Below are positions 1 through 44,232 of a DNA stretch of 44,232 nucleotides, piece by piece (the stretch's first letter is position 1; the number at the start of each line of letters is the position of its first letter). The notes under the pieces were generated by a model that was not told the DNA's origin, searched no databases, and was given only the letters and a program-made list of their open reading frames with translations. The DNA is from Balneolaceae bacterium (GTDB taxonomy: Bacteria; Bacteroidota; Rhodothermia; Balneolales; Balneolaceae): positions 1-44,232 of the forward strand of contig SLLL01000183.1 of the NCBI GenBank assembly GCA_007134085.1. The letters are read 5' to 3'. Both the position numbers and the translations under genes were made by a program.

Positions 1-1917
1 CCGGCACTTGTAGTTGCCGGTGCAGGAACAGGCAAAACCCGAACATTAGTTTACCGTGTGGCACGCCTCGTGGAAAGTGGAATAGACCCATCCGAAATTT
101 TACTGCTCACATTTACGCGGCGGGCTTCGCAGGAGATGCTTCAAAGAGCCAGCCAGATTCTTGATGAGCGATGCAAAAGGGTAGAGGGCGGTACATTTCA
201 TCACTATTGCAGTAAGTTGCTTCACATACATGCATCTGCAATAGGGTATCCCGAAAACTTTACCATTTTGGATGTTACAGATTCAATGGATGCCATTCAG
301 ATGGTTCGAAGCCGGTCGGGTTTTGCCGGCAATAAGCAGCGCTTTCCTAAAAAGTCCACGCTCTATTCTATTTTCAGTACCTCTGTTAACAAGCAGAGCA
401 GCATTCGTGATGTGGTAGAGGATCAATATCCACAGTTTATCTCACAGATTGCTTCGATCGAGAAAATTTTTGATGACTACTGCGCTTACAAAGAAGCTAA
501 CTTCGTAATGGATTTTGATGACCTATTAGTTAAAACGCGTGATCTGCTCACCCAAAATGAAGAGGTTCGGCTCAAAGTAGCTTCAAAAAACCGGCATGTA
601 CTTGTTGATGAATACCAGGATACCAATGCACTCCAGACCGAGCTGATAAAACTGTTCAGTAGTGTGCACAAAAATGTAATGGCCGTAGGAGACGATGCAC
701 AGAGTATCTACTCGTTTCGCGGAGCTGACCACAAAAATATGCTTCGCTTTCCGGATGAATTTGCAGGTACAAAGGTTATCAAGCTTGAAGAAAATTTTAG
801 GTCAACACAACGCATACTCGATGTTGCCAACCGGGTACTTGAAGAAGCAAAGGAGAAGTTCGAAAAGAAACTCTACACCAACAATGCAGAAGGCGGCCTG
901 CCCGGCCTTGTGAAGGCTGCCAATATGAACGATCAGAGCAGGTTCATCACACAGATGATTCTGAACCTCAGAGAGCAGGGGCACGAACTGAACGACATAG
1001 CCGTACTTTTTCGAAATGGGAGGGACTCATTTGATTTAGAAGTGATGCTCAATCAAAAAAATATACCTTACGTAAAGTATGGTGGCCAGAAATTTACTGA
1101 AGCTGCGCATGTGAAAGATGTGCTTGCACACCTGCGTGTATTTATTAACCCCAAAGATACCATCTCTTGGAACAGGGTTCTTATGCTCATTGAAGGCATT
1201 GGGCCAAAAACCGCAGAAGACCTATTCATTTGGGGCCAGGGTAGTGCGGGAGACCCTTTTAGCCCACATTCAGCGCCACACGCCAGCGAAAAGTATCTGG
1301 TGCAACTGAAGGCGTTGAGTGTACTCTTTTCTAACCTCAAAAAACTGGATGGTTCTGTAACCGAGCAGCTGCGGGAAGTTGTTGACTACTATTCTGTTTT
1401 TTGCAAAAAAAGGTTTGATGACCACCCCAAACGAATGAAAGATCTTGAGACTTTTGTGGATATTTCCGGCAAGTATCGGTCGCTTGAAAAGCTTATCGAA
1501 GAGGTTGCGTTAGATCCTATAGAGGCAACGGCTATTGAGACGGAAGCATCACAAAAGGATGAATCACCATTAATTCTCAGTACAATACACTCCGCAAAAG
1601 GGCTGGAGTGGCGAACAGTTTTCCTCATTCAATGCCTTGATGGAATTTTGCCATCGGGTTATGCAATTGAAGATGAAGCGCAATTGGATGAAGAGGTTCG
1701 TCTGCTTTACGTGGCAGTTACACGCGCAAAAGAGCAGCTGTTTTTAACGTATCCTGCAATGTTTCAGAGCAGGTTTGGGGATTACTTTTCAAACCCGAGC
1801 CGGTTCATCAAAGATATATCGGAACAACTGCTGGAGCCTTGGCTGCTCGTGGAGGAAACGGAATCTCCACAACTTGGTGAAGGAGAGGGTGGAAAACAGA
1901 ACGCGCTGCAGGCGTAA
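1..1917 (+). CDS. UvrD/PcrA-type superfamily 1 DNA helicase, 5'-truncated
   Basis: ATP-driven 3'-5' DNA helicase for repair and replication. The reading frame is open from base 1, so the gene starts outside the window; 638 residues are visible. Motifs in order: Walker A AGAGTGKT (visible residues 6-13), motif Ia LLLTFTRRAS, TFHHYCSKLL, Walker B VLVDEYQDTN, motif III VGDDAQSIYSFRGAD, LEENFRS, STIHSAKGLEWRTVFL (V) and EEVRLLYVAVTRAKEQL (VI). That set is specific to the UvrD/Rep/PcrA branch. Only the N-terminal Q-motif region, roughly 20-30 residues, should be missing. The C-terminus is short, without an obvious Tudor-like PcrA tail, so the exact subfamily (PcrA, UvrD or Rep) is not settled. There is no embedded 2B anomaly or frameshift. 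Confidence 0.95.
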   Translation, partial: PALVVAGAGTGKTRTLVYRVARLVESGIDPSEILLLTFTRRASQEMLQRASQILDERCKRVEGGTFHHYCSKLLHIHASAIGYPENFTILDVTDSMDAIQMVRSRSGFAGNKQRFPKKSTLYSIFSTSVNKQSSIRDVVEDQYPQFISQIASIEKIFDDYCAYKEANFVMDFDDLLVKTRDLLTQNEEVRLKVASKNRHVLVDEYQDTNALQTELIKLFSSVHKNVMAVGDDAQSIYSFRGADHKNMLRFPDEFAGTKVIKLEENFRSTQRILDVANRVLEEAKEKFEKKLYTNNAEGGLPGLVKAANMNDQSRFITQMILNLREQGHELNDIAVLFRNGRDSFDLEVMLNQKNIPYVKYGGQKFTEAAHVKDVLAHLRVFINPKDTISWNRVLMLIEGIGPKTAEDLFIWGQGSAGDPFSPHSAPHASEKYLVQLKALSVLFSNLKKLDGSVTEQLREVVDYYSVFCKKRFDDHPKRMKDLETFVDISGKYRSLEKLIEEVALDPIEATAIETEASQKDESPLILSTIHSAKGLEWRTVFLIQCLDGILPSGYAIEDEAQLDEEVRLLYVAVTRAKEQLFLTYPAMFQSRFGDYFSNPSRFIKDISEQLLEPWLLVEETESPQLGEGEGGKQNALQA

Positions 1918-1920
1918 ATC

Positions 1921-2154
1921 TTAAAGCCTTTTCAGCTGTTTTCGTTGTTTAATCATATCTGCAATAAGCCATGCTACAGGATATACAGGAATAAAAATAG
2001 CGAGTGAGAAGAAAATAGCTTGCCTAGCCGGTGGCCTCTCCCTTAAGCATATTCCTGCCACGCCTGCCATCCAAAAAACAAAAAACATAAACACTAAAAA
2101 AGCGGCTAAAATAGAGCCAAAAATGCCAAAATAATTGTAGAGTGTTTCAAGCAT
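1921..2154 (-). CDS. small two-helix membrane protein, unknown function
   Basis: A 77-residue ATG-started protein that I do not recognise. It has two hydrophobic segments, about residues 6-38 (phenylalanine-rich, ending near the WMAGVAGICLRE turn) and about 46-66 (AIFFSLAIFIPVYPVAWLIADM), and a basic tail (KQRKQLKRL), which predicts a two-pass inner-membrane peptide with cytoplasmic C-terminus. It lies tail-to-tail with the helicase, separated by 3 bases, and is divergent from der. No homologous family is claimed. That it is a real gene is supported by membrane-like composition and by filling a gap, not by a conserved motif. Confidence 0.6.
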   Translation of the reverse strand: MLETLYNYFGIFGSILAAFLVFMFFVFWMAGVAGICLRERPPARQAIFFSLAIFIPVYPVAWLIADMIKQRKQLKRL

Positions 2155-2344
2155 ATGCTTTCATCAAAAATGATTAACTTTACTACTTAGAAATCAAGTT
2201 ACCATTTGTGCATCTTTTGCAGAGGTAAGATTTCAATTGCTATCAAGATACAGGTAGTTCTGCAATCAAAAAAAACAACTTTGCAGTAATTAAAGCCTGA
2301 TATACTATCTTCAAACTTTTTTTAATTGTTATATAAACTGACTC

Positions 2345-3655
2345 ATGACACCCACAGTTTCAATAGTAGGCCGCCCAAATGTGGGTAAATCAACGCTTTT
2401 TAACCGGCTTATTGGGCGTAGAAAAGCCATTGTGCATGACCAGTCCGGAGTTACGCGCGACCGCCATTACGGTGAGAGCTACTGGAATGGACGCAATTTC
2501 TCTGTAATTGACACCGGCGGATACTTACCCGCCGATGGTGATGTAATTTCAGATGGAGTCCGCGAACAGGTTCACCTGGCAATAGATGAATCTGATGTAA
2601 TTATTTTTGTGGTTGATACCGATACCGGTATTTCATCATTAGATAAAGCTGTGGCTTCTCTTTTAAGACGGCAGAAAAAACCTGTACTTCTTGTAGTAAA
2701 CAAGTGTGATAATGAAGAGAAGAGGCTGAACGCTGTTGAGTTTTACGAACTCGGTTTCGAAGAGATGTACCCGGTTTCTGCCATAAGCGGAACCGGAACA
2801 GGTGAACTGCTCGATAGGGTAGTTACGCTCCTGCCGGCTGAAAAAACGGAAACTGAAGATACACAATTTCCCAAAATAGCATTTGTTGGCAGGCCTAATG
2901 TTGGCAAGAGCAGCCTTATGAATGCATTGCTTAAAAATGAGCGGTGCATTGTTACGGATATACCCGGCACAACCCGGGATGCCATTAACAGTAAGCTTGA
3001 GTATCAGGGAGAAACATTCATACTGATTGACACAGCCGGGCTGAGAAAGCGAGCCAAAGTAAAAGAAAATATTGAGTTTTACAGTACGGTACGCACAGAC
3101 AGATCCATCAAACAGGCCGATGTTGTTGTGCTATTGCTTGATGCCATGCAGGGGTTTGATGAGCAGGATAAACGCATACTACGCGAAGCTGAGAACTTCA
3201 ACAAAGGTATCATCATAGCTTTAAATAAGTGGGACCTTGTGCCTGATAAGAGCACCAATCTTCTCAAAGAATTTGAGGAGTATATTCACGGTAAGGTTCA
3301 GACGCTGCATTATATACCAATCATATCCATCTCCGCGTTGACAGGGCAAAGAATTGAAAAAGTGCTTGATGTTGCTAAAAAAGTGATTGCAGAGCGCAAA
3401 AAGAAGATTTCAACAAGCCAGATGAATACCTTCATTGAACGTATTTTGAAGGAGAAGGCGTTGCCGGTAAAACGCGGTAAACAGCTCAAAATTCAGTATG
3501 CCCTTCAGGTAAAATCCAATCCGCCCGTGTTCAAATTTTTTATGAACAATCCTCAGGAACTTCCGCCTAACTACAGAAGGTTTATAGAAAATAAAATACG
3601 CGAGCATTTTAATTTTGAAGGCGTTCCTATAACAATGGTATTCCGCCAAAAATAG
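2345..3655 (+). CDS. der: ribosome-assembly GTPase Der (EngA)
   Basis: Double-GTPase essential for 50S ribosomal subunit maturation. Two tandem G domains are visible: the first with GRPNVGKS at residues 9-16, DTGG at 56-59 and NKCD at 119-122; the second with GRPNVGKSS at 182-190, a DTAG motif and NKWD near 294. The C-terminal roughly 80 residues form the KH-like domain typical of Der (KQLKIQYALQVKSNPPVF...). The length of 436 residues is normal. Start ATG follows a 190-base AT-rich upstream region, the largest gap in this part of the window, so it probably has its own promoter. A weak hairpin follows the stop. Confidence 0.98.
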   Translation: MTPTVSIVGRPNVGKSTLFNRLIGRRKAIVHDQSGVTRDRHYGESYWNGRNFSVIDTGGYLPADGDVISDGVREQVHLAIDESDVIIFVVDTDTGISSLDKAVASLLRRQKKPVLLVVNKCDNEEKRLNAVEFYELGFEEMYPVSAISGTGTGELLDRVVTLLPAEKTETEDTQFPKIAFVGRPNVGKSSLMNALLKNERCIVTDIPGTTRDAINSKLEYQGETFILIDTAGLRKRAKVKENIEFYSTVRTDRSIKQADVVVLLLDAMQGFDEQDKRILREAENFNKGIIIALNKWDLVPDKSTNLLKEFEEYIHGKVQTLHYIPIISISALTGQRIEKVLDVAKKVIAERKKKISTSQMNTFIERILKEKALPVKRGKQLKIQYALQVKSNPPVFKFFMNNPQELPPNYRRFIENKIREHFNFEGVPITMVFRQK

Positions 3656-3671
3656 CCTAACAAATTGCGAA

Positions 3672-3701
3672 AACCTTTTGAACCGAATCCATCAAAGGGT
3701 T
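3672..3701 (+). terminator. weak hairpin after der
   Basis: AACCTTTTGA and TCAAAGGGTT form a 10-bp stem with one G-U pair around a 10-base loop, 17 bases past the der stop. It is followed only by ATTTTGTT, so it is a weak intrinsic terminator or an attenuator before the nuoI group. Confidence 0.4.
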
Positions 3702-3748
3702 ATTTTGTTCGATTGTAAGCAAACAATAAATATTCAACTACAATAAGA

Positions 3749-4441
3749 ATGCAGAAGAACCTCGATACCCCGGCTGCTAACCCTCTTACTGAAGATTTTC
3801 AGCGTGAAAGAAAGCTCTCTTTTCTTGAAAGAATTTATTTGCCGGAAATTTTTAAAGGGCTTTGGCACACGTTAAAGTTAATGTTTGCTCCAAAATTTAC
3901 GATGAACTATCCTGAAGAGAAGTGGGACCCGCCGTCAATATTTCGAGGCAGGCCGGTACTTGTTGAGGATGATGGCCAGGAGCGATGCGTTGCATGTGGT
4001 TTATGTGCAAGAGCGTGCCCACCGTTAGCGATAAGCATGCAGGGAAGTGAAAACTCTGACGACCCCAAAGAGAGATACCCTGAAAAATTTGAGATTAATA
4101 TGCTGCGCTGTATTTATTGCGGTTTCTGTGAAGAGGTTTGCCCTGAAGAAGCTATTGTAATGAGTAAGGATTATGATATTGTGTTTGAATCAAGAGAAGA
4201 TGCAATCTACGATAAGCAGAGACTTCTTGTACCCAAAGAAGATCTGAAAGATCGGTTAGATTACCTCAAAGAGTACAGAAACAATCAGTTTGGGCAGTTC
4301 TGGAATTTTCAGGAAGAAAATAACATCCACTCTGTTCGCGACAGAGATCGTGACTGGAACACAGGCCTCTCTCTGGTTGATCTACTTGAGCAGCAGAAAA
4401 AGAATGATGCTACAAAAGCATCATCCGACTGGTCTATTTAA
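3749..4441 (+). CDS. nuoI: NuoI-type 2x[4Fe-4S] ferredoxin subunit (complex I family)
   Basis: Electron-transfer subunit of the NADH:quinone oxidoreductase type. Two CxxCxxCxxxCP clusters are visible: Cys 80, 83, 86, 90 and Cys 121, 124, 127, 131, each expected to hold a [4Fe-4S] centre (N6a/N6b in complex I). The NuoI signature between them ([14 protein letters not shown]) and the N-terminal amphipathic [16 protein letters not shown] segment, which docks NuoI to membrane subunits, both match. The length of 230 residues is long for NuoI, with an extra acidic and basic C-terminal tail after about residue 165. No other nuo gene lies beside it; the next three plus-strand genes are unrelated. It could instead serve a related ferredoxin-dependent complex, but the NuoI match is good. 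Confidence 0.85.
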
Positions 4442-4452
4442 TTTCTTAAGAA

Positions 4453-5013
4453 ATGACAAAACAAGAGTTTAATCAAAGTGACATTCAGGCACTTTTTGAT
4501 GATGCTGAGTACCTTGTTGACGAGGCTGAAGCTCTTAAGTATGTGATAGATTCAGTTCCTTACGATGAGGTGCCACCAGGCGATTACAACATATATGATA
4601 AACTCAGGCTGATAGATCATGCTCAGCACCATTATTTCAGGCCCATCACGGAGAAAATGTTTTCAGAAACCAGACGAATTGCTTTATCTGAGTACAATCA
4701 TTTCAGAGATACATTTGAAGACAGTTCTCGGGATGAAGATGATGACAAGAACGTACAAAAAGTTCTAAATAAGTTAATTAAACACCGTGCTGCACTTCTT
4801 ACCATTTTCAAAAAACTTGCTCGAATTGACTGGGAAAAAAACCTCAGGGACGAAAAGGGCAGAGATATTACATTTTACGACTTTGCCGCTACTATGATAG
4901 AAAACGAGCGGAAACTTCTGAAAGAGATTGCAGATTTAGTGCTCATTTTCCAGAATGAGCAGATGCACCAACGGGAAATTAATAAGCGGGCTATAACCCG
5001 AAATAATCCTTAA
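4453..5013 (+). CDS. all-helical protein, possibly DinB-like four-helix bundle
   Basis: 186 residues, predicted entirely alpha-helical and charged, without signal peptide or membrane segment. The pattern resembles DinB/YfiT-type bundles: a helix with IDHAQHHYFRPI (closely spaced His residues), then HRAALLTIFKKLARIDWEK, then DITFYDFAATMIENERKLLKEIADLVLIFQNEQMHQ. In DinB proteins three His residues bind a metal; here His residues in the first and last helices could do so, but I cannot align them surely. It starts 11 bases after nuoI and is followed after 12 bases by the membrane protein gene, so it is probably cotranscribed. Function unknown; family assignment is tentative. Confidence 0.8.
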   Translation: MTKQEFNQSDIQALFDDAEYLVDEAEALKYVIDSVPYDEVPPGDYNIYDKLRLIDHAQHHYFRPITEKMFSETRRIALSEYNHFRDTFEDSSRDEDDDKNVQKVLNKLIKHRAALLTIFKKLARIDWEKNLRDEKGRDITFYDFAATMIENERKLLKEIADLVLIFQNEQMHQREINKRAITRNNP

Positions 5014-5025
5014 TAAGACAAGCTT

Positions 5026-5643
5026 GTGTGGGGAGATCTTTATCTTTTAATTGCTGCTGTTCTTAGCCTTGCAATCATCATCAAAAATTATCCTAATGGG
5101 GTAAGGGATATTAAAGTTACCTCCATACTTGCACTGGTAGTTTATGTAGCCAGTGAACTTATTCTTATTATTGAGAATGAAATCATAATTCTTTTAAAAC
5201 CTATTCTCTTTATAACGGCACTCTCTTTGGTATTTGTAATTCTGTTGATGCTTATCAGAAGGTTGAAACCGGTTGTGTTTCAGTATCCCTATCCAATAGT
5301 ATTCTTGCCACTATTACTACCTGTCTCTTTTTTGTTTGTGATGGATACCATTATCGTAGAACAGATAATATTAGCATCCATACAGGCAGTTGTAATTGTT
5401 GTTCTATTTCTCCTAACTGCCGGATATGGACACTATTTAGATAAAAGAGGAGGGATGTATTTCGGGCTATTACTACTAATTACTTCATTCATTCTCTACT
5501 GGATGGTTAAAGAGGTGGTAAGTCTTGAACAGTGGGTATGGAAGTTGACACTTTCTTTTGGAATGATTCTAACAATTTATTCATTGACGGGGTTATTAGT
5601 TAATAAACTTGACGAAACTATTGAGGAGGAAGACTACATATGA
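5026..5643 (+). CDS. polytopic membrane protein, unknown function
   Basis: 205 residues from a GTG start; not recognised. About six or seven hydrophobic helices span nearly the whole length (for example LYLLIAAVLSLAIII at the N-terminus, ILFITALSLVFVILLMLI near residue 75, IVFLPLLLPVSFLFVM near 95, AVVIVVLFLLTAGYG near 125, FGLLLLITSFILYWMV near 150 and a last helix near 180), ending with an acidic tail DETIEEEDYI. Conserved-looking charged residues inside helices are few, so no transport chemistry can be inferred. Its stop overlaps the peroxiredoxin start by four bases (ATGA), which argues for translational coupling. Confidence 0.75.
   Translation: MWGDLYLLIAAVLSLAIIIKNYPNGVRDIKVTSILALVVYVASELILIIENEIIILLKPILFITALSLVFVILLMLIRRLKPVVFQYPYPIVFLPLLLPVSFLFVMDTIIVEQIILASIQAVVIVVLFLLTAGYGHYLDKRGGMYFGLLLLITSFILYWMVKEVVSLEQWVWKLTLSFGMILTIYSLTGLLVNKLDETIEEEDYI
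5623..5629 (+). promoter_or_regulatory. strong ribosome-binding site for the peroxiredoxin gene
   Basis: GAGGAGG lies 10 bases before ATG 5640, inside the 3' end of the preceding gene. It is one of the clearest Shine-Dalgarno sequences in the window and supports the ATGA overlap start. Confidence 0.75.
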
Positions 5644-6101
5644 ATGTAGGTGATAAGGCAAAAGATTTCTCACTGATGAACAGTGATGGCAAAGAAGTAA
5701 CTCTATCTGAGCAAACTAAAGATGGGAAAGTATTACTTCTTTTTTTTCCTTTAGCATTCAGTAGTGTTTGCACTGAAGAGTTATGTAATACAAGAGATAA
5801 TATGAAATTGTATAACTCTCTCAGCACCAACGTAATAGGTATAAGTGTTGATAGTTTTTTTACACTAAGCCATTTCAAAAAGTCCAACAATCTGAACTTT
5901 ACTCTTCTTAGTGATTTTAATAAAGAAGTCTCAGGAGCATACAACTCATTATATGATGAGTTCTTTGGAATGAAGGGGGTATCCAAAAGATCTGCTTTTG
6001 TCATCAATAAGGAAATGATGATAGAGTATGCAGAGGTACTTGAGGACGCAGGTTTACAGCCTGATTTTAAAGCTATTCGAGCTGTTTTAAGAAGTAAATA
6101 G
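5640..6101 (+). CDS. peroxiredoxin (AhpE/BCP-like thioredoxin-fold peroxidase)
   Basis: Thiol peroxidase that reduces hydrogen peroxide or organic peroxides. 153 residues. The peroxidatic site is Pro37-x3-Ser41-x2-Cys44 (FPLAFSSVCTEELC), the PxxxT/SxxC motif with Ser in place of the common Thr. A second Cys at 49, five residues on, could act as resolving cysteine as in some BCP/PrxQ enzymes. The catalytic Arg is expected in the C-terminal half (SKRSAFVINKEMMIEY contains K-R at the right place). It is the last gene of the nuoI group and overlaps the membrane protein gene by four bases. Electron donor unknown. Confidence 0.9.
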   Translation: MNVGDKAKDFSLMNSDGKEVTLSEQTKDGKVLLLFFPLAFSSVCTEELCNTRDNMKLYNSLSTNVIGISVDSFFTLSHFKKSNNLNFTLLSDFNKEVSGAYNSLYDEFFGMKGVSKRSAFVINKEMMIEYAEVLEDAGLQPDFKAIRAVLRSK

Positions 6102-6181
6102 GCTTTCTGATACAATCAATATTCTAAGGGAGGTAGAGTAGAATACTTGTGAGTATATAATGTATAGATTCAAAAACTTTA

Positions 6182-6197
6182 CATAATATATATTATG
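6182..6197. repeat. 16-bp perfect AT-rich palindrome
   Basis: CATAATATATATTATG is self-complementary. It lies in the 125-base gap between the convergent peroxiredoxin and DUF952 genes. No U-run follows on the plus strand, so it is not a clear terminator; it may be a cruciform or weak 3' end structure. Confidence 0.45.
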
Positions 6198-6214
6198 CGA
6201 CATTTGCTAACTCT

Positions 6215-6240
6215 AAAAAAAAGAGCCTAAACATGGCTCT
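6215..6240 (-). terminator. intrinsic terminator of the RimK operon
   Basis: On the minus strand AGAGCC, a 7-base loop and GGCTCT are followed directly by a run of T (6222-6215). The stop codon of the DUF952 gene lies in the loop/right arm. The hairpin plus U-run is a good rho-independent terminator. Confidence 0.75.
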
Positions 6241-6553
6241 CAACTTGTATATCAAAACTTCCGTCTTTTTCTGAATCTATTCTGATTTTATCAAGAACTG
6301 CATCAAGATTAATACCCCTTTCCAAATACAATTTACCGTCTTCCTCTCTTAAAAAAGAATTAGACAATCGGTTTCGGTCTACAACTAACATCAACAAATT
6401 TTTTCTACCATGAAATTGAGTATTCAGGTATTCATTTAAAGTTGAAGAATCAACGCACTCAATTTCATCCTCACCGGTGCTGTATGTTCCTGCATTATTT
6501 CTTTCTTGCCATTTTCGTTTTGATAAAATGTGAAATATTAAATCTGTGCTCAT
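6227..6553 (-). CDS. DUF952 family protein
   Basis: 108 residues. The N-terminal IFHILSKRKWQERNNAGTY matches the DUF952 opening (IyHI...W..A...G.Y), followed by the middle segment (STLNEYLNTQFHGRKNLLMLVVDRNRL) and the end (DGKLYLERGINLDAVLDKIRID). The family is a small globular fold of unknown function; from memory it is grouped with the ADP-ribosyltransferase-like fold clan. The usual family motif around 'HCS' reads E32-C33-V here, so a usually conserved His is lost. It lies 21 bases after the AstE-like gene and ends in the operon terminator, so it is the last gene of the RimK unit. Soluble; ATG start. Confidence 0.75.
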   Translation of the reverse strand: MSTDLIFHILSKRKWQERNNAGTYSTGEDEIECVDSSTLNEYLNTQFHGRKNLLMLVVDRNRLSNSFLREEDGKLYLERGINLDAVLDKIRIDSEKDGSFDIQVESHV

Positions 6554-6574
6554 CTGTTTGTTAATTTATTGTGT

Positions 6575-7519
6575 TTAGTTAGTTGCTATATGCAAAATTG
6601 CATCACCTTTATGAACAACGGGGTTATTGTTCATTCCAATAACTCGCCCTTCAACCCTCGCTTTAACCTGGAATCTTTCGATTCCGTATGGGTCTGTTAT
6701 GGTGCCAAGCAGTTGACGCCGTTTTACTTTATCACCAAGCTGAATTTTTGACCGGTAAAGCCCCGCATAAGCTGCTCTTACCCAGGAGGATTTCTCAAAA
6801 ATTTCAGTAGGCTGCATTGGTGCGGGAGCTTCTTTTTTCATTCCAAGATGCTTCATCAGCCTAAGGGTGCCATGTATTGCTTCCTGGATTCCATGCTCAT
6901 CAAACCTAAGTGATTCCCCGGTTTCATACACAAGTATCTGTTTATTCTTTCTTTCAGCGGCTTTTCTGAATGATTTATCAATCAAAGGAGAATGCAACAA
7001 TACCGGAGGTGCAAACGCTTTAGCCAGTTCAAGGTTCTTTTCAATATTAAATACACACCGTATCTGCGGGTAGTTAGCCTTGCTTGCCCCACCTGTATGA
7101 AAATCAATGCCATAATCAATTTTGGGAATGACCTCATTCATAATTGTATATGCAAGAAGATTAGCCAGTGATCCTGTTTTACTGCCGGGAAAACTACGGT
7201 TTATGTCTTTGCCATCCGGTACACCGCGCACATTTTGAATAAATCCATACACATTCATTAGTGGGATAGCAATCACGGTACCTTTTTCAGGTGTTACAAG
7301 ATTGTTCATTAACAATCGGCGAACTATCTCAATCCCATTAATTTCATCGCCGTGTAAGCCGCCGGAAAGCAATAATACCGGGCCCGGATTATCAGAACGG
7401 ATTACTCTTACAGGTAAATCGATGTTGGTGTGGGTGGGAAGGCGTGCAATGGAGATGTAAAGCTTCTTATCTTCCCCCCTTGCAATTTTTTCTCCGTTTA
7501 TCTGGATTATATCAGGCAT
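6575..7519 (-). CDS. succinylglutamate desuccinylase/aspartoacylase (AstE/AspA) family zinc hydrolase
   Basis: 314-residue M14-like zinc enzyme that hydrolyses an amide bond on an amino acid or peptide. Zinc site: [14 protein letters not shown] (His and Glu ligands), later DFHTGG (His ligand). The C-terminal roughly 80 residues ([29 protein letters not shown]... up to [11 protein letters not shown]) form the lipoyl-like beta domain common in these enzymes. I prefer ATG 7519 over the upstream TTG 7567: AGGAA sits 11 bases before it, and it then overlaps the RimK stop by only eight bases. It belongs to the retropepsin-RimK-AstE set; the likely job is removing or trimming what the ligase adds. 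Substrate unknown. Confidence 0.9.
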
Positions 7520-8450
7520 CGTTCTTGTATTTCCTGCGAGAACGCTTTTTTTGATTTGTTTTTTCAATCAGGTCTTCAACATACTTAATAACTTCTGTTG
7601 CAATATCTTTGCCTGTGGCTTTTTCAATCCCTTCCAGCCCCGGCGAGGAGTTTACCTCAAGCACGAGTGGCCCGCGTTCAGACTGCAACATATCAACGCC
7701 TGCTATAGATAAATTCATTGCTTTAGCTGCTGTAAGAGCCACTTCACGCTCTTTCTTACTCAATTTAATGAGTTTGCCTGTACCGCCCTGATGCAAATTC
7801 GACCGAAATTCTCCCTCCTTACCTTGCCGTTTCATGGCACCAACTACCTTATTTCCAACCACAAAGGCTCTAATATCAGCGCCTTTTGCTTCCTGAATAA
7901 ACTCCTGAACAATTACACGTGCCTTCATACTATGGAATGCTTCAATAATTGATTCTGCCGCTTTTTTTGTGGGTGCAAGAACAACTCCATAACCTTGTGT
8001 GCCTTCCAGAAGCTTCACGATAAGTGGTGCTCCGCCCACTGAATCAATAATTTTTGCCACCTCTTTACTGTAATTGGTAAAAACTGTTTTGGGCATTCCC
8101 ACATCAGAACGTGCTAGAATCTGTAAACTACGCAACTTGTCTCTCGAGCGTACCAGTGCCTGGCTCTCAACAGCTGTTGGCACACCCATCATTTCAAACT
8201 GACGAACTACAGCGGCTCCGTAAAATGTAACAGAGGCGCCAATTCGGGGAATTACTGCGTGCACATTTTTAATGATATCACCATTATAAAAAATGGCAGG
8301 TTTATCTTGTTCTATTACGATATCGCAACGAAGATGGTCTAAAACAACTGCCCTATGCCCTCTCGCCTCAATTGCTTCAACCAAACGCCTTGTGGAATAA
8401 AGTGCCCTGTTTCTTGATAAAATGACTATTCGTAATTCTCTGTCTTGCAT
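7512..8450 (-). CDS. RimK-type ATP-grasp amide ligase (alpha-L-glutamate ligase family)
   Basis: 312-residue ATP-grasp enzyme that joins an amino acid, usually Glu, to a carboxylate of a protein, peptide or small molecule using ATP. Visible: Rossmann-like N-terminus ([22 protein letters not shown]), pre-ATP-grasp [11 protein letters not shown], glycine-rich ATP loop [29 protein letters not shown], the SNLHQGGTG segment and the metal-binding [13 protein letters not shown]. That is the RimK subgroup. The C-terminal tail is very basic ([12 protein letters not shown]). Start ATG immediately follows the stop of the protease gene with no gap. True RimK modifies ribosomal protein S6, but this gene context is the distinct protease-linked type, so the target is not assigned. 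Confidence 0.93.
7531..7535 (-). promoter_or_regulatory. ribosome-binding site deciding the AstE-like start
   Basis: AGGAA on the minus strand, 11 bases before ATG 7519 and inside the end of the rimK-like gene. The alternative TTG at 7567 has no such site. Confidence 0.5.
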
Positions 8451-8876
8451 TTAAATAGTTGAATTAGATAAAAATTTCTTAGATACGTCTACTATAAATT
8501 TATTTGTAAGAAATCGCCTGCCGATCAGCATGGGGTATTTCATTTTTGAGCGATTGGTTAACGATAGTTGAATTTTATATGTGGAGCCAAAGAAATGAAT
8601 TCTCTGTTTTATGATTACACGCTCTTCGATTTGGCCGTTTGAGCTTCTAACCCGTTTTATCTTATGGACAGGTGCTTTGTACTGCCGTTCATCATACTCC
8701 GGGTGGTTGGGGTCCAGCACATAAAAAAATACATAAAGCCTATTATTAATTTTTTCAGTAGTGATGTCGTGACAGTGTAAGCTCGATGTATATGCCCCTG
8801 TGTCGATTTTCGCATCCAACCCGAAGATATCTAACTCCGGAAGATCTATTTTTTCAACACGCCCAATTATTTGCAT
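8451..8876 (-). CDS. retropepsin-like 'ATP-dependent zinc protease' family protein (RimK-linked)
   Basis: 141 residues from ATG 8876; ATG 8909 and GTG 8951 are possible longer starts without better signals, and the family normally begins close to IGRVEKIDLPEL. The aspartic-protease signature IDTGAYTSSLHC is plain (catalytic Asp of the DTG/DTGA motif), with a later flap-like region and YPMLIGRRFL, the retropepsin 'ILGR/IGR' strand. The family (formerly annotated as a zinc protease) is a single-lobe retropepsin that would act as a dimer and usually sits beside RimK-like ligases. First gene of the four-gene operon; it abuts rimK. It may remove ligated tags or process the target; unproven. Confidence 0.87.
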   Translation of the reverse strand: MQIIGRVEKIDLPELDIFGLDAKIDTGAYTSSLHCHDITTEKINNRLYVFFYVLDPNHPEYDERQYKAPVHKIKRVRSSNGQIEERVIIKQRIHFFGSTYKIQLSLTNRSKMKYPMLIGRRFLTNKFIVDVSKKFLSNSTI

Positions 8877-8990
8877 ATCGGGGCTTTTATGTAGCTGATG
8901 ATTCTTCATTCGGGATCCAAAATAAGGCCTTTTTAGCTCGTGTGCATTCACTATTTTAGGGCGTAAAATTTCTAATTTTTTATACAGACA

Positions 8991-10061
8991 GTGACAAATA
9001 ACTTACACAAGCCGGTTCTTTTACTTGATGTAGCCCGATGTAAAAAAAACATCGGAAGAATGGTACAAAAGGCAACAGCCTCATATTGTGATTTTCGGCC
9101 TCATTTCAAAACACATCAGTCGGCAACAATTGGTGAGTGGTTTCGGGAAAAAGGTGTAACCGGTATCACAGTTTCTTCTGTTTCTATGGCTGAATATTTT
9201 CACGAAACCGGCTGGAACGATATCACCATTGCATTTCCATTTTTTGCGGCACAGATCGAGGGCTTAATAAAGCTAAACCAATCATGTAAGCTGCGCCTAT
9301 TTGTTAATAGAGCAGAAGACATCCAACTACTTTCAAGGTCTCTCACAAATGATTTTCGGGTTTACATAGAACTTAATACTGGCTCAAACCGCAGCGGTAT
9401 TCATCATGAAAACAGGCTTCAAATTGATTCAATTATTGAGGCCTGTTCCAAATTAGAAAATGTACACTTCCACGGTTTTTATGTGCATCATGGCGGTACG
9501 TACAAGGCACGCAGCAAAGAAGAGATCACAGAGATTATTGCCCCCACCCTCTCCATTTACAAAGATTTGAAAGCTGGCTATCCGGGAGCAAAGTTCTCCC
9601 TTGGTGATACTCCATCGGCAAGTGTAATGACAACTTTTGATAATGTTGATGAATTAACACCCGGTAATTTTGTGTTTTATGACTGGATGCAGGTTCAAAT
9701 TGGAAGTTGTACTCTAAATGATGTTGCGCTTTTTTCACTCTTGCCGGTTGCTCAAGTTTCAAAAGATAATAATCAGGCTATTGTACTTGGAGGTGCCGTT
9801 CATTTGTCGAAAGATTTTGTTGAAGATAATGGTGCGAGAAATTATGGTCAGGTTGTGAACATTATTAATTATGAGATAACGCCAGCGCCACTTTATCTTT
9901 CTGCTTTATCGCAGGAGCACGGCACGATAACGGGAAATGTTGAAACGATAACAGGGAACCATGTAGTTGTTTGTCCCATTCATTCTTGTCTAACTGCAAA
10001 CCTTCATGATCACTATCTAACCACAGATGGCAAAATCATAGATAAACGAATTTTATCATGA
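8991..10061 (+). CDS. PLP enzyme of the D-threonine aldolase / D-serine dehydratase-like (alanine racemase N-terminal) family
   Basis: 356 residues, GTG start. Fold-type III PLP enzyme: the PLP lysine is Lys40 in RPHFKTHQ; the phosphate-binding region and barrel strands follow (VYIELNTGSNRSGI, FHGFYVHHGGTY, FSLGDTPSASV). The metal-binding pair of the family is His331 and Cys333 in CPIHSCLTANL near the end. Such enzymes cleave D-threonine to glycine and acetaldehyde or deaminate D-serine; the sequence does not decide which. It is divergent from the protease-RimK-AstE operon across about 115 bases and overlaps the next membrane protein gene by four bases. The link of a D-amino-acid enzyme to the RimK unit is by position only. 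Confidence 0.88.
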   Translation: MTNNLHKPVLLLDVARCKKNIGRMVQKATASYCDFRPHFKTHQSATIGEWFREKGVTGITVSSVSMAEYFHETGWNDITIAFPFFAAQIEGLIKLNQSCKLRLFVNRAEDIQLLSRSLTNDFRVYIELNTGSNRSGIHHENRLQIDSIIEACSKLENVHFHGFYVHHGGTYKARSKEEITEIIAPTLSIYKDLKAGYPGAKFSLGDTPSASVMTTFDNVDELTPGNFVFYDWMQVQIGSCTLNDVALFSLLPVAQVSKDNNQAIVLGGAVHLSKDFVEDNGARNYGQVVNIINYEITPAPLYLSALSQEHGTITGNVETITGNHVVVCPIHSCLTANLHDHYLTTDGKIIDKRILS

Positions 10062-10555
10062 ATCAGAAATTAACCGTTGAAGAGAAATACTCTCAGTACT
10101 GGCCTTCGATTTGTATCATAAGCATTCTGCTTGCTGTGGCGCTTTTTTATAGCTATCAGGTTACGGCAAATGTGTTGATTGAAGGATATTTGAGGCTGGC
10201 ATCATTCGGATTTCTTGCACTGTCCATACTCAGTTTTTTTAAAATAAGAGATGGCAAAGTGTTAATAGATCTGGAAAATGACTCAGACGGCGTTTTATCC
10301 GTAAAGTATAGCGTGAGAAACCAATACATTCACAGCGAGGAGTGGGCTGTTTCTGAGATGTTTGAAGTGAAAACAGATGTAATGCCGGACAGAAGCCTCT
10401 ACAACAATCTGATGAAAAAAGACAGGTGCGTACGTTTTAGAAGAAAATCAGAAGAAGGTTGGATCTATTTTAATAAGATTAATGGACGCGTAATACCTTT
10501 TACAGAGGAGAATGCTCAACGCATCAGGGACTATCTTGTTAAAATAAAAGGCTGA
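10058..10555 (+). CDS. two-helix membrane protein, unknown function
   Basis: 165 residues starting in the ATGA overlap with the PLP enzyme. Two hydrophobic helices at about residues 16-35 (ICIISILLAVALFYSYQVTA) and 42-61 (GYLRLASFGFLALSILSFFK), then a roughly 100-residue hydrophilic domain, probably beta-rich and cytoplasmic, ending FTEENAQRIRDYLVKIKG. The arrangement (two helices then a PH-like beta domain) resembles bacterial PH-domain-like membrane proteins, but I do not see a diagnostic motif. Its stop abuts pssA's stop from the other strand with zero bases between. Confidence 0.7.
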   Translation: MNQKLTVEEKYSQYWPSICIISILLAVALFYSYQVTANVLIEGYLRLASFGFLALSILSFFKIRDGKVLIDLENDSDGVLSVKYSVRNQYIHSEEWAVSEMFEVKTDVMPDRSLYNNLMKKDRCVRFRRKSEEGWIYFNKINGRVIPFTEENAQRIRDYLVKIKG

Positions 10556-11365
10556 TCAAAGCCCTTCTTCAAGAGGGTCAGGATCATCAGTAAATGCCTG
10601 TTTCCAAAAAATATATAAACCGGTTGCAAGGCCTTTTATCACAAAGAAAGAGAAGACAAACATCAGGCCGATATCCTGGAAGATCACGATGATGATAAAG
10701 TAAACAGCCAGCAGAATAAGCCTGTTTTTATGTTTTTTGATGGATTCCCTGTCGAACTTCGGGATTTTATCAAACGGGATTGTGCTCACCATCAAAAATG
10801 ATAGTAGTACAACTACAGGTACTAATACTGAAAGAACGCCGTGATTCAATCCATCAAACACATCCATACGGTTCATGAATGTCAGATAGAATGCAGCAAG
10901 CATGATCGCATAGGCAGGTGATGGAAGGCCTCTAAAATAGTCGTATTCTACAGTTTTAGATTCTACATTAAATCTTGCCAGCCGTATTGCACCGCAGATT
11001 GGTGCAAGTGCACTAAGCAGTATTCCTACAATCCCCATTTCAAAAAATGCCACGTGATAAACGAGAAAACCGGGTGCTACACCGAAAGAAATCACATCAC
11101 TGAGTGAATCGAGTTCCATTCCAAATTCACTTGTGGCGTTGGTAAGACGAGCCATGAACCCATCAAGAACATCAAACATTCCGGCTAATACGATCAGCCA
11201 TGCTCCCATCATCAGGTTCCCGTCAGAGACCAAAATCATCGACAAAAACCCACAGAAAAGATTCATCAACGTGAAAAAGCTGGGTACTACAAAGCGGGGT
11301 ATCGGTTTAATTTTACGTGGCTTAAACCGCTTTCTGAATCGCTTCTTTTGAATCGGGTATTTCAT
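10556..11365 (-). CDS. pssA: CDP-diacylglycerol-serine O-phosphatidyltransferase
   Basis: Makes phosphatidylserine from CDP-diacylglycerol and L-serine in the inner membrane. 269 residues. The CDP-alcohol phosphotransferase signature D-x2-DG-x2-AR-x8-G-x3-D-x3-D is complete: MFDVLDGFMARLTNATSEFGMELDSLSD. About seven or eight membrane helices follow and precede it; the N-terminus is strongly basic (KKRFRKRFKPRKIK), as in the type II PssA proteins. Direct neighbour downstream of psd on the same strand, so the two steps to phosphatidylethanolamine are encoded together. Gap to psd is 38 bases. Confidence 0.96.
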   Translation of the reverse strand: MKYPIQKKRFRKRFKPRKIKPIPRFVVPSFFTLMNLFCGFLSMILVSDGNLMMGAWLIVLAGMFDVLDGFMARLTNATSEFGMELDSLSDVISFGVAPGFLVYHVAFFEMGIVGILLSALAPICGAIRLARFNVESKTVEYDYFRGLPSPAYAIMLAAFYLTFMNRMDVFDGLNHGVLSVLVPVVVLLSFLMVSTIPFDKIPKFDRESIKKHKNRLILLAVYFIIIVIFQDIGLMFVFSFFVIKGLATGLYIFWKQAFTDDPDPLEEGL

Positions 11366-11403
11366 GCGGTATGTCTGTTAATCTGTATCAGATCGATCTC
11401 GAA

Positions 11404-12063
11404 TTAATCTGTAGAAAGTTTTGCGAGAACGGATTCTCCTGCAACGGTAATATCCCCTTTTTTAACAAGTATTTCAGCATTTTCCGGAAGCAGTACATCC
11501 ATTCGTGAGCCAAATTTCATAATTCCAAACCGTTCACCAGCTTTAATGGTGTCTCCCTCGTTAAGGCGGTATTCAATTCTCCGGGCAAGAAACCCGGTTA
11601 TCTGCTTGAACAGCAGTTTTGTACCGCTTGCATGCTTCACGCCAAAATGTGCCCGCTCGTTCTGTTCTGAAGCGTGATCTTCCCACGCCATAAGGTACTT
11701 CCCTGGATAGTATCTCAGATATTCGAGTGCCCCTGAAATTGGATTTCTGTTCACATGTACATTAAGCGGTGAGAGAAAAATGCTAACCTGAATTGCACCT
11801 GATTTCATGTATTCAGGTTCATCTACAGGCTGAATCAGTACAACTTTTCCATCAGCTGGAGAAATAACCAGGTTGTTTTCTGGGTCTTCAGGCGGAAAAC
11901 GGTCCGGATCGCGGAAGAAATAGAGAACCAATCCACACAACGCTGCCAAAAGCGGATAAACAATCCAGCCAAGCCAGGCAGGGGCAAACGATACTGCATA
12001 GCCTACTGCAATTGAGAAAACAAATACTACAATAATGGTTGAAAAGCCCTCTTTAGCGAGCAT
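11404..12063 (-). CDS. psd: phosphatidylserine decarboxylase (short, soluble-type proenzyme)
   Basis: Converts phosphatidylserine to phosphatidylethanolamine. 219 residues, the short archaeal/Bacteroidota class. N-terminal two membrane helices (residues about 7-48), then the catalytic core with ISPADGKVV, SIFLSPLNVHVNRNPISG (His) and the self-cleavage site Gly185-Ser186 in MKFGSRMDV, where Ser becomes the pyruvoyl group. It lies four bases after rseP and before pssA. The enzyme is expected to be processed into beta and alpha chains of about 20 and 3.6 kDa. Confidence 0.96.
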   Translation of the reverse strand: MLAKEGFSTIIVVFVFSIAVGYAVSFAPAWLGWIVYPLLAALCGLVLYFFRDPDRFPPEDPENNLVISPADGKVVLIQPVDEPEYMKSGAIQVSIFLSPLNVHVNRNPISGALEYLRYYPGKYLMAWEDHASEQNERAHFGVKHASGTKLLFKQITGFLARRIEYRLNEGDTIKAGERFGIMKFGSRMDVLLPENAEILVKKGDITVAGESVLAKLSTD

Positions 12064-12067
12064 TCAG

Positions 12068-13414
12068 TTATCCTCCAATAGTTCTGAGAATGTCATTAAA
12101 CGTGATTAAGATAAAGAGGCCAATCAGAAATATAAAACCAAGCTGCTGCAAGCCCATTCTAACTTTGGGTGATGGTTCTCTCCGGGTTATGCCCTCGTAC
12201 ACCAGAAACATAAAGTGGCCGCCATCCAAAGCAGGGATTGGCAGCATATTCATTATTGCGAGGGTGATACTCAAAAATGCAGTAATATTCCAAAAACCTC
12301 TCCAACCACCTGCATCGGTAGCTTCACGTGTGATGTTCGCGATGGCAACCGGCCCGCCGAGATTCTCCCTCACGGATATGTCGCCGGAGAACATCCGGCC
12401 TATGCCTTTAATTATTCCAAAAAATGTATCATTTGTACGGTCAATTCCCACACCGAAGGCTTGTGCGGCGTTGTATGATTTGATTTCGAGGTCAAATATA
12501 TCAGCAAAATTCGGTGCCTGAATACCAATTCTATTTTCTTCTGGATCGGGTGTTACCTGTAAGGAGAGTAGTTCACCATCACGTAACACGTCCATCTCAA
12601 GAGCAGAATCACTGTTTTGGATGATGTTTACCAATTGAACCCAGAAATTAACCTCCTCCCCATCTACAGCAATAATTCTATCGCCGGGTTTAAAGCCGGC
12701 ATTATAGGCTGGGCTGCCTTCTACTACACCAACTATTTCACTTGGAATGGCATAGGTTTGATCTATGAACTGCCCTTCACGGTTGATAAGGTCGAGGAAA
12801 TCTGGTGGTGTGGGTATAGTGATTGTTTCACCACCACGCTCAACAAGAAAGCTGAGATCTCTGTCAGTTATTGATGAAGGGCTGAATAACTGGTTAAAGT
12901 AATCAACTTCCCTCCCATTTACACCGATTAGCCTGTCTCCGGTTTGAAGGCCAATTTGCGATGCCACACTGCCTTCCTGAATGTAGAGGCCACCAACAGA
13001 TTTAACAGGCACAACAGCTTCGCCATAATTCCATGCCATGCCGGCATAGATAAAAATGGCAAGAATCATATTAAAAACTACTCCTGCGAGAATTACGATG
13101 GTCCGCTGCCAAACAGGCCTGCTCCTGAACTCATCCGGTTTAATCTCCTCCTCAACAAAACTGTCGTCCATCGATTCATCAATCATACCGGCAATCTGAA
13201 CATACCCGCCAAGTGGGGTTGCTCCAATTACATATTCTGTTTCCCCTTTTCTGAAACCGAATATTTTAGGAGGAAAGCCAATAGAAAATTTATTGACTCT
13301 CATCTTAAAATATTTAGCTGCAAGGAAATGTCCGAGTTCGTGTACTGTTACCAGAATGAAAATCGCTGCAATAAAAACTAAGATTGTTGTAGAAAAGCTT
13401 AAGATCCAGTCCAT
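12068..13414 (-). CDS. rseP: RIP metalloprotease RseP (site-2 protease)
   Basis: Membrane zinc protease that cuts transmembrane segments of anti-sigma factors and leftover signal peptides. 448 residues. Zinc motif HELGH in the first membrane helix (VTVHELGHFLAAKYF), the third ligand in NMLPIPALDGGHFMF near residue 395. Two PDZ domains lie between (around SVASQIGLQTGDRLIGVNG and SPAYNAGFKPGDRIIAVDG), as in E. coli RseP. Four membrane helices. Immediately follows dxr with a 3-base gap, the classical dxr-rseP order. The cis anti-sigma targets are not in the window, apart from the soluble anti-sigma-like protein at 29295-29567, which has no membrane segment. Confidence 0.96.
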   Translation of the reverse strand: MDWILSFSTTILVFIAAIFILVTVHELGHFLAAKYFKMRVNKFSIGFPPKIFGFRKGETEYVIGATPLGGYVQIAGMIDESMDDSFVEEEIKPDEFRSRPVWQRTIVILAGVVFNMILAIFIYAGMAWNYGEAVVPVKSVGGLYIQEGSVASQIGLQTGDRLIGVNGREVDYFNQLFSPSSITDRDLSFLVERGGETITIPTPPDFLDLINREGQFIDQTYAIPSEIVGVVEGSPAYNAGFKPGDRIIAVDGEEVNFWVQLVNIIQNSDSALEMDVLRDGELLSLQVTPDPEENRIGIQAPNFADIFDLEIKSYNAAQAFGVGIDRTNDTFFGIIKGIGRMFSGDISVRENLGGPVAIANITREATDAGGWRGFWNITAFLSITLAIMNMLPIPALDGGHFMFLVYEGITRREPSPKVRMGLQQLGFIFLIGLFILITFNDILRTIGG

Positions 13415-13417
13415 AAA

Positions 13418-14572
13418 TTAATTCAATAGTGTATTTGCAAACGCCCGTGTTTCTCTGTCAATAGTTTGTAACGCCAGAGGGGTAATTTCCTTATTCGATT
13501 CTATGCTAATTAATGATGATTCAATGATTTTCGGGATGTCAATATAACGAATTTCCTTTTTTAAAAATCGCTCTACAGCAATTTCATTTGCAGCGTTTAA
13601 TATAGCGGGTTTAAACCCACCGGCTTTTGCCGCATCAATTGCCAGCTGCAGGCAGGGAAAGCGTTCAAAATCTACCGGCATAAACTCCAGATTCATTTGT
13701 TCGCTGTAATTCAGCGTACGGTTGGGATATGCAACTCTATCAGGGTAGGTCAGCGCGTACAAAATTGGCACTTTCATATCGGGCGGGCCAAGCTGTGCTT
13801 TCGAAGACCCATCAACAAACTCAATAATAGAATGGATGATACTCTGCGGATGAATTACCGGTTCAATCTTAGTAACAGGCAGATCAAAAAGCCATTTAGC
13901 TTCAATAATTTCAAGCCCTTTATTCATCATAGTCGATGAATCGATAGTTATTTTAGCACCCATATCCCAATTGGGATGATTCAGGGCATCTTCAAGCGTT
14001 ACATGCTGCATCTGTTTTTTTGTGTAATTCTTGAAGGGGCCTCCGCTTGCCGTGATGATAATTTTACCAATATCTTTTTGATTCTCCCCGATGAGGCACT
14101 GCAGCATGGCAGAATGCTCGGAATCAACGGGAATCAGGTTGCCGTTTTTGAAGGCAGGCAGCTTGGTTAGAATCTCACCTCCCACAACTAACGACTCTTT
14201 ATTTGCAAGCGCAACCTTTTTAGACCTAAGTAGTGCATGATAGGTGGACATAAACCCGGCGAAACCTACGAGGCTATTTAACAGCAGATCGTAGTCTCCC
14301 TCATTCGCATAATTATCTAGCCCATCGTTGCCGTATATGATCGTTTCGGGCTTGTATTCTAGCAGCTCTTCAAATGCTGCGCTGTTTGCACTGTTTGCAA
14401 GTATAACGGTAGCCGGTTTGAAACGATTTGCCTGCTCAGCCAGAAGTGTGTAATTGTTATTGGCTGAGAGGGCAGCTATTTGAAACAAATCATTGGCTTG
14501 TTCAAGTATTTCGAGTGCCTGGGTACCTATGGAACCTGTTGAGCCTAATATTGCGAGCTTTGGTTTATCCAA
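13418..14572 (-). CDS. dxr: 1-deoxy-D-xylulose 5-phosphate reductoisomerase
   Basis: Second enzyme of the MEP isoprenoid pathway: DXP to 2-C-methyl-D-erythritol 4-phosphate with NADPH. The open frame extends to 14755, but the family begins at KLAILGSTGSIG, so I chose TTG 14572 (384 residues, normal length); there is no ATG between the HDAC-like stop and this point. NADPH loop LGSTGSIGTQALEIL, NKESLVVGG, PVDSEHSAM (Asp/Glu metal site), TASGGPF, NWDMGAKITIDSSTMMNKGLE (substrate site) and the C-terminal domain are all present. It lies 44 bases after the HDAC-family gene and 3 before rseP. Without a Shine-Dalgarno the TTG start is moderately uncertain. Confidence 0.95.
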   Translation of the reverse strand: MDKPKLAILGSTGSIGTQALEILEQANDLFQIAALSANNNYTLLAEQANRFKPATVILANSANSAAFEELLEYKPETIIYGNDGLDNYANEGDYDLLLNSLVGFAGFMSTYHALLRSKKVALANKESLVVGGEILTKLPAFKNGNLIPVDSEHSAMLQCLIGENQKDIGKIIITASGGPFKNYTKKQMQHVTLEDALNHPNWDMGAKITIDSSTMMNKGLEIIEAKWLFDLPVTKIEPVIHPQSIIHSIIEFVDGSSKAQLGPPDMKVPILYALTYPDRVAYPNRTLNYSEQMNLEFMPVDFERFPCLQLAIDAAKAGGFKPAILNAANEIAVERFLKKEIRYIDIPKIIESSLISIESNKEITPLALQTIDRETRAFANTLLN

Positions 14573-14615
14573 AATAGAGTGTTGATTATTCTTGACGATT
14601 GAAAATAGAAAATGT

Positions 14616-15527
14616 TCAGTGAAAGTAGCGGTTAGAATAATTTTTTGCAGCCTGAAACATAATTGCATGTGCTTCAACGGTTTCTTGCAGCGTAGGTGCA
14701 TACCCGCCGGAAAGTAACAGCACCATGGGGATCTCTTTTCGGGTGATGGATTCAATCACAAGGTGTTCCCTATCCCTCAGCCCCTTCAGGGTAAGAGAGA
14801 GCCTGCCAAAATGATCGGTTTCAAGCGGATCTATTCCAGCCAGATAGAATACGAGGTCGGGCTTAAACCGGCTGAAAATAGTATCAATAGCAGATTCCAG
14901 CGTCATCAGGTAGGGTTTATCCGTTGTACCGTCAGGAAGCCCTACATCAAGAGTGGATGGCGGCTTGATGAATGGATAATTCTTCTCGCCATGTATGGAA
15001 AATGTAAACACATCGTCATCATCTTTAAAAATCTCAGCCGTACCGTTACCCTGGTGTACATCGCAATCAATAACAAGAACTTTCTGAACCCATTTTGCCT
15101 GTTTCAGTATTTTTATGGCAATGGCAACATCATTGTACACGCAAAAGCCTTCACCATGATCTGGCATGGCGTGATGGGTTCCACCGGCAAGGTTTCCGGC
15201 TATGCCATCCTGGAGCGCCATAATTCCTGCGTTGATGGTACCCTGAACTGCCAGTCTTGATCGGATGGCCAGCCCTTTGGTCCATGGCAGCCCCATCCTC
15301 CGAATCTCTTTCTTGGTAAGCGTGCCATCCCAAACAGCCATGCTGTACCGATTGGTATGTACGGTCTGTAAGCTCGAAAACTCTGCCATGCCTGGTTCTA
15401 CCACGCTGTTTTCTGCGATGATATTCTTAGCCAGCAAATAGCTGTGTAATCCGGAAAATTTCTTCATCGGGAAGATGTGTCCATCCGGTAACGGTGCAAC
15501 ATAACCCGCAGCGTAACTTACCCTCAC
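14616..15527 (-). CDS. histone deacetylase / acetoin-utilisation (AcuC-like) family zinc hydrolase
   Basis: Zinc-dependent deacylase of the arginase/deacetylase fold; 303 residues. Catalytic residues visible: GGTHHAMPDHGEGFCVYND (paired His), DCDVHQGNGTAEIF (Asp and His zinc ligands), AGIDPLETDHFGRLSLT (third Asp) and LSGGYAP (Tyr of the oxyanion site). In bacteria these enzymes deacetylate polyamines, small molecules or proteins; the substrate is not decidable here. GTG start overlaps the pgeF stop as GTGA. It sits between pgeF and dxr, an order likely reflecting cotranscription rather than function. Confidence 0.92.
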   Translation of the reverse strand: MRVSYAAGYVAPLPDGHIFPMKKFSGLHSYLLAKNIIAENSVVEPGMAEFSSLQTVHTNRYSMAVWDGTLTKKEIRRMGLPWTKGLAIRSRLAVQGTINAGIMALQDGIAGNLAGGTHHAMPDHGEGFCVYNDVAIAIKILKQAKWVQKVLVIDCDVHQGNGTAEIFKDDDDVFTFSIHGEKNYPFIKPPSTLDVGLPDGTTDKPYLMTLESAIDTIFSRFKPDLVFYLAGIDPLETDHFGRLSLTLKGLRDREHLVIESITRKEIPMVLLLSGGYAPTLQETVEAHAIMFQAAKNYSNRYFH

Positions 15528-16267
15528 GTTTTTCTTGTTTTGTTAAGCATTACGATGCCTAACATTCTGCCGGCGTTTCCGCGTTCTCTTCTGTAGGAAT
15601 AAAAATCCTGATTTTGAACCGTACACTCTTGCGAAACTTCTATCTGATTTGCAGGAATCTCAGCGGTTAAAAGCTGATGCCGGATGAAAGCTTTCAAATC
15701 AACATGTGGTTTATTGTAACTCGTATAATCACAAAATTGATCAGGGAATTCTCGGGCAACCTCTTCTCCAACCTCAAAATTTTCAAGTGAGATACATGCG
15801 CTAACATAAACATACATCTCTTTTGGATTTGCTCCTGAAGCCACCATCTCTTTCACTCCTTTCGGAACGATCCCAGCCACGGCTCCTCTCCAGCCTGCAT
15901 GAAAAGCGCCCGCAACCTGATTTACGGGATCAACTATCAAAACTGCAGCACAATCGGCTACCTGTATGGCAATCGCAACGTCTGGTGTTTTTGTGATTAA
16001 ACCATCAGCATTATCATAGATTCCGCCCTGCTTCACATAGTTAATTTTAGAACCGTGTACCTGATTGACTAAAGCCAGTTTGGAAAGGTTTATTCCGGTT
16101 TGATCTGATAAAGATTTCAAATTGGAATGAAGCACTTCCGACGAATTTGTTGTGTTAAGCCCCAAATCAAGCCCTTTCCCATCAATTCCAATCCCTCTGT
16201 TAGCGAGTGTAAAAAGCGACGTTACGCCGTTAAGTTGTTTGAATATGTCAGGTTGGATTACTTTCAA
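15524..16267 (-). CDS. pgeF: polyphenol oxidase/laccase-domain protein (YfiH/PgeF family)
   Basis: 247 residues. Family members are zinc enzymes with purine nucleoside phosphorylase/adenosine deaminase activity and, in E. coli, a peptidoglycan-editing role. The signature AFHAGWRGAVAGIV is present, preceded by LVNQVHGSKI (His ligand) and IQVADCAAVLIVD, and followed by the ACISLENFEVG segment. Start is TTG 16267 with AGGAG 10 bases upstream; the ATG at 16277 is out of frame. It overlaps the HDAC-family gene by four bases and is 54 bases from aroE. Confidence 0.93.
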   Translation of the reverse strand: MKVIQPDIFKQLNGVTSLFTLANRGIGIDGKGLDLGLNTTNSSEVLHSNLKSLSDQTGINLSKLALVNQVHGSKINYVKQGGIYDNADGLITKTPDVAIAIQVADCAAVLIVDPVNQVAGAFHAGWRGAVAGIVPKGVKEMVASGANPKEMYVYVSACISLENFEVGEEVAREFPDQFCDYTSYNKPHVDLKAFIRHQLLTAEIPANQIEVSQECTVQNQDFYSYRRERGNAGRMLGIVMLNKTRKT

Positions 16268-16277
16268 ATGTGATCAT

Positions 16278-16282
16278 CTCCT
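16278..16282 (-). promoter_or_regulatory. ribosome-binding site supporting the pgeF TTG start
   Basis: AGGAG on the minus strand 10 bases before TTG 16267. An ATG lies inside the spacer but out of frame, so the site supports a TTG start. Confidence 0.5.
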
Positions 16283-16321
16283 TTTTTCAATGATATACAT
16301 TTCTAAACCTCAACCTCAGCC

Positions 16322-17185
16322 TCAATTCCCAAAATATTGCATCAGAGATTTTCTTACCTCATCAACAGGAAACGGCTTGCCTGTCCATATTTCAAACGAT
16401 TTGCTCCCCTGATAGATGAGCATATCAAGTCCATGAATGATTTCAGCTCCCTGATTTTCAGCAAGGGTCAAAAATTTTGTTTTTAGAGGATTGTACACCA
16501 GATCGTAGCAAACTTTTCCTGTAAGGAGATCAGCGTCCTGTTTTTGAACCGGAGATTCCTCCACATTTGGATGCATGCCCAGCGGTGTTGTGTTAATGAA
16601 AAGATCAGCTTCATCGGCGAATTCTTGCCACTGAGAATAATCAACCACATACACTTCAGCATAGTCACTTTCTATTCTTCTGTCGGCTTGTCTGGAGACA
16701 AACACCAGCTCCTCAAAGCCAAAATTTTCGAGCGATGTTTTTACGGCTTTACTCGCACCGCCTGTACCGAAAATGATCGCCCTGTGAGTATTAAATTCAT
16801 CAAGAACGGTAGTAAGTGGCTGTGAAAACCCAAATTGATCGGTGTTGCTACCAATCAAACGCCCGCCCTTTTTATAAAGCGTGTTTATAGCGCCGATTTG
16901 TTCAGCGTGATCATCGAGTTCATCAACCATCTCAAAAAGTGTTTCCTTGTACGGTATAGTGATGTTACAACCCAGAAACTCATCCCGGTTACACCATAAA
17001 ATGAAGGAACTTACCTCTGAAGGCAGAAGGTTGATGGCGATATAATTCAAATCTAAGCCATATTCACGTATTGCAGTTGTGTGCATGATTGGAGAAAGAG
17101 AGTGGCTGATGGGATGCCCAATCACAAAGAGATGCGGTTTTTTGGAAATCGCCAGTTCTCGAAATTCCCCAAATGTAATTGCCAT
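16322..17185 (-). CDS. aroE: shikimate dehydrogenase (NADP+)
   Basis: Reduces 3-dehydroshikimate to shikimate in the chorismate pathway. 287 residues. Substrate-binding GHPISHSLSPIMHT, catalytic Lys in CNITIPYKET and Asp in NTDQFGFSQP, nucleotide loop FGTGGASKAVKTSL and the C-terminal GLDMLIYQGSKSFEIWTG are all in order. The NADP domain has the glycine loop then FVSRQADRR, whose basic residues fit NADP+. It lies past a strong terminator of the SRPBCC gene, so it must have its own promoter in a very short region or depend on readthrough. Confidence 0.96.
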   Translation of the reverse strand: MAITFGEFRELAISKKPHLFVIGHPISHSLSPIMHTTAIREYGLDLNYIAINLLPSEVSSFILWCNRDEFLGCNITIPYKETLFEMVDELDDHAEQIGAINTLYKKGGRLIGSNTDQFGFSQPLTTVLDEFNTHRAIIFGTGGASKAVKTSLENFGFEELVFVSRQADRRIESDYAEVYVVDYSQWQEFADEADLFINTTPLGMHPNVEESPVQKQDADLLTGKVCYDLVYNPLKTKFLTLAENQGAEIIHGLDMLIYQGSKSFEIWTGKPFPVDEVRKSLMQYFGN

Positions 17186-17207
17186 AAAGTGCAGATGGTT
17201 TAAATAA

Positions 17208-17241
17208 AAAATGCGTTCTCCGGTTAAAGAGAACGCATTTT
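17208..17241 (-). terminator. strong intrinsic terminator of the SRPBCC gene
   Basis: A perfect 13-bp inverted repeat (AAAATGCGTTCTC / GAGAACGCATTTT) with an 8-base loop, followed on the minus strand by TTTTTATTTA-like T-rich sequence. It lies between the SRPBCC stop and the aroE start (22 bases before the aroE ATG). Confidence 0.85.
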
Positions 17242-17262
17242 AAAATGATTCGGAAATAACGA

Positions 17263-17730
17263 TTATGCGGTTACTTCGTTTTCTGCTTCCTGTGCTACTT
17301 CATCTTTGAACGTATCGGATTCAGCCAGCTCTTTAAACGTCTTGAGATCTTTAATAAGCTGCTCCGGTAAGCCATTGATAAAGTTAGCCAAATCTTCTTC
17401 TGCCTCGCCAAAAAATGTTCGATAATCAAGAGAGAAATCTACCCGTGTTCTTTCTCCATTATCAAGTGGTGTAAAGCGAATGGTTCCGGTCTGGTTTAAA
17501 TTTCCATTAATCGTAATCCATGCGAAACGAGTGTTTCTGAGATTGTCGATTATGTTGGTTGTCCATTGAAACTCTTCGCCGCCAATTTGAGTTACGTAGT
17601 TAAATGTCTGCGAATTAACTTTCTCAACTCTATCAATACGATCAAGAAATTTAGGAAAGTGAACCGGATTACATAATAACTCGTAAACTTTGGCTAAAGG
17701 TAAGTCTACTTCTATTCTTTCGTGCGCCAT
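17263..17730 (-). CDS. SRPBCC-fold (polyketide cyclase/START-like) protein
   Basis: 155 residues, soluble. N-terminal ERIEVDLPLAKVYELLCNPVHFPKFLDRIDRVEKV is the typical SRPBCC opening (strand, two short helices), followed by the beta-sheet FNYVTQIGGEEFQW...RFAWITINGNLNQTGTIRFTPLDNGERTRVDFSLDY and a long C-terminal helix (EEDLANFINGLPEQLIKDLKTFKEL). The pattern is close to cyclase/dehydrase and 'coenzyme Q-binding' groups that bind hydrophobic ligands. ATG start; single gene ended by a strong terminator. Ligand unknown. Confidence 0.85.
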   Translation of the reverse strand: MAHERIEVDLPLAKVYELLCNPVHFPKFLDRIDRVEKVNSQTFNYVTQIGGEEFQWTTNIIDNLRNTRFAWITINGNLNQTGTIRFTPLDNGERTRVDFSLDYRTFFGEAEEDLANFINGLPEQLIKDLKTFKELAESDTFKDEVAQEAENEVTA

Positions 17731-17847
17731 AAGTATTTACTTCGGAAATGAGATGTTTTGATTCAAGGATTGAATATGAACGGATGCAGATAATATAAAT
17801 CCACAATGCAATAAAATTACGCATATTTTGATTAAGCTTCAATAATT

Positions 17848-19233
17848 TTGGAAATAAAGATTTTAAATTTAAATTATAGGCTATTCAAAATCAGACATCT
17901 ATTCTGTATTCTTGCATCTCTTCTGATTTTTGCTTCGTATCTCCCTTCTAAAGTCAACGCACAGAGTAATCTTACAGGAATATTCAAGAATTACCATGCC
18001 GCACAGACAACCGGCGATTACGAAATTTTATCCGCACGGAACAGGCTGCAATTTCAGCTAACCAGCGGTTTTGACCGTGGAAATTTTTTTTCAGACATCG
18101 ATTTTGTGCATAGATACCAAGATGGGCGTGAGTTTGAGCTTAGTTTAAGGGAGGCGTATGTTGATCTATTCTTTACTGATGCAGATCTCAGAATTGGTAA
18201 ACAGAATATTTTGTGGGGGCGGGCAAACGGAGGATTTGTAACCGATATTCTAACTCCTGTTGACCTGCGTGAATTCTTAACACAAGACCCGGAAGATCTG
18301 CGATTTGGTTTAACCTCTTTAAATGCCACATACTATAATGATGCACACACCTATCAGATCATAGTATCTCCGCTTTTCCAAAAAGACCTGATACCCGATC
18401 CATCATCAAGGTGGTTTCCGGTGCAAACATTGCCATCTCCCCTGCCACTTCGTTTTGCTGAGTATGATTTCACTCCTACAATTAGTGACTTCCAATTCGC
18501 ATTTAAATACTCAAACAGGTCTCTCTCCTGGATGGATCTCGATCTTAAACTTCTCCGCTGGAAACACCCAATGCCGGCTTATGCAATAAATGTGAACTTA
18601 ATTAATTTAGGCGAACTGCCCTCTGTAACATTGCGGGAAACATACCAAAATTCGCTCATGGCAGGCATGTCTGCATCTATCCAGGCAGGCAGTAACTGGA
18701 CGTTCACTTTTGAATCACTCTTTGTGCAGGAGCGTTTATTTACGTTTCTGCCTGTACCTATTTCTTTATTGGAGGATGCGTTAACGAACCTGCCGGCAGC
18801 AATTCAGCTTGTTCAACAATTTGACTTGCGTGATGACGGCTACATCAAAAAAAAGCCCTGGTTGAACAGCATGATTGGTGCACAAACGGAAATGTTCAAT
18901 ACCACGGTAAGCGCACAATTCTATCTCGAAACAATTTTCAACTACGATGAGGATATCCTGTCTCAACAGTACTTTCCATATGCCACACTACTGGCAACCC
19001 GATCATTCAGCAGAGACAGGCTGAGAATTTTGGCACTTTCGAGATACAATTTTTATGCAGAAGACTACTGGCTTCAGTTGCAGGGAGTGTATGAGATCTC
19101 AGATGGGTTTGAACTCTCTTTGGGAACCAATCTTTTTGCCGGGGATGATTTCACACCGTTCTATGGTCATTTTACATTCGCGCAGTTTCGGCAAAACAGT
19201 TTCATTTTTGCACAAATAGCACTCTTCTTTTAA
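17848..19233 (+). CDS. outer-membrane beta-barrel protein, DUF1302-like, paired with an MMPL exporter
   Basis: 461 residues; TTG start with no ATG in reach. Residues 1-38 are a signal peptide (RHLFCILASLLIFASYLPSKVNA|Q). The rest alternates polar and aromatic residues as in a barrel and ends with a terminal aromatic strand (FIFAQIALFF). A key stretch, DLRIGKQNILWGRANGGFVTDILTPVDLREF, resembles DUF1302/alginate-export barrels, where WG and the D-x-L-x-P-x-D motif are typical. In many bacteria DUF1302 genes accompany MMPL/RND transporters, and the next gene is one. Family assignment is by pattern and not certain. Probable outer-membrane partner or channel. Confidence 0.8.
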   Translation: MEIKILNLNYRLFKIRHLFCILASLLIFASYLPSKVNAQSNLTGIFKNYHAAQTTGDYEILSARNRLQFQLTSGFDRGNFFSDIDFVHRYQDGREFELSLREAYVDLFFTDADLRIGKQNILWGRANGGFVTDILTPVDLREFLTQDPEDLRFGLTSLNATYYNDAHTYQIIVSPLFQKDLIPDPSSRWFPVQTLPSPLPLRFAEYDFTPTISDFQFAFKYSNRSLSWMDLDLKLLRWKHPMPAYAINVNLINLGELPSVTLRETYQNSLMAGMSASIQAGSNWTFTFESLFVQERLFTFLPVPISLLEDALTNLPAAIQLVQQFDLRDDGYIKKKPWLNSMIGAQTEMFNTTVSAQFYLETIFNYDEDILSQQYFPYATLLATRSFSRDRLRILALSRYNFYAEDYWLQLQGVYEISDGFELSLGTNLFAGDDFTPFYGHFTFAQFRQNSFIFAQIALFF

Positions 19234-19302
19234 CGTTAATGGAATTGAGAGAGAGCAGGAAAGGTTAGCAAGCAGAAATCCTATTCATAACCAAATACAG
19301 AC

Positions 19303-21588
19303 GTGCAACGATACGGAGAATTCATACTAAAGTACCCAAGGCTTGTAATATTTGCCCTTATTGCTGTAGCTATGATGGCAGTTTATCCTGCCATGAGTAT
19401 CCGTACCGATTTTAATCTGGAAGGTTTTTACCCCGCTGATGATCCGGTTATTCTTGACTATGAACGCCTTGAGAGTGAATTTGGGCGTGATGATGACTCC
19501 ATTCTGATTGGCTTTCAGACAGATTCGCTATTCAGTGAAACGGTAATTTCTGATTTGATTACCCTAACTGAGAAACTCGCATCAATAACTCACATCGATA
19601 ATGTATTCTCCATTCTTGATGCGCAGGAGATACAACAGCGAAACGGGCAACTCACATTCAGCTCTTATATCAACACAGATGATATAGCCACCAATAACTG
19701 GCAAGAAATAAAACAACTGTTAACGGATAATCCACTCTTCAGAGGGTTATTGATAAATGAAGCAGGAACCGCAACAGCTATCATCCTTTCGATTGATGAT
19801 GAAGAAAACACCTATACCAACAGAAATCGTATCATCAATTCTATTGATGAGATTTTGGGTGAGTTTGAGGGTGTGTATCATTTTCACCGGTCAGGTATTC
19901 CTTATTACAGAAATCAGTACGTAAACATGCTGAATAGTGAAATTGTGATGTATATCGCCATTTCATCAGTCCTGATTATACTGCTGCTTTGGTATCTCTA
20001 CAGAACAATCTGGGGGGTACTATTCCCGATGATTATCGTCTGGACTACACTCCTGTTCACCGTTGCCCTGATGCATCTTACCGGTGGCTATCTCGAAATA
20101 ATGAGCAGTACCATCGCCCCAATTCTTCTCTGTGTGGGTGTGGCTGATGCCATCCATATGATATCCAAGTACGATGACGCACGCGAAAAAGGGCTTGTAA
20201 AAAGCAGATCGATCATTGAGATGCTCAAGACGCTGGGGAATGCCACGCTGCTTACCAGTATTACCACAGCCATTGGGTTTGCATCACTCATCAGCAGTAC
20301 TGTAATGCCAATGAAGAAGTTTGGCATTTACACAGCTGTTGGTGTGATTTTAGCCTATCTCATCACCATTCTGTTTTTGCCTGCTGCGCTCAGGTTATCA
20401 AAAAAGAAACGGGTAATTGATGAAAAGTCCGGATCGTTTTACCCTTTTATAAACAAATGGCTCATGAAAGTGGCTGCCCTTAACCGTATGCACTTCAAAA
20501 AAGTACTAGTTGGCGGCTCTGCCCTTACTTTTGTCTTTTTCCTCGGCATGCTTACCCTCGATGTAAATGGGCGCATTTTTGATGATCTTCGCGATGATAC
20601 CAGAATAATGCAGGATAGCAGATTCTTCACAGAAAATATCGCGCCGCAGTTTCCAATGGAATTCATCATAGATACAGGCGAGCCCGAGGCAGCTCTAACG
20701 CACGATGCACTTCGAAAGCTTGTGCAGCTTGAAGAGGTTCTGCTTGCTTACCCGGAGATTCACCGTGCAGCAGGTATGCATACATTGATCAAAGAAGTGC
20801 ATCGGGTTATGGGTGATGATCAGGTTTTTGAACTTCCGGAATCTGATCAGGCAATCGCACAATATGCTCTGCTATTGGAAATCAATGATTTTGATGAACT
20901 TTACAACTTTGTTGATTTCGATTATAGAAACCTTCGTGTAGCTGCTTTCACGGAGGATGCAGGCTCGAAACGGATCAATCAAATTCGTGAAGAACTCGGC
21001 ACTACGCTCACAGAAATTTTCGATACAGAAACCGTAATTGTAACCGGCACAACTATTTTAAGTGCTGATCTAACCAATAAAATTGTTTATTCGCTTGCCT
21101 GGAGCATCCTGCTTGCCATAACAGCCATTACACTGATTATGGTTGGGTTATTCAAAAATATAAAGCTGGTTATCATCGCTTTAGTGCCAAATCTTGTGCC
21201 ATTAATTATGGTTGGCGGAATTATGGGCTTTCTGAATGTTGACATAAAACCGTCCACCGCGGTGATATTTACAATTGCACTCGGCATAGCGGTGGATGAC
21301 AGTATCCACTATCTCGCGAGGTTTCGGATAGAGTACTTACGAAGAAAAGCGATGATGCCGGCACTTACAGCATCCACAGTGCGAACCGGAAGGGCAATAA
21401 TTCTTACCAGTTTAATTTTGATTGCAGGCTTTGGAACGCTAATCACCAGCTCGTTCACATCCACAGCGATGATGGGTATTCTGGTTTGTACCACAATCTT
21501 CTCAGCACTAATTGCGGATCTGCTGATGCTGCCGTCCCTCTTCTACTGGCTCAAACCTAAACTGCCTATTGTTGATAAGCCTCGATAA
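19303..21588 (+). CDS. MMPL/RND-superfamily membrane transporter
   Basis: 761 residues, GTG start. Two repeats, each with one helix, a large periplasmic loop and a five-helix block. First block around VMYIAISSVLIILLLWYLYRTIWGVLFP, APILLCVGVADAIHMISKYDDA, TSITTAIGFASLISS; second around WSILLAITAITLIMVGLF, TIALGIAVDDSIHYLARFRIEY, LTSLILIAGFGTLITSS. The charged membrane pairs (D-AIHM, DDSIHYL) are those of MMPL/HpnN-type RND proteins that move lipids or hydrophobic molecules using proton motive force. It is 69 bases after the barrel gene and its 3' end overlaps tmk by 23 bases on the other strand. Substrate unknown. Confidence 0.92.
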   Translation: MQRYGEFILKYPRLVIFALIAVAMMAVYPAMSIRTDFNLEGFYPADDPVILDYERLESEFGRDDDSILIGFQTDSLFSETVISDLITLTEKLASITHIDNVFSILDAQEIQQRNGQLTFSSYINTDDIATNNWQEIKQLLTDNPLFRGLLINEAGTATAIILSIDDEENTYTNRNRIINSIDEILGEFEGVYHFHRSGIPYYRNQYVNMLNSEIVMYIAISSVLIILLLWYLYRTIWGVLFPMIIVWTTLLFTVALMHLTGGYLEIMSSTIAPILLCVGVADAIHMISKYDDAREKGLVKSRSIIEMLKTLGNATLLTSITTAIGFASLISSTVMPMKKFGIYTAVGVILAYLITILFLPAALRLSKKKRVIDEKSGSFYPFINKWLMKVAALNRMHFKKVLVGGSALTFVFFLGMLTLDVNGRIFDDLRDDTRIMQDSRFFTENIAPQFPMEFIIDTGEPEAALTHDALRKLVQLEEVLLAYPEIHRAAGMHTLIKEVHRVMGDDQVFELPESDQAIAQYALLLEINDFDELYNFVDFDYRNLRVAAFTEDAGSKRINQIREELGTTLTEIFDTETVIVTGTTILSADLTNKIVYSLAWSILLAITAITLIMVGLFKNIKLVIIALVPNLVPLIMVGGIMGFLNVDIKPSTAVIFTIALGIAVDDSIHYLARFRIEYLRRKAMMPALTASTVRTGRAIILTSLILIAGFGTLITSSFTSTAMMGILVCTTIFSALIADLLMLPSLFYWLKPKLPIVDKPR

Positions 21589-22171
21589 TGGTTACGATTT
21601 CATCATGAATCTCCTCAGGCGACCTGTCGGCATCAATCACACAAAAGCGTTTATCGGTTGACACGAGCATATCATAACCAGTTGCCACTTTTTTAAAGAA
21701 ATCATCGCCAGCGCTTTCAAGCCTGTCTTTCTCTGTTCCTTTGGTGCGTTGGGTGGCAATTTTAGGATCTATCTTAAGGTAGAACGTCAAATCAGGCACA
21801 GTTCCATGCGATGCAAGCTTGTTGAGTGTGTGAATATCACTCAGAGAAGAGGAATTTCTGCCAAAGCCTTGGTATGCCGTTGTAGAATCGTAAAAGCGGT
21901 CAAGAATTACGATTTCATTCTGTTCTAGAAGAGGGATTACTTTTTCCCGAATCAGTTGAGAGCGAGCCGCAGAAAATAGCAGGAGTTCCGTAACGGCGTC
22001 CATATCATCAGTATCGTGCAAGAGCAGTGAACGAACTCTCTCAGAAATTTCCGTTCCCCCGGGTTCCCTGAAAACCGAATAGCCTACACCATTGTTGTCG
22101 AAGTACTCTTTAAGTTTCTCAATCTGTGTGGATTTGCCACAACCATCAATCCCTTCAAATGTAATTAGCAC
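21566..22171 (-). CDS. tmk: thymidylate kinase
   Basis: Phosphorylates dTMP to dTDP. 201 residues, GTG start. P-loop FEGIDGCGKSTQIEKL, FREPGGTEISERVRSLLL, DRFYDSTTAYQGFGR and the lid region RTKGTEKDRLESAG are in place. Last gene of the bfn-bshC-FCL-pspC-tmk run; its 3' end overlaps the exporter gene by 23 bases, convergent. Confidence 0.97.
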   Translation of the reverse strand: MLITFEGIDGCGKSTQIEKLKEYFDNNGVGYSVFREPGGTEISERVRSLLLHDTDDMDAVTELLLFSAARSQLIREKVIPLLEQNEIVILDRFYDSTTAYQGFGRNSSSLSDIHTLNKLASHGTVPDLTFYLKIDPKIATQRTKGTEKDRLESAGDDFFKKVATGYDMLVSTDKRFCVIDADRSPEEIHDEIVTIIEAYQQ

Positions 22172-22177
22172 GATTAC

Positions 22178-22825
22178 CTAAAATTTAAAATCATCCATTT
22201 CTGACACTGGCTCTTTTGGAATAATAAAAGATAGGATAATATAAACAAGTATAAATGTACTTGAACTAAGAAATGCGGCTGCAACGAAAAGAATTCGGGT
22301 TAGCGTAGAACTTATACCCAGATACTTGGCGATTCCACCACACACACCGGAAAGTTTTTTATCGGTACGGGAGCGCATCAACTTGTTGGCTAAACTTACT
22401 TTAAACGGCTCAGCTGTTTTTGTTGATGACTTACCCTTTACACTTCCTGCATCATCATACAGAAATTGATCAAGTTTATCATAAGCTTCCCGTACGTTTT
22501 CTTTCTCTTTGATCTCTGCTCTTTTTTGCCCTTTATTTTTTACCAAAGTTGTAAGAAGTAAAACACCAAGCATGGCTCCACCAACGTAAGGGGCAACACT
22601 CATGATGGTAGAGAAAAATGGAAGTACTGTCATACCAAAAATTTCAGTACCGATATAGTGTCCAACGTATCCAGCAGATAGAAAAACAAGAATAAGCCCT
22701 GTAATCGTGTTGAGGTTCCAGATAGATTTTTCAGGCTTTTTTTCTTTCTCTTCGAGAAACTCATTGAGTGCCGAGTGCAGCTGTTGGTCTGTAATTCGAA
22801 TGGATTGTTGTTCTTTTGTTACCAT
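22178..22825 (-). CDS. PspC-domain membrane protein
   Basis: 215 residues. The C-terminal PspC domain (about 150-207) is clear: RTDKKLSGVCGGIAKYLGISSTLTRILFVAAAFLSSSTFILVYIILSFIIP. The N-terminal part is unusual: a charged cytoplasmic stretch, two helices (about 41-60 and 75-104), and a charged linker (KNKGQKRAEIKEKENVREAYDKLDQF). The PspC family acts in envelope-stress responses, but no pspA or pspB lies nearby, so this may be a stand-alone membrane protein. It is 62 bases after the FCL gene and 6 before tmk; a small TTTCC-GTAA-GGAAA stem with GNRA-like loop sits 22 bases before its ATG. Confidence 0.87.
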   Translation of the reverse strand: MVTKEQQSIRITDQQLHSALNEFLEEKEKKPEKSIWNLNTITGLILVFLSAGYVGHYIGTEIFGMTVLPFFSTIMSVAPYVGGAMLGVLLLTTLVKNKGQKRAEIKEKENVREAYDKLDQFLYDDAGSVKGKSSTKTAEPFKVSLANKLMRSRTDKKLSGVCGGIAKYLGISSTLTRILFVAAAFLSSSTFILVYIILSFIIPKEPVSEMDDFKF

Positions 22826-22887
22826 AATAATCCGGGATAGTTTTCTATTTCCTTACGGAAAGACGGTGCATCAGTTACACCAAAATA

Positions 22888-23442
22888 CTAAATCACTTCC
22901 TTTTCATTTACCAATATATCAAGAGGTACGTCAAAATTTTCAGTCGGAAGCAGTTCATCATACATCTGGCATTCGAACAAAATGCCAACTTTCACTCCTT
23001 TTGATCGGCTCAAAAAACGATCGTAATACCCTTTTCCATAGCCAAGCCGGTTTCGGCTTCTGTCGCCCGCAACCATCGGTACAACAATAAAATCTGGGTA
23101 ATCGGGCTCTACAATGTTTCCCTCCACAGGCTCTCGTACTCCCCATCTGTTCTCTTTAAAGGCTGTATCCTTATTCACCTCGATATGCATCATCTCTCCT
23201 TTTGGTAAAACTTTTGGCATAATCAGCGTCTTACCTAATCGCTGACATACAGAAATAAACTCACTGGTATCAACTTCTCGATTTTTGTGGATTGAAGCGT
23301 AACAGTGAATAACTTTCGCCTGTTTGAATGCATCAAGTTCAACCAGCCGGTTCACAATCTCCCGGCTCTTTTCATCAACAAATTGAGGCGTTAAAGCTGC
23401 CCGTTTTTCAAGAAAATAGTTTCTTAATGCAGCTTTATCCAT
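22888..23442 (-). CDS. 5-formyltetrahydrofolate cyclo-ligase
   Basis: ATP-dependent conversion of 5-formyl-THF to 5,10-methenyl-THF. 184 residues, ATG start two bases after the bshC-strand stop. N-terminal KAALRNYFLEKRAAL, then VIHCYASIHKNREVDTS, MPKVLPKGEMMHIE and the C-terminal nucleotide motif RNRLGYGKGYYDRFL with VGILFECQ give a full match to the FTHFS/YgfA family. No extra domain. Confidence 0.95.
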   Translation of the reverse strand: MDKAALRNYFLEKRAALTPQFVDEKSREIVNRLVELDAFKQAKVIHCYASIHKNREVDTSEFISVCQRLGKTLIMPKVLPKGEMMHIEVNKDTAFKENRWGVREPVEGNIVEPDYPDFIVVPMVAGDRSRNRLGYGKGYYDRFLSRSKGVKVGILFECQMYDELLPTENFDVPLDILVNEKEVI

Positions 23443-23444
23443 AA

Positions 23445-25064
23445 TCAGAGATGAATAAGGTTGTGGGTTTTGTGTTGTTCCATAGTCATCAAAGCAAGAA
23501 TATCATCCCAAATATTCAACCCATATTTGTTCATAAAATAGATAAAGAGTATCTCTCTCTCCTGAAGATTTCCTCCTGGAAAAAGCTGAGATTTTACTTT
23601 CCGTATTCTTTCAAGCTGAATTTTATCCTGTTCTTTGAGCGATCTGTACACCTTGCCCTTCAGTTTATCCAGTTCGGTTAAAAGATTGGCTCTAACCTTT
23701 TCGGAAGTGCCCTTTAAGCTTTGATCGATAACTGATATTTCATCAATTCTTAGGCGTGATATTTCCTCAAAATCTTTTTTCCAAGTTTTAAAAATTGGTT
23801 CAGGATCAGGAGCTTCAGAACGGTTGATGTATTCCGATTCAAGATCCTCAATTCTCATTGAGTACTCTTCAGCGGAAAATGGAAGTTTTGGAAGTACTCT
23901 GTCAACAGCTGACTCTACCATGGTAGCACTAAAACGAGGCATGATAATGGGCATCGAAAGCCCGAACTCCCGATAGAAATCTTTCATTTGTGCGTAGTAC
24001 GCTACCTCTCCGGGTCCTGCAACATACACTGCACCGGGAAGAAGAAAGTTTTGAAGTACCGGGCGCAGAAAAACATTCGGTGAAAATCTTTCAGGTGATT
24101 TCTCTATTAGATCGAGTAGGGCATCAGTTTTAAGGCTTTTAACGGATCCTTCAGAAAACCAGTCTTCCCCTTCTGCATGAATTTTCTTTCTTGTGCCGTC
24201 ATTATCAATCCAGAACAAATTAGACTCTTGCACCTGCACCTGGGCATGAAAACCAGTCTCAAGCAATCTGGTTGATACATTATTCAGCGCATCAAAAAGT
24301 TGATCAGAATGGCTTACACTTTTCTTTAGGGCATTTGTGGTTAACTCTTTTGCCTGCTTTGAGTTTGACCCTGCAAGAACTACTTCATGGTTTGCAAAAA
24401 GATGTAGAATCAGTTTTCCGAATGAATCTCTAATAGATGAGCCGGGATGGTAACATTCATCAAGGAGGTTCCAAAGATCATCAGAAAAATCAGTTTCGTA
24501 CATTATAGATTTCAGCTCTTCTTTGAGTGTGCTGATTTGATCATCAAAAACAATTTCTCCAACACGGGGAAATTCCTCCAAATCACTTTTTAGTGTAATC
24601 TGCTTCAGTTCATCGCGATCAAACACACCTGCAGTTGCAATTTCTAAGAAATCATGATCTTCATCAGCCAGCCAAAATACCGGAACTGCCGGCTTTCCGT
24701 AAGTTTGCTCAATATGAGTAGCCGTTTTGATAGCGGTGAGAATTTTGAAAACCGTTAAAGGTGGCCCGCCAAAGAGGGTTAATTGCTGACCGGTAACTAC
24801 AGCAACTGCATCATTGGAAGATAGTTTTTGAATGGAATTTTCTACCTGCGGGGAATCAGTAAACTGTGCATTAAACTGGCGGAGAAATTCAACGCTCTTG
24901 ACTCTGTCTCCTTTAAACCTATAATATTCAAGCTTGTTTTTAACTTCTTCGCCATCAAAAGGGTTGGTTTCGAAGAATGGCTCAACCTTTTTGAAGTCAG
25001 AGATGTAAGATTTAAAAAGTGATGAAAATGGCAGCTTTTGAAACGGTATTGAGTTTGATTTCAC
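23445..25064 (-). CDS. bshC: bacillithiol biosynthesis cysteine-adding enzyme BshC
   Basis: Last step of bacillithiol synthesis: adds cysteine to glucosaminyl-malate. 539 residues, normal for the family, GTG start. Conserved segments: VAVVTGQQLTLFGGPPLTVFKILTAI, VPVFWLADEDHDFLEI and LPGAVYVAGPGEVAYYAQM, then a long helical C-terminal region. BshA and BshB are not in the window and must lie elsewhere. It sits in a run with the bifunctional nuclease (1 base before) and the FCL gene (2 bases after), so it is almost surely cotranscribed with both. Bacillithiol use suggests a redox role shared with the peroxiredoxin elsewhere in the window, though this link is inference. Confidence 0.96.
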   Translation of the reverse strand: MKSNSIPFQKLPFSSLFKSYISDFKKVEPFFETNPFDGEEVKNKLEYYRFKGDRVKSVEFLRQFNAQFTDSPQVENSIQKLSSNDAVAVVTGQQLTLFGGPPLTVFKILTAIKTATHIEQTYGKPAVPVFWLADEDHDFLEIATAGVFDRDELKQITLKSDLEEFPRVGEIVFDDQISTLKEELKSIMYETDFSDDLWNLLDECYHPGSSIRDSFGKLILHLFANHEVVLAGSNSKQAKELTTNALKKSVSHSDQLFDALNNVSTRLLETGFHAQVQVQESNLFWIDNDGTRKKIHAEGEDWFSEGSVKSLKTDALLDLIEKSPERFSPNVFLRPVLQNFLLPGAVYVAGPGEVAYYAQMKDFYREFGLSMPIIMPRFSATMVESAVDRVLPKLPFSAEEYSMRIEDLESEYINRSEAPDPEPIFKTWKKDFEEISRLRIDEISVIDQSLKGTSEKVRANLLTELDKLKGKVYRSLKEQDKIQLERIRKVKSQLFPGGNLQEREILFIYFMNKYGLNIWDDILALMTMEQHKTHNLIHL

Positions 25065-25065
25065 G

Positions 25066-25638
25066 CTATCCTTTTAATTTTTTTATCTGGTCTCTGAGCT
25101 TGGCAGCCTTCTCATAGTTTTCAGTTTCAATAGCGGTCTGTAACTCTTGTTCAATCTCTTCGAGCCGTGTCATCTCTTTGGATTGTTCTCTCTCCTCAGA
25201 TTTGGGTTTTTGTGAACCTGGTGTGGTTTCTTCTGTTTCAATACCGGCTTCATCCAAAACTTTTTTCTGAACGTAAATTGGTGCGTTAAAGCGGATAGCA
25301 AGGGCTATTGCATCACTTGGGCGGGCATCAAGCTCTATGCGTTCACCATTATTCTTGTAGTGAATTTGGGCAAAAAACGTGCCCTCATTAAGGTCATTGA
25401 TCAGCACTTTATCCACTTCAGCATCAAAGCTTAAAAGAAGATTTTTGAGCAGGTCGTGCGTCATCGGGCGGGGTGGCTTTATACTTTCCAGCTCGAGTGC
25501 TATTGCCTGCGCTTCGAACGTACCAATAATAATAGGCAACCGCCGGTTACCACCTGCCTCAGAGAGTATTAGTGCATAGGCCCCGCCACTGCTTGGGCTT
25601 GTTGAAAGGCCTAATATTTCCATCTTAATCGTCTGCAA
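25066..25638 (-). CDS. bifunctional nuclease (DUF151) with C-terminal UVR motif
   Basis: 190 residues. N-terminal DUF151/BFN domain (about 1-135): LSTSPSSGGAYALILSEAGGNRRLPIIIGTFEAQAIALELE, PRPMTHDLLKNLLLSF, ELDARPSDAIALAIRFNAPIYVQKKVLDEAG. The C-terminal roughly 35 residues form a UvrB/UvrC (UVR) motif, EEIEQELQTAIETENYEKAAKLRDQIKKLK, a helical hairpin for protein contact. The start is TTG 25638: AGGAG lies six bases before it, whereas the in-frame ATG 25623 has no such site. First gene of the run to tmk. Biochemical role of the family is debated (nuclease in plants). Confidence 0.9.
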   Translation of the reverse strand: MQTIKMEILGLSTSPSSGGAYALILSEAGGNRRLPIIIGTFEAQAIALELESIKPPRPMTHDLLKNLLLSFDAEVDKVLINDLNEGTFFAQIHYKNNGERIELDARPSDAIALAIRFNAPIYVQKKVLDEAGIETEETTPGSQKPKSEEREQSKEMTRLEEIEQELQTAIETENYEKAAKLRDQIKKLKG

Positions 25639-25644
25639 AATGTT

Positions 25645-25649
25645 CTCCT
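25645..25649 (-). promoter_or_regulatory. ribosome-binding site deciding the bifunctional nuclease start
   Basis: AGGAG on the minus strand, 6 bases from TTG 25638. It argues for the TTG start and against the downstream ATG 25623. Confidence 0.6.
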
Positions 25650-25663
25650 TTGTATTAAAACAT

Positions 25664-25671
25664 TATCTTTG
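25664..25671 (+). promoter_or_regulatory. possible Bacteroidota-type -7 promoter element
   Basis: TATCTTTG matches TAnnTTTG, the -7 box of Bacteroidota promoters, 87 bases before ATG 25759 in a divergent intergenic region. No well-spaced TTTG -33 box is seen, so this is weak. Confidence 0.25.
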
Positions 25672-25758
25672 CTGAAAGTTAATCAAATTTTGTAAGCACA
25701 TAAACAGGGCTTTTGGTTAAAGCGTTTAACGTGAACGAGATAATTATTTGTATAGAGC

Positions 25759-26184
25759 ATGAAGTTGCCTTCTGAAGAAACATTATGGAAAACAGCCTCT
25801 ATTGGCTTAGGATTGATTATTGGTGTTGCCATCATCTCAATAATGTATCAGGTAAACTATATGTTTTATCCTATCGAAGAGGTTTCAGAAGGAGTAAATC
25901 CGGATTTGGAAGCCTACTTCTCCAACCCTGCACTTATTTTGGGTAAGTTTATAGCGCTAAGCACTGGTACTTTTTTTGCTGCTGCAATCGCTAAACTTGT
26001 AAAGCCGGAGCTTACATATTGGAGTGCAATCATTACCGGTTCAGTTCTGATGATTCTCGGCGTGTTTGATATTTTCGCATCATCATATCCGGTATATTAT
26101 AATATCATCGCGCCGCTATTATATCTGCCTGCTGCATTATTTGGTTACATATTCATCAATAACCTTCAACAAAAAAGAGATTAG
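25759..26184 (+). CDS. four-helix membrane protein, unknown function
   Basis: 141 residues, ATG start. Four predicted membrane helices: about 12-32 (ASIGLGLIIGVAIISIMYQV), 58-78, 87-107 (YWSAIITGSVLMILGVFDIF) and 113-134. The loop between the first two helices is acidic (EEVSEGVNPDLEAY). I do not recognise the family. It is six bases before the SUI1-like gene, so the two are likely translated from one mRNA; nothing in the protein suggests a shared function. Confidence 0.75.
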   Translation: MKLPSEETLWKTASIGLGLIIGVAIISIMYQVNYMFYPIEEVSEGVNPDLEAYFSNPALILGKFIALSTGTFFAAAIAKLVKPELTYWSAIITGSVLMILGVFDIFASSYPVYYNIIAPLLYLPAALFGYIFINNLQQKRD

Positions 26185-26190
26185 ATTTTT

Positions 26191-26421
26191 ATGAAAGTAC
26201 GTCTTGAAGAGAGTAGAAATCCGCGAACAGGAAAGCCACTAACTGTTATTCGTGATATTATTCACAATCCACAAGTCATCGATAAACTTGCCAAAAAACT
26301 CAAATCAGCTTGTGGTGCGGGTGGCCATGTTGAGGGAAAAACCATCTCAATTCAGGGATCTCATTTACCGAAAGTGAAACAGATTCTTGAAAAGGATGGT
26401 TACGAAGTAAGGATGAAATAA
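26191..26421 (+). CDS. SUI1/eIF1-family (YciH-like) small translation factor
   Basis: 76 residues, shorter than the usual bacterial YciH of about 105. The core SUI1 fold is visible: LTVIRDIIHNPQVIDKLAKKLKSACGAGGHVEGKTISIQGSHLPKVKQILEKDGYEV; the CGAGG loop and IQGSH strand match the family. Missing relative to YciH are part of the N-terminal extension. Bacterial members are thought to act on initiation fidelity but are not essential in E. coli. It follows the four-helix membrane protein by six bases. There is no sign of frameshift; a short form is a plausible natural variant. Confidence 0.85.
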   Translation: MKVRLEESRNPRTGKPLTVIRDIIHNPQVIDKLAKKLKSACGAGGHVEGKTISIQGSHLPKVKQILEKDGYEVRMK

Positions 26422-26505
26422 CCCATCATTCTGAATAACAAAAAGAATTGATAATCGTAGAGAGAAGTTTACGTTATCTATATTATTAGTAAACCAGTTA
26501 CCAAC

Positions 26506-28710
26506 ATGGTAAATAAAAATATTCAAGCCTTTTGGTGGATTTTATTCGTTTCCATCGTTCTACTCATCAAGCCAGTAAAAGCAGACTCTTCAAAATTCAT
26601 CACTGCAGAAGAAGATACCCTTAAAGTTGGCCTTGTACTGAGTGGTGGCGGAGCCTTAGGCCTTGCACACATTGGCGTTATTCAGGCATTAGAAGAAGCC
26701 GGGGTTCGCATTGATTACATAACCGGAACCAGTATGGGCAGCCTTGTAGGGGCTTTGTATGCCATAGGGTATACATCGGATCAGCTTCTTGATATCGCAA
26801 GGTCAAACAACTTTATGGAGCTGTTTACGGAAGGCAGAAACCGCCGTTATATCACCAACTATGAACGCACGTTTGAAGAGAAAACGGTTGCTTCTTTCCC
26901 TATCAGTAGGTCGGGGATTGAATTGCCTATGGGTATTATCACAGGGCAAAATGTGTACACCTTTCTCTCACGCCTGGCATGGAATGTACATGGAACTGAA
27001 AATTTTGATCTCTTCCCTATACCCTTCGCCGCTGTAGCAACTGACCTTGAAACCGGCAAAGCTGTAGTGTTTCGCGATGGTTATCTGCCGGATGCACTCA
27101 GGGCAAGTATCTCTTTACCATCAATTTTTACACCCCATGTAATTGACGGCCGAATTTATATTGATGGCGGCCTGATCAGAAATATTCCTGTTGAAGATGC
27201 ACTTGATCTGGGTGCAAATTTTACCATTGCGGTTGATGTGAGCAGCCCTCTGATGCCCAGAGACAGCCTCAATACACTGGCTGATATCTTTACTCAAAGC
27301 TTCTATTTCAGAATTCAGGAGTATTCCGAAATTCAGCGCAATATGGCAGATTATCTCGTAGAGGTTGATGAATTGCATGGTAGATATACAGCTGCTGATT
27401 TTGACCGCGTTGAAGAACTGCTTCAAATCGGTAAGCGAGCAGGCCAAAAACATCTTGAAAATTTCAGAGAAATTGCGGCAAAACAGAGCAACCCTCCTCC
27501 TCCACGCCCGGGAGTGGGCGAAACCGGTTCACTTCCCATTAGCCAGGTAAAAATTCAGGGAAATACCATTTACGATAGTGAATATATTCTGAATCAGCTG
27601 GAGTTCGAACCGGGAATGTACCTCAATCCCGATATTATAGAGCAAAAAGTTTCTCGCCTATACAGCTCTCAGTATATAAATAATGTTACCTATAGAATTA
27701 TACCGAATGATGATTATGAGTACACCCTTCAGATAAATGTATCAGAAAATATCCGTGATGAGTTTAAAGTTGGTGTTCGGTACGAAACAGGAACTCAGGC
27801 ATCTATTCTGCTTCAAAGTAATTTCCATAATTTGCTCCATGATGGATCACTAACAAGACTGGAAGCTCGCTTGGGCGACAGGCAACACTTTTTAATTGAC
27901 CATCTCTATTTTGGTGTATTAGGTTCCAGGCTTGCACTGCGAACATCACTTCAATACCAATCTGAAAATGTAGAGTGGTTTTCAGGAGGTGAAAGGGTTT
28001 CGCGTTTCAAGCATGAGGTTTTACGGGGCGAACTTTCCTGGGCAAACTATTTCAGTACCAATAACATGTTTGAAACAGGTATCCGGAAAGATTTTAACTT
28101 CCATTCTGATGAGATAAACCCTGATTCTATCCGAGCTTCAAGTGAAGATTTTCACGCCTTTTTTATGCGATTCACAAGGGATCGGCAAAATCGGAGATCC
28201 TACCCAACATCAGGAGAAAAACTTATTGTTGAAGGATTTTTGAGTGATTCGTTCTTTTTCAGCCCGGTTTCATTTAGCTCGTTTAAGTTCTACTACAACA
28301 GTTTTTATCCGGTTACCGATTTTATGTCGTTAACAAATACGCTGTACGCCGGGTATACTACCGGCTATGATCTCCCCTGGCCTTTCTGGAAATCGCCCAA
28401 CAGATACGATGATACTTTCGGAATGAAACGTTTTGGAGGTGCACTACGATATGAGGCAAATTCCAGGAACATACAGTTAGCATCTGCCGGAGTTCAATTT
28501 GAACCATTTTACCACAGATTTATCGGAGTTGATGTTTATGGCGCCCGTTTTTTACGCAACTGGGATTTTGACTTTTCTGAAAGGGATATTGAGTTTGGTG
28601 GTTCATTAACCGTGGGAGCGCAGACTATATTAGGCCCGATAAAAGCTATCTTTTCAACCAGCACACTGAATAACTTCAGAGCTGAAATTCAAATAGGCCA
28701 CCAGTTTTGA
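26506..28710 (+). CDS. patatin-like phospholipase fused to POTRA and outer-membrane beta-barrel (PlpD/type Vd autotransporter-like)
   Basis: 734 residues. Signal peptide at about 1-26. Patatin domain (about 38-300): oxyanion loop LVLSGGGALG, nucleophile Ser76 in GTSMG, catalytic Asp in IYIDGGLIRN near residue 222. A POTRA-like domain (about 340-410) follows, then a barrel rich in alternating aromatic strands (YFGVLGSRLALRTSLQYQSENVEWF..., FGGSLTVGAQTILGPIKAI) ending in GHQF, a typical C-terminal Phe. The order patatin-POTRA-barrel is the PlpD type: a lipase exposed or secreted through its own barrel. The TPR gene overlaps the stop by four bases. Confidence 0.93.
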   Translation: MVNKNIQAFWWILFVSIVLLIKPVKADSSKFITAEEDTLKVGLVLSGGGALGLAHIGVIQALEEAGVRIDYITGTSMGSLVGALYAIGYTSDQLLDIARSNNFMELFTEGRNRRYITNYERTFEEKTVASFPISRSGIELPMGIITGQNVYTFLSRLAWNVHGTENFDLFPIPFAAVATDLETGKAVVFRDGYLPDALRASISLPSIFTPHVIDGRIYIDGGLIRNIPVEDALDLGANFTIAVDVSSPLMPRDSLNTLADIFTQSFYFRIQEYSEIQRNMADYLVEVDELHGRYTAADFDRVEELLQIGKRAGQKHLENFREIAAKQSNPPPPRPGVGETGSLPISQVKIQGNTIYDSEYILNQLEFEPGMYLNPDIIEQKVSRLYSSQYINNVTYRIIPNDDYEYTLQINVSENIRDEFKVGVRYETGTQASILLQSNFHNLLHDGSLTRLEARLGDRQHFLIDHLYFGVLGSRLALRTSLQYQSENVEWFSGGERVSRFKHEVLRGELSWANYFSTNNMFETGIRKDFNFHSDEINPDSIRASSEDFHAFFMRFTRDRQNRRSYPTSGEKLIVEGFLSDSFFFSPVSFSSFKFYYNSFYPVTDFMSLTNTLYAGYTTGYDLPWPFWKSPNRYDDTFGMKRFGGALRYEANSRNIQLASAGVQFEPFYHRFIGVDVYGARFLRNWDFDFSERDIEFGGSLTVGAQTILGPIKAIFSTSTLNNFRAEIQIGHQF

Positions 28711-29327
28711 GCAGCGAAGCATTTATTATTGAACAAATCAATCAGATCAATGAACAGCTTCAGGAGAATCCTGATGATGCTGAATTGATTCACGATCTGG
28801 GTGTAGGCTATCTTCTGCTTGGCAGATATGAAGAAGCTATTGAAGTATTAAACAAGGCTGTAAAGCTATCACCAGCAAATAAAACCTATCTTTACAACCT
28901 TGGAAATGCTCTTGCGGAAGCTGAAGAGTATCATAAAGCTATCGAAATGTTTTATCATGTTTTGGATATTGATGCTGCTCACATCCCTGCGTTAAATAAT
29001 CTGGCAGACTGTTACGAGAAGGCGGGCGATGCAGAAAAGGCATTTGAGATTTTTGACTACATCACCCGAATAGCACCGGATAATGCTCTCTCATTTTTCA
29101 ATCTTGGAAATTTCCTCCTTCGTAGCAACAGGCATATCGAAGCTGTGAAGTGTTACGCACTGGCAATTGATACCGAACCAGGTTTCACTGATGCTTACCA
29201 CAACATAGCGTGGGTTCTTTCAGAGGCGAATGCCGTTGAAGAGGCAGAAGAATATGCCTTAAAGGGATTAGAAACCGACCCCGAAAACGAAGGTTTAATT
29301 GAACTCCTTCGAAAGATCCGTGATTAG
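28707..29327 (+). CDS. tetratricopeptide-repeat protein
   Basis: 206 residues, TTG start overlapping the previous stop (TTGA). At least five TPR units, for example AELIHDLGVGYLLLGRYEEAIEVLNKAVKLSPANKTYLYNLGNALAEAEEYHKAIEMFYHVL, with the W-LG-Y-A-F-P spacing of TPR motifs. No signal peptide, so cytoplasmic. The 3' end overlaps the minus-strand anti-sigma-like gene by 33 bases. TPR proteins act as scaffolds; the coupling to the patatin-barrel gene suggests cotranslation but not a known joint function. Confidence 0.88.
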   Translation: MSSEAFIIEQINQINEQLQENPDDAELIHDLGVGYLLLGRYEEAIEVLNKAVKLSPANKTYLYNLGNALAEAEEYHKAIEMFYHVLDIDAAHIPALNNLADCYEKAGDAEKAFEIFDYITRIAPDNALSFFNLGNFLLRSNRHIEAVKCYALAIDTEPGFTDAYHNIAWVLSEANAVEEAEEYALKGLETDPENEGLIELLRKIRD

Positions 29328-29567
29328 ATCGGGTATAGAGATTTTATTACTTTTGCGAAGTAAACTTCTGCTTTTCCGGCTCACCTCTTCATCAAGCTCT
29401 ATAGCAAAAAGAGCAGCCATTTTTTGATCGAATCCCGCCCCTGCTTTCATCTTTGGGAGCTTTCTAAGCTGCTTCGAAATGTGGTTTTCTTCTCTTGTTT
29501 CTGAACACTCGGGGCAGTCGCATAGCTGGTGCAGCCGTGTGTAATATCTGTTGTTTAGCGGTGTCAT
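29295..29567 (-). CDS. small anti-sigma-like protein, soluble
   Basis: 90 residues, ATG start, directly downstream of the ECF sigma gene. A cysteine-rich segment LHQLCDCPECSE (His, then three Cys) recalls the zinc-containing anti-sigma (zf-HC2/ZAS) motif Hx3CxxC, though the spacing is not exact. It is followed by the family-like stretch QLRKLPKMKAGAGFDQKMAALFAIE. There is no membrane helix and no separate sensor domain, so it is a minimal form. Its sequence after residue 60 is acidic and lysine-rich. A 14-bp stem-loop ends exactly at its start codon. The 3' end overlaps the TPR gene by 33 bases. The role is inferred from position and motif only. Confidence 0.65.
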   Translation of the reverse strand: MTPLNNRYYTRLHQLCDCPECSETREENHISKQLRKLPKMKAGAGFDQKMAALFAIELDEEVSRKSRSLLRKSNKISIPDLITDLSKEFN

Positions 29568-29606
29568 GAAGTATGAATTTCTTAAGGGTTCAGAAATTCA
29601 TACTTC
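29568..29606 (-). promoter_or_regulatory. perfect 14-bp stem-loop touching the anti-sigma start codon
   Basis: GAAGTATGAATTTC and GAAATTCATACTTC form a perfect 14-bp stem with an 11-base loop. On the minus-strand mRNA its last base is directly before ATG 29567. It fills 39 of the 46 bases between the sigma gene and the anti-sigma-like gene. No U-run follows, so it is more likely a translation-control or mRNA-stability structure than an intrinsic terminator. Confidence 0.6.
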
Positions 29607-29613
29607 ACTTTAT

Positions 29614-30222
29614 TTAAAAAGTTTCCGAGTTAACATAGTCTCCAATTATTTCCTGGAGCTGTATTCTTGCCCGGTTAATTCGTGATTTAACAGTACCCAT
29701 TGCTGTGCCTGTAATTTCAGCAATTTCTTCGTACGTAAGCTGCTGAATATCTCTCAAAACAATCACTTCTCTGAAATCATCATTCAGCATCATGAGTGCT
29801 TTTTCAAGCTCTTCCATAGAGTTCTTCAGATGCAATTCATCATCCTGCAGTATAGTTGTGTCGGTTATTTCGAACTCTCTGTCATCAGGATCTGAGTCAT
29901 CAGCGTGTATAGAAATAGTACTCATTCGCTGCTTTTTCTTGTACATGCTCTTGGCAAGGTTCAATGCAATGGTATAGATCCATGTTGAAAGCTTTGCGAT
30001 ACGCTGGTACGAATATCTGCTTCTGTAAACTCTTAAGAAAGTCTCCTGAACAAGATCTTCGCAATCTTCATGGTTGTGTGTATACCTAAAAAGAAAGTTG
30101 TGGAGCCTGTCCTTAAATCTGTAAACAATCACGTCGAATGCCTGAACCACTCCGTTTTGAAGTTGCTCCATTACATCTTCGTCTGACATTTGGTGAAGCT
30201 TAGCTGCTTTTGAACTTTCCAT
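29614..30222 (-). CDS. RNA polymerase ECF-type sigma-70 factor
   Basis: 202 residues. Sigma region 2 (about 18-95): AFDVIVYRFKDRLHNFLFRYTHNHEDCEDLVQETFLRVYRSRYSYQRIAKLSTWIYTIALNLAKSMYKKKQR, with the conserved DLVQETFLRVYR and FSTWLY-like motifs. A linker (SIHADDSDPDDREFEITDTTIL) leads to region 4 (about 140-195): DDFREVIVLRDIQQLTYEEIAEITGTAMGTVKSRINRARIQL, a helix-turn-helix for the -35 box. No extra C-terminal domain. The downstream small protein is a candidate cognate anti-sigma factor. Regulated stress unknown. Confidence 0.94.
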   Translation of the reverse strand: MESSKAAKLHQMSDEDVMEQLQNGVVQAFDVIVYRFKDRLHNFLFRYTHNHEDCEDLVQETFLRVYRSRYSYQRIAKLSTWIYTIALNLAKSMYKKKQRMSTISIHADDSDPDDREFEITDTTILQDDELHLKNSMEELEKALMMLNDDFREVIVLRDIQQLTYEEIAEITGTAMGTVKSRINRARIQLQEIIGDYVNSETF

Positions 30223-30269
30223 TTTAGAACCTCGTAAATCTAAGTTGCTGTTAAGCAGTACCGCAAAAA

Positions 30270-31331
30270 TTAGCCGGTAATGCGCTTTATAAGCAGAAGA
30301 AAAATCGATGAGGTATCTAAGGTGCTGAAACCCTTTGCTGCACTATCGGCATCCAAAAGAGCTTCGAATATCTGCGGTAACTCAGCAAGTGTAAAGTTTG
30401 ATGACTCTCTGTATTGGTGATTAAAAGCGTAAGCATTTTTAACACCAAGCTGAGTTTGAACTTCTTGCTTGCTCAAGCCTCTTTCCCGTAAACGGCAAAT
30501 TTGCCAGATATTGCTAAACACAGTGTAAAAGAACCCCACGGTTTTAATTACTTCTGCCGTGTTGTTATTACTCTGTTGCAATATCTGTTCCGCAATTTTG
30601 AGTGATCTGTTTAAATCTCTTGAAATAACCGCTTCTTTGAGCTCTACAACGTTATATTCGCGGTATGACTCAGTAATTTTTTTTACGTGGTCTGTGCCAA
30701 TCTCCTGAGAAGTGTCCACAAAAGTACACAGTTTTTCTATTTCTGTGGACAAAACCTTTAAATCTGCACCAACCAACTGAGCCAAAAGATGGGCAGCTGC
30801 GGGATCAATAACCATGCGATGGGAGTGCCGGGTCCAGTCTATAATCCAGTCGGGAAGATTGTTTTCATGAATTCTGTTGAACTCATAAATACCGGTATGG
30901 TTTCCTGCTTCTTTACTATTAAGATATTTTCCGGGATCCCTGCGTTTATCAGGAAATTTCTCGTCGATAAGGCATAGCAGTGTGGAAGGATTTGGGCTTT
31001 TAAAATATTCCAGAAAATCGAGAATAGTTCCTCTATCTGCATTATCCAGTTTCTGAAACTCTCTGATGATAACCACCCGCCGGTCTGCCATCATAGGGTA
31101 GCTGCGGGCAATACCCACTGCCTTTTCAGAAGTTGTTTCAGCCCCGTAAAGCAGGTCGAAATTAAAATCCTTCATCTCATCAGGAACGAGCTTTTCAATC
31201 TCTTCCTGAATCATATCAATCAAAAAGCTCTCCTCTCCATATAGATAGATTACAGGCTTGAGGCTCTCTCCTTTTCTGATAGACTTAAAAAGTGCCCGAA
31301 ATGTATCTAAGCTGGATTTATATTTAGACAA
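30270..31331 (-). CDS. holA: DNA polymerase III delta subunit (clamp loader)
   Basis: 353 residues, TTG start. Opens the beta clamp as part of the clamp loader. N-terminal KPVIYLYGEESFLIDMIQEEIEKL is the delta-family opening; ADRRVVIIREFQKLDNADR and the C-terminal collar domain (VVELKEAVISRDLNRSLKIAEQILQQSNNNTAEVIKTVGFFYTVFSNI, LLDADSAAKGFS) fit HolA. Length is normal. Downstream of a ThuA-like gene (31-base gap) and before the ECF sigma gene (47-base gap). Confidence 0.93.
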   Translation of the reverse strand: MSKYKSSLDTFRALFKSIRKGESLKPVIYLYGEESFLIDMIQEEIEKLVPDEMKDFNFDLLYGAETTSEKAVGIARSYPMMADRRVVIIREFQKLDNADRGTILDFLEYFKSPNPSTLLCLIDEKFPDKRRDPGKYLNSKEAGNHTGIYEFNRIHENNLPDWIIDWTRHSHRMVIDPAAAHLLAQLVGADLKVLSTEIEKLCTFVDTSQEIGTDHVKKITESYREYNVVELKEAVISRDLNRSLKIAEQILQQSNNNTAEVIKTVGFFYTVFSNIWQICRLRERGLSKQEVQTQLGVKNAYAFNHQYRESSNFTLAELPQIFEALLDADSAAKGFSTLDTSSIFLLLIKRITG

Positions 31332-31362
31332 TGCTTTTGGAAATTAAACTGCTGATACTGCT

Positions 31363-32133
31363 CTAATTTTCTGTTGAACCGATTGCATATTTGATCCCGC
31401 CAAGAAGGTGCTCAAGAAACAGCGGTTCGGAGAATGATTCTATTGTATGCCCTAATCCCGTATAAAAAGCACGTCCGCCATCAAATTCATGGTACCAGGC
31501 AATCGGGTGATTTCCCGGGTGATCACTTCCTTCAAAACTCTCAGTATCAAGTTTTAAAAGTACATTCACATTTTTGTTCATATACCCAAAGTTGTACCAC
31601 TCATCTACTTTTATCCAATACTCATCAAGGTGTTGCGTGGAGGGATGATCGTGATTCACAACAAAAATTCGGGCTTCATGCACTCCCGGCGGGTGATTAT
31701 CGAAGTAAGCACCTACAAGTTCGCCATACCAAGCCCAGTCGTACTCAGTATCCGTTGCGGAGTGCACACCTGCAAATCCACCACCATTTTGTATAAATCT
31801 TTTAAAAGCCTCTCGCTGAGTATCATTAAACACGGTAAGGGTGGTGTTTAGAAATAATACGGCATCATAAGCGGTAAGATTTTCTTCATTAAAGTATTCT
31901 GAATCTTCAGTCCAGGTAACGTTAAACCCATTGGCTCTGCCCAATTCCACTACAGCGTCTACTCCAGGTTCGATGGAATCGTGCCTCCATCCTTCTGTTT
32001 TTGTAAAAACAAGAACAGAAGCTTCTGCATCTTCAAACTGATGAATCTGAGGTTCATTTTGATTTTCAGGTGAACAGGCAGCTGTACTATTCAGTAACAT
32101 AAGTGGCAGAAATAGAGTTATAAAAGCTTTCAT
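31363..32133 (-). CDS. ThuA-like domain lipoprotein
   Basis: 256 residues. Signal peptide with lipobox LNSTAAC|S, Cys about 20, so a membrane-anchored lipoprotein. The ThuA-like (trehalose-utilisation, GATase1-like) domain follows: VLVFTKTEGWRHDSIEPGVDAVVELGRANGFNVTWTEDSEYF, LFLNTTLTVFNDTQREAFKRFIQNGGGFAGVHSATDTEYDWAWYGELVG, ending GRAFYTGLGHTIESFSEPLFLEHLLGGIKYAIG. In Bacteroidota such secreted ThuA domains are common with sugar or glycoside metabolism, often fused to other domains; here it stands alone. Catalytic role uncertain. Confidence 0.9.
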   Translation of the reverse strand: MKAFITLFLPLMLLNSTAACSPENQNEPQIHQFEDAEASVLVFTKTEGWRHDSIEPGVDAVVELGRANGFNVTWTEDSEYFNEENLTAYDAVLFLNTTLTVFNDTQREAFKRFIQNGGGFAGVHSATDTEYDWAWYGELVGAYFDNHPPGVHEARIFVVNHDHPSTQHLDEYWIKVDEWYNFGYMNKNVNVLLKLDTESFEGSDHPGNHPIAWYHEFDGGRAFYTGLGHTIESFSEPLFLEHLLGGIKYAIGSTEN

Positions 32134-32197
32134 GGTTGAAATAATTTGATAGTGGTTAATGAATTCTCAAAATAGTAAAGTTTAGAGATTGATTTCA

Positions 32198-33271
32198 TTA
32201 AATCCCGACATTTTCCTGTAACCATTCAATGGTGTCTATATGATCAGGTTTCCACCATATTGACGGATTTTGAGCTTTTGACAGAGGTTCGATTATCATG
32301 CTATTTGATTTTTGTCCGATATAATTCTCAGTAGAATAAACGGCTTGCAAACCATCTTTAAATTTTGAGACAATATCATCCAGTGTATTCTTATCGCCCT
32401 TTATCCATTGCAGGATAAATTTTTCGGAGGGTTTAGAGAGCTGTTCTTCAATCAGAAAATCATCAAGCCATGCCTGCTCAATCTTCATTGCTTTATTGAA
32501 TGCATACCGATGAAAAAGCGAAGGATCCGGTTTTGAATGTTGGGGATTCTTCAACCAGAACTCTTCAATATATTCTGTAAATGAACATTTCCAATCATTC
32601 AACCCAAATGGCGCCACTACAATCGCTATAGATCGGCATCCCGCGCCCCCATACCTAAACACTGCTTCGGTGAGATCGCGCATTGTTTCAGGATGGTTAT
32701 TTGTGATGTAAGCCACAGAAAAGTGTGCAGTTCGAATCAAAGAAGGCGTTGATTTTGTAATGATATTTTTTTCTCTAAGTACTGATGTTACTTTCGAAGC
32801 TGAATCTTCAGATCCCGCAAAAATCAGCGCATCAACTTTAGTAATTTCCAAATCATCTAAGTTCAATACCCAGTTGATCTCAGATTGCAGAATAAGCCCT
32901 GAACTATATTCTAGAAACGCAGGCAGCAGATAGGGATCCTTTCGAGAAATTTTCCCGAAGTAGTTTCCCCCTGTCATCATCACAGAGAGTGCATCTTGGA
33001 AACCAACCAAAGGAAGATTTCCCGCATGGAGGCAAAGAATATCTTTCCCGGAAAGTGAATGCGGTTGTAATCCTGATGATTCTGTCCATTTGTGCAAATT
33101 ATCACCGGCTGTGGCATGCTTTAGTGCTCGGATTTGTTGTTTAACATCCTCAAAACTGAAAAAACCTTCATCAACAGTTTGTTCAATCGCTGTTTTTAGT
33201 TTCATGTTGTCCGGTTGAAACCAGCCGTCAATCGCTTTCGAAAGTTTTTTTATATGATTAGCTACTTGCAT
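32198..33271 (-). CDS. LuxC-like acyl-CoA reductase
   Basis: 357 residues, ATG start. Aldehyde-dehydrogenase-like fold of the LuxC family, which reduces fatty acyl thioesters to aldehydes with NADPH. Diagnostic segments: LCLHAGNLPLVGFQDALSVMMTGGNYFGKISRKDPYLLPAFLEY (nucleotide and acyl region), DALIFAGSEDSASKV and the catalytic Cys212 in FRYGGAGCRSIAIVVAPFG. It follows the LuxE-like gene with a 6-base gap. LuxC and LuxE together form a fatty acid reductase; no LuxA/LuxB luciferase is in the window. Confidence 0.9.
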   Translation of the reverse strand: MQVANHIKKLSKAIDGWFQPDNMKLKTAIEQTVDEGFFSFEDVKQQIRALKHATAGDNLHKWTESSGLQPHSLSGKDILCLHAGNLPLVGFQDALSVMMTGGNYFGKISRKDPYLLPAFLEYSSGLILQSEINWVLNLDDLEITKVDALIFAGSEDSASKVTSVLREKNIITKSTPSLIRTAHFSVAYITNNHPETMRDLTEAVFRYGGAGCRSIAIVVAPFGLNDWKCSFTEYIEEFWLKNPQHSKPDPSLFHRYAFNKAMKIEQAWLDDFLIEEQLSKPSEKFILQWIKGDKNTLDDIVSKFKDGLQAVYSTENYIGQKSNSMIIEPLSKAQNPSIWWKPDHIDTIEWLQENVGI

Positions 33272-33277
33272 CGGTAT

Positions 33278-34270
33278 TTAATCTCGGTCTATCAAAAAAT
33301 TGCAGCCACGAAGATTGTCACTGTTCCAACGGCCCAAAACTTGAAATCTGCCATTTTCATCACTAACTCCCTTATCATCGGTTAAGATAAACGGGCAGGA
33401 ATACAAATTGGCGAGATCGATAATGCCGATTTTCCCCTCCTCGCCCGGTTTACAAATTCGACCGGGATTTCTTGGATCACGAATGGTTATCTGTACCCAG
33501 TGCGGAGTTGTAAACCATTCATCACCGATAGCATACATCTGGCTCAGTAGTTCACACATGCCGTATTCAGAGTGGATGTTTGAAGGCGCCACATCAAATC
33601 CATCCGAAAGTTGCTTGCGTAATTCTGTTTTCGACATCTCCCTTCGATGAGTTTTCATACCACCGGTTTCTATGATCTCAAACTGATTGCTTATGTTGAT
33701 CTTGTTTTCATCAATTAAATCAAGCAACCCAAATGCCGCCCCAAACAACAGCGGAATTTTTCCTTTATCAAGCACATTTGAAATCCACTCATCAATATTT
33801 TCTGTATCGTGATACATTGTACTTAAACCGCAGTCATCATTTTTGATGAGATAAGCCGCCATCCATATCAACGAAGAATGGGGATTGTCAAGATAGCCAG
33901 GCATGTAGCATAACAGGGCGTACTTATCCTTTGGAAAATGGCTGTAAAATGCTTCAGATATTGCATTTTCGTAAAGAGATTTATCAGCTACATAATGCAT
34001 GCTTTGAAGCATTCCTGTAGTGCCGCTGCTTTTGAACATTAAATCAGCATCACTGTTTTCAGTAATGATTTTTCCCAACTGAAAAGCACGGATGGGAAGA
34101 AGCGGTACAGACTCAGGATCAATATCACTATCCATATTAAGCCCGAGTACATTAGAAAAATCGCGGTAGAATGGGTTGTTTGCTATTTGATAGATGTAAA
34201 CTTCCTTCAGGCGATCAGCAAAAGAGATCCCGGAATTGAAAATATATTCTTTCAAATCAGTTTCAGCCAT
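33278..34270 (-). CDS. LuxE-like acyl-protein synthetase
   Basis: 330 residues from ATG 34270 (an upstream TTG at 34279 would add three residues). ATP-dependent activation of a fatty acid to acyl-AMP and transfer to a thiol for the reductase. Family features: FKSSGTTGMLQSMHYVADKSLYENAI (the AMP-binding SSGTTG loop at residues 81-86), FGAAFGLLDLIDE, IETGGMKTHRREMSKTELRKQL and a SEYGMCELLSQMYA motif. This matches the LuxE/acyl-CoA ligase-like family. Gene order luxE-luxC on one mRNA. 60 bases separate it from purD upstream. A weak T-rich run (34312-34319) after purD gives little evidence of a terminator. Confidence 0.88.
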   Translation of the reverse strand: MAETDLKEYIFNSGISFADRLKEVYIYQIANNPFYRDFSNVLGLNMDSDIDPESVPLLPIRAFQLGKIITENSDADLMFKSSGTTGMLQSMHYVADKSLYENAISEAFYSHFPKDKYALLCYMPGYLDNPHSSLIWMAAYLIKNDDCGLSTMYHDTENIDEWISNVLDKGKIPLLFGAAFGLLDLIDENKINISNQFEIIETGGMKTHRREMSKTELRKQLSDGFDVAPSNIHSEYGMCELLSQMYAIGDEWFTTPHWVQITIRDPRNPGRICKPGEEGKIGIIDLANLYSCPFILTDDKGVSDENGRFQVLGRWNSDNLRGCNFLIDRD

Positions 34271-34330
34271 TAGAACCAATCAGATTATAAGTTTACAAAA
34301 CAGGCAAAAACTAAAAAAAAGAGGAGATCT

Positions 34331-35626
34331 CTATAAATTACTTATTCTCTTCAACCCTTTATGCCCAATATCTTTACGGTAGTAACAGTTTTCAAAACTA
34401 ACTTTTTTAACAGCCTCGTAGGTGTTGTCGATTGCGCCGCGAAGTGTTTTCCCACTGCCAACCACATTTAAAACCCTGCCACCATTGGTAACAATATCAT
34501 CACCTTTTTGTGCTGTTCCAGCGTGAAATAGTTGTGCATCGCCGGAAACTTTATCAAGCCCGATAATTACTTTGCCTTTTTCATACTTGAGGGGGTAGCC
34601 TTCACTGGCGAGAACAACGCAACAGCGATATTTATCATCAATTTGAATAGATTTTTCATCAAGGCGTTGTTCGGTGGCTGCAATCATTAAATCGAGAAGA
34701 TCATTTTCGAGTGACGGCAAAATAACCTGGCATTCCGGGTCACCGAACCGGCAGTTATACTCTACTACTTTCGGCCCATTGGCCGTCATCATCAGCCCAA
34801 CATAAAGAATGCCTGTATAGGCTGATTCTTCAAGCTGCATGCCCGTAATTGTTGGATCAATAATTTCAGCCTGAATTTGTTCAAGAAGAGCTTCATTGAG
34901 CAAAGGTGCAGGTGAATATGCACCCATTCCACCTGTATTTAGGCCGGTATCTCCATCACCAATGCGCTTATGATCTTGTGCATAGTGTAAAATATGGGAA
35001 GTGTGGCCGTCGCAAATTACAAAAACGGAGACTTCCTCCCCTTCCATAAACTCTTCAACTACCAGCCTGCTTGCAGCCTTTGAGAGTGTATCATCTTTTT
35101 TGATTGCAAGCAGCCTTTGCTTTACTTCCTCTTCGCTGTTGCAGATAAAAACACCTTTACCTGCTGCAAGCCCATCTGCTTTGAGTACAATTGGATAGGT
35201 TTCTTTTGATATAATAAATTTAAGCGCATCATCATAATCAAGCGAACTAAAAACAGCGAAATCAGCCGTAGGGATGTTGTATTTCAACATGAACTCTTTG
35301 GCAAATTCTTTACTCCCTTCAAGGCGGGCTGCATTCTTTTCCGGGCCAAAAACGGCAATGTTTTTAGCCCTCAAGAAGTCAGTAATTCCGTTTACGAGTG
35401 GGCCTTCCGGGCCAACTACAACCAGTTCCACATTATTTGAATCAACAAATTCGGCAACAGCTTCGAAATCGTTTACATCTAACTGCACATTTTTGCCAAA
35501 TTGTGCGGTTCCCGGATTACCCGGAGCAATGTGTAGTTTGCCAAGCTTTTCAGACTGAGCAAGTTTCCAGCTTATAGCATGTTCCCTGCCGCCTGAACCT
35601 ATTAAAAGAACGTTATACGTATCCAT
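34331..35626 (-). CDS. purD: phosphoribosylamine-glycine ligase
   Basis: Purine synthesis: phosphoribosylamine plus glycine to GAR with ATP. 431 residues. N-terminal LLIGSGGREHAISWKLAQS, VGPEGPLVNGITDFLRAKNIAVFGP, ATP-grasp VLKADGLAAGKGVFIC, DHKRIGDGDTGLNTGGMGAYSPAP and GLMMTANGPKVVEYNCRFGDPECQVILPSLENDLLDL are the PurD signatures. Stands between tpiA (5-base gap) and luxE. Normal length, ATG start. Confidence 0.97.
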   Translation of the reverse strand: MDTYNVLLIGSGGREHAISWKLAQSEKLGKLHIAPGNPGTAQFGKNVQLDVNDFEAVAEFVDSNNVELVVVGPEGPLVNGITDFLRAKNIAVFGPEKNAARLEGSKEFAKEFMLKYNIPTADFAVFSSLDYDDALKFIISKETYPIVLKADGLAAGKGVFICNSEEEVKQRLLAIKKDDTLSKAASRLVVEEFMEGEEVSVFVICDGHTSHILHYAQDHKRIGDGDTGLNTGGMGAYSPAPLLNEALLEQIQAEIIDPTITGMQLEESAYTGILYVGLMMTANGPKVVEYNCRFGDPECQVILPSLENDLLDLMIAATEQRLDEKSIQIDDKYRCCVVLASEGYPLKYEKGKVIIGLDKVSGDAQLFHAGTAQKGDDIVTNGGRVLNVVGSGKTLRGAIDNTYEAVKKVSFENCYYRKDIGHKGLKRISNL

Positions 35627-35631
35627 TCAGC

Positions 35632-36396
35632 TTAGATTGATTCCGCGGCGTCTAAAATCTGGCCATAACTGTCAGCTTTAAGGCTGGCTCCGCCAATTAA
35701 ACCTCCATCTACATCGGGCATGCTTAGCAGCTCATGAGCATTATCGGGCTTCATGCTGCCGCCATAAAGAATTCTTACTTTGTCCGCACTTGCTTTACCC
35801 CAGCTTTTTTCCACGAGAGAACGGATAAACTTATGCATCTCTTGAGCCTGTTCCGGTGTAGCAGTTTCGCCGGTACCAATAGCCCAAACCGGTTCATACG
35901 CAATCACAAAATTGTCTGAAACATCTTCACCAAGATAGTTCAAAACAGCATTAACCTGCTTTTCAACTACTTCTTCCTGCTTGCCACTTTTTCGCTCTTG
36001 TAAAAGTTCACCAACACATAGAATAGCTTTCAAGCCGTCATCAATAACCTTTTTAGTTTTTTCTGCGATGAGTTCATCTGTTTCGCCATAATACTCTCTT
36101 CGCTCGGAGTGGCCAATTATCACGTATGTACAACCGGCATCTTTCAACATTGAAGTACTGATTTCGCCGGTATACGCTCCATTATCTTGGTTTGATACGT
36201 TCTGAGCTCCTGTTTGGAATCCGCTTCCATTCAAGGCTGACTGTACTGCTGGTATTGAAATAAATGGCGGGCAAAGCAGCGCCTCTGATTTGAACGTCTT
36301 TCCTTCCCAGCTTGCGGCCATCTCTTTAGCCAATTTTGCAGCTTCTGTTGGCCCGGCATTCATTTTCCAGTTTCCCGCAATTAAAAATGTTCTCAT
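35632..36396 (-). CDS. tpiA: triosephosphate isomerase
   Basis: Interconverts dihydroxyacetone phosphate and glyceraldehyde 3-phosphate. 254 residues. Catalytic Lys12 in GNWKMNAGPTEA, catalytic His in YVIIGHSERREYYGE, catalytic Glu in VIAYEPVWAIGTG, phosphate loop in ILYGGSMKPDNA and GGLIGGASLK. ATG start; 5 bases from both the lipoprotein gene and purD. Normal length. Confidence 0.98.
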   Translation of the reverse strand: MRTFLIAGNWKMNAGPTEAAKLAKEMAASWEGKTFKSEALLCPPFISIPAVQSALNGSGFQTGAQNVSNQDNGAYTGEISTSMLKDAGCTYVIIGHSERREYYGETDELIAEKTKKVIDDGLKAILCVGELLQERKSGKQEEVVEKQVNAVLNYLGEDVSDNFVIAYEPVWAIGTGETATPEQAQEMHKFIRSLVEKSWGKASADKVRILYGGSMKPDNAHELLSMPDVDGGLIGGASLKADSYGQILDAAESI

Positions 36397-36401
36397 GGTC
36401 T

Positions 36402-37766
36402 TTATTCGTTTGTTAATGTTGATATTTGTTGTAATCCTCTCACTATGTCATCATATTCGTTGCCAATATACCTTCTGATGATAGTCCCATCAGCATTTAC
36501 AAGGTAACGGGTTGGCACCCGGCTCAGGTTCAATATTTCAACAATATGTTCAGCATCGAATGAACCCGGTTCAACAACATTCCAAAGTTTTTCTCTTTCA
36601 GAGAAAAATGCATCAAGCACAATTTTGTTGCTGCCGAGCGGAACCGTAATAATTTCAAGCCCAAAATTTCTATATATCTGATAAATAGCAATCGTTCTGT
36701 CGAACTGCTGCTGGTACATGGCATTATCAAACCGGGTAACTTCAAGCATAAAAGGGCGCCCGTTCAGTTCGCTTGTATGAAGTGAATCACCGGTGCTGAG
36801 TAAAAAGCTTAATTCAGGAAATGGATAACCTGGTGCGAGAAATTCAAGATCATATCTTTTATTCTCAGCCCACTCCATGGCGAGAATGTTTTCAGAAAAA
36901 GCCTGCTTGAAAGAATCAAGATAAGCCATAGCTTCTTCTGTGCGGGAGCTATCGAATAGCAGTTCAATCCTGTTAATTTCAATCTCCATGATATCGGGGG
37001 AATGTTTTGCCATATCCTGCAGCCTGTCAATAAAGCTAAGTGCACGTTCAAGGCCTTCCGTTTCAGCAAAATACTCAACAAGTACCTCACGTGTACCTGT
37101 TGTAAGGTTACCATACATGTTTAAAATCTCCTCTGTTCTGGCAACCATAAGGGAGTCGTTCCACTCTCTTAAAATAGAAATAGAACTTTCTGCGGATAGC
37201 TTGCCCGCGTAAGTGCCGGGATACTGTTCAAATACATCCCAGTAAATATCACTCCACTTGTCGATCTCAATTCCAATACTATCGGCTGATATTAATCCGG
37301 CATTAATAAAATTCGCAACTCTTGTAAAGCTTCGGTCAACACGTTCAAACGTGCGGAAAACATCGTTTTCGTGTGAATTAATTTCAACCGTTTCATTGAA
37401 TTGAGGTAAACTGGCACGGAGTTCAATCGTATCCTTGTCAGCAAAAATCAGATTTACAATGCCCATCACATTGTTGTTGCGGGAAATAACCACCGGAAAC
37501 TGCCCGGGTCTGTCGAAAGTAACATTACCTGAGAAAAACCCCTGTTGGTCGGTTAGAGCATGGAATAGGGTATCTGTTCTATCGCTTGCTGTTCGTACTC
37601 TGGCAAGTATTTCAATATCACTGTAATCAAAACTATCATCCAGCTCTTCAGAAACGGTTATCTGTCCCTTGATGTGGGCACTATAACTAACCTCCGGTAC
37701 CTCACGGGAACATGAGAACAGAAATAACAAAGCTAAACATAGCAGCAGAAAATTTTTTTTCGCCAT
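36402..37766 (-). CDS. thioredoxin-fold lipoprotein lacking the CxxC site, with N-terminal beta domain
   Basis: 454 residues from ATG 37766 (two further Met upstream overlap gatB and are less likely). Signal peptide LLLCLALLFLFSC|S gives a lipoprotein. N-terminal DUF4369/carboxypeptidase-like beta domain (HIKGQITVSEELDD... to DTIELRASL), a central helical region, and a C-terminal TlpA/AhpC-type thioredoxin domain: YPFPELSFLLSTGDSLHTSELNGRPFMLEVTRFDN... with the cis-Pro strand SRVPTRYLVNADGTIIRRYIG. Where a WCxxC active site should be there is TRFDNAM, so it cannot do thiol-disulfide exchange. Function unknown; possibly a structural or binding derivative of the TlpA family. Confidence 0.85.
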   Translation of the reverse strand: MAKKNFLLLCLALLFLFSCSREVPEVSYSAHIKGQITVSEELDDSFDYSDIEILARVRTASDRTDTLFHALTDQQGFFSGNVTFDRPGQFPVVISRNNNVMGIVNLIFADKDTIELRASLPQFNETVEINSHENDVFRTFERVDRSFTRVANFINAGLISADSIGIEIDKWSDIYWDVFEQYPGTYAGKLSAESSISILREWNDSLMVARTEEILNMYGNLTTGTREVLVEYFAETEGLERALSFIDRLQDMAKHSPDIMEIEINRIELLFDSSRTEEAMAYLDSFKQAFSENILAMEWAENKRYDLEFLAPGYPFPELSFLLSTGDSLHTSELNGRPFMLEVTRFDNAMYQQQFDRTIAIYQIYRNFGLEIITVPLGSNKIVLDAFFSEREKLWNVVEPGSFDAEHIVEILNLSRVPTRYLVNADGTIIRRYIGNEYDDIVRGLQQISTLTNE

Positions 37767-37794
37767 AACCAACGTATTGAGCTTTTCGCCCATC

Positions 37795-39246
37795 TTAACC
37801 ATTTTCTAATTTTTTGGTAACGATATCTGTTGCCAGTTTAGGATTTGCATTGCCCTTAGATTGCTTCATAACCTGGCCAATAAAGAAACCCATCAGTGCC
37901 TTTTTACCTTCTTTGTAGCGCTGAACTTCGTCCGGATTCGCCTGAATTATTTCATCGATAATATCTTCTAGAAAACCTGAGTCGGAAACCTGCAGAAGGT
38001 TGAGTTCTTCAGCTAATTTTAGAGGTTCAATATCCTTATCAAGCATCTCATTGAAGATTGTCTGCATGGCAGATGAACTGATTTTATCATCCTGTTTCAG
38101 GGATATGAGCGCAGTTAAACGTTCAGGAGTAATAGTGAACTCTTCAATTCCAAAACTCTTATCGTTTAGAACGCGAAGCACTTCCGTGAGAATAACATTA
38201 GAAACAGCTTTTGGATCATTCAAATTGGAAATACAGGATTCAAAGTAATCGGCGAGTGGGCGTGTTTCTGTGAGTATATATGCATCATCTTCACTGAGGC
38301 CGAGCTCTTTTACAAACCTTTCAAAACGGACAGATGGAAGCTCCGGCAATTCCGAATTGATCTCATCAAGTGTGTTCTGGTTAATGATGATTGGCGGAAG
38401 GTCTGGCTCCGGGAAGTAACGGTAATCATGTGCTTCTTCTTTCGATCTCATCTCACGGGTAACCAATTTATTAGGATCCCAAAGCAAGGTTTTTTGTACT
38501 ACCTCGCCGCCCGATTCAACCAATTCAATTTGCCGCTCAATTTCATATGTGATAGCTCTCTCAACATTACGGAAAGAGTTCATGTTTTTTAGCTCGGTAC
38601 GGGTTCCCAGCTCTTTTTGGCCACGTGGGCGTATTGAAACGTTTGCATCGCAGCGCAGGCTTCCCTCTTCCATGTTACCGTCGCATACTTCAAGGTATTG
38701 TACAATCTGGCGGATCTTCTTCAGATATTCGTACGCTTCCTGAGGGGTTCGAAGATCCGGTTCTGATACAATCTCAATTAATGGGGTTCCGGCACGGTTA
38801 AGGTCGACCAACGTGTGATAAGGATCCTGATCATGAATTGATTTACCGGCATCTTCTTCCATATGTATTCGAGTAATACCAATCCGTTTGGTGTACTCTT
38901 CAAGTTCGATATCTATGAATCCATCAAAACAAATTGGAGTTTCATATTGCGAAATCTGATACCCTTTTGGGAGATCGGGATAGAAATAATTTTTCCTCGC
39001 AAAAATAGATTTTTCAGCCACTTTACAATTAGTGGCAAGGCCCATTTTTATGGTATATCGAACAAGGTTTTCATTCAATACAGGCAGTGTGCCGGGATGG
39101 CCCAAACATAGCGGGGTAATCTGAGTGTTTGGGGCGCTGCCATATTGAGGAGATACTGCTACAAAGGCTTTGCTATTTGTGAGCAGCTGTGCGTGAACTT
39201 CGAGGCCTATCACAGCCTCGTACTTCTCATTTGAAATTGTTGACAT
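37795..39246 (-). CDS. gatB: Asp-tRNA(Asn)/Glu-tRNA(Gln) amidotransferase subunit B
   Basis: 483 residues from ATG 39246. Transamidation of Glu-tRNA(Gln) with GatA/GatC. Start chosen at MSTISNEKYEAVIGLEVHAQL; 45 residues of upstream open frame do not resemble GatB. Motifs: YEAVIGLEVHAQLLTNSKAF, LPVLNENLVRYTIKMGLATN, IHMEEDAGKSIHDQ, LIEIVSEPDLRTPQEAYEYLKKIRQI, and the C-terminal YqeY-like tail (FFIGQVMKQSKGNANPKLATDIV). Complex partners are not in the window. Confidence 0.96.
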   Translation of the reverse strand: MSTISNEKYEAVIGLEVHAQLLTNSKAFVAVSPQYGSAPNTQITPLCLGHPGTLPVLNENLVRYTIKMGLATNCKVAEKSIFARKNYFYPDLPKGYQISQYETPICFDGFIDIELEEYTKRIGITRIHMEEDAGKSIHDQDPYHTLVDLNRAGTPLIEIVSEPDLRTPQEAYEYLKKIRQIVQYLEVCDGNMEEGSLRCDANVSIRPRGQKELGTRTELKNMNSFRNVERAITYEIERQIELVESGGEVVQKTLLWDPNKLVTREMRSKEEAHDYRYFPEPDLPPIIINQNTLDEINSELPELPSVRFERFVKELGLSEDDAYILTETRPLADYFESCISNLNDPKAVSNVILTEVLRVLNDKSFGIEEFTITPERLTALISLKQDDKISSSAMQTIFNEMLDKDIEPLKLAEELNLLQVSDSGFLEDIIDEIIQANPDEVQRYKEGKKALMGFFIGQVMKQSKGNANPKLATDIVTKKLENG

Positions 39247-39450
39247 TCTAAATTTAACTGTTTCGAAAATTAGCCGAGCAGAAAGATAACAAAGTAATGA
39301 TAGAATATTGTAATCAATTCTGCCGGAATTTGAGGAGTTACAGTTCGGATAAAAGCGGCTTAAATGATTGAAAAAAATCACTTTTATATTTTTTCGAACT
39401 CATTTCATAATTATTCAGCTTTTTTGTTAATTGCTAATATACCTTTAATA

Positions 39451-39464
39451 ATTCTCCGGAGAAT
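39451..39464 (+). promoter_or_regulatory. 14-bp palindrome containing the ribosome-binding site
   Basis: ATTCTCCGGAGAAT is perfectly palindromic, and its second half holds GGAG, six bases before ATG 39468. As RNA it can fold into a 5-bp stem with a CCGG loop and partly hide the Shine-Dalgarno; as DNA it could be an operator. Confidence 0.45.
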
Positions 39465-39467
39465 GTT

Positions 39468-40265
39468 ATGAAGAATATCTACCTCAGCATTATTTCAGCA
39501 ACACTACTTTTAGTACTTACAACAACGGTTTCGCTTGCTCAAAATCACCAGGGATATTACATGCATATTGATTACTTGCATATTGAGCAGTCTGAAATCA
39601 TGAACTTTGAACGTGGAGTTGAAGAAGTTATCAAACCGATTCAACAAGCCAGGATTGATTCTGAAAACCTTAACGAATGGTATCTGTACAGGGTAGCATT
39701 TCCTGGATCGAGAGATACTCGATATAATTATGTTGCCGTGTCTATCAGCAATGATATTTCCGATTTTGAGGATGTTCATAATCAGGTTATCCAATCGTAT
39801 GATGGAAATGACATGAGGCGAATGATGAGCCTTTATTTTAATATGATGGCTCCAACCCACTCTGAACTTTGGAGAATAAATAACAGTGTTTTAGCAACTG
39901 AAGATGCCAAACCAAGCCGCTATTTCGGTATGGATTATATGGATGTGCCTGAAGGTATGGAGTATGCATACCAAATGATGGAAGATGAGGTTGCACGCCC
40001 GCTGCATGAGCTACGAATGGAAATGGGCAATATGGAGGGTTGGGAGCTTTTCACTCTGATTACCCCCGGAGGCAGTGAATATGGATACAATTTTGCGACA
40101 GGAAATTATCTTGGAAATCTTAGAAATCTTGAATTTGGTTTCAATGAAGAACTTATAAGAATCAGCAATCCGGAGACCAATGTGAGAGAATTTTTCGAAA
40201 ATATTGAGGAGACGAGAGACCTTGTTCGTTCTGAACTATGGGAGTTGGTTACGTATGTAAAATAA
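39468..40265 (+). CDS. secreted protein of two similar halves, unknown function
   Basis: 265 residues. Signal peptide MKNIYLSIISATLLLVLTTTVSLA|Q with cleavage at about residue 24. The mature protein is two repeats of about 110 residues: half one (about 30-143) begins YMHIDYLHIEQSEIMNFERGV and ends HSELWRI; half two (about 151-261) begins YFGMDYMDVPEGMEYAYQMME and ends RSELWELV. Matching positions include the EEVIKPI/DEVARPL, NEWYLY/EGWELF and SRDTRYNY/GSEYGYNF segments. It resembles duplicated dimeric alpha-beta-barrel proteins, which is a guess from the pattern. Lone gene with its own ribosome-binding site and terminator. No family recognised. Confidence 0.8.
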   Translation: MKNIYLSIISATLLLVLTTTVSLAQNHQGYYMHIDYLHIEQSEIMNFERGVEEVIKPIQQARIDSENLNEWYLYRVAFPGSRDTRYNYVAVSISNDISDFEDVHNQVIQSYDGNDMRRMMSLYFNMMAPTHSELWRINNSVLATEDAKPSRYFGMDYMDVPEGMEYAYQMMEDEVARPLHELRMEMGNMEGWELFTLITPGGSEYGYNFATGNYLGNLRNLEFGFNEELIRISNPETNVREFFENIEETRDLVRSELWELVTYVK

Positions 40266-40286
40266 TTTATTTGTCGGATGGTGATG

Positions 40287-40321
40287 AAGGCGGCATTCTA
40301 ATAGAGTGCTGCCTTTTTTTT
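40287..40321 (+). terminator. strong intrinsic terminator of the duplicated secreted protein
   Basis: A 12-bp stem (AAGGCGGCATTC / GAGTGCTGCCTT, two G-U pairs) with loop TAATA, followed by eight T (40314-40321). The T-run reaches the stop codon of the convergent agmatine deiminase gene. Confidence 0.88.
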
Positions 40322-41381
40322 ATAAATCTATTCCATATAGCTGTTGAGTGATGCAATGAATGCTCCCCTGCCCCCAAACAAGATCAGCACAGGGAATTCC
40401 AGCCACCACTCTTCCGGGAAAATATTTTTTAAAAAGTGAAACAGCCTGTTCATCATATCTTTCATCATAAAGAGGCAGAAGAACCACTCCATTGGCAATA
40501 TAAAAATTTGCATAGCTTGCAGGCACGTATTCTGACCCATCAACAGTAGTACCCTCTATTTTAGTTTTGGGAAGTGGCAGGGTAACAATCTCGAACGGTT
40601 CTCCTGCGCTGTTTTTAGCACTTTTCAGAATTTCGTAATTCTCTTGCAATGATTTGTAATTCACATCATCAGGATTGTCCGAAATCATCGTCAAAATGGT
40701 GTTTTCATTTAAAAATCGGGATAAATCATCAATGTGTCCATCTGTATCATCACCCGCCAGCCCGTCTTTTAGCCAAATTATCTTTTCAGCACCCAGATAA
40801 TCTGCCAGATAGCCTTCAATTTGCTCTTTACTTAGATGAGGGTTACGATTCTTGTTCAGCAATACAGATTCGGTTGTAAGAAATGTGCCCTTTCCGTTTG
40901 TATCTATACTCCCCCCTTCGAGCACTATTCCCGGGGTAAACTTCTCAATTCCAAAAGCTTCTGAAAACCAACCGGGAAGAGCATTATCTGCATCATAAGG
41001 TGGATATTTGCCCCCCCAGGCATTGTACTCCCAGTCCGTTATTGCAAATTTTTGTTTTTTATTCTGTTTGATGAAAATAGGCCCGCAATCTCTTGCCCAA
41101 AAATCATTTACAGGCGTGCTGAAAATATGTACAGCAGACAGGTCAATTTCCTGTTCAATGAATTTCTTTACGATTTCATCAGTATCAACTTTGGGTTCTA
41201 CAAGTAGAACAATCGGTTCATAGAGATGCAGGGCTTTGATGATTTCGACGTAAACCTTCTCAACCCGCTCCAACCGTTCACCCGGCCATGTTTCTCTGTT
41301 CGCTGGCCAGTGCAATTGTGTTGCTGCATGTGTTTCCCACTCAGCAGGCATGCGGTATCCAAGTTCTTTCGGTGTTTTCAT
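40320..41381 (-). CDS. aguA: agmatine deiminase / peptidyl-arginine deiminase family
   Basis: Hydrolyses agmatine to N-carbamoylputrescine and ammonia. 353 residues. N-terminal MPAEWETHAATQLHWPANRETWPG, WARDCGPIFI, LEGGSIDTNGKGTFLTTESVLL, DGHIDDLSRF and catalytic Cys343 in GQGSIHCITQQ at the C-terminus match the guanidino-modifying fold. Its start overlaps the stop of the secreted nuclease gene (ATGA), so they are cotranscribed. No N-carbamoylputrescine amidase lies beside it. Cytoplasmic. Confidence 0.95.
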   Translation of the reverse strand: MKTPKELGYRMPAEWETHAATQLHWPANRETWPGERLERVEKVYVEIIKALHLYEPIVLLVEPKVDTDEIVKKFIEQEIDLSAVHIFSTPVNDFWARDCGPIFIKQNKKQKFAITDWEYNAWGGKYPPYDADNALPGWFSEAFGIEKFTPGIVLEGGSIDTNGKGTFLTTESVLLNKNRNPHLSKEQIEGYLADYLGAEKIIWLKDGLAGDDTDGHIDDLSRFLNENTILTMISDNPDDVNYKSLQENYEILKSAKNSAGEPFEIVTLPLPKTKIEGTTVDGSEYVPASYANFYIANGVVLLPLYDERYDEQAVSLFKKYFPGRVVAGIPCADLVWGQGSIHCITQQLYGIDL

Positions 41382-43975
41382 CGTATCAATAGCATTTTTT
41401 TGGTTTTATTTTCTCCGCTGCTAAGCTCAACCCGGTATAAATAAGTTCCACTGGAGAGATTGCCCGCATCAAACGCAACGGTATGATTTCCCGCAGAGAA
41501 TAAAGTTCTATCAGAAAGCAGGGCTACTTTTCTTCCAAGAATATCGTACACACGAATACTAACCTCTGATGGTTCAGAAACCGAAAAACGAAGAGTTGTT
41601 GAAGGGTTGAACGGGTTGGGAAAATTAGGATACACAGTAAAGCTCTCCGGTATTTCGAAATCATCATCTTCACTATCTGCAAATTGGAATCTTGTCCATA
41701 CAGGGGCATGATCGCTTGTGGAGGATATAAAACTTGCGATATAGTTAGGGTTTTCAACACGCTGTGAGCCATTAATATGTTCATCAATTAGTTCATTCGT
41801 AATAATAATGTGATCAATCATGGAACGAAACCGGCCAACCAGATAAGAGGCAAAACCCCTGTCTTCCAAAATTTTGGTTACGGCATAGTAGTGCTCATCA
41901 TCCAAAAAAACCTGATAGGGGCTCACCTCTTCATTATAGGTTGAGAAATTTAGCTGATCGTTAAAGTCTCCAATAAATAGAATGTTATCCTCTCTTTTTT
42001 CACTATCCAGATAAGCTTTTAACGAGGCAGCGGCATTTTGTCTTCGGAAGTACGATTCCCTGTCTCCAAACGCTTTTGCATGTACATTGTAGCTTGTTAT
42101 TCTCCGTGTGATTCCTTCTATGGTAGCATCAAATTCAAAAAACAGTGGCAAGCGGCCGGCCCAGTCAAACGATTCCTGACCATCTGTTAGCAAACCCGCA
42201 TCAACTGAATCGATTACCGCTGTTTTGAAGAGATATCCGGTGCGCTGACGCTGTGAATAATTCGCCAGAAAACCACGATAATCGGGTAAACGCTCCACCA
42301 GTGTATTGAACCGATCAACGTTTGCAATCTCCTGAAGGGCATACAGATCAGCATTAATGGTTTCTATTACCTCTATCACATTATCCATCTGTTGGTTAGG
42401 TTCGGGACCCAAATCATTTGCACCAAACCATTCGATATTCCAGGTTACAAGGTCGAACGTAAGGTTGCGGGGAATATCCTCTCCCTCGATTTCATAAGGA
42501 ACTACTTGTAAATCCAGATTGTTTCTGGGTTTTAGCTGATAAACTCTGTTGAATCGGTCAACAACTCCGGTTATTTCTACCGGTTCATCAGGTATGGGTG
42601 CCCCAATCAAATCAGTAACAGAATTATCTATTCTGATTACACCGCTTCCTGTAGGATCGGCAATAGCATAATTTTGATTTCCCTGAAATACCCCATCTGC
42701 CTGAAATGTTACATTTTCAATGGTTACCAATGCACTTTCAAAATCACCGCTATTCATTTGGGCGATGGAAATTAATTCAGGCTCAATCTCCCCTGCTTGT
42801 CGTTTAGTTATTTCATAGCCAATAGCACCATCGTCTTCTGTAGCAGCTATTTGCCGAAGAAATGTACCTGATGTGCCGCCAATTGGGTTGAACTCGGTAA
42901 GCGGCCCCGAAACTCGAACTCGGTCACCCCTTTCTGCATCTGCGTGTAGTGGTTCATAAAATACTGCGATACCCGCTGACTCATCCTGTATAAAAGCAGG
43001 CCCATCAAACTCATTGGCAACGGTTACAATACCCTCAACCGTTACCCTTGTACCAAAAGGAACATTTCGGGTTAGTGATATTGGAATGATCTGACTTCCG
43101 TCAATAGCAAAGGTCTGCAGTGAAAGCACAAATTCAGGCTGATCGGGATCGTTGGTTTGGATGGTTAGCTCATCCTCGAACAAGCCACCGATATCTGAAA
43201 AGAATGTTATAGTTAAATCAGCAGATTCTCTTGATTGAAGAGCTACGGGAAGGTTTTCTGATAGTGAAAACTCCCGATTGTTCATCAACTTAACCGATGA
43301 AATATCAAGATCAGGCACACCGGTATTTGATAGCCTCAGTATAACTTCACTATTCTGATTGATATTCACCGGCTCAAAAATAACTTCAGCGCCCGGTGGT
43401 AACTGCTCTTGATCAGTCCTAACCATGAGCCTGGGGGTATCCGATAACTCAATGAACGGTTCAATGGTAACATCATCAATATTAATTCGGTTACCTGAGG
43501 CTCTTTCAAACCGAAAACGAACCGGTTCTGAAATATTTGTTTCCAGCTCATAGAATTCCAGAGCATTCTCTTCGGTAAGTGGAATAGGATCTCCTATACT
43601 GTTCCATGAATTTCCTTCATCTGTGGAGTAGAAAATTTGAACTGATCCTCCGCTATCTCCAGAAAAACCAGAATTTGCTCCCCAGAAGCTTAATACGCCG
43701 GCACCCTCTTCAGCATCAAACTGCATCTGCAGAAAGCCATCTCTGATGCGTATTGAGCGAGAACCAAATTTTCTGTCTCCATCAGCCTGCCCTACAAGAG
43801 CATCATCAAGGAGCCACTCTCCGGTTGAAAATGTAACCACCCCAGCTGCATAGGCATTTTTTGAGCCTGCTTCAAAATCTTCAAAAATCTGTGCCTCTGC
43901 CCGTAGCGTGAAGAGTAAAAAAATGTGGATTACAATCGCTGCCTGAAATGCAAATGGGTACCTTCTAAAAATCAT
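41378..43975 (-). CDS. T9SS-secreted endonuclease/exonuclease/phosphatase-family protein
   Basis: 865 residues. Signal peptide to about residue 29 (LLFTLRAEAQ). Domain order: a beta-sandwich (about 32-170, binding-type), an Ig-like domain (about 190-300, 'choice-of-anchor D' pattern with LRLSNTGVPDLDISSV), an OB-like segment (about 305-440), the EEP catalytic domain (about 505-760) and a C-terminal type IX secretion sorting domain (about 780-865; YPNFPNPFNPSTTLRFSV, YDILGRKVALL, GTYLYRVEL). EEP catalytic residues are all present: VTWNIEWFG, LQEIANVDRF, YNVHAKAFGDR, FIGDFNDQ and SDHAPVWT. Likely an extracellular nuclease or phosphodiesterase. Cotranscribed with aguA. Confidence 0.92.
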   Translation of the reverse strand: MIFRRYPFAFQAAIVIHIFLLFTLRAEAQIFEDFEAGSKNAYAAGVVTFSTGEWLLDDALVGQADGDRKFGSRSIRIRDGFLQMQFDAEEGAGVLSFWGANSGFSGDSGGSVQIFYSTDEGNSWNSIGDPIPLTEENALEFYELETNISEPVRFRFERASGNRINIDDVTIEPFIELSDTPRLMVRTDQEQLPPGAEVIFEPVNINQNSEVILRLSNTGVPDLDISSVKLMNNREFSLSENLPVALQSRESADLTITFFSDIGGLFEDELTIQTNDPDQPEFVLSLQTFAIDGSQIIPISLTRNVPFGTRVTVEGIVTVANEFDGPAFIQDESAGIAVFYEPLHADAERGDRVRVSGPLTEFNPIGGTSGTFLRQIAATEDDGAIGYEITKRQAGEIEPELISIAQMNSGDFESALVTIENVTFQADGVFQGNQNYAIADPTGSGVIRIDNSVTDLIGAPIPDEPVEITGVVDRFNRVYQLKPRNNLDLQVVPYEIEGEDIPRNLTFDLVTWNIEWFGANDLGPEPNQQMDNVIEVIETINADLYALQEIANVDRFNTLVERLPDYRGFLANYSQRQRTGYLFKTAVIDSVDAGLLTDGQESFDWAGRLPLFFEFDATIEGITRRITSYNVHAKAFGDRESYFRRQNAAASLKAYLDSEKREDNILFIGDFNDQLNFSTYNEEVSPYQVFLDDEHYYAVTKILEDRGFASYLVGRFRSMIDHIIITNELIDEHINGSQRVENPNYIASFISSTSDHAPVWTRFQFADSEDDDFEIPESFTVYPNFPNPFNPSTTLRFSVSEPSEVSIRVYDILGRKVALLSDRTLFSAGNHTVAFDAGNLSSGTYLYRVELSSGENKTKKMLLIR

Positions 43976-44150
43976 CTATTGAAGTTAATGAGAAATCACC
44001 ATTCTTTCTTTTTTTGATTGGTTCTACGGGAAACCTTGTGGGTAAAGGTCTAATTTTCCAAAGTGAAACAAGACAGCCTATCAAATATCGCAAAAGTTTT
44101 GGTAGCCAAGTTAAAAAGAACCTATCCAATTATTGAACCTTTATTTTTTG

Positions 44151-44232
44151 GCCGCGAAGCCACGATGACACAAAGGTTCACGAAGTATCTTTTCGCTATT
44201 ACCTTCGTGTATCTTCGAGTCTTGGTGGCTTC
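44151..44232. repeat. degenerate 'CACGAAG' inverted repeat at the right edge
   Basis: 44156-44187 (GAAGCCACGATGACAC...CACGAAG) and the complement of 44201-44232 (GAAGCCACCAAGACTC...CACGAAGG) match over about 30 positions with around two thirds identity, separated by roughly 13 bases. This resembles widespread noncoding 'gaagccacgaagacacgaag' repeat families of FCB bacteria. The window ends inside the right arm. The rest of 43976-44150 (upstream of the nuclease gene) holds no gene I can support. Confidence 0.55.

Follow-up and report, generated by a model that had tools for sequence, protein, structure and literature searches.

A Balneolaceae genome carries, next to purD, two adjacent genes of a type familiar from bacterial bioluminescence, a LuxE-type acyl-protein ligase and a LuxC-type acyl reductase, and the question that this locus raises is what such a pair does where no luciferase accompanies it. 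We analyzed the whole 44,232-nucleotide stretch of DNA around it, here called the window, which corresponds to contig C253 of a source genome of 3.10 Mb in 261 contigs that is 91% complete. An adjacent LuxE–LuxC pair had been predicted at 32198-34270, and both open reading frames were indeed found there on the minus strand, with a spacing of 6 bp between the LuxE stop and the LuxC start. The features of the locus are:

34331..35626, minus strand: purD, the upstream neighbor (TIGR00877, 519.8 bits)
33278..34279, minus strand: LuxE-type acyl-(protein) ligase gene, predicted PaaK-like small ANL fold (PF04443, 7xc6_E, AF2 model)
33302..33304, minus strand: codon of Cys326 in the RGC motif (RGCNF in translation) of the LuxE-type protein, aligned with the Cys of 7xc6_E
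32198..33271, minus strand: LuxC-type acyl reductase gene, predicted aldehyde-dehydrogenase fold (family profile and AF2 model against 7xc6_A, PF05893)
32636..32638, minus strand: codon of Cys212 in the GxGCR motif (AGCRS in translation) of the LuxC-type protein, putative thioester/hydride-transfer nucleophile
31363..32133, minus strand: ThuA-domain ORF, the downstream neighbor (PF06283, 247.9 bits)

On the minus strand, the genes follow each other in the order gatB, an ORF whose end weakly resembles ResA, tpiA, purD, LuxE, LuxC, the ThuA-domain ORF, holA and the gene of a sigma factor. In its longest version, the LuxE-type ORF (34279-33278) starts from TTG at 34279 and encodes 333 aa, and LuxE residue numbers are counted from this start; the in-frame ATG at 34270, giving 330 aa, is the likely one. 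The LuxC-type ORF (33271-32198) starts with ATG and encodes 357 aa. Promoter-like sites around the pair were about as frequent as expected by chance (7, against 7.7 in shuffled sequence), whereas terminator-like sites numbered 4 vs 1.8 in shuffles (sd 1.6). An Rfam scan of the window gave zero elements at gathering score.

The LuxE-type protein matches Pfam family PF04443 with 41.1 bits (cut-off 24.9), and it finds the LuxE chain 7xc6_E in the PDB with E = 2e-13, or with E = 6e-26 when a profile is used. Its closest named LuxE relative comes from a Balneolaceae MAG and shows 64% identity. The AF2 model, built from 36 sequences with a pLDDT of 89.8, superimposed best on PaaK (Z 24.7, rmsd 3.1, 293 aligned residues). 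Among the Foldseek and VIA matches listed for this model, PaaK-type enzymes are present and 7xc6_E is absent, which we do not count against LuxE membership. Cys326 aligns with the C-terminal Cys of 7xc6_E, whose equivalent we take to be the acyl carrier in LuxE, and is kept in 185 of 185 LuxE sequences; the SSGT, TGGMK and YGMxE-type motifs are likewise retained. The NCBIfam LuxE equivalog cut-off is missed by far (40 vs 550 bits).

For the LuxC-type protein, the single sequence scores 12 bits against PF05893, under the cut-off of 21, and Pfam alone would hence not name the gene LuxC; the NCBIfam LuxC equivalog did not match it up to E 0.01 either. We nevertheless assign it as LuxC-type because evidence at the family level settles its identity. 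PF05893 is matched at E ≤ 0.01 by 23 of 27 aligned family sequences, the window protein not being among the 23, and the family profile has LuxC chain 7xc6_A as its top PDB match (E = 7e-7). The AF2 model has a pLDDT of 86.9 on an alignment of 7 sequences, two of them partial, and its best fold match in both Foldseek and VIA is again 7xc6_A (in VIA: Z 30.4, rmsd 3.2, 347 aligned residues; next aldehyde dehydrogenase at Z 24.7). Cys212 aligns with a Cys that is also present in 7xc6_A, in luminous LuxC and in the LuxC from TPP-riboswitch operons described below. It is kept in 120 of 122 LuxC sequences, Asn85 in 119, Gly153 in all 122 and Ser154 in 116, counted over 124 LuxC minus two truncated ones in a set that holds at least one genome twice (L135 = L155). 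At 357 vs about 480 aa, the protein is about 120 aa shorter than LuxC.

That the pair stands without luxAB, as the original prediction had it, was borne out: we saw no LuxA or LuxB beside it, and the single PF00296 protein of the genome belongs to TIGR03858 (Atu2307/SP_0267), a luciferase-like monooxygenase and not luxAB. A search for aldehyde-using enzymes in the same genome, proposed at the same time, yielded neither of the two families that we looked for. WS/DGAT (PF03007) was found neither in the own genome nor in any of the 26 genomes of the window's family (f1), with 12 of 198 genomes positive phylum-wide; for aldehyde decarbonylase (PF11266), there was no match in the own genome or in f1 and one among the 198. 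Of the enzyme families with wax-ester or alkane activity, these profile searches cover PF03007 and PF11266, and their negatives are good but not absolute, because the same search missed the genome's own LuxE: profiles PF05893 and PF04443 gave 0 matches there, although LuxE passes in hmmscan. Most likely, neither luminescence nor a wax-ester or alkane pathway is the role of the pair.

The gene neighbors do not explain the pair either, as had been suspected for purD and the ThuA-like ORF, both of which are replaced in the sister family f2 and in Bacteroidia. The purD order is kept in most of 20 Balneolaceae loci and is different in f2 and Bacteroidia, and among the loci compared, no genus but the window's own has the ThuA-domain ORF 3' of LuxC. 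We do not think that these two genes are part of the pair's function; neighbors that explain nothing fit a pair that serves a core function across the class and is not part of a local cluster. Further afield, a 4Fe-4S ferredoxin gene is found head-to-head with LuxC in 63 of 124 LuxC loci and in 0 of 20 Balneolaceae loci (L131-L150). We rejected it as an obligate partner: it persists in the LuxC-less families f61, f77, f82, f94, f96 and f99, and it is missing in five other Balneolales genomes tested. Head-to-head with LuxE, a lipoprotein of ~170 residues is probably a stable neighbor (53 of 185 loci; 33 of 40 in L271-L310, 2 of 80 in L151-L230), with none in the four genomes of the own family that were tested; genomes that lack LuxE still contain weaker matches, which appear to be paralogues. 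Neither gene adjoins LuxE or LuxC in the window's family, and since ferredoxin and lipoprotein are retained without LuxC or LuxE, neither of them defines the function of the pair. The position of serC-serA beside LuxC is confined to restricted lineages, and a pyridoxal or serine link found no support. A link to T9SS was discarded as well, with SprA present in 154 of 198 genomes, many of them without LuxE, and with profiles that do not match.

The original prediction had missed that the pair is no local oddity but a core gene set of the phylum's main class. In the window's family, 26 of 26 genomes have both LuxE and LuxC, the own genome with one copy of each, and together with the intact motifs this rules out a chance or decayed pair. 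A phylum-wide draw of 198 genomes gave LuxC matches in 92 and LuxE matches in 87. Among the 295 genomes in the class of G021, 262 match LuxE and 261 match LuxC; we take this class as Bacteroidia from the G021 neighborhood, which resembles named Flavobacterium loci. The copy number there is mostly one, with 2-3 matches in 14 of the 262 LuxE and 11 of the 261 LuxC genomes. Both genes co-occur in 252 genomes and neither is found in 24, with 10 having LuxE only and 9 LuxC only, as compiled by eye from match lists and partly by elimination. Completeness is below 90% in eight of the nine LuxC-only genomes. The ten LuxE-only genomes comprise four under 90% and six at least 95% complete, one of which, G347, has a weak LuxE match (9.8e-8). 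The link between LuxE and LuxC is thus strong but not strict, because five good genomes (G223, G286, G322, G324 and G411) have LuxE while LuxC was not found. The 24 genomes with neither gene span eleven families (f61, f68, f77, f82, f88, f94, f96, f97, f98, f99 and f101), and the f61 genome among them, G219, measures 0.5 Mb. In the window's own class, six genomes show a weak LuxC-like match and are without LuxE (G003, G008, G058, G030, G147 and G195).

In each of the 26 f1 and 4 f2 genomes, LuxE and LuxC lie on one strand and less than 1 kb apart. While the pair is adjacent in Balneolales, it is apart in the Bacteroidia loci examined, where the two genes come within four genes of each other in 0 of 80 loci, and an operon argument hence fails for Bacteroidia. 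The LuxE and LuxC trees of 83 genomes correlate with r = 0.88 (permuted maximum 0.10). This correlation points to vertical inheritance and not by itself to interaction, as any two vertically inherited genes would run parallel. However, presence is shared across the class and absence is joint in 24 genomes from eleven families, and we therefore assume that LuxE and LuxC probably cooperate in a core function that is passed on vertically. A bioluminescence-type enzyme pair is thus a usually single-copy core set of a major class, jointly absent in eleven families. We know of no product of this Bacteroidota core pair, and naming it would explain hidden core metabolism in environmental Bacteroidota.

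We regard it as quite probable that the pair constitutes a two-component, ATP- and NAD(P)H-dependent carboxylate reductase that is core and vertically inherited in Bacteroidota. This reading agrees with the folds predicted for both proteins, with their conserved residues, with the joint presence and joint absence of the two genes and with their close linkage in Balneolales, and its chemistry can be modeled on the studied LuxC–LuxE system. There, acid and ATP give an acyl-AMP on LuxE, from which the acyl group passes to the LuxE Cys and on to the LuxC Cys, and reduction with NAD(P)H yields the aldehyde. By analogy, the LuxE-type protein would adenylate a carboxylic acid with ATP and the acyl group would move from the acyl-AMP onto the C-terminal Cys326. 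LuxE would then pass it to Cys212 of the LuxC-type protein, which might reduce the thioester with NAD(P)H and release the aldehyde. It is improbable that the pair instead forms acyl thioesters or transfers acyl groups without reduction, with the LuxC-fold protein being an acyl transferase. LuxC can in principle hand its acyl group to other thiols, and the shortened LuxC-type protein would suit such a role, but the aldehyde-dehydrogenase core is kept with Asn85, Gly153-Ser154 and Cys212 (119, 122, 116 and 120 of 122), and its fold matches LuxC over 347 residues. From the original prediction of a pair that makes fatty aldehydes, the acid-to-aldehyde reductase hence remains, in agreement with intact active sites, co-inheritance and the lack of LuxAB. 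The attribute fatty is unproven: the nearest LuxE proteins found outside the phylum sit in TPP-riboswitch operons, and their scores are roughly double that of luminous LuxE.

These operons were met in a tblastn search of 72,556 plasmids, in which the window LuxE hit 41 records, the 25 listed ones being 25-28% identical to it, and the window LuxC none; against phages, the window LuxE gave no match. Hosts of the plasmid operons are Pantoea, Azospirillum, Pseudomonas, Niallia, Priestia, Lactiplantibacillus and Levilactobacillus. With the Azospirillum LuxE as plasmid query, 28 records were found, one of which is a lux cassette on E. coli K-12 pOX38. An SDR lies at most ~5 kb from LuxE in 25 of the 27 records other than the lux cassette, and it is annotated in the remaining two, from lactobacilli. 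Thirteen operon loci of the 27 were analyzed; in 12 of them LuxC comes immediately after LuxE, and in L328 from Pseudomonas both genes are in pieces. Of the 9 loci whose operon is annotated, 5 include uptake genes in it: L312, L314 and L332 encode an ABC system, with NMT1/THI5-like binding proteins in the first two, while L313 and L324 encode an NCS2-type permease. In the operons of the four Pantoea loci, uptake genes are absent. The Niallia locus (L325) has two TPP riboswitches followed in turn by ThiW, NCS2-type permease, LuxE, LuxC and SDR, and this ThiW, a thiamin-precursor transporter, matches TIGR02359 with 175 vs 84 bits. A TPP riboswitch lies upstream in 13 of 13 loci, two of which, from lactobacilli, have identical protein accessions; 12 riboswitches are above gathering score, and that of Priestia reaches 49.0 bits (E = 1.5e-6). 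The lux cassette has no TPP riboswitch, and at gathering score there is none in 50 Bacteroidota core-pair loci, window included. Nor does the window operon contain an SDR, its downstream genes being the ThuA-domain ORF and holA.

The profile of Bacteroidota LuxE gives 184-216 bits to TPP-type LuxE (nine scored) vs 95 bits to luminous LuxE. Mean LuxE distances were 4.1 between Bacteroidota and TPP type, 5.5 between Bacteroidota and luminous, and 4.7 between TPP type and luminous, in an unrooted tree with one luminous sequence. Judged by sequence, Bacteroidota LuxE likely groups with TPP-type LuxE; the grouping is likely rather than proven because of this tree's missing root and single luminous member. 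The Bacteroidota LuxC profile is distant from both, with 15-41 bits for TPP-type and 34 bits for luminous LuxC. From the TPP-type operons of Gammaproteobacteria, Alphaproteobacteria and Bacilli, a carboxylate-reducing step in the salvage of vitamin B1 precursors can be predicted. We know of no name for these LuxE–LuxC–SDR operons, and no open-licence literature was found that joins a TPP riboswitch with an acyl-CoA reductase. A thiamin-regulon paper of 2002 reportedly listed a TPP-regulated oxoacyl reductase, 'oarX', and parts of the TPP result may thus already be in print.

As to the substrate, we consider the chances of a fatty and a non-fatty acid about even. A fatty substrate is argued from the only system that has been studied, and a non-fatty one from the operons with TPP riboswitches together with a copy in a polysaccharide cluster (L097). 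A fatty acid, for example an iso-branched one, could be reduced to a fatty aldehyde or alcohol for an envelope lipid of Bacteroidota; we see this as a possible assignment that falls somewhat short of probable. The sole LuxC–LuxE complex among the PDB matches, 7xc6, is a fatty acid reductase and supplies the best fold match of the LuxC-type protein. Moreover, wide and mostly single-copy presence together with absence from the 0.5 Mb genome of G219 would go well with a role in lipids or the envelope. Deletion of the LuxE homologue AS87_03730 in Riemerella anatipestifer, which led to slow growth and ~80-fold attenuation (PMC4772473), is compatible with it, too. On the other hand, the LuxE profile prefers TPP-type over luminous LuxE, the searches of the own family gave no match to WS/DGAT (0 of 26) or aldehyde decarbonylase, and no lipid gene stood out as constant among those neighbors of the pair that are annotated.

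A small non-fatty acid, perhaps related to a cofactor or an envelope sugar, might be reduced instead, such as a heterocyclic or short acid that is either taken up or made by biosynthesis, and we give this substrate the same less-than-even chance. It is a serious option because the nearest outside LuxE operons found carry a TPP riboswitch in 13 of 13 scanned relatives, vs 0 of 50 in Bacteroidota. These are LuxE–LuxC–SDR operons, and some of them also encode ThiW, an NCS2 nucleobase-type permease or an ABC system of the NMT1/THI5-like kind. Within the phylum, family f21 has a second LuxE–LuxC–SDR set, L097, in a sugar-transferase/aminotransferase cluster, and serC-serA lies beside LuxC in many f21 loci. 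Against such a substrate stand the lack of riboswitches in those same Bacteroidota loci and the fact that neither SDR nor transporter is constant beside the Bacteroidota pair. Furthermore, a LuxE identity of 25-28% to TPP-type relatives does not carry substrate.

The carboxylate reductase that we propose resembles the luminous LuxC–LuxE of Photobacterium phosphoreum (PDB 7xc6) in combining an ANL-type ligase with a C-terminal Cys and an aldehyde-dehydrogenase-fold reductase with a nucleophilic Cys. It differs by the shorter LuxC, by the lack of a LuxAB match and by scores far below the NCBIfam cut-offs for the luminous LuxE and LuxC equivalogs. The motifs differ as well, with TGGMK and the YGMxE type in the window LuxE and TGGGWK and FNQVE in the two luminous LuxE compared. 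With the TPP-type operons, which hold the closest LuxE found outside the phylum, the window pair shares motifs and, as throughout Balneolales, LuxE directly before LuxC. In contrast, those operons have their own TPP riboswitch and SDR and sometimes uptake genes, none of which the window has, and their LuxC is of full length (about 482-499 aa, the L328 fragment excepted) and distant from the window's LuxC family. We may speculate, slightly more tentatively than for either substrate class, that LuxE–LuxC is a general carboxylate-reductase module with substrates well beyond fatty acids, serving B1-precursor salvage elsewhere and making a small aldehyde required for normal growth in Bacteroidota. 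In the TPP-type salvage of Pseudomonadota and Bacillota, an imported pyrimidine or thiazole carboxylate would be converted to the aldehyde and then to the alcohol. The Bacteroidota pair might be a divergent version that lacks the TPP riboswitch; it occurs in roughly nine out of ten main-class genomes.

AS87_03730 of R. anatipestifer is a LuxE-domain protein of Flavobacteriia (PMC4772473) and presumably belongs to the same orthologous family as the window LuxE. If it is an orthologue, the live but impaired deletion strain would make LuxE non-essential yet of importance in R. anatipestifer. This paper was the only one found on the role of a Bacteroidota LuxE homologue among the open-licence literature matches listed.

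LuxE-domain proteins also occur in flagellin-glycan clusters. A further example is RfbN of V. cholerae, a LuxE-domain protein of the O-antigen cluster, as cited in PMC4772473. Clusters of the O-antigen type have LuxE in common with the window pair, plus LuxC in the case of L097, and are non-luminous. Whereas the core pair lies outside any such cluster, L097 is part of a sugar-biosynthesis-type cluster with an SDR and an AMP-ligase.

A TPP riboswitch lies upstream of the plasmid-borne LuxE-LuxC-SDR operon in all 13 loci scanned, as listed below, and the Niallia plasmid operon also holds the thiamin-precursor transporter ThiW. The product of these riboswitch-associated operons is predicted to be a thiamin-precursor carboxylate reductase, presumably without any connection to light.

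Positions of the TPP riboswitches (locus, coordinates)
L311, 5685-5812
L312, 5653-5785
L313, 1390-1497
L314, 4758-4866
L324, 2947-3054
L325 (Niallia), two riboswitches, 2667-2775 and 2854-2963
L326, 4705-4834
L327, 4682-4809
L328, 4686-4813
L329, 4685-4811
L330, 2707-2836
L331, 2686-2815
L332, 2718-2850

Within Bacteroidota, genome G029 of family f21 carries an additional LuxE-LuxC set with SDR and AMP-ligase (L097, 4702-12699), which is enclosed by an aminotransferase/sugar-transferase cluster; a scan of this locus found no TPP riboswitch at gathering score. In 33 of the 40 loci L271-L310, LuxE is arranged head-to-head with a member of a lipoprotein-like family (for example L273, 6096-6605), whose proteins are roughly 170 residues long and share a DGDGDIG motif. 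In many of the loci L231-L270, the LuxC-adjoining ferredoxin is followed by a protein some 300 residues long that is predicted to be secreted (L251, 1351-2256, and similar).

The window's MAG itself contains a Bacteroidia-type ferredoxin gene (G000:C6:1061-1405, E 2e-53) that was not found in the five other Balneolales genomes checked; it may represent either a contaminant contig or a recent transfer.

In the window, an 865-residue ORF (41378-43975) combines an endonuclease/exonuclease-like part with a T9SS sorting tail and gives a weak choice-of-anchor D match; it likely encodes a secreted nuclease. The gene at 23445-25064 encodes BshC of bacillithiol biosynthesis (TIGR03998, 423 bits).
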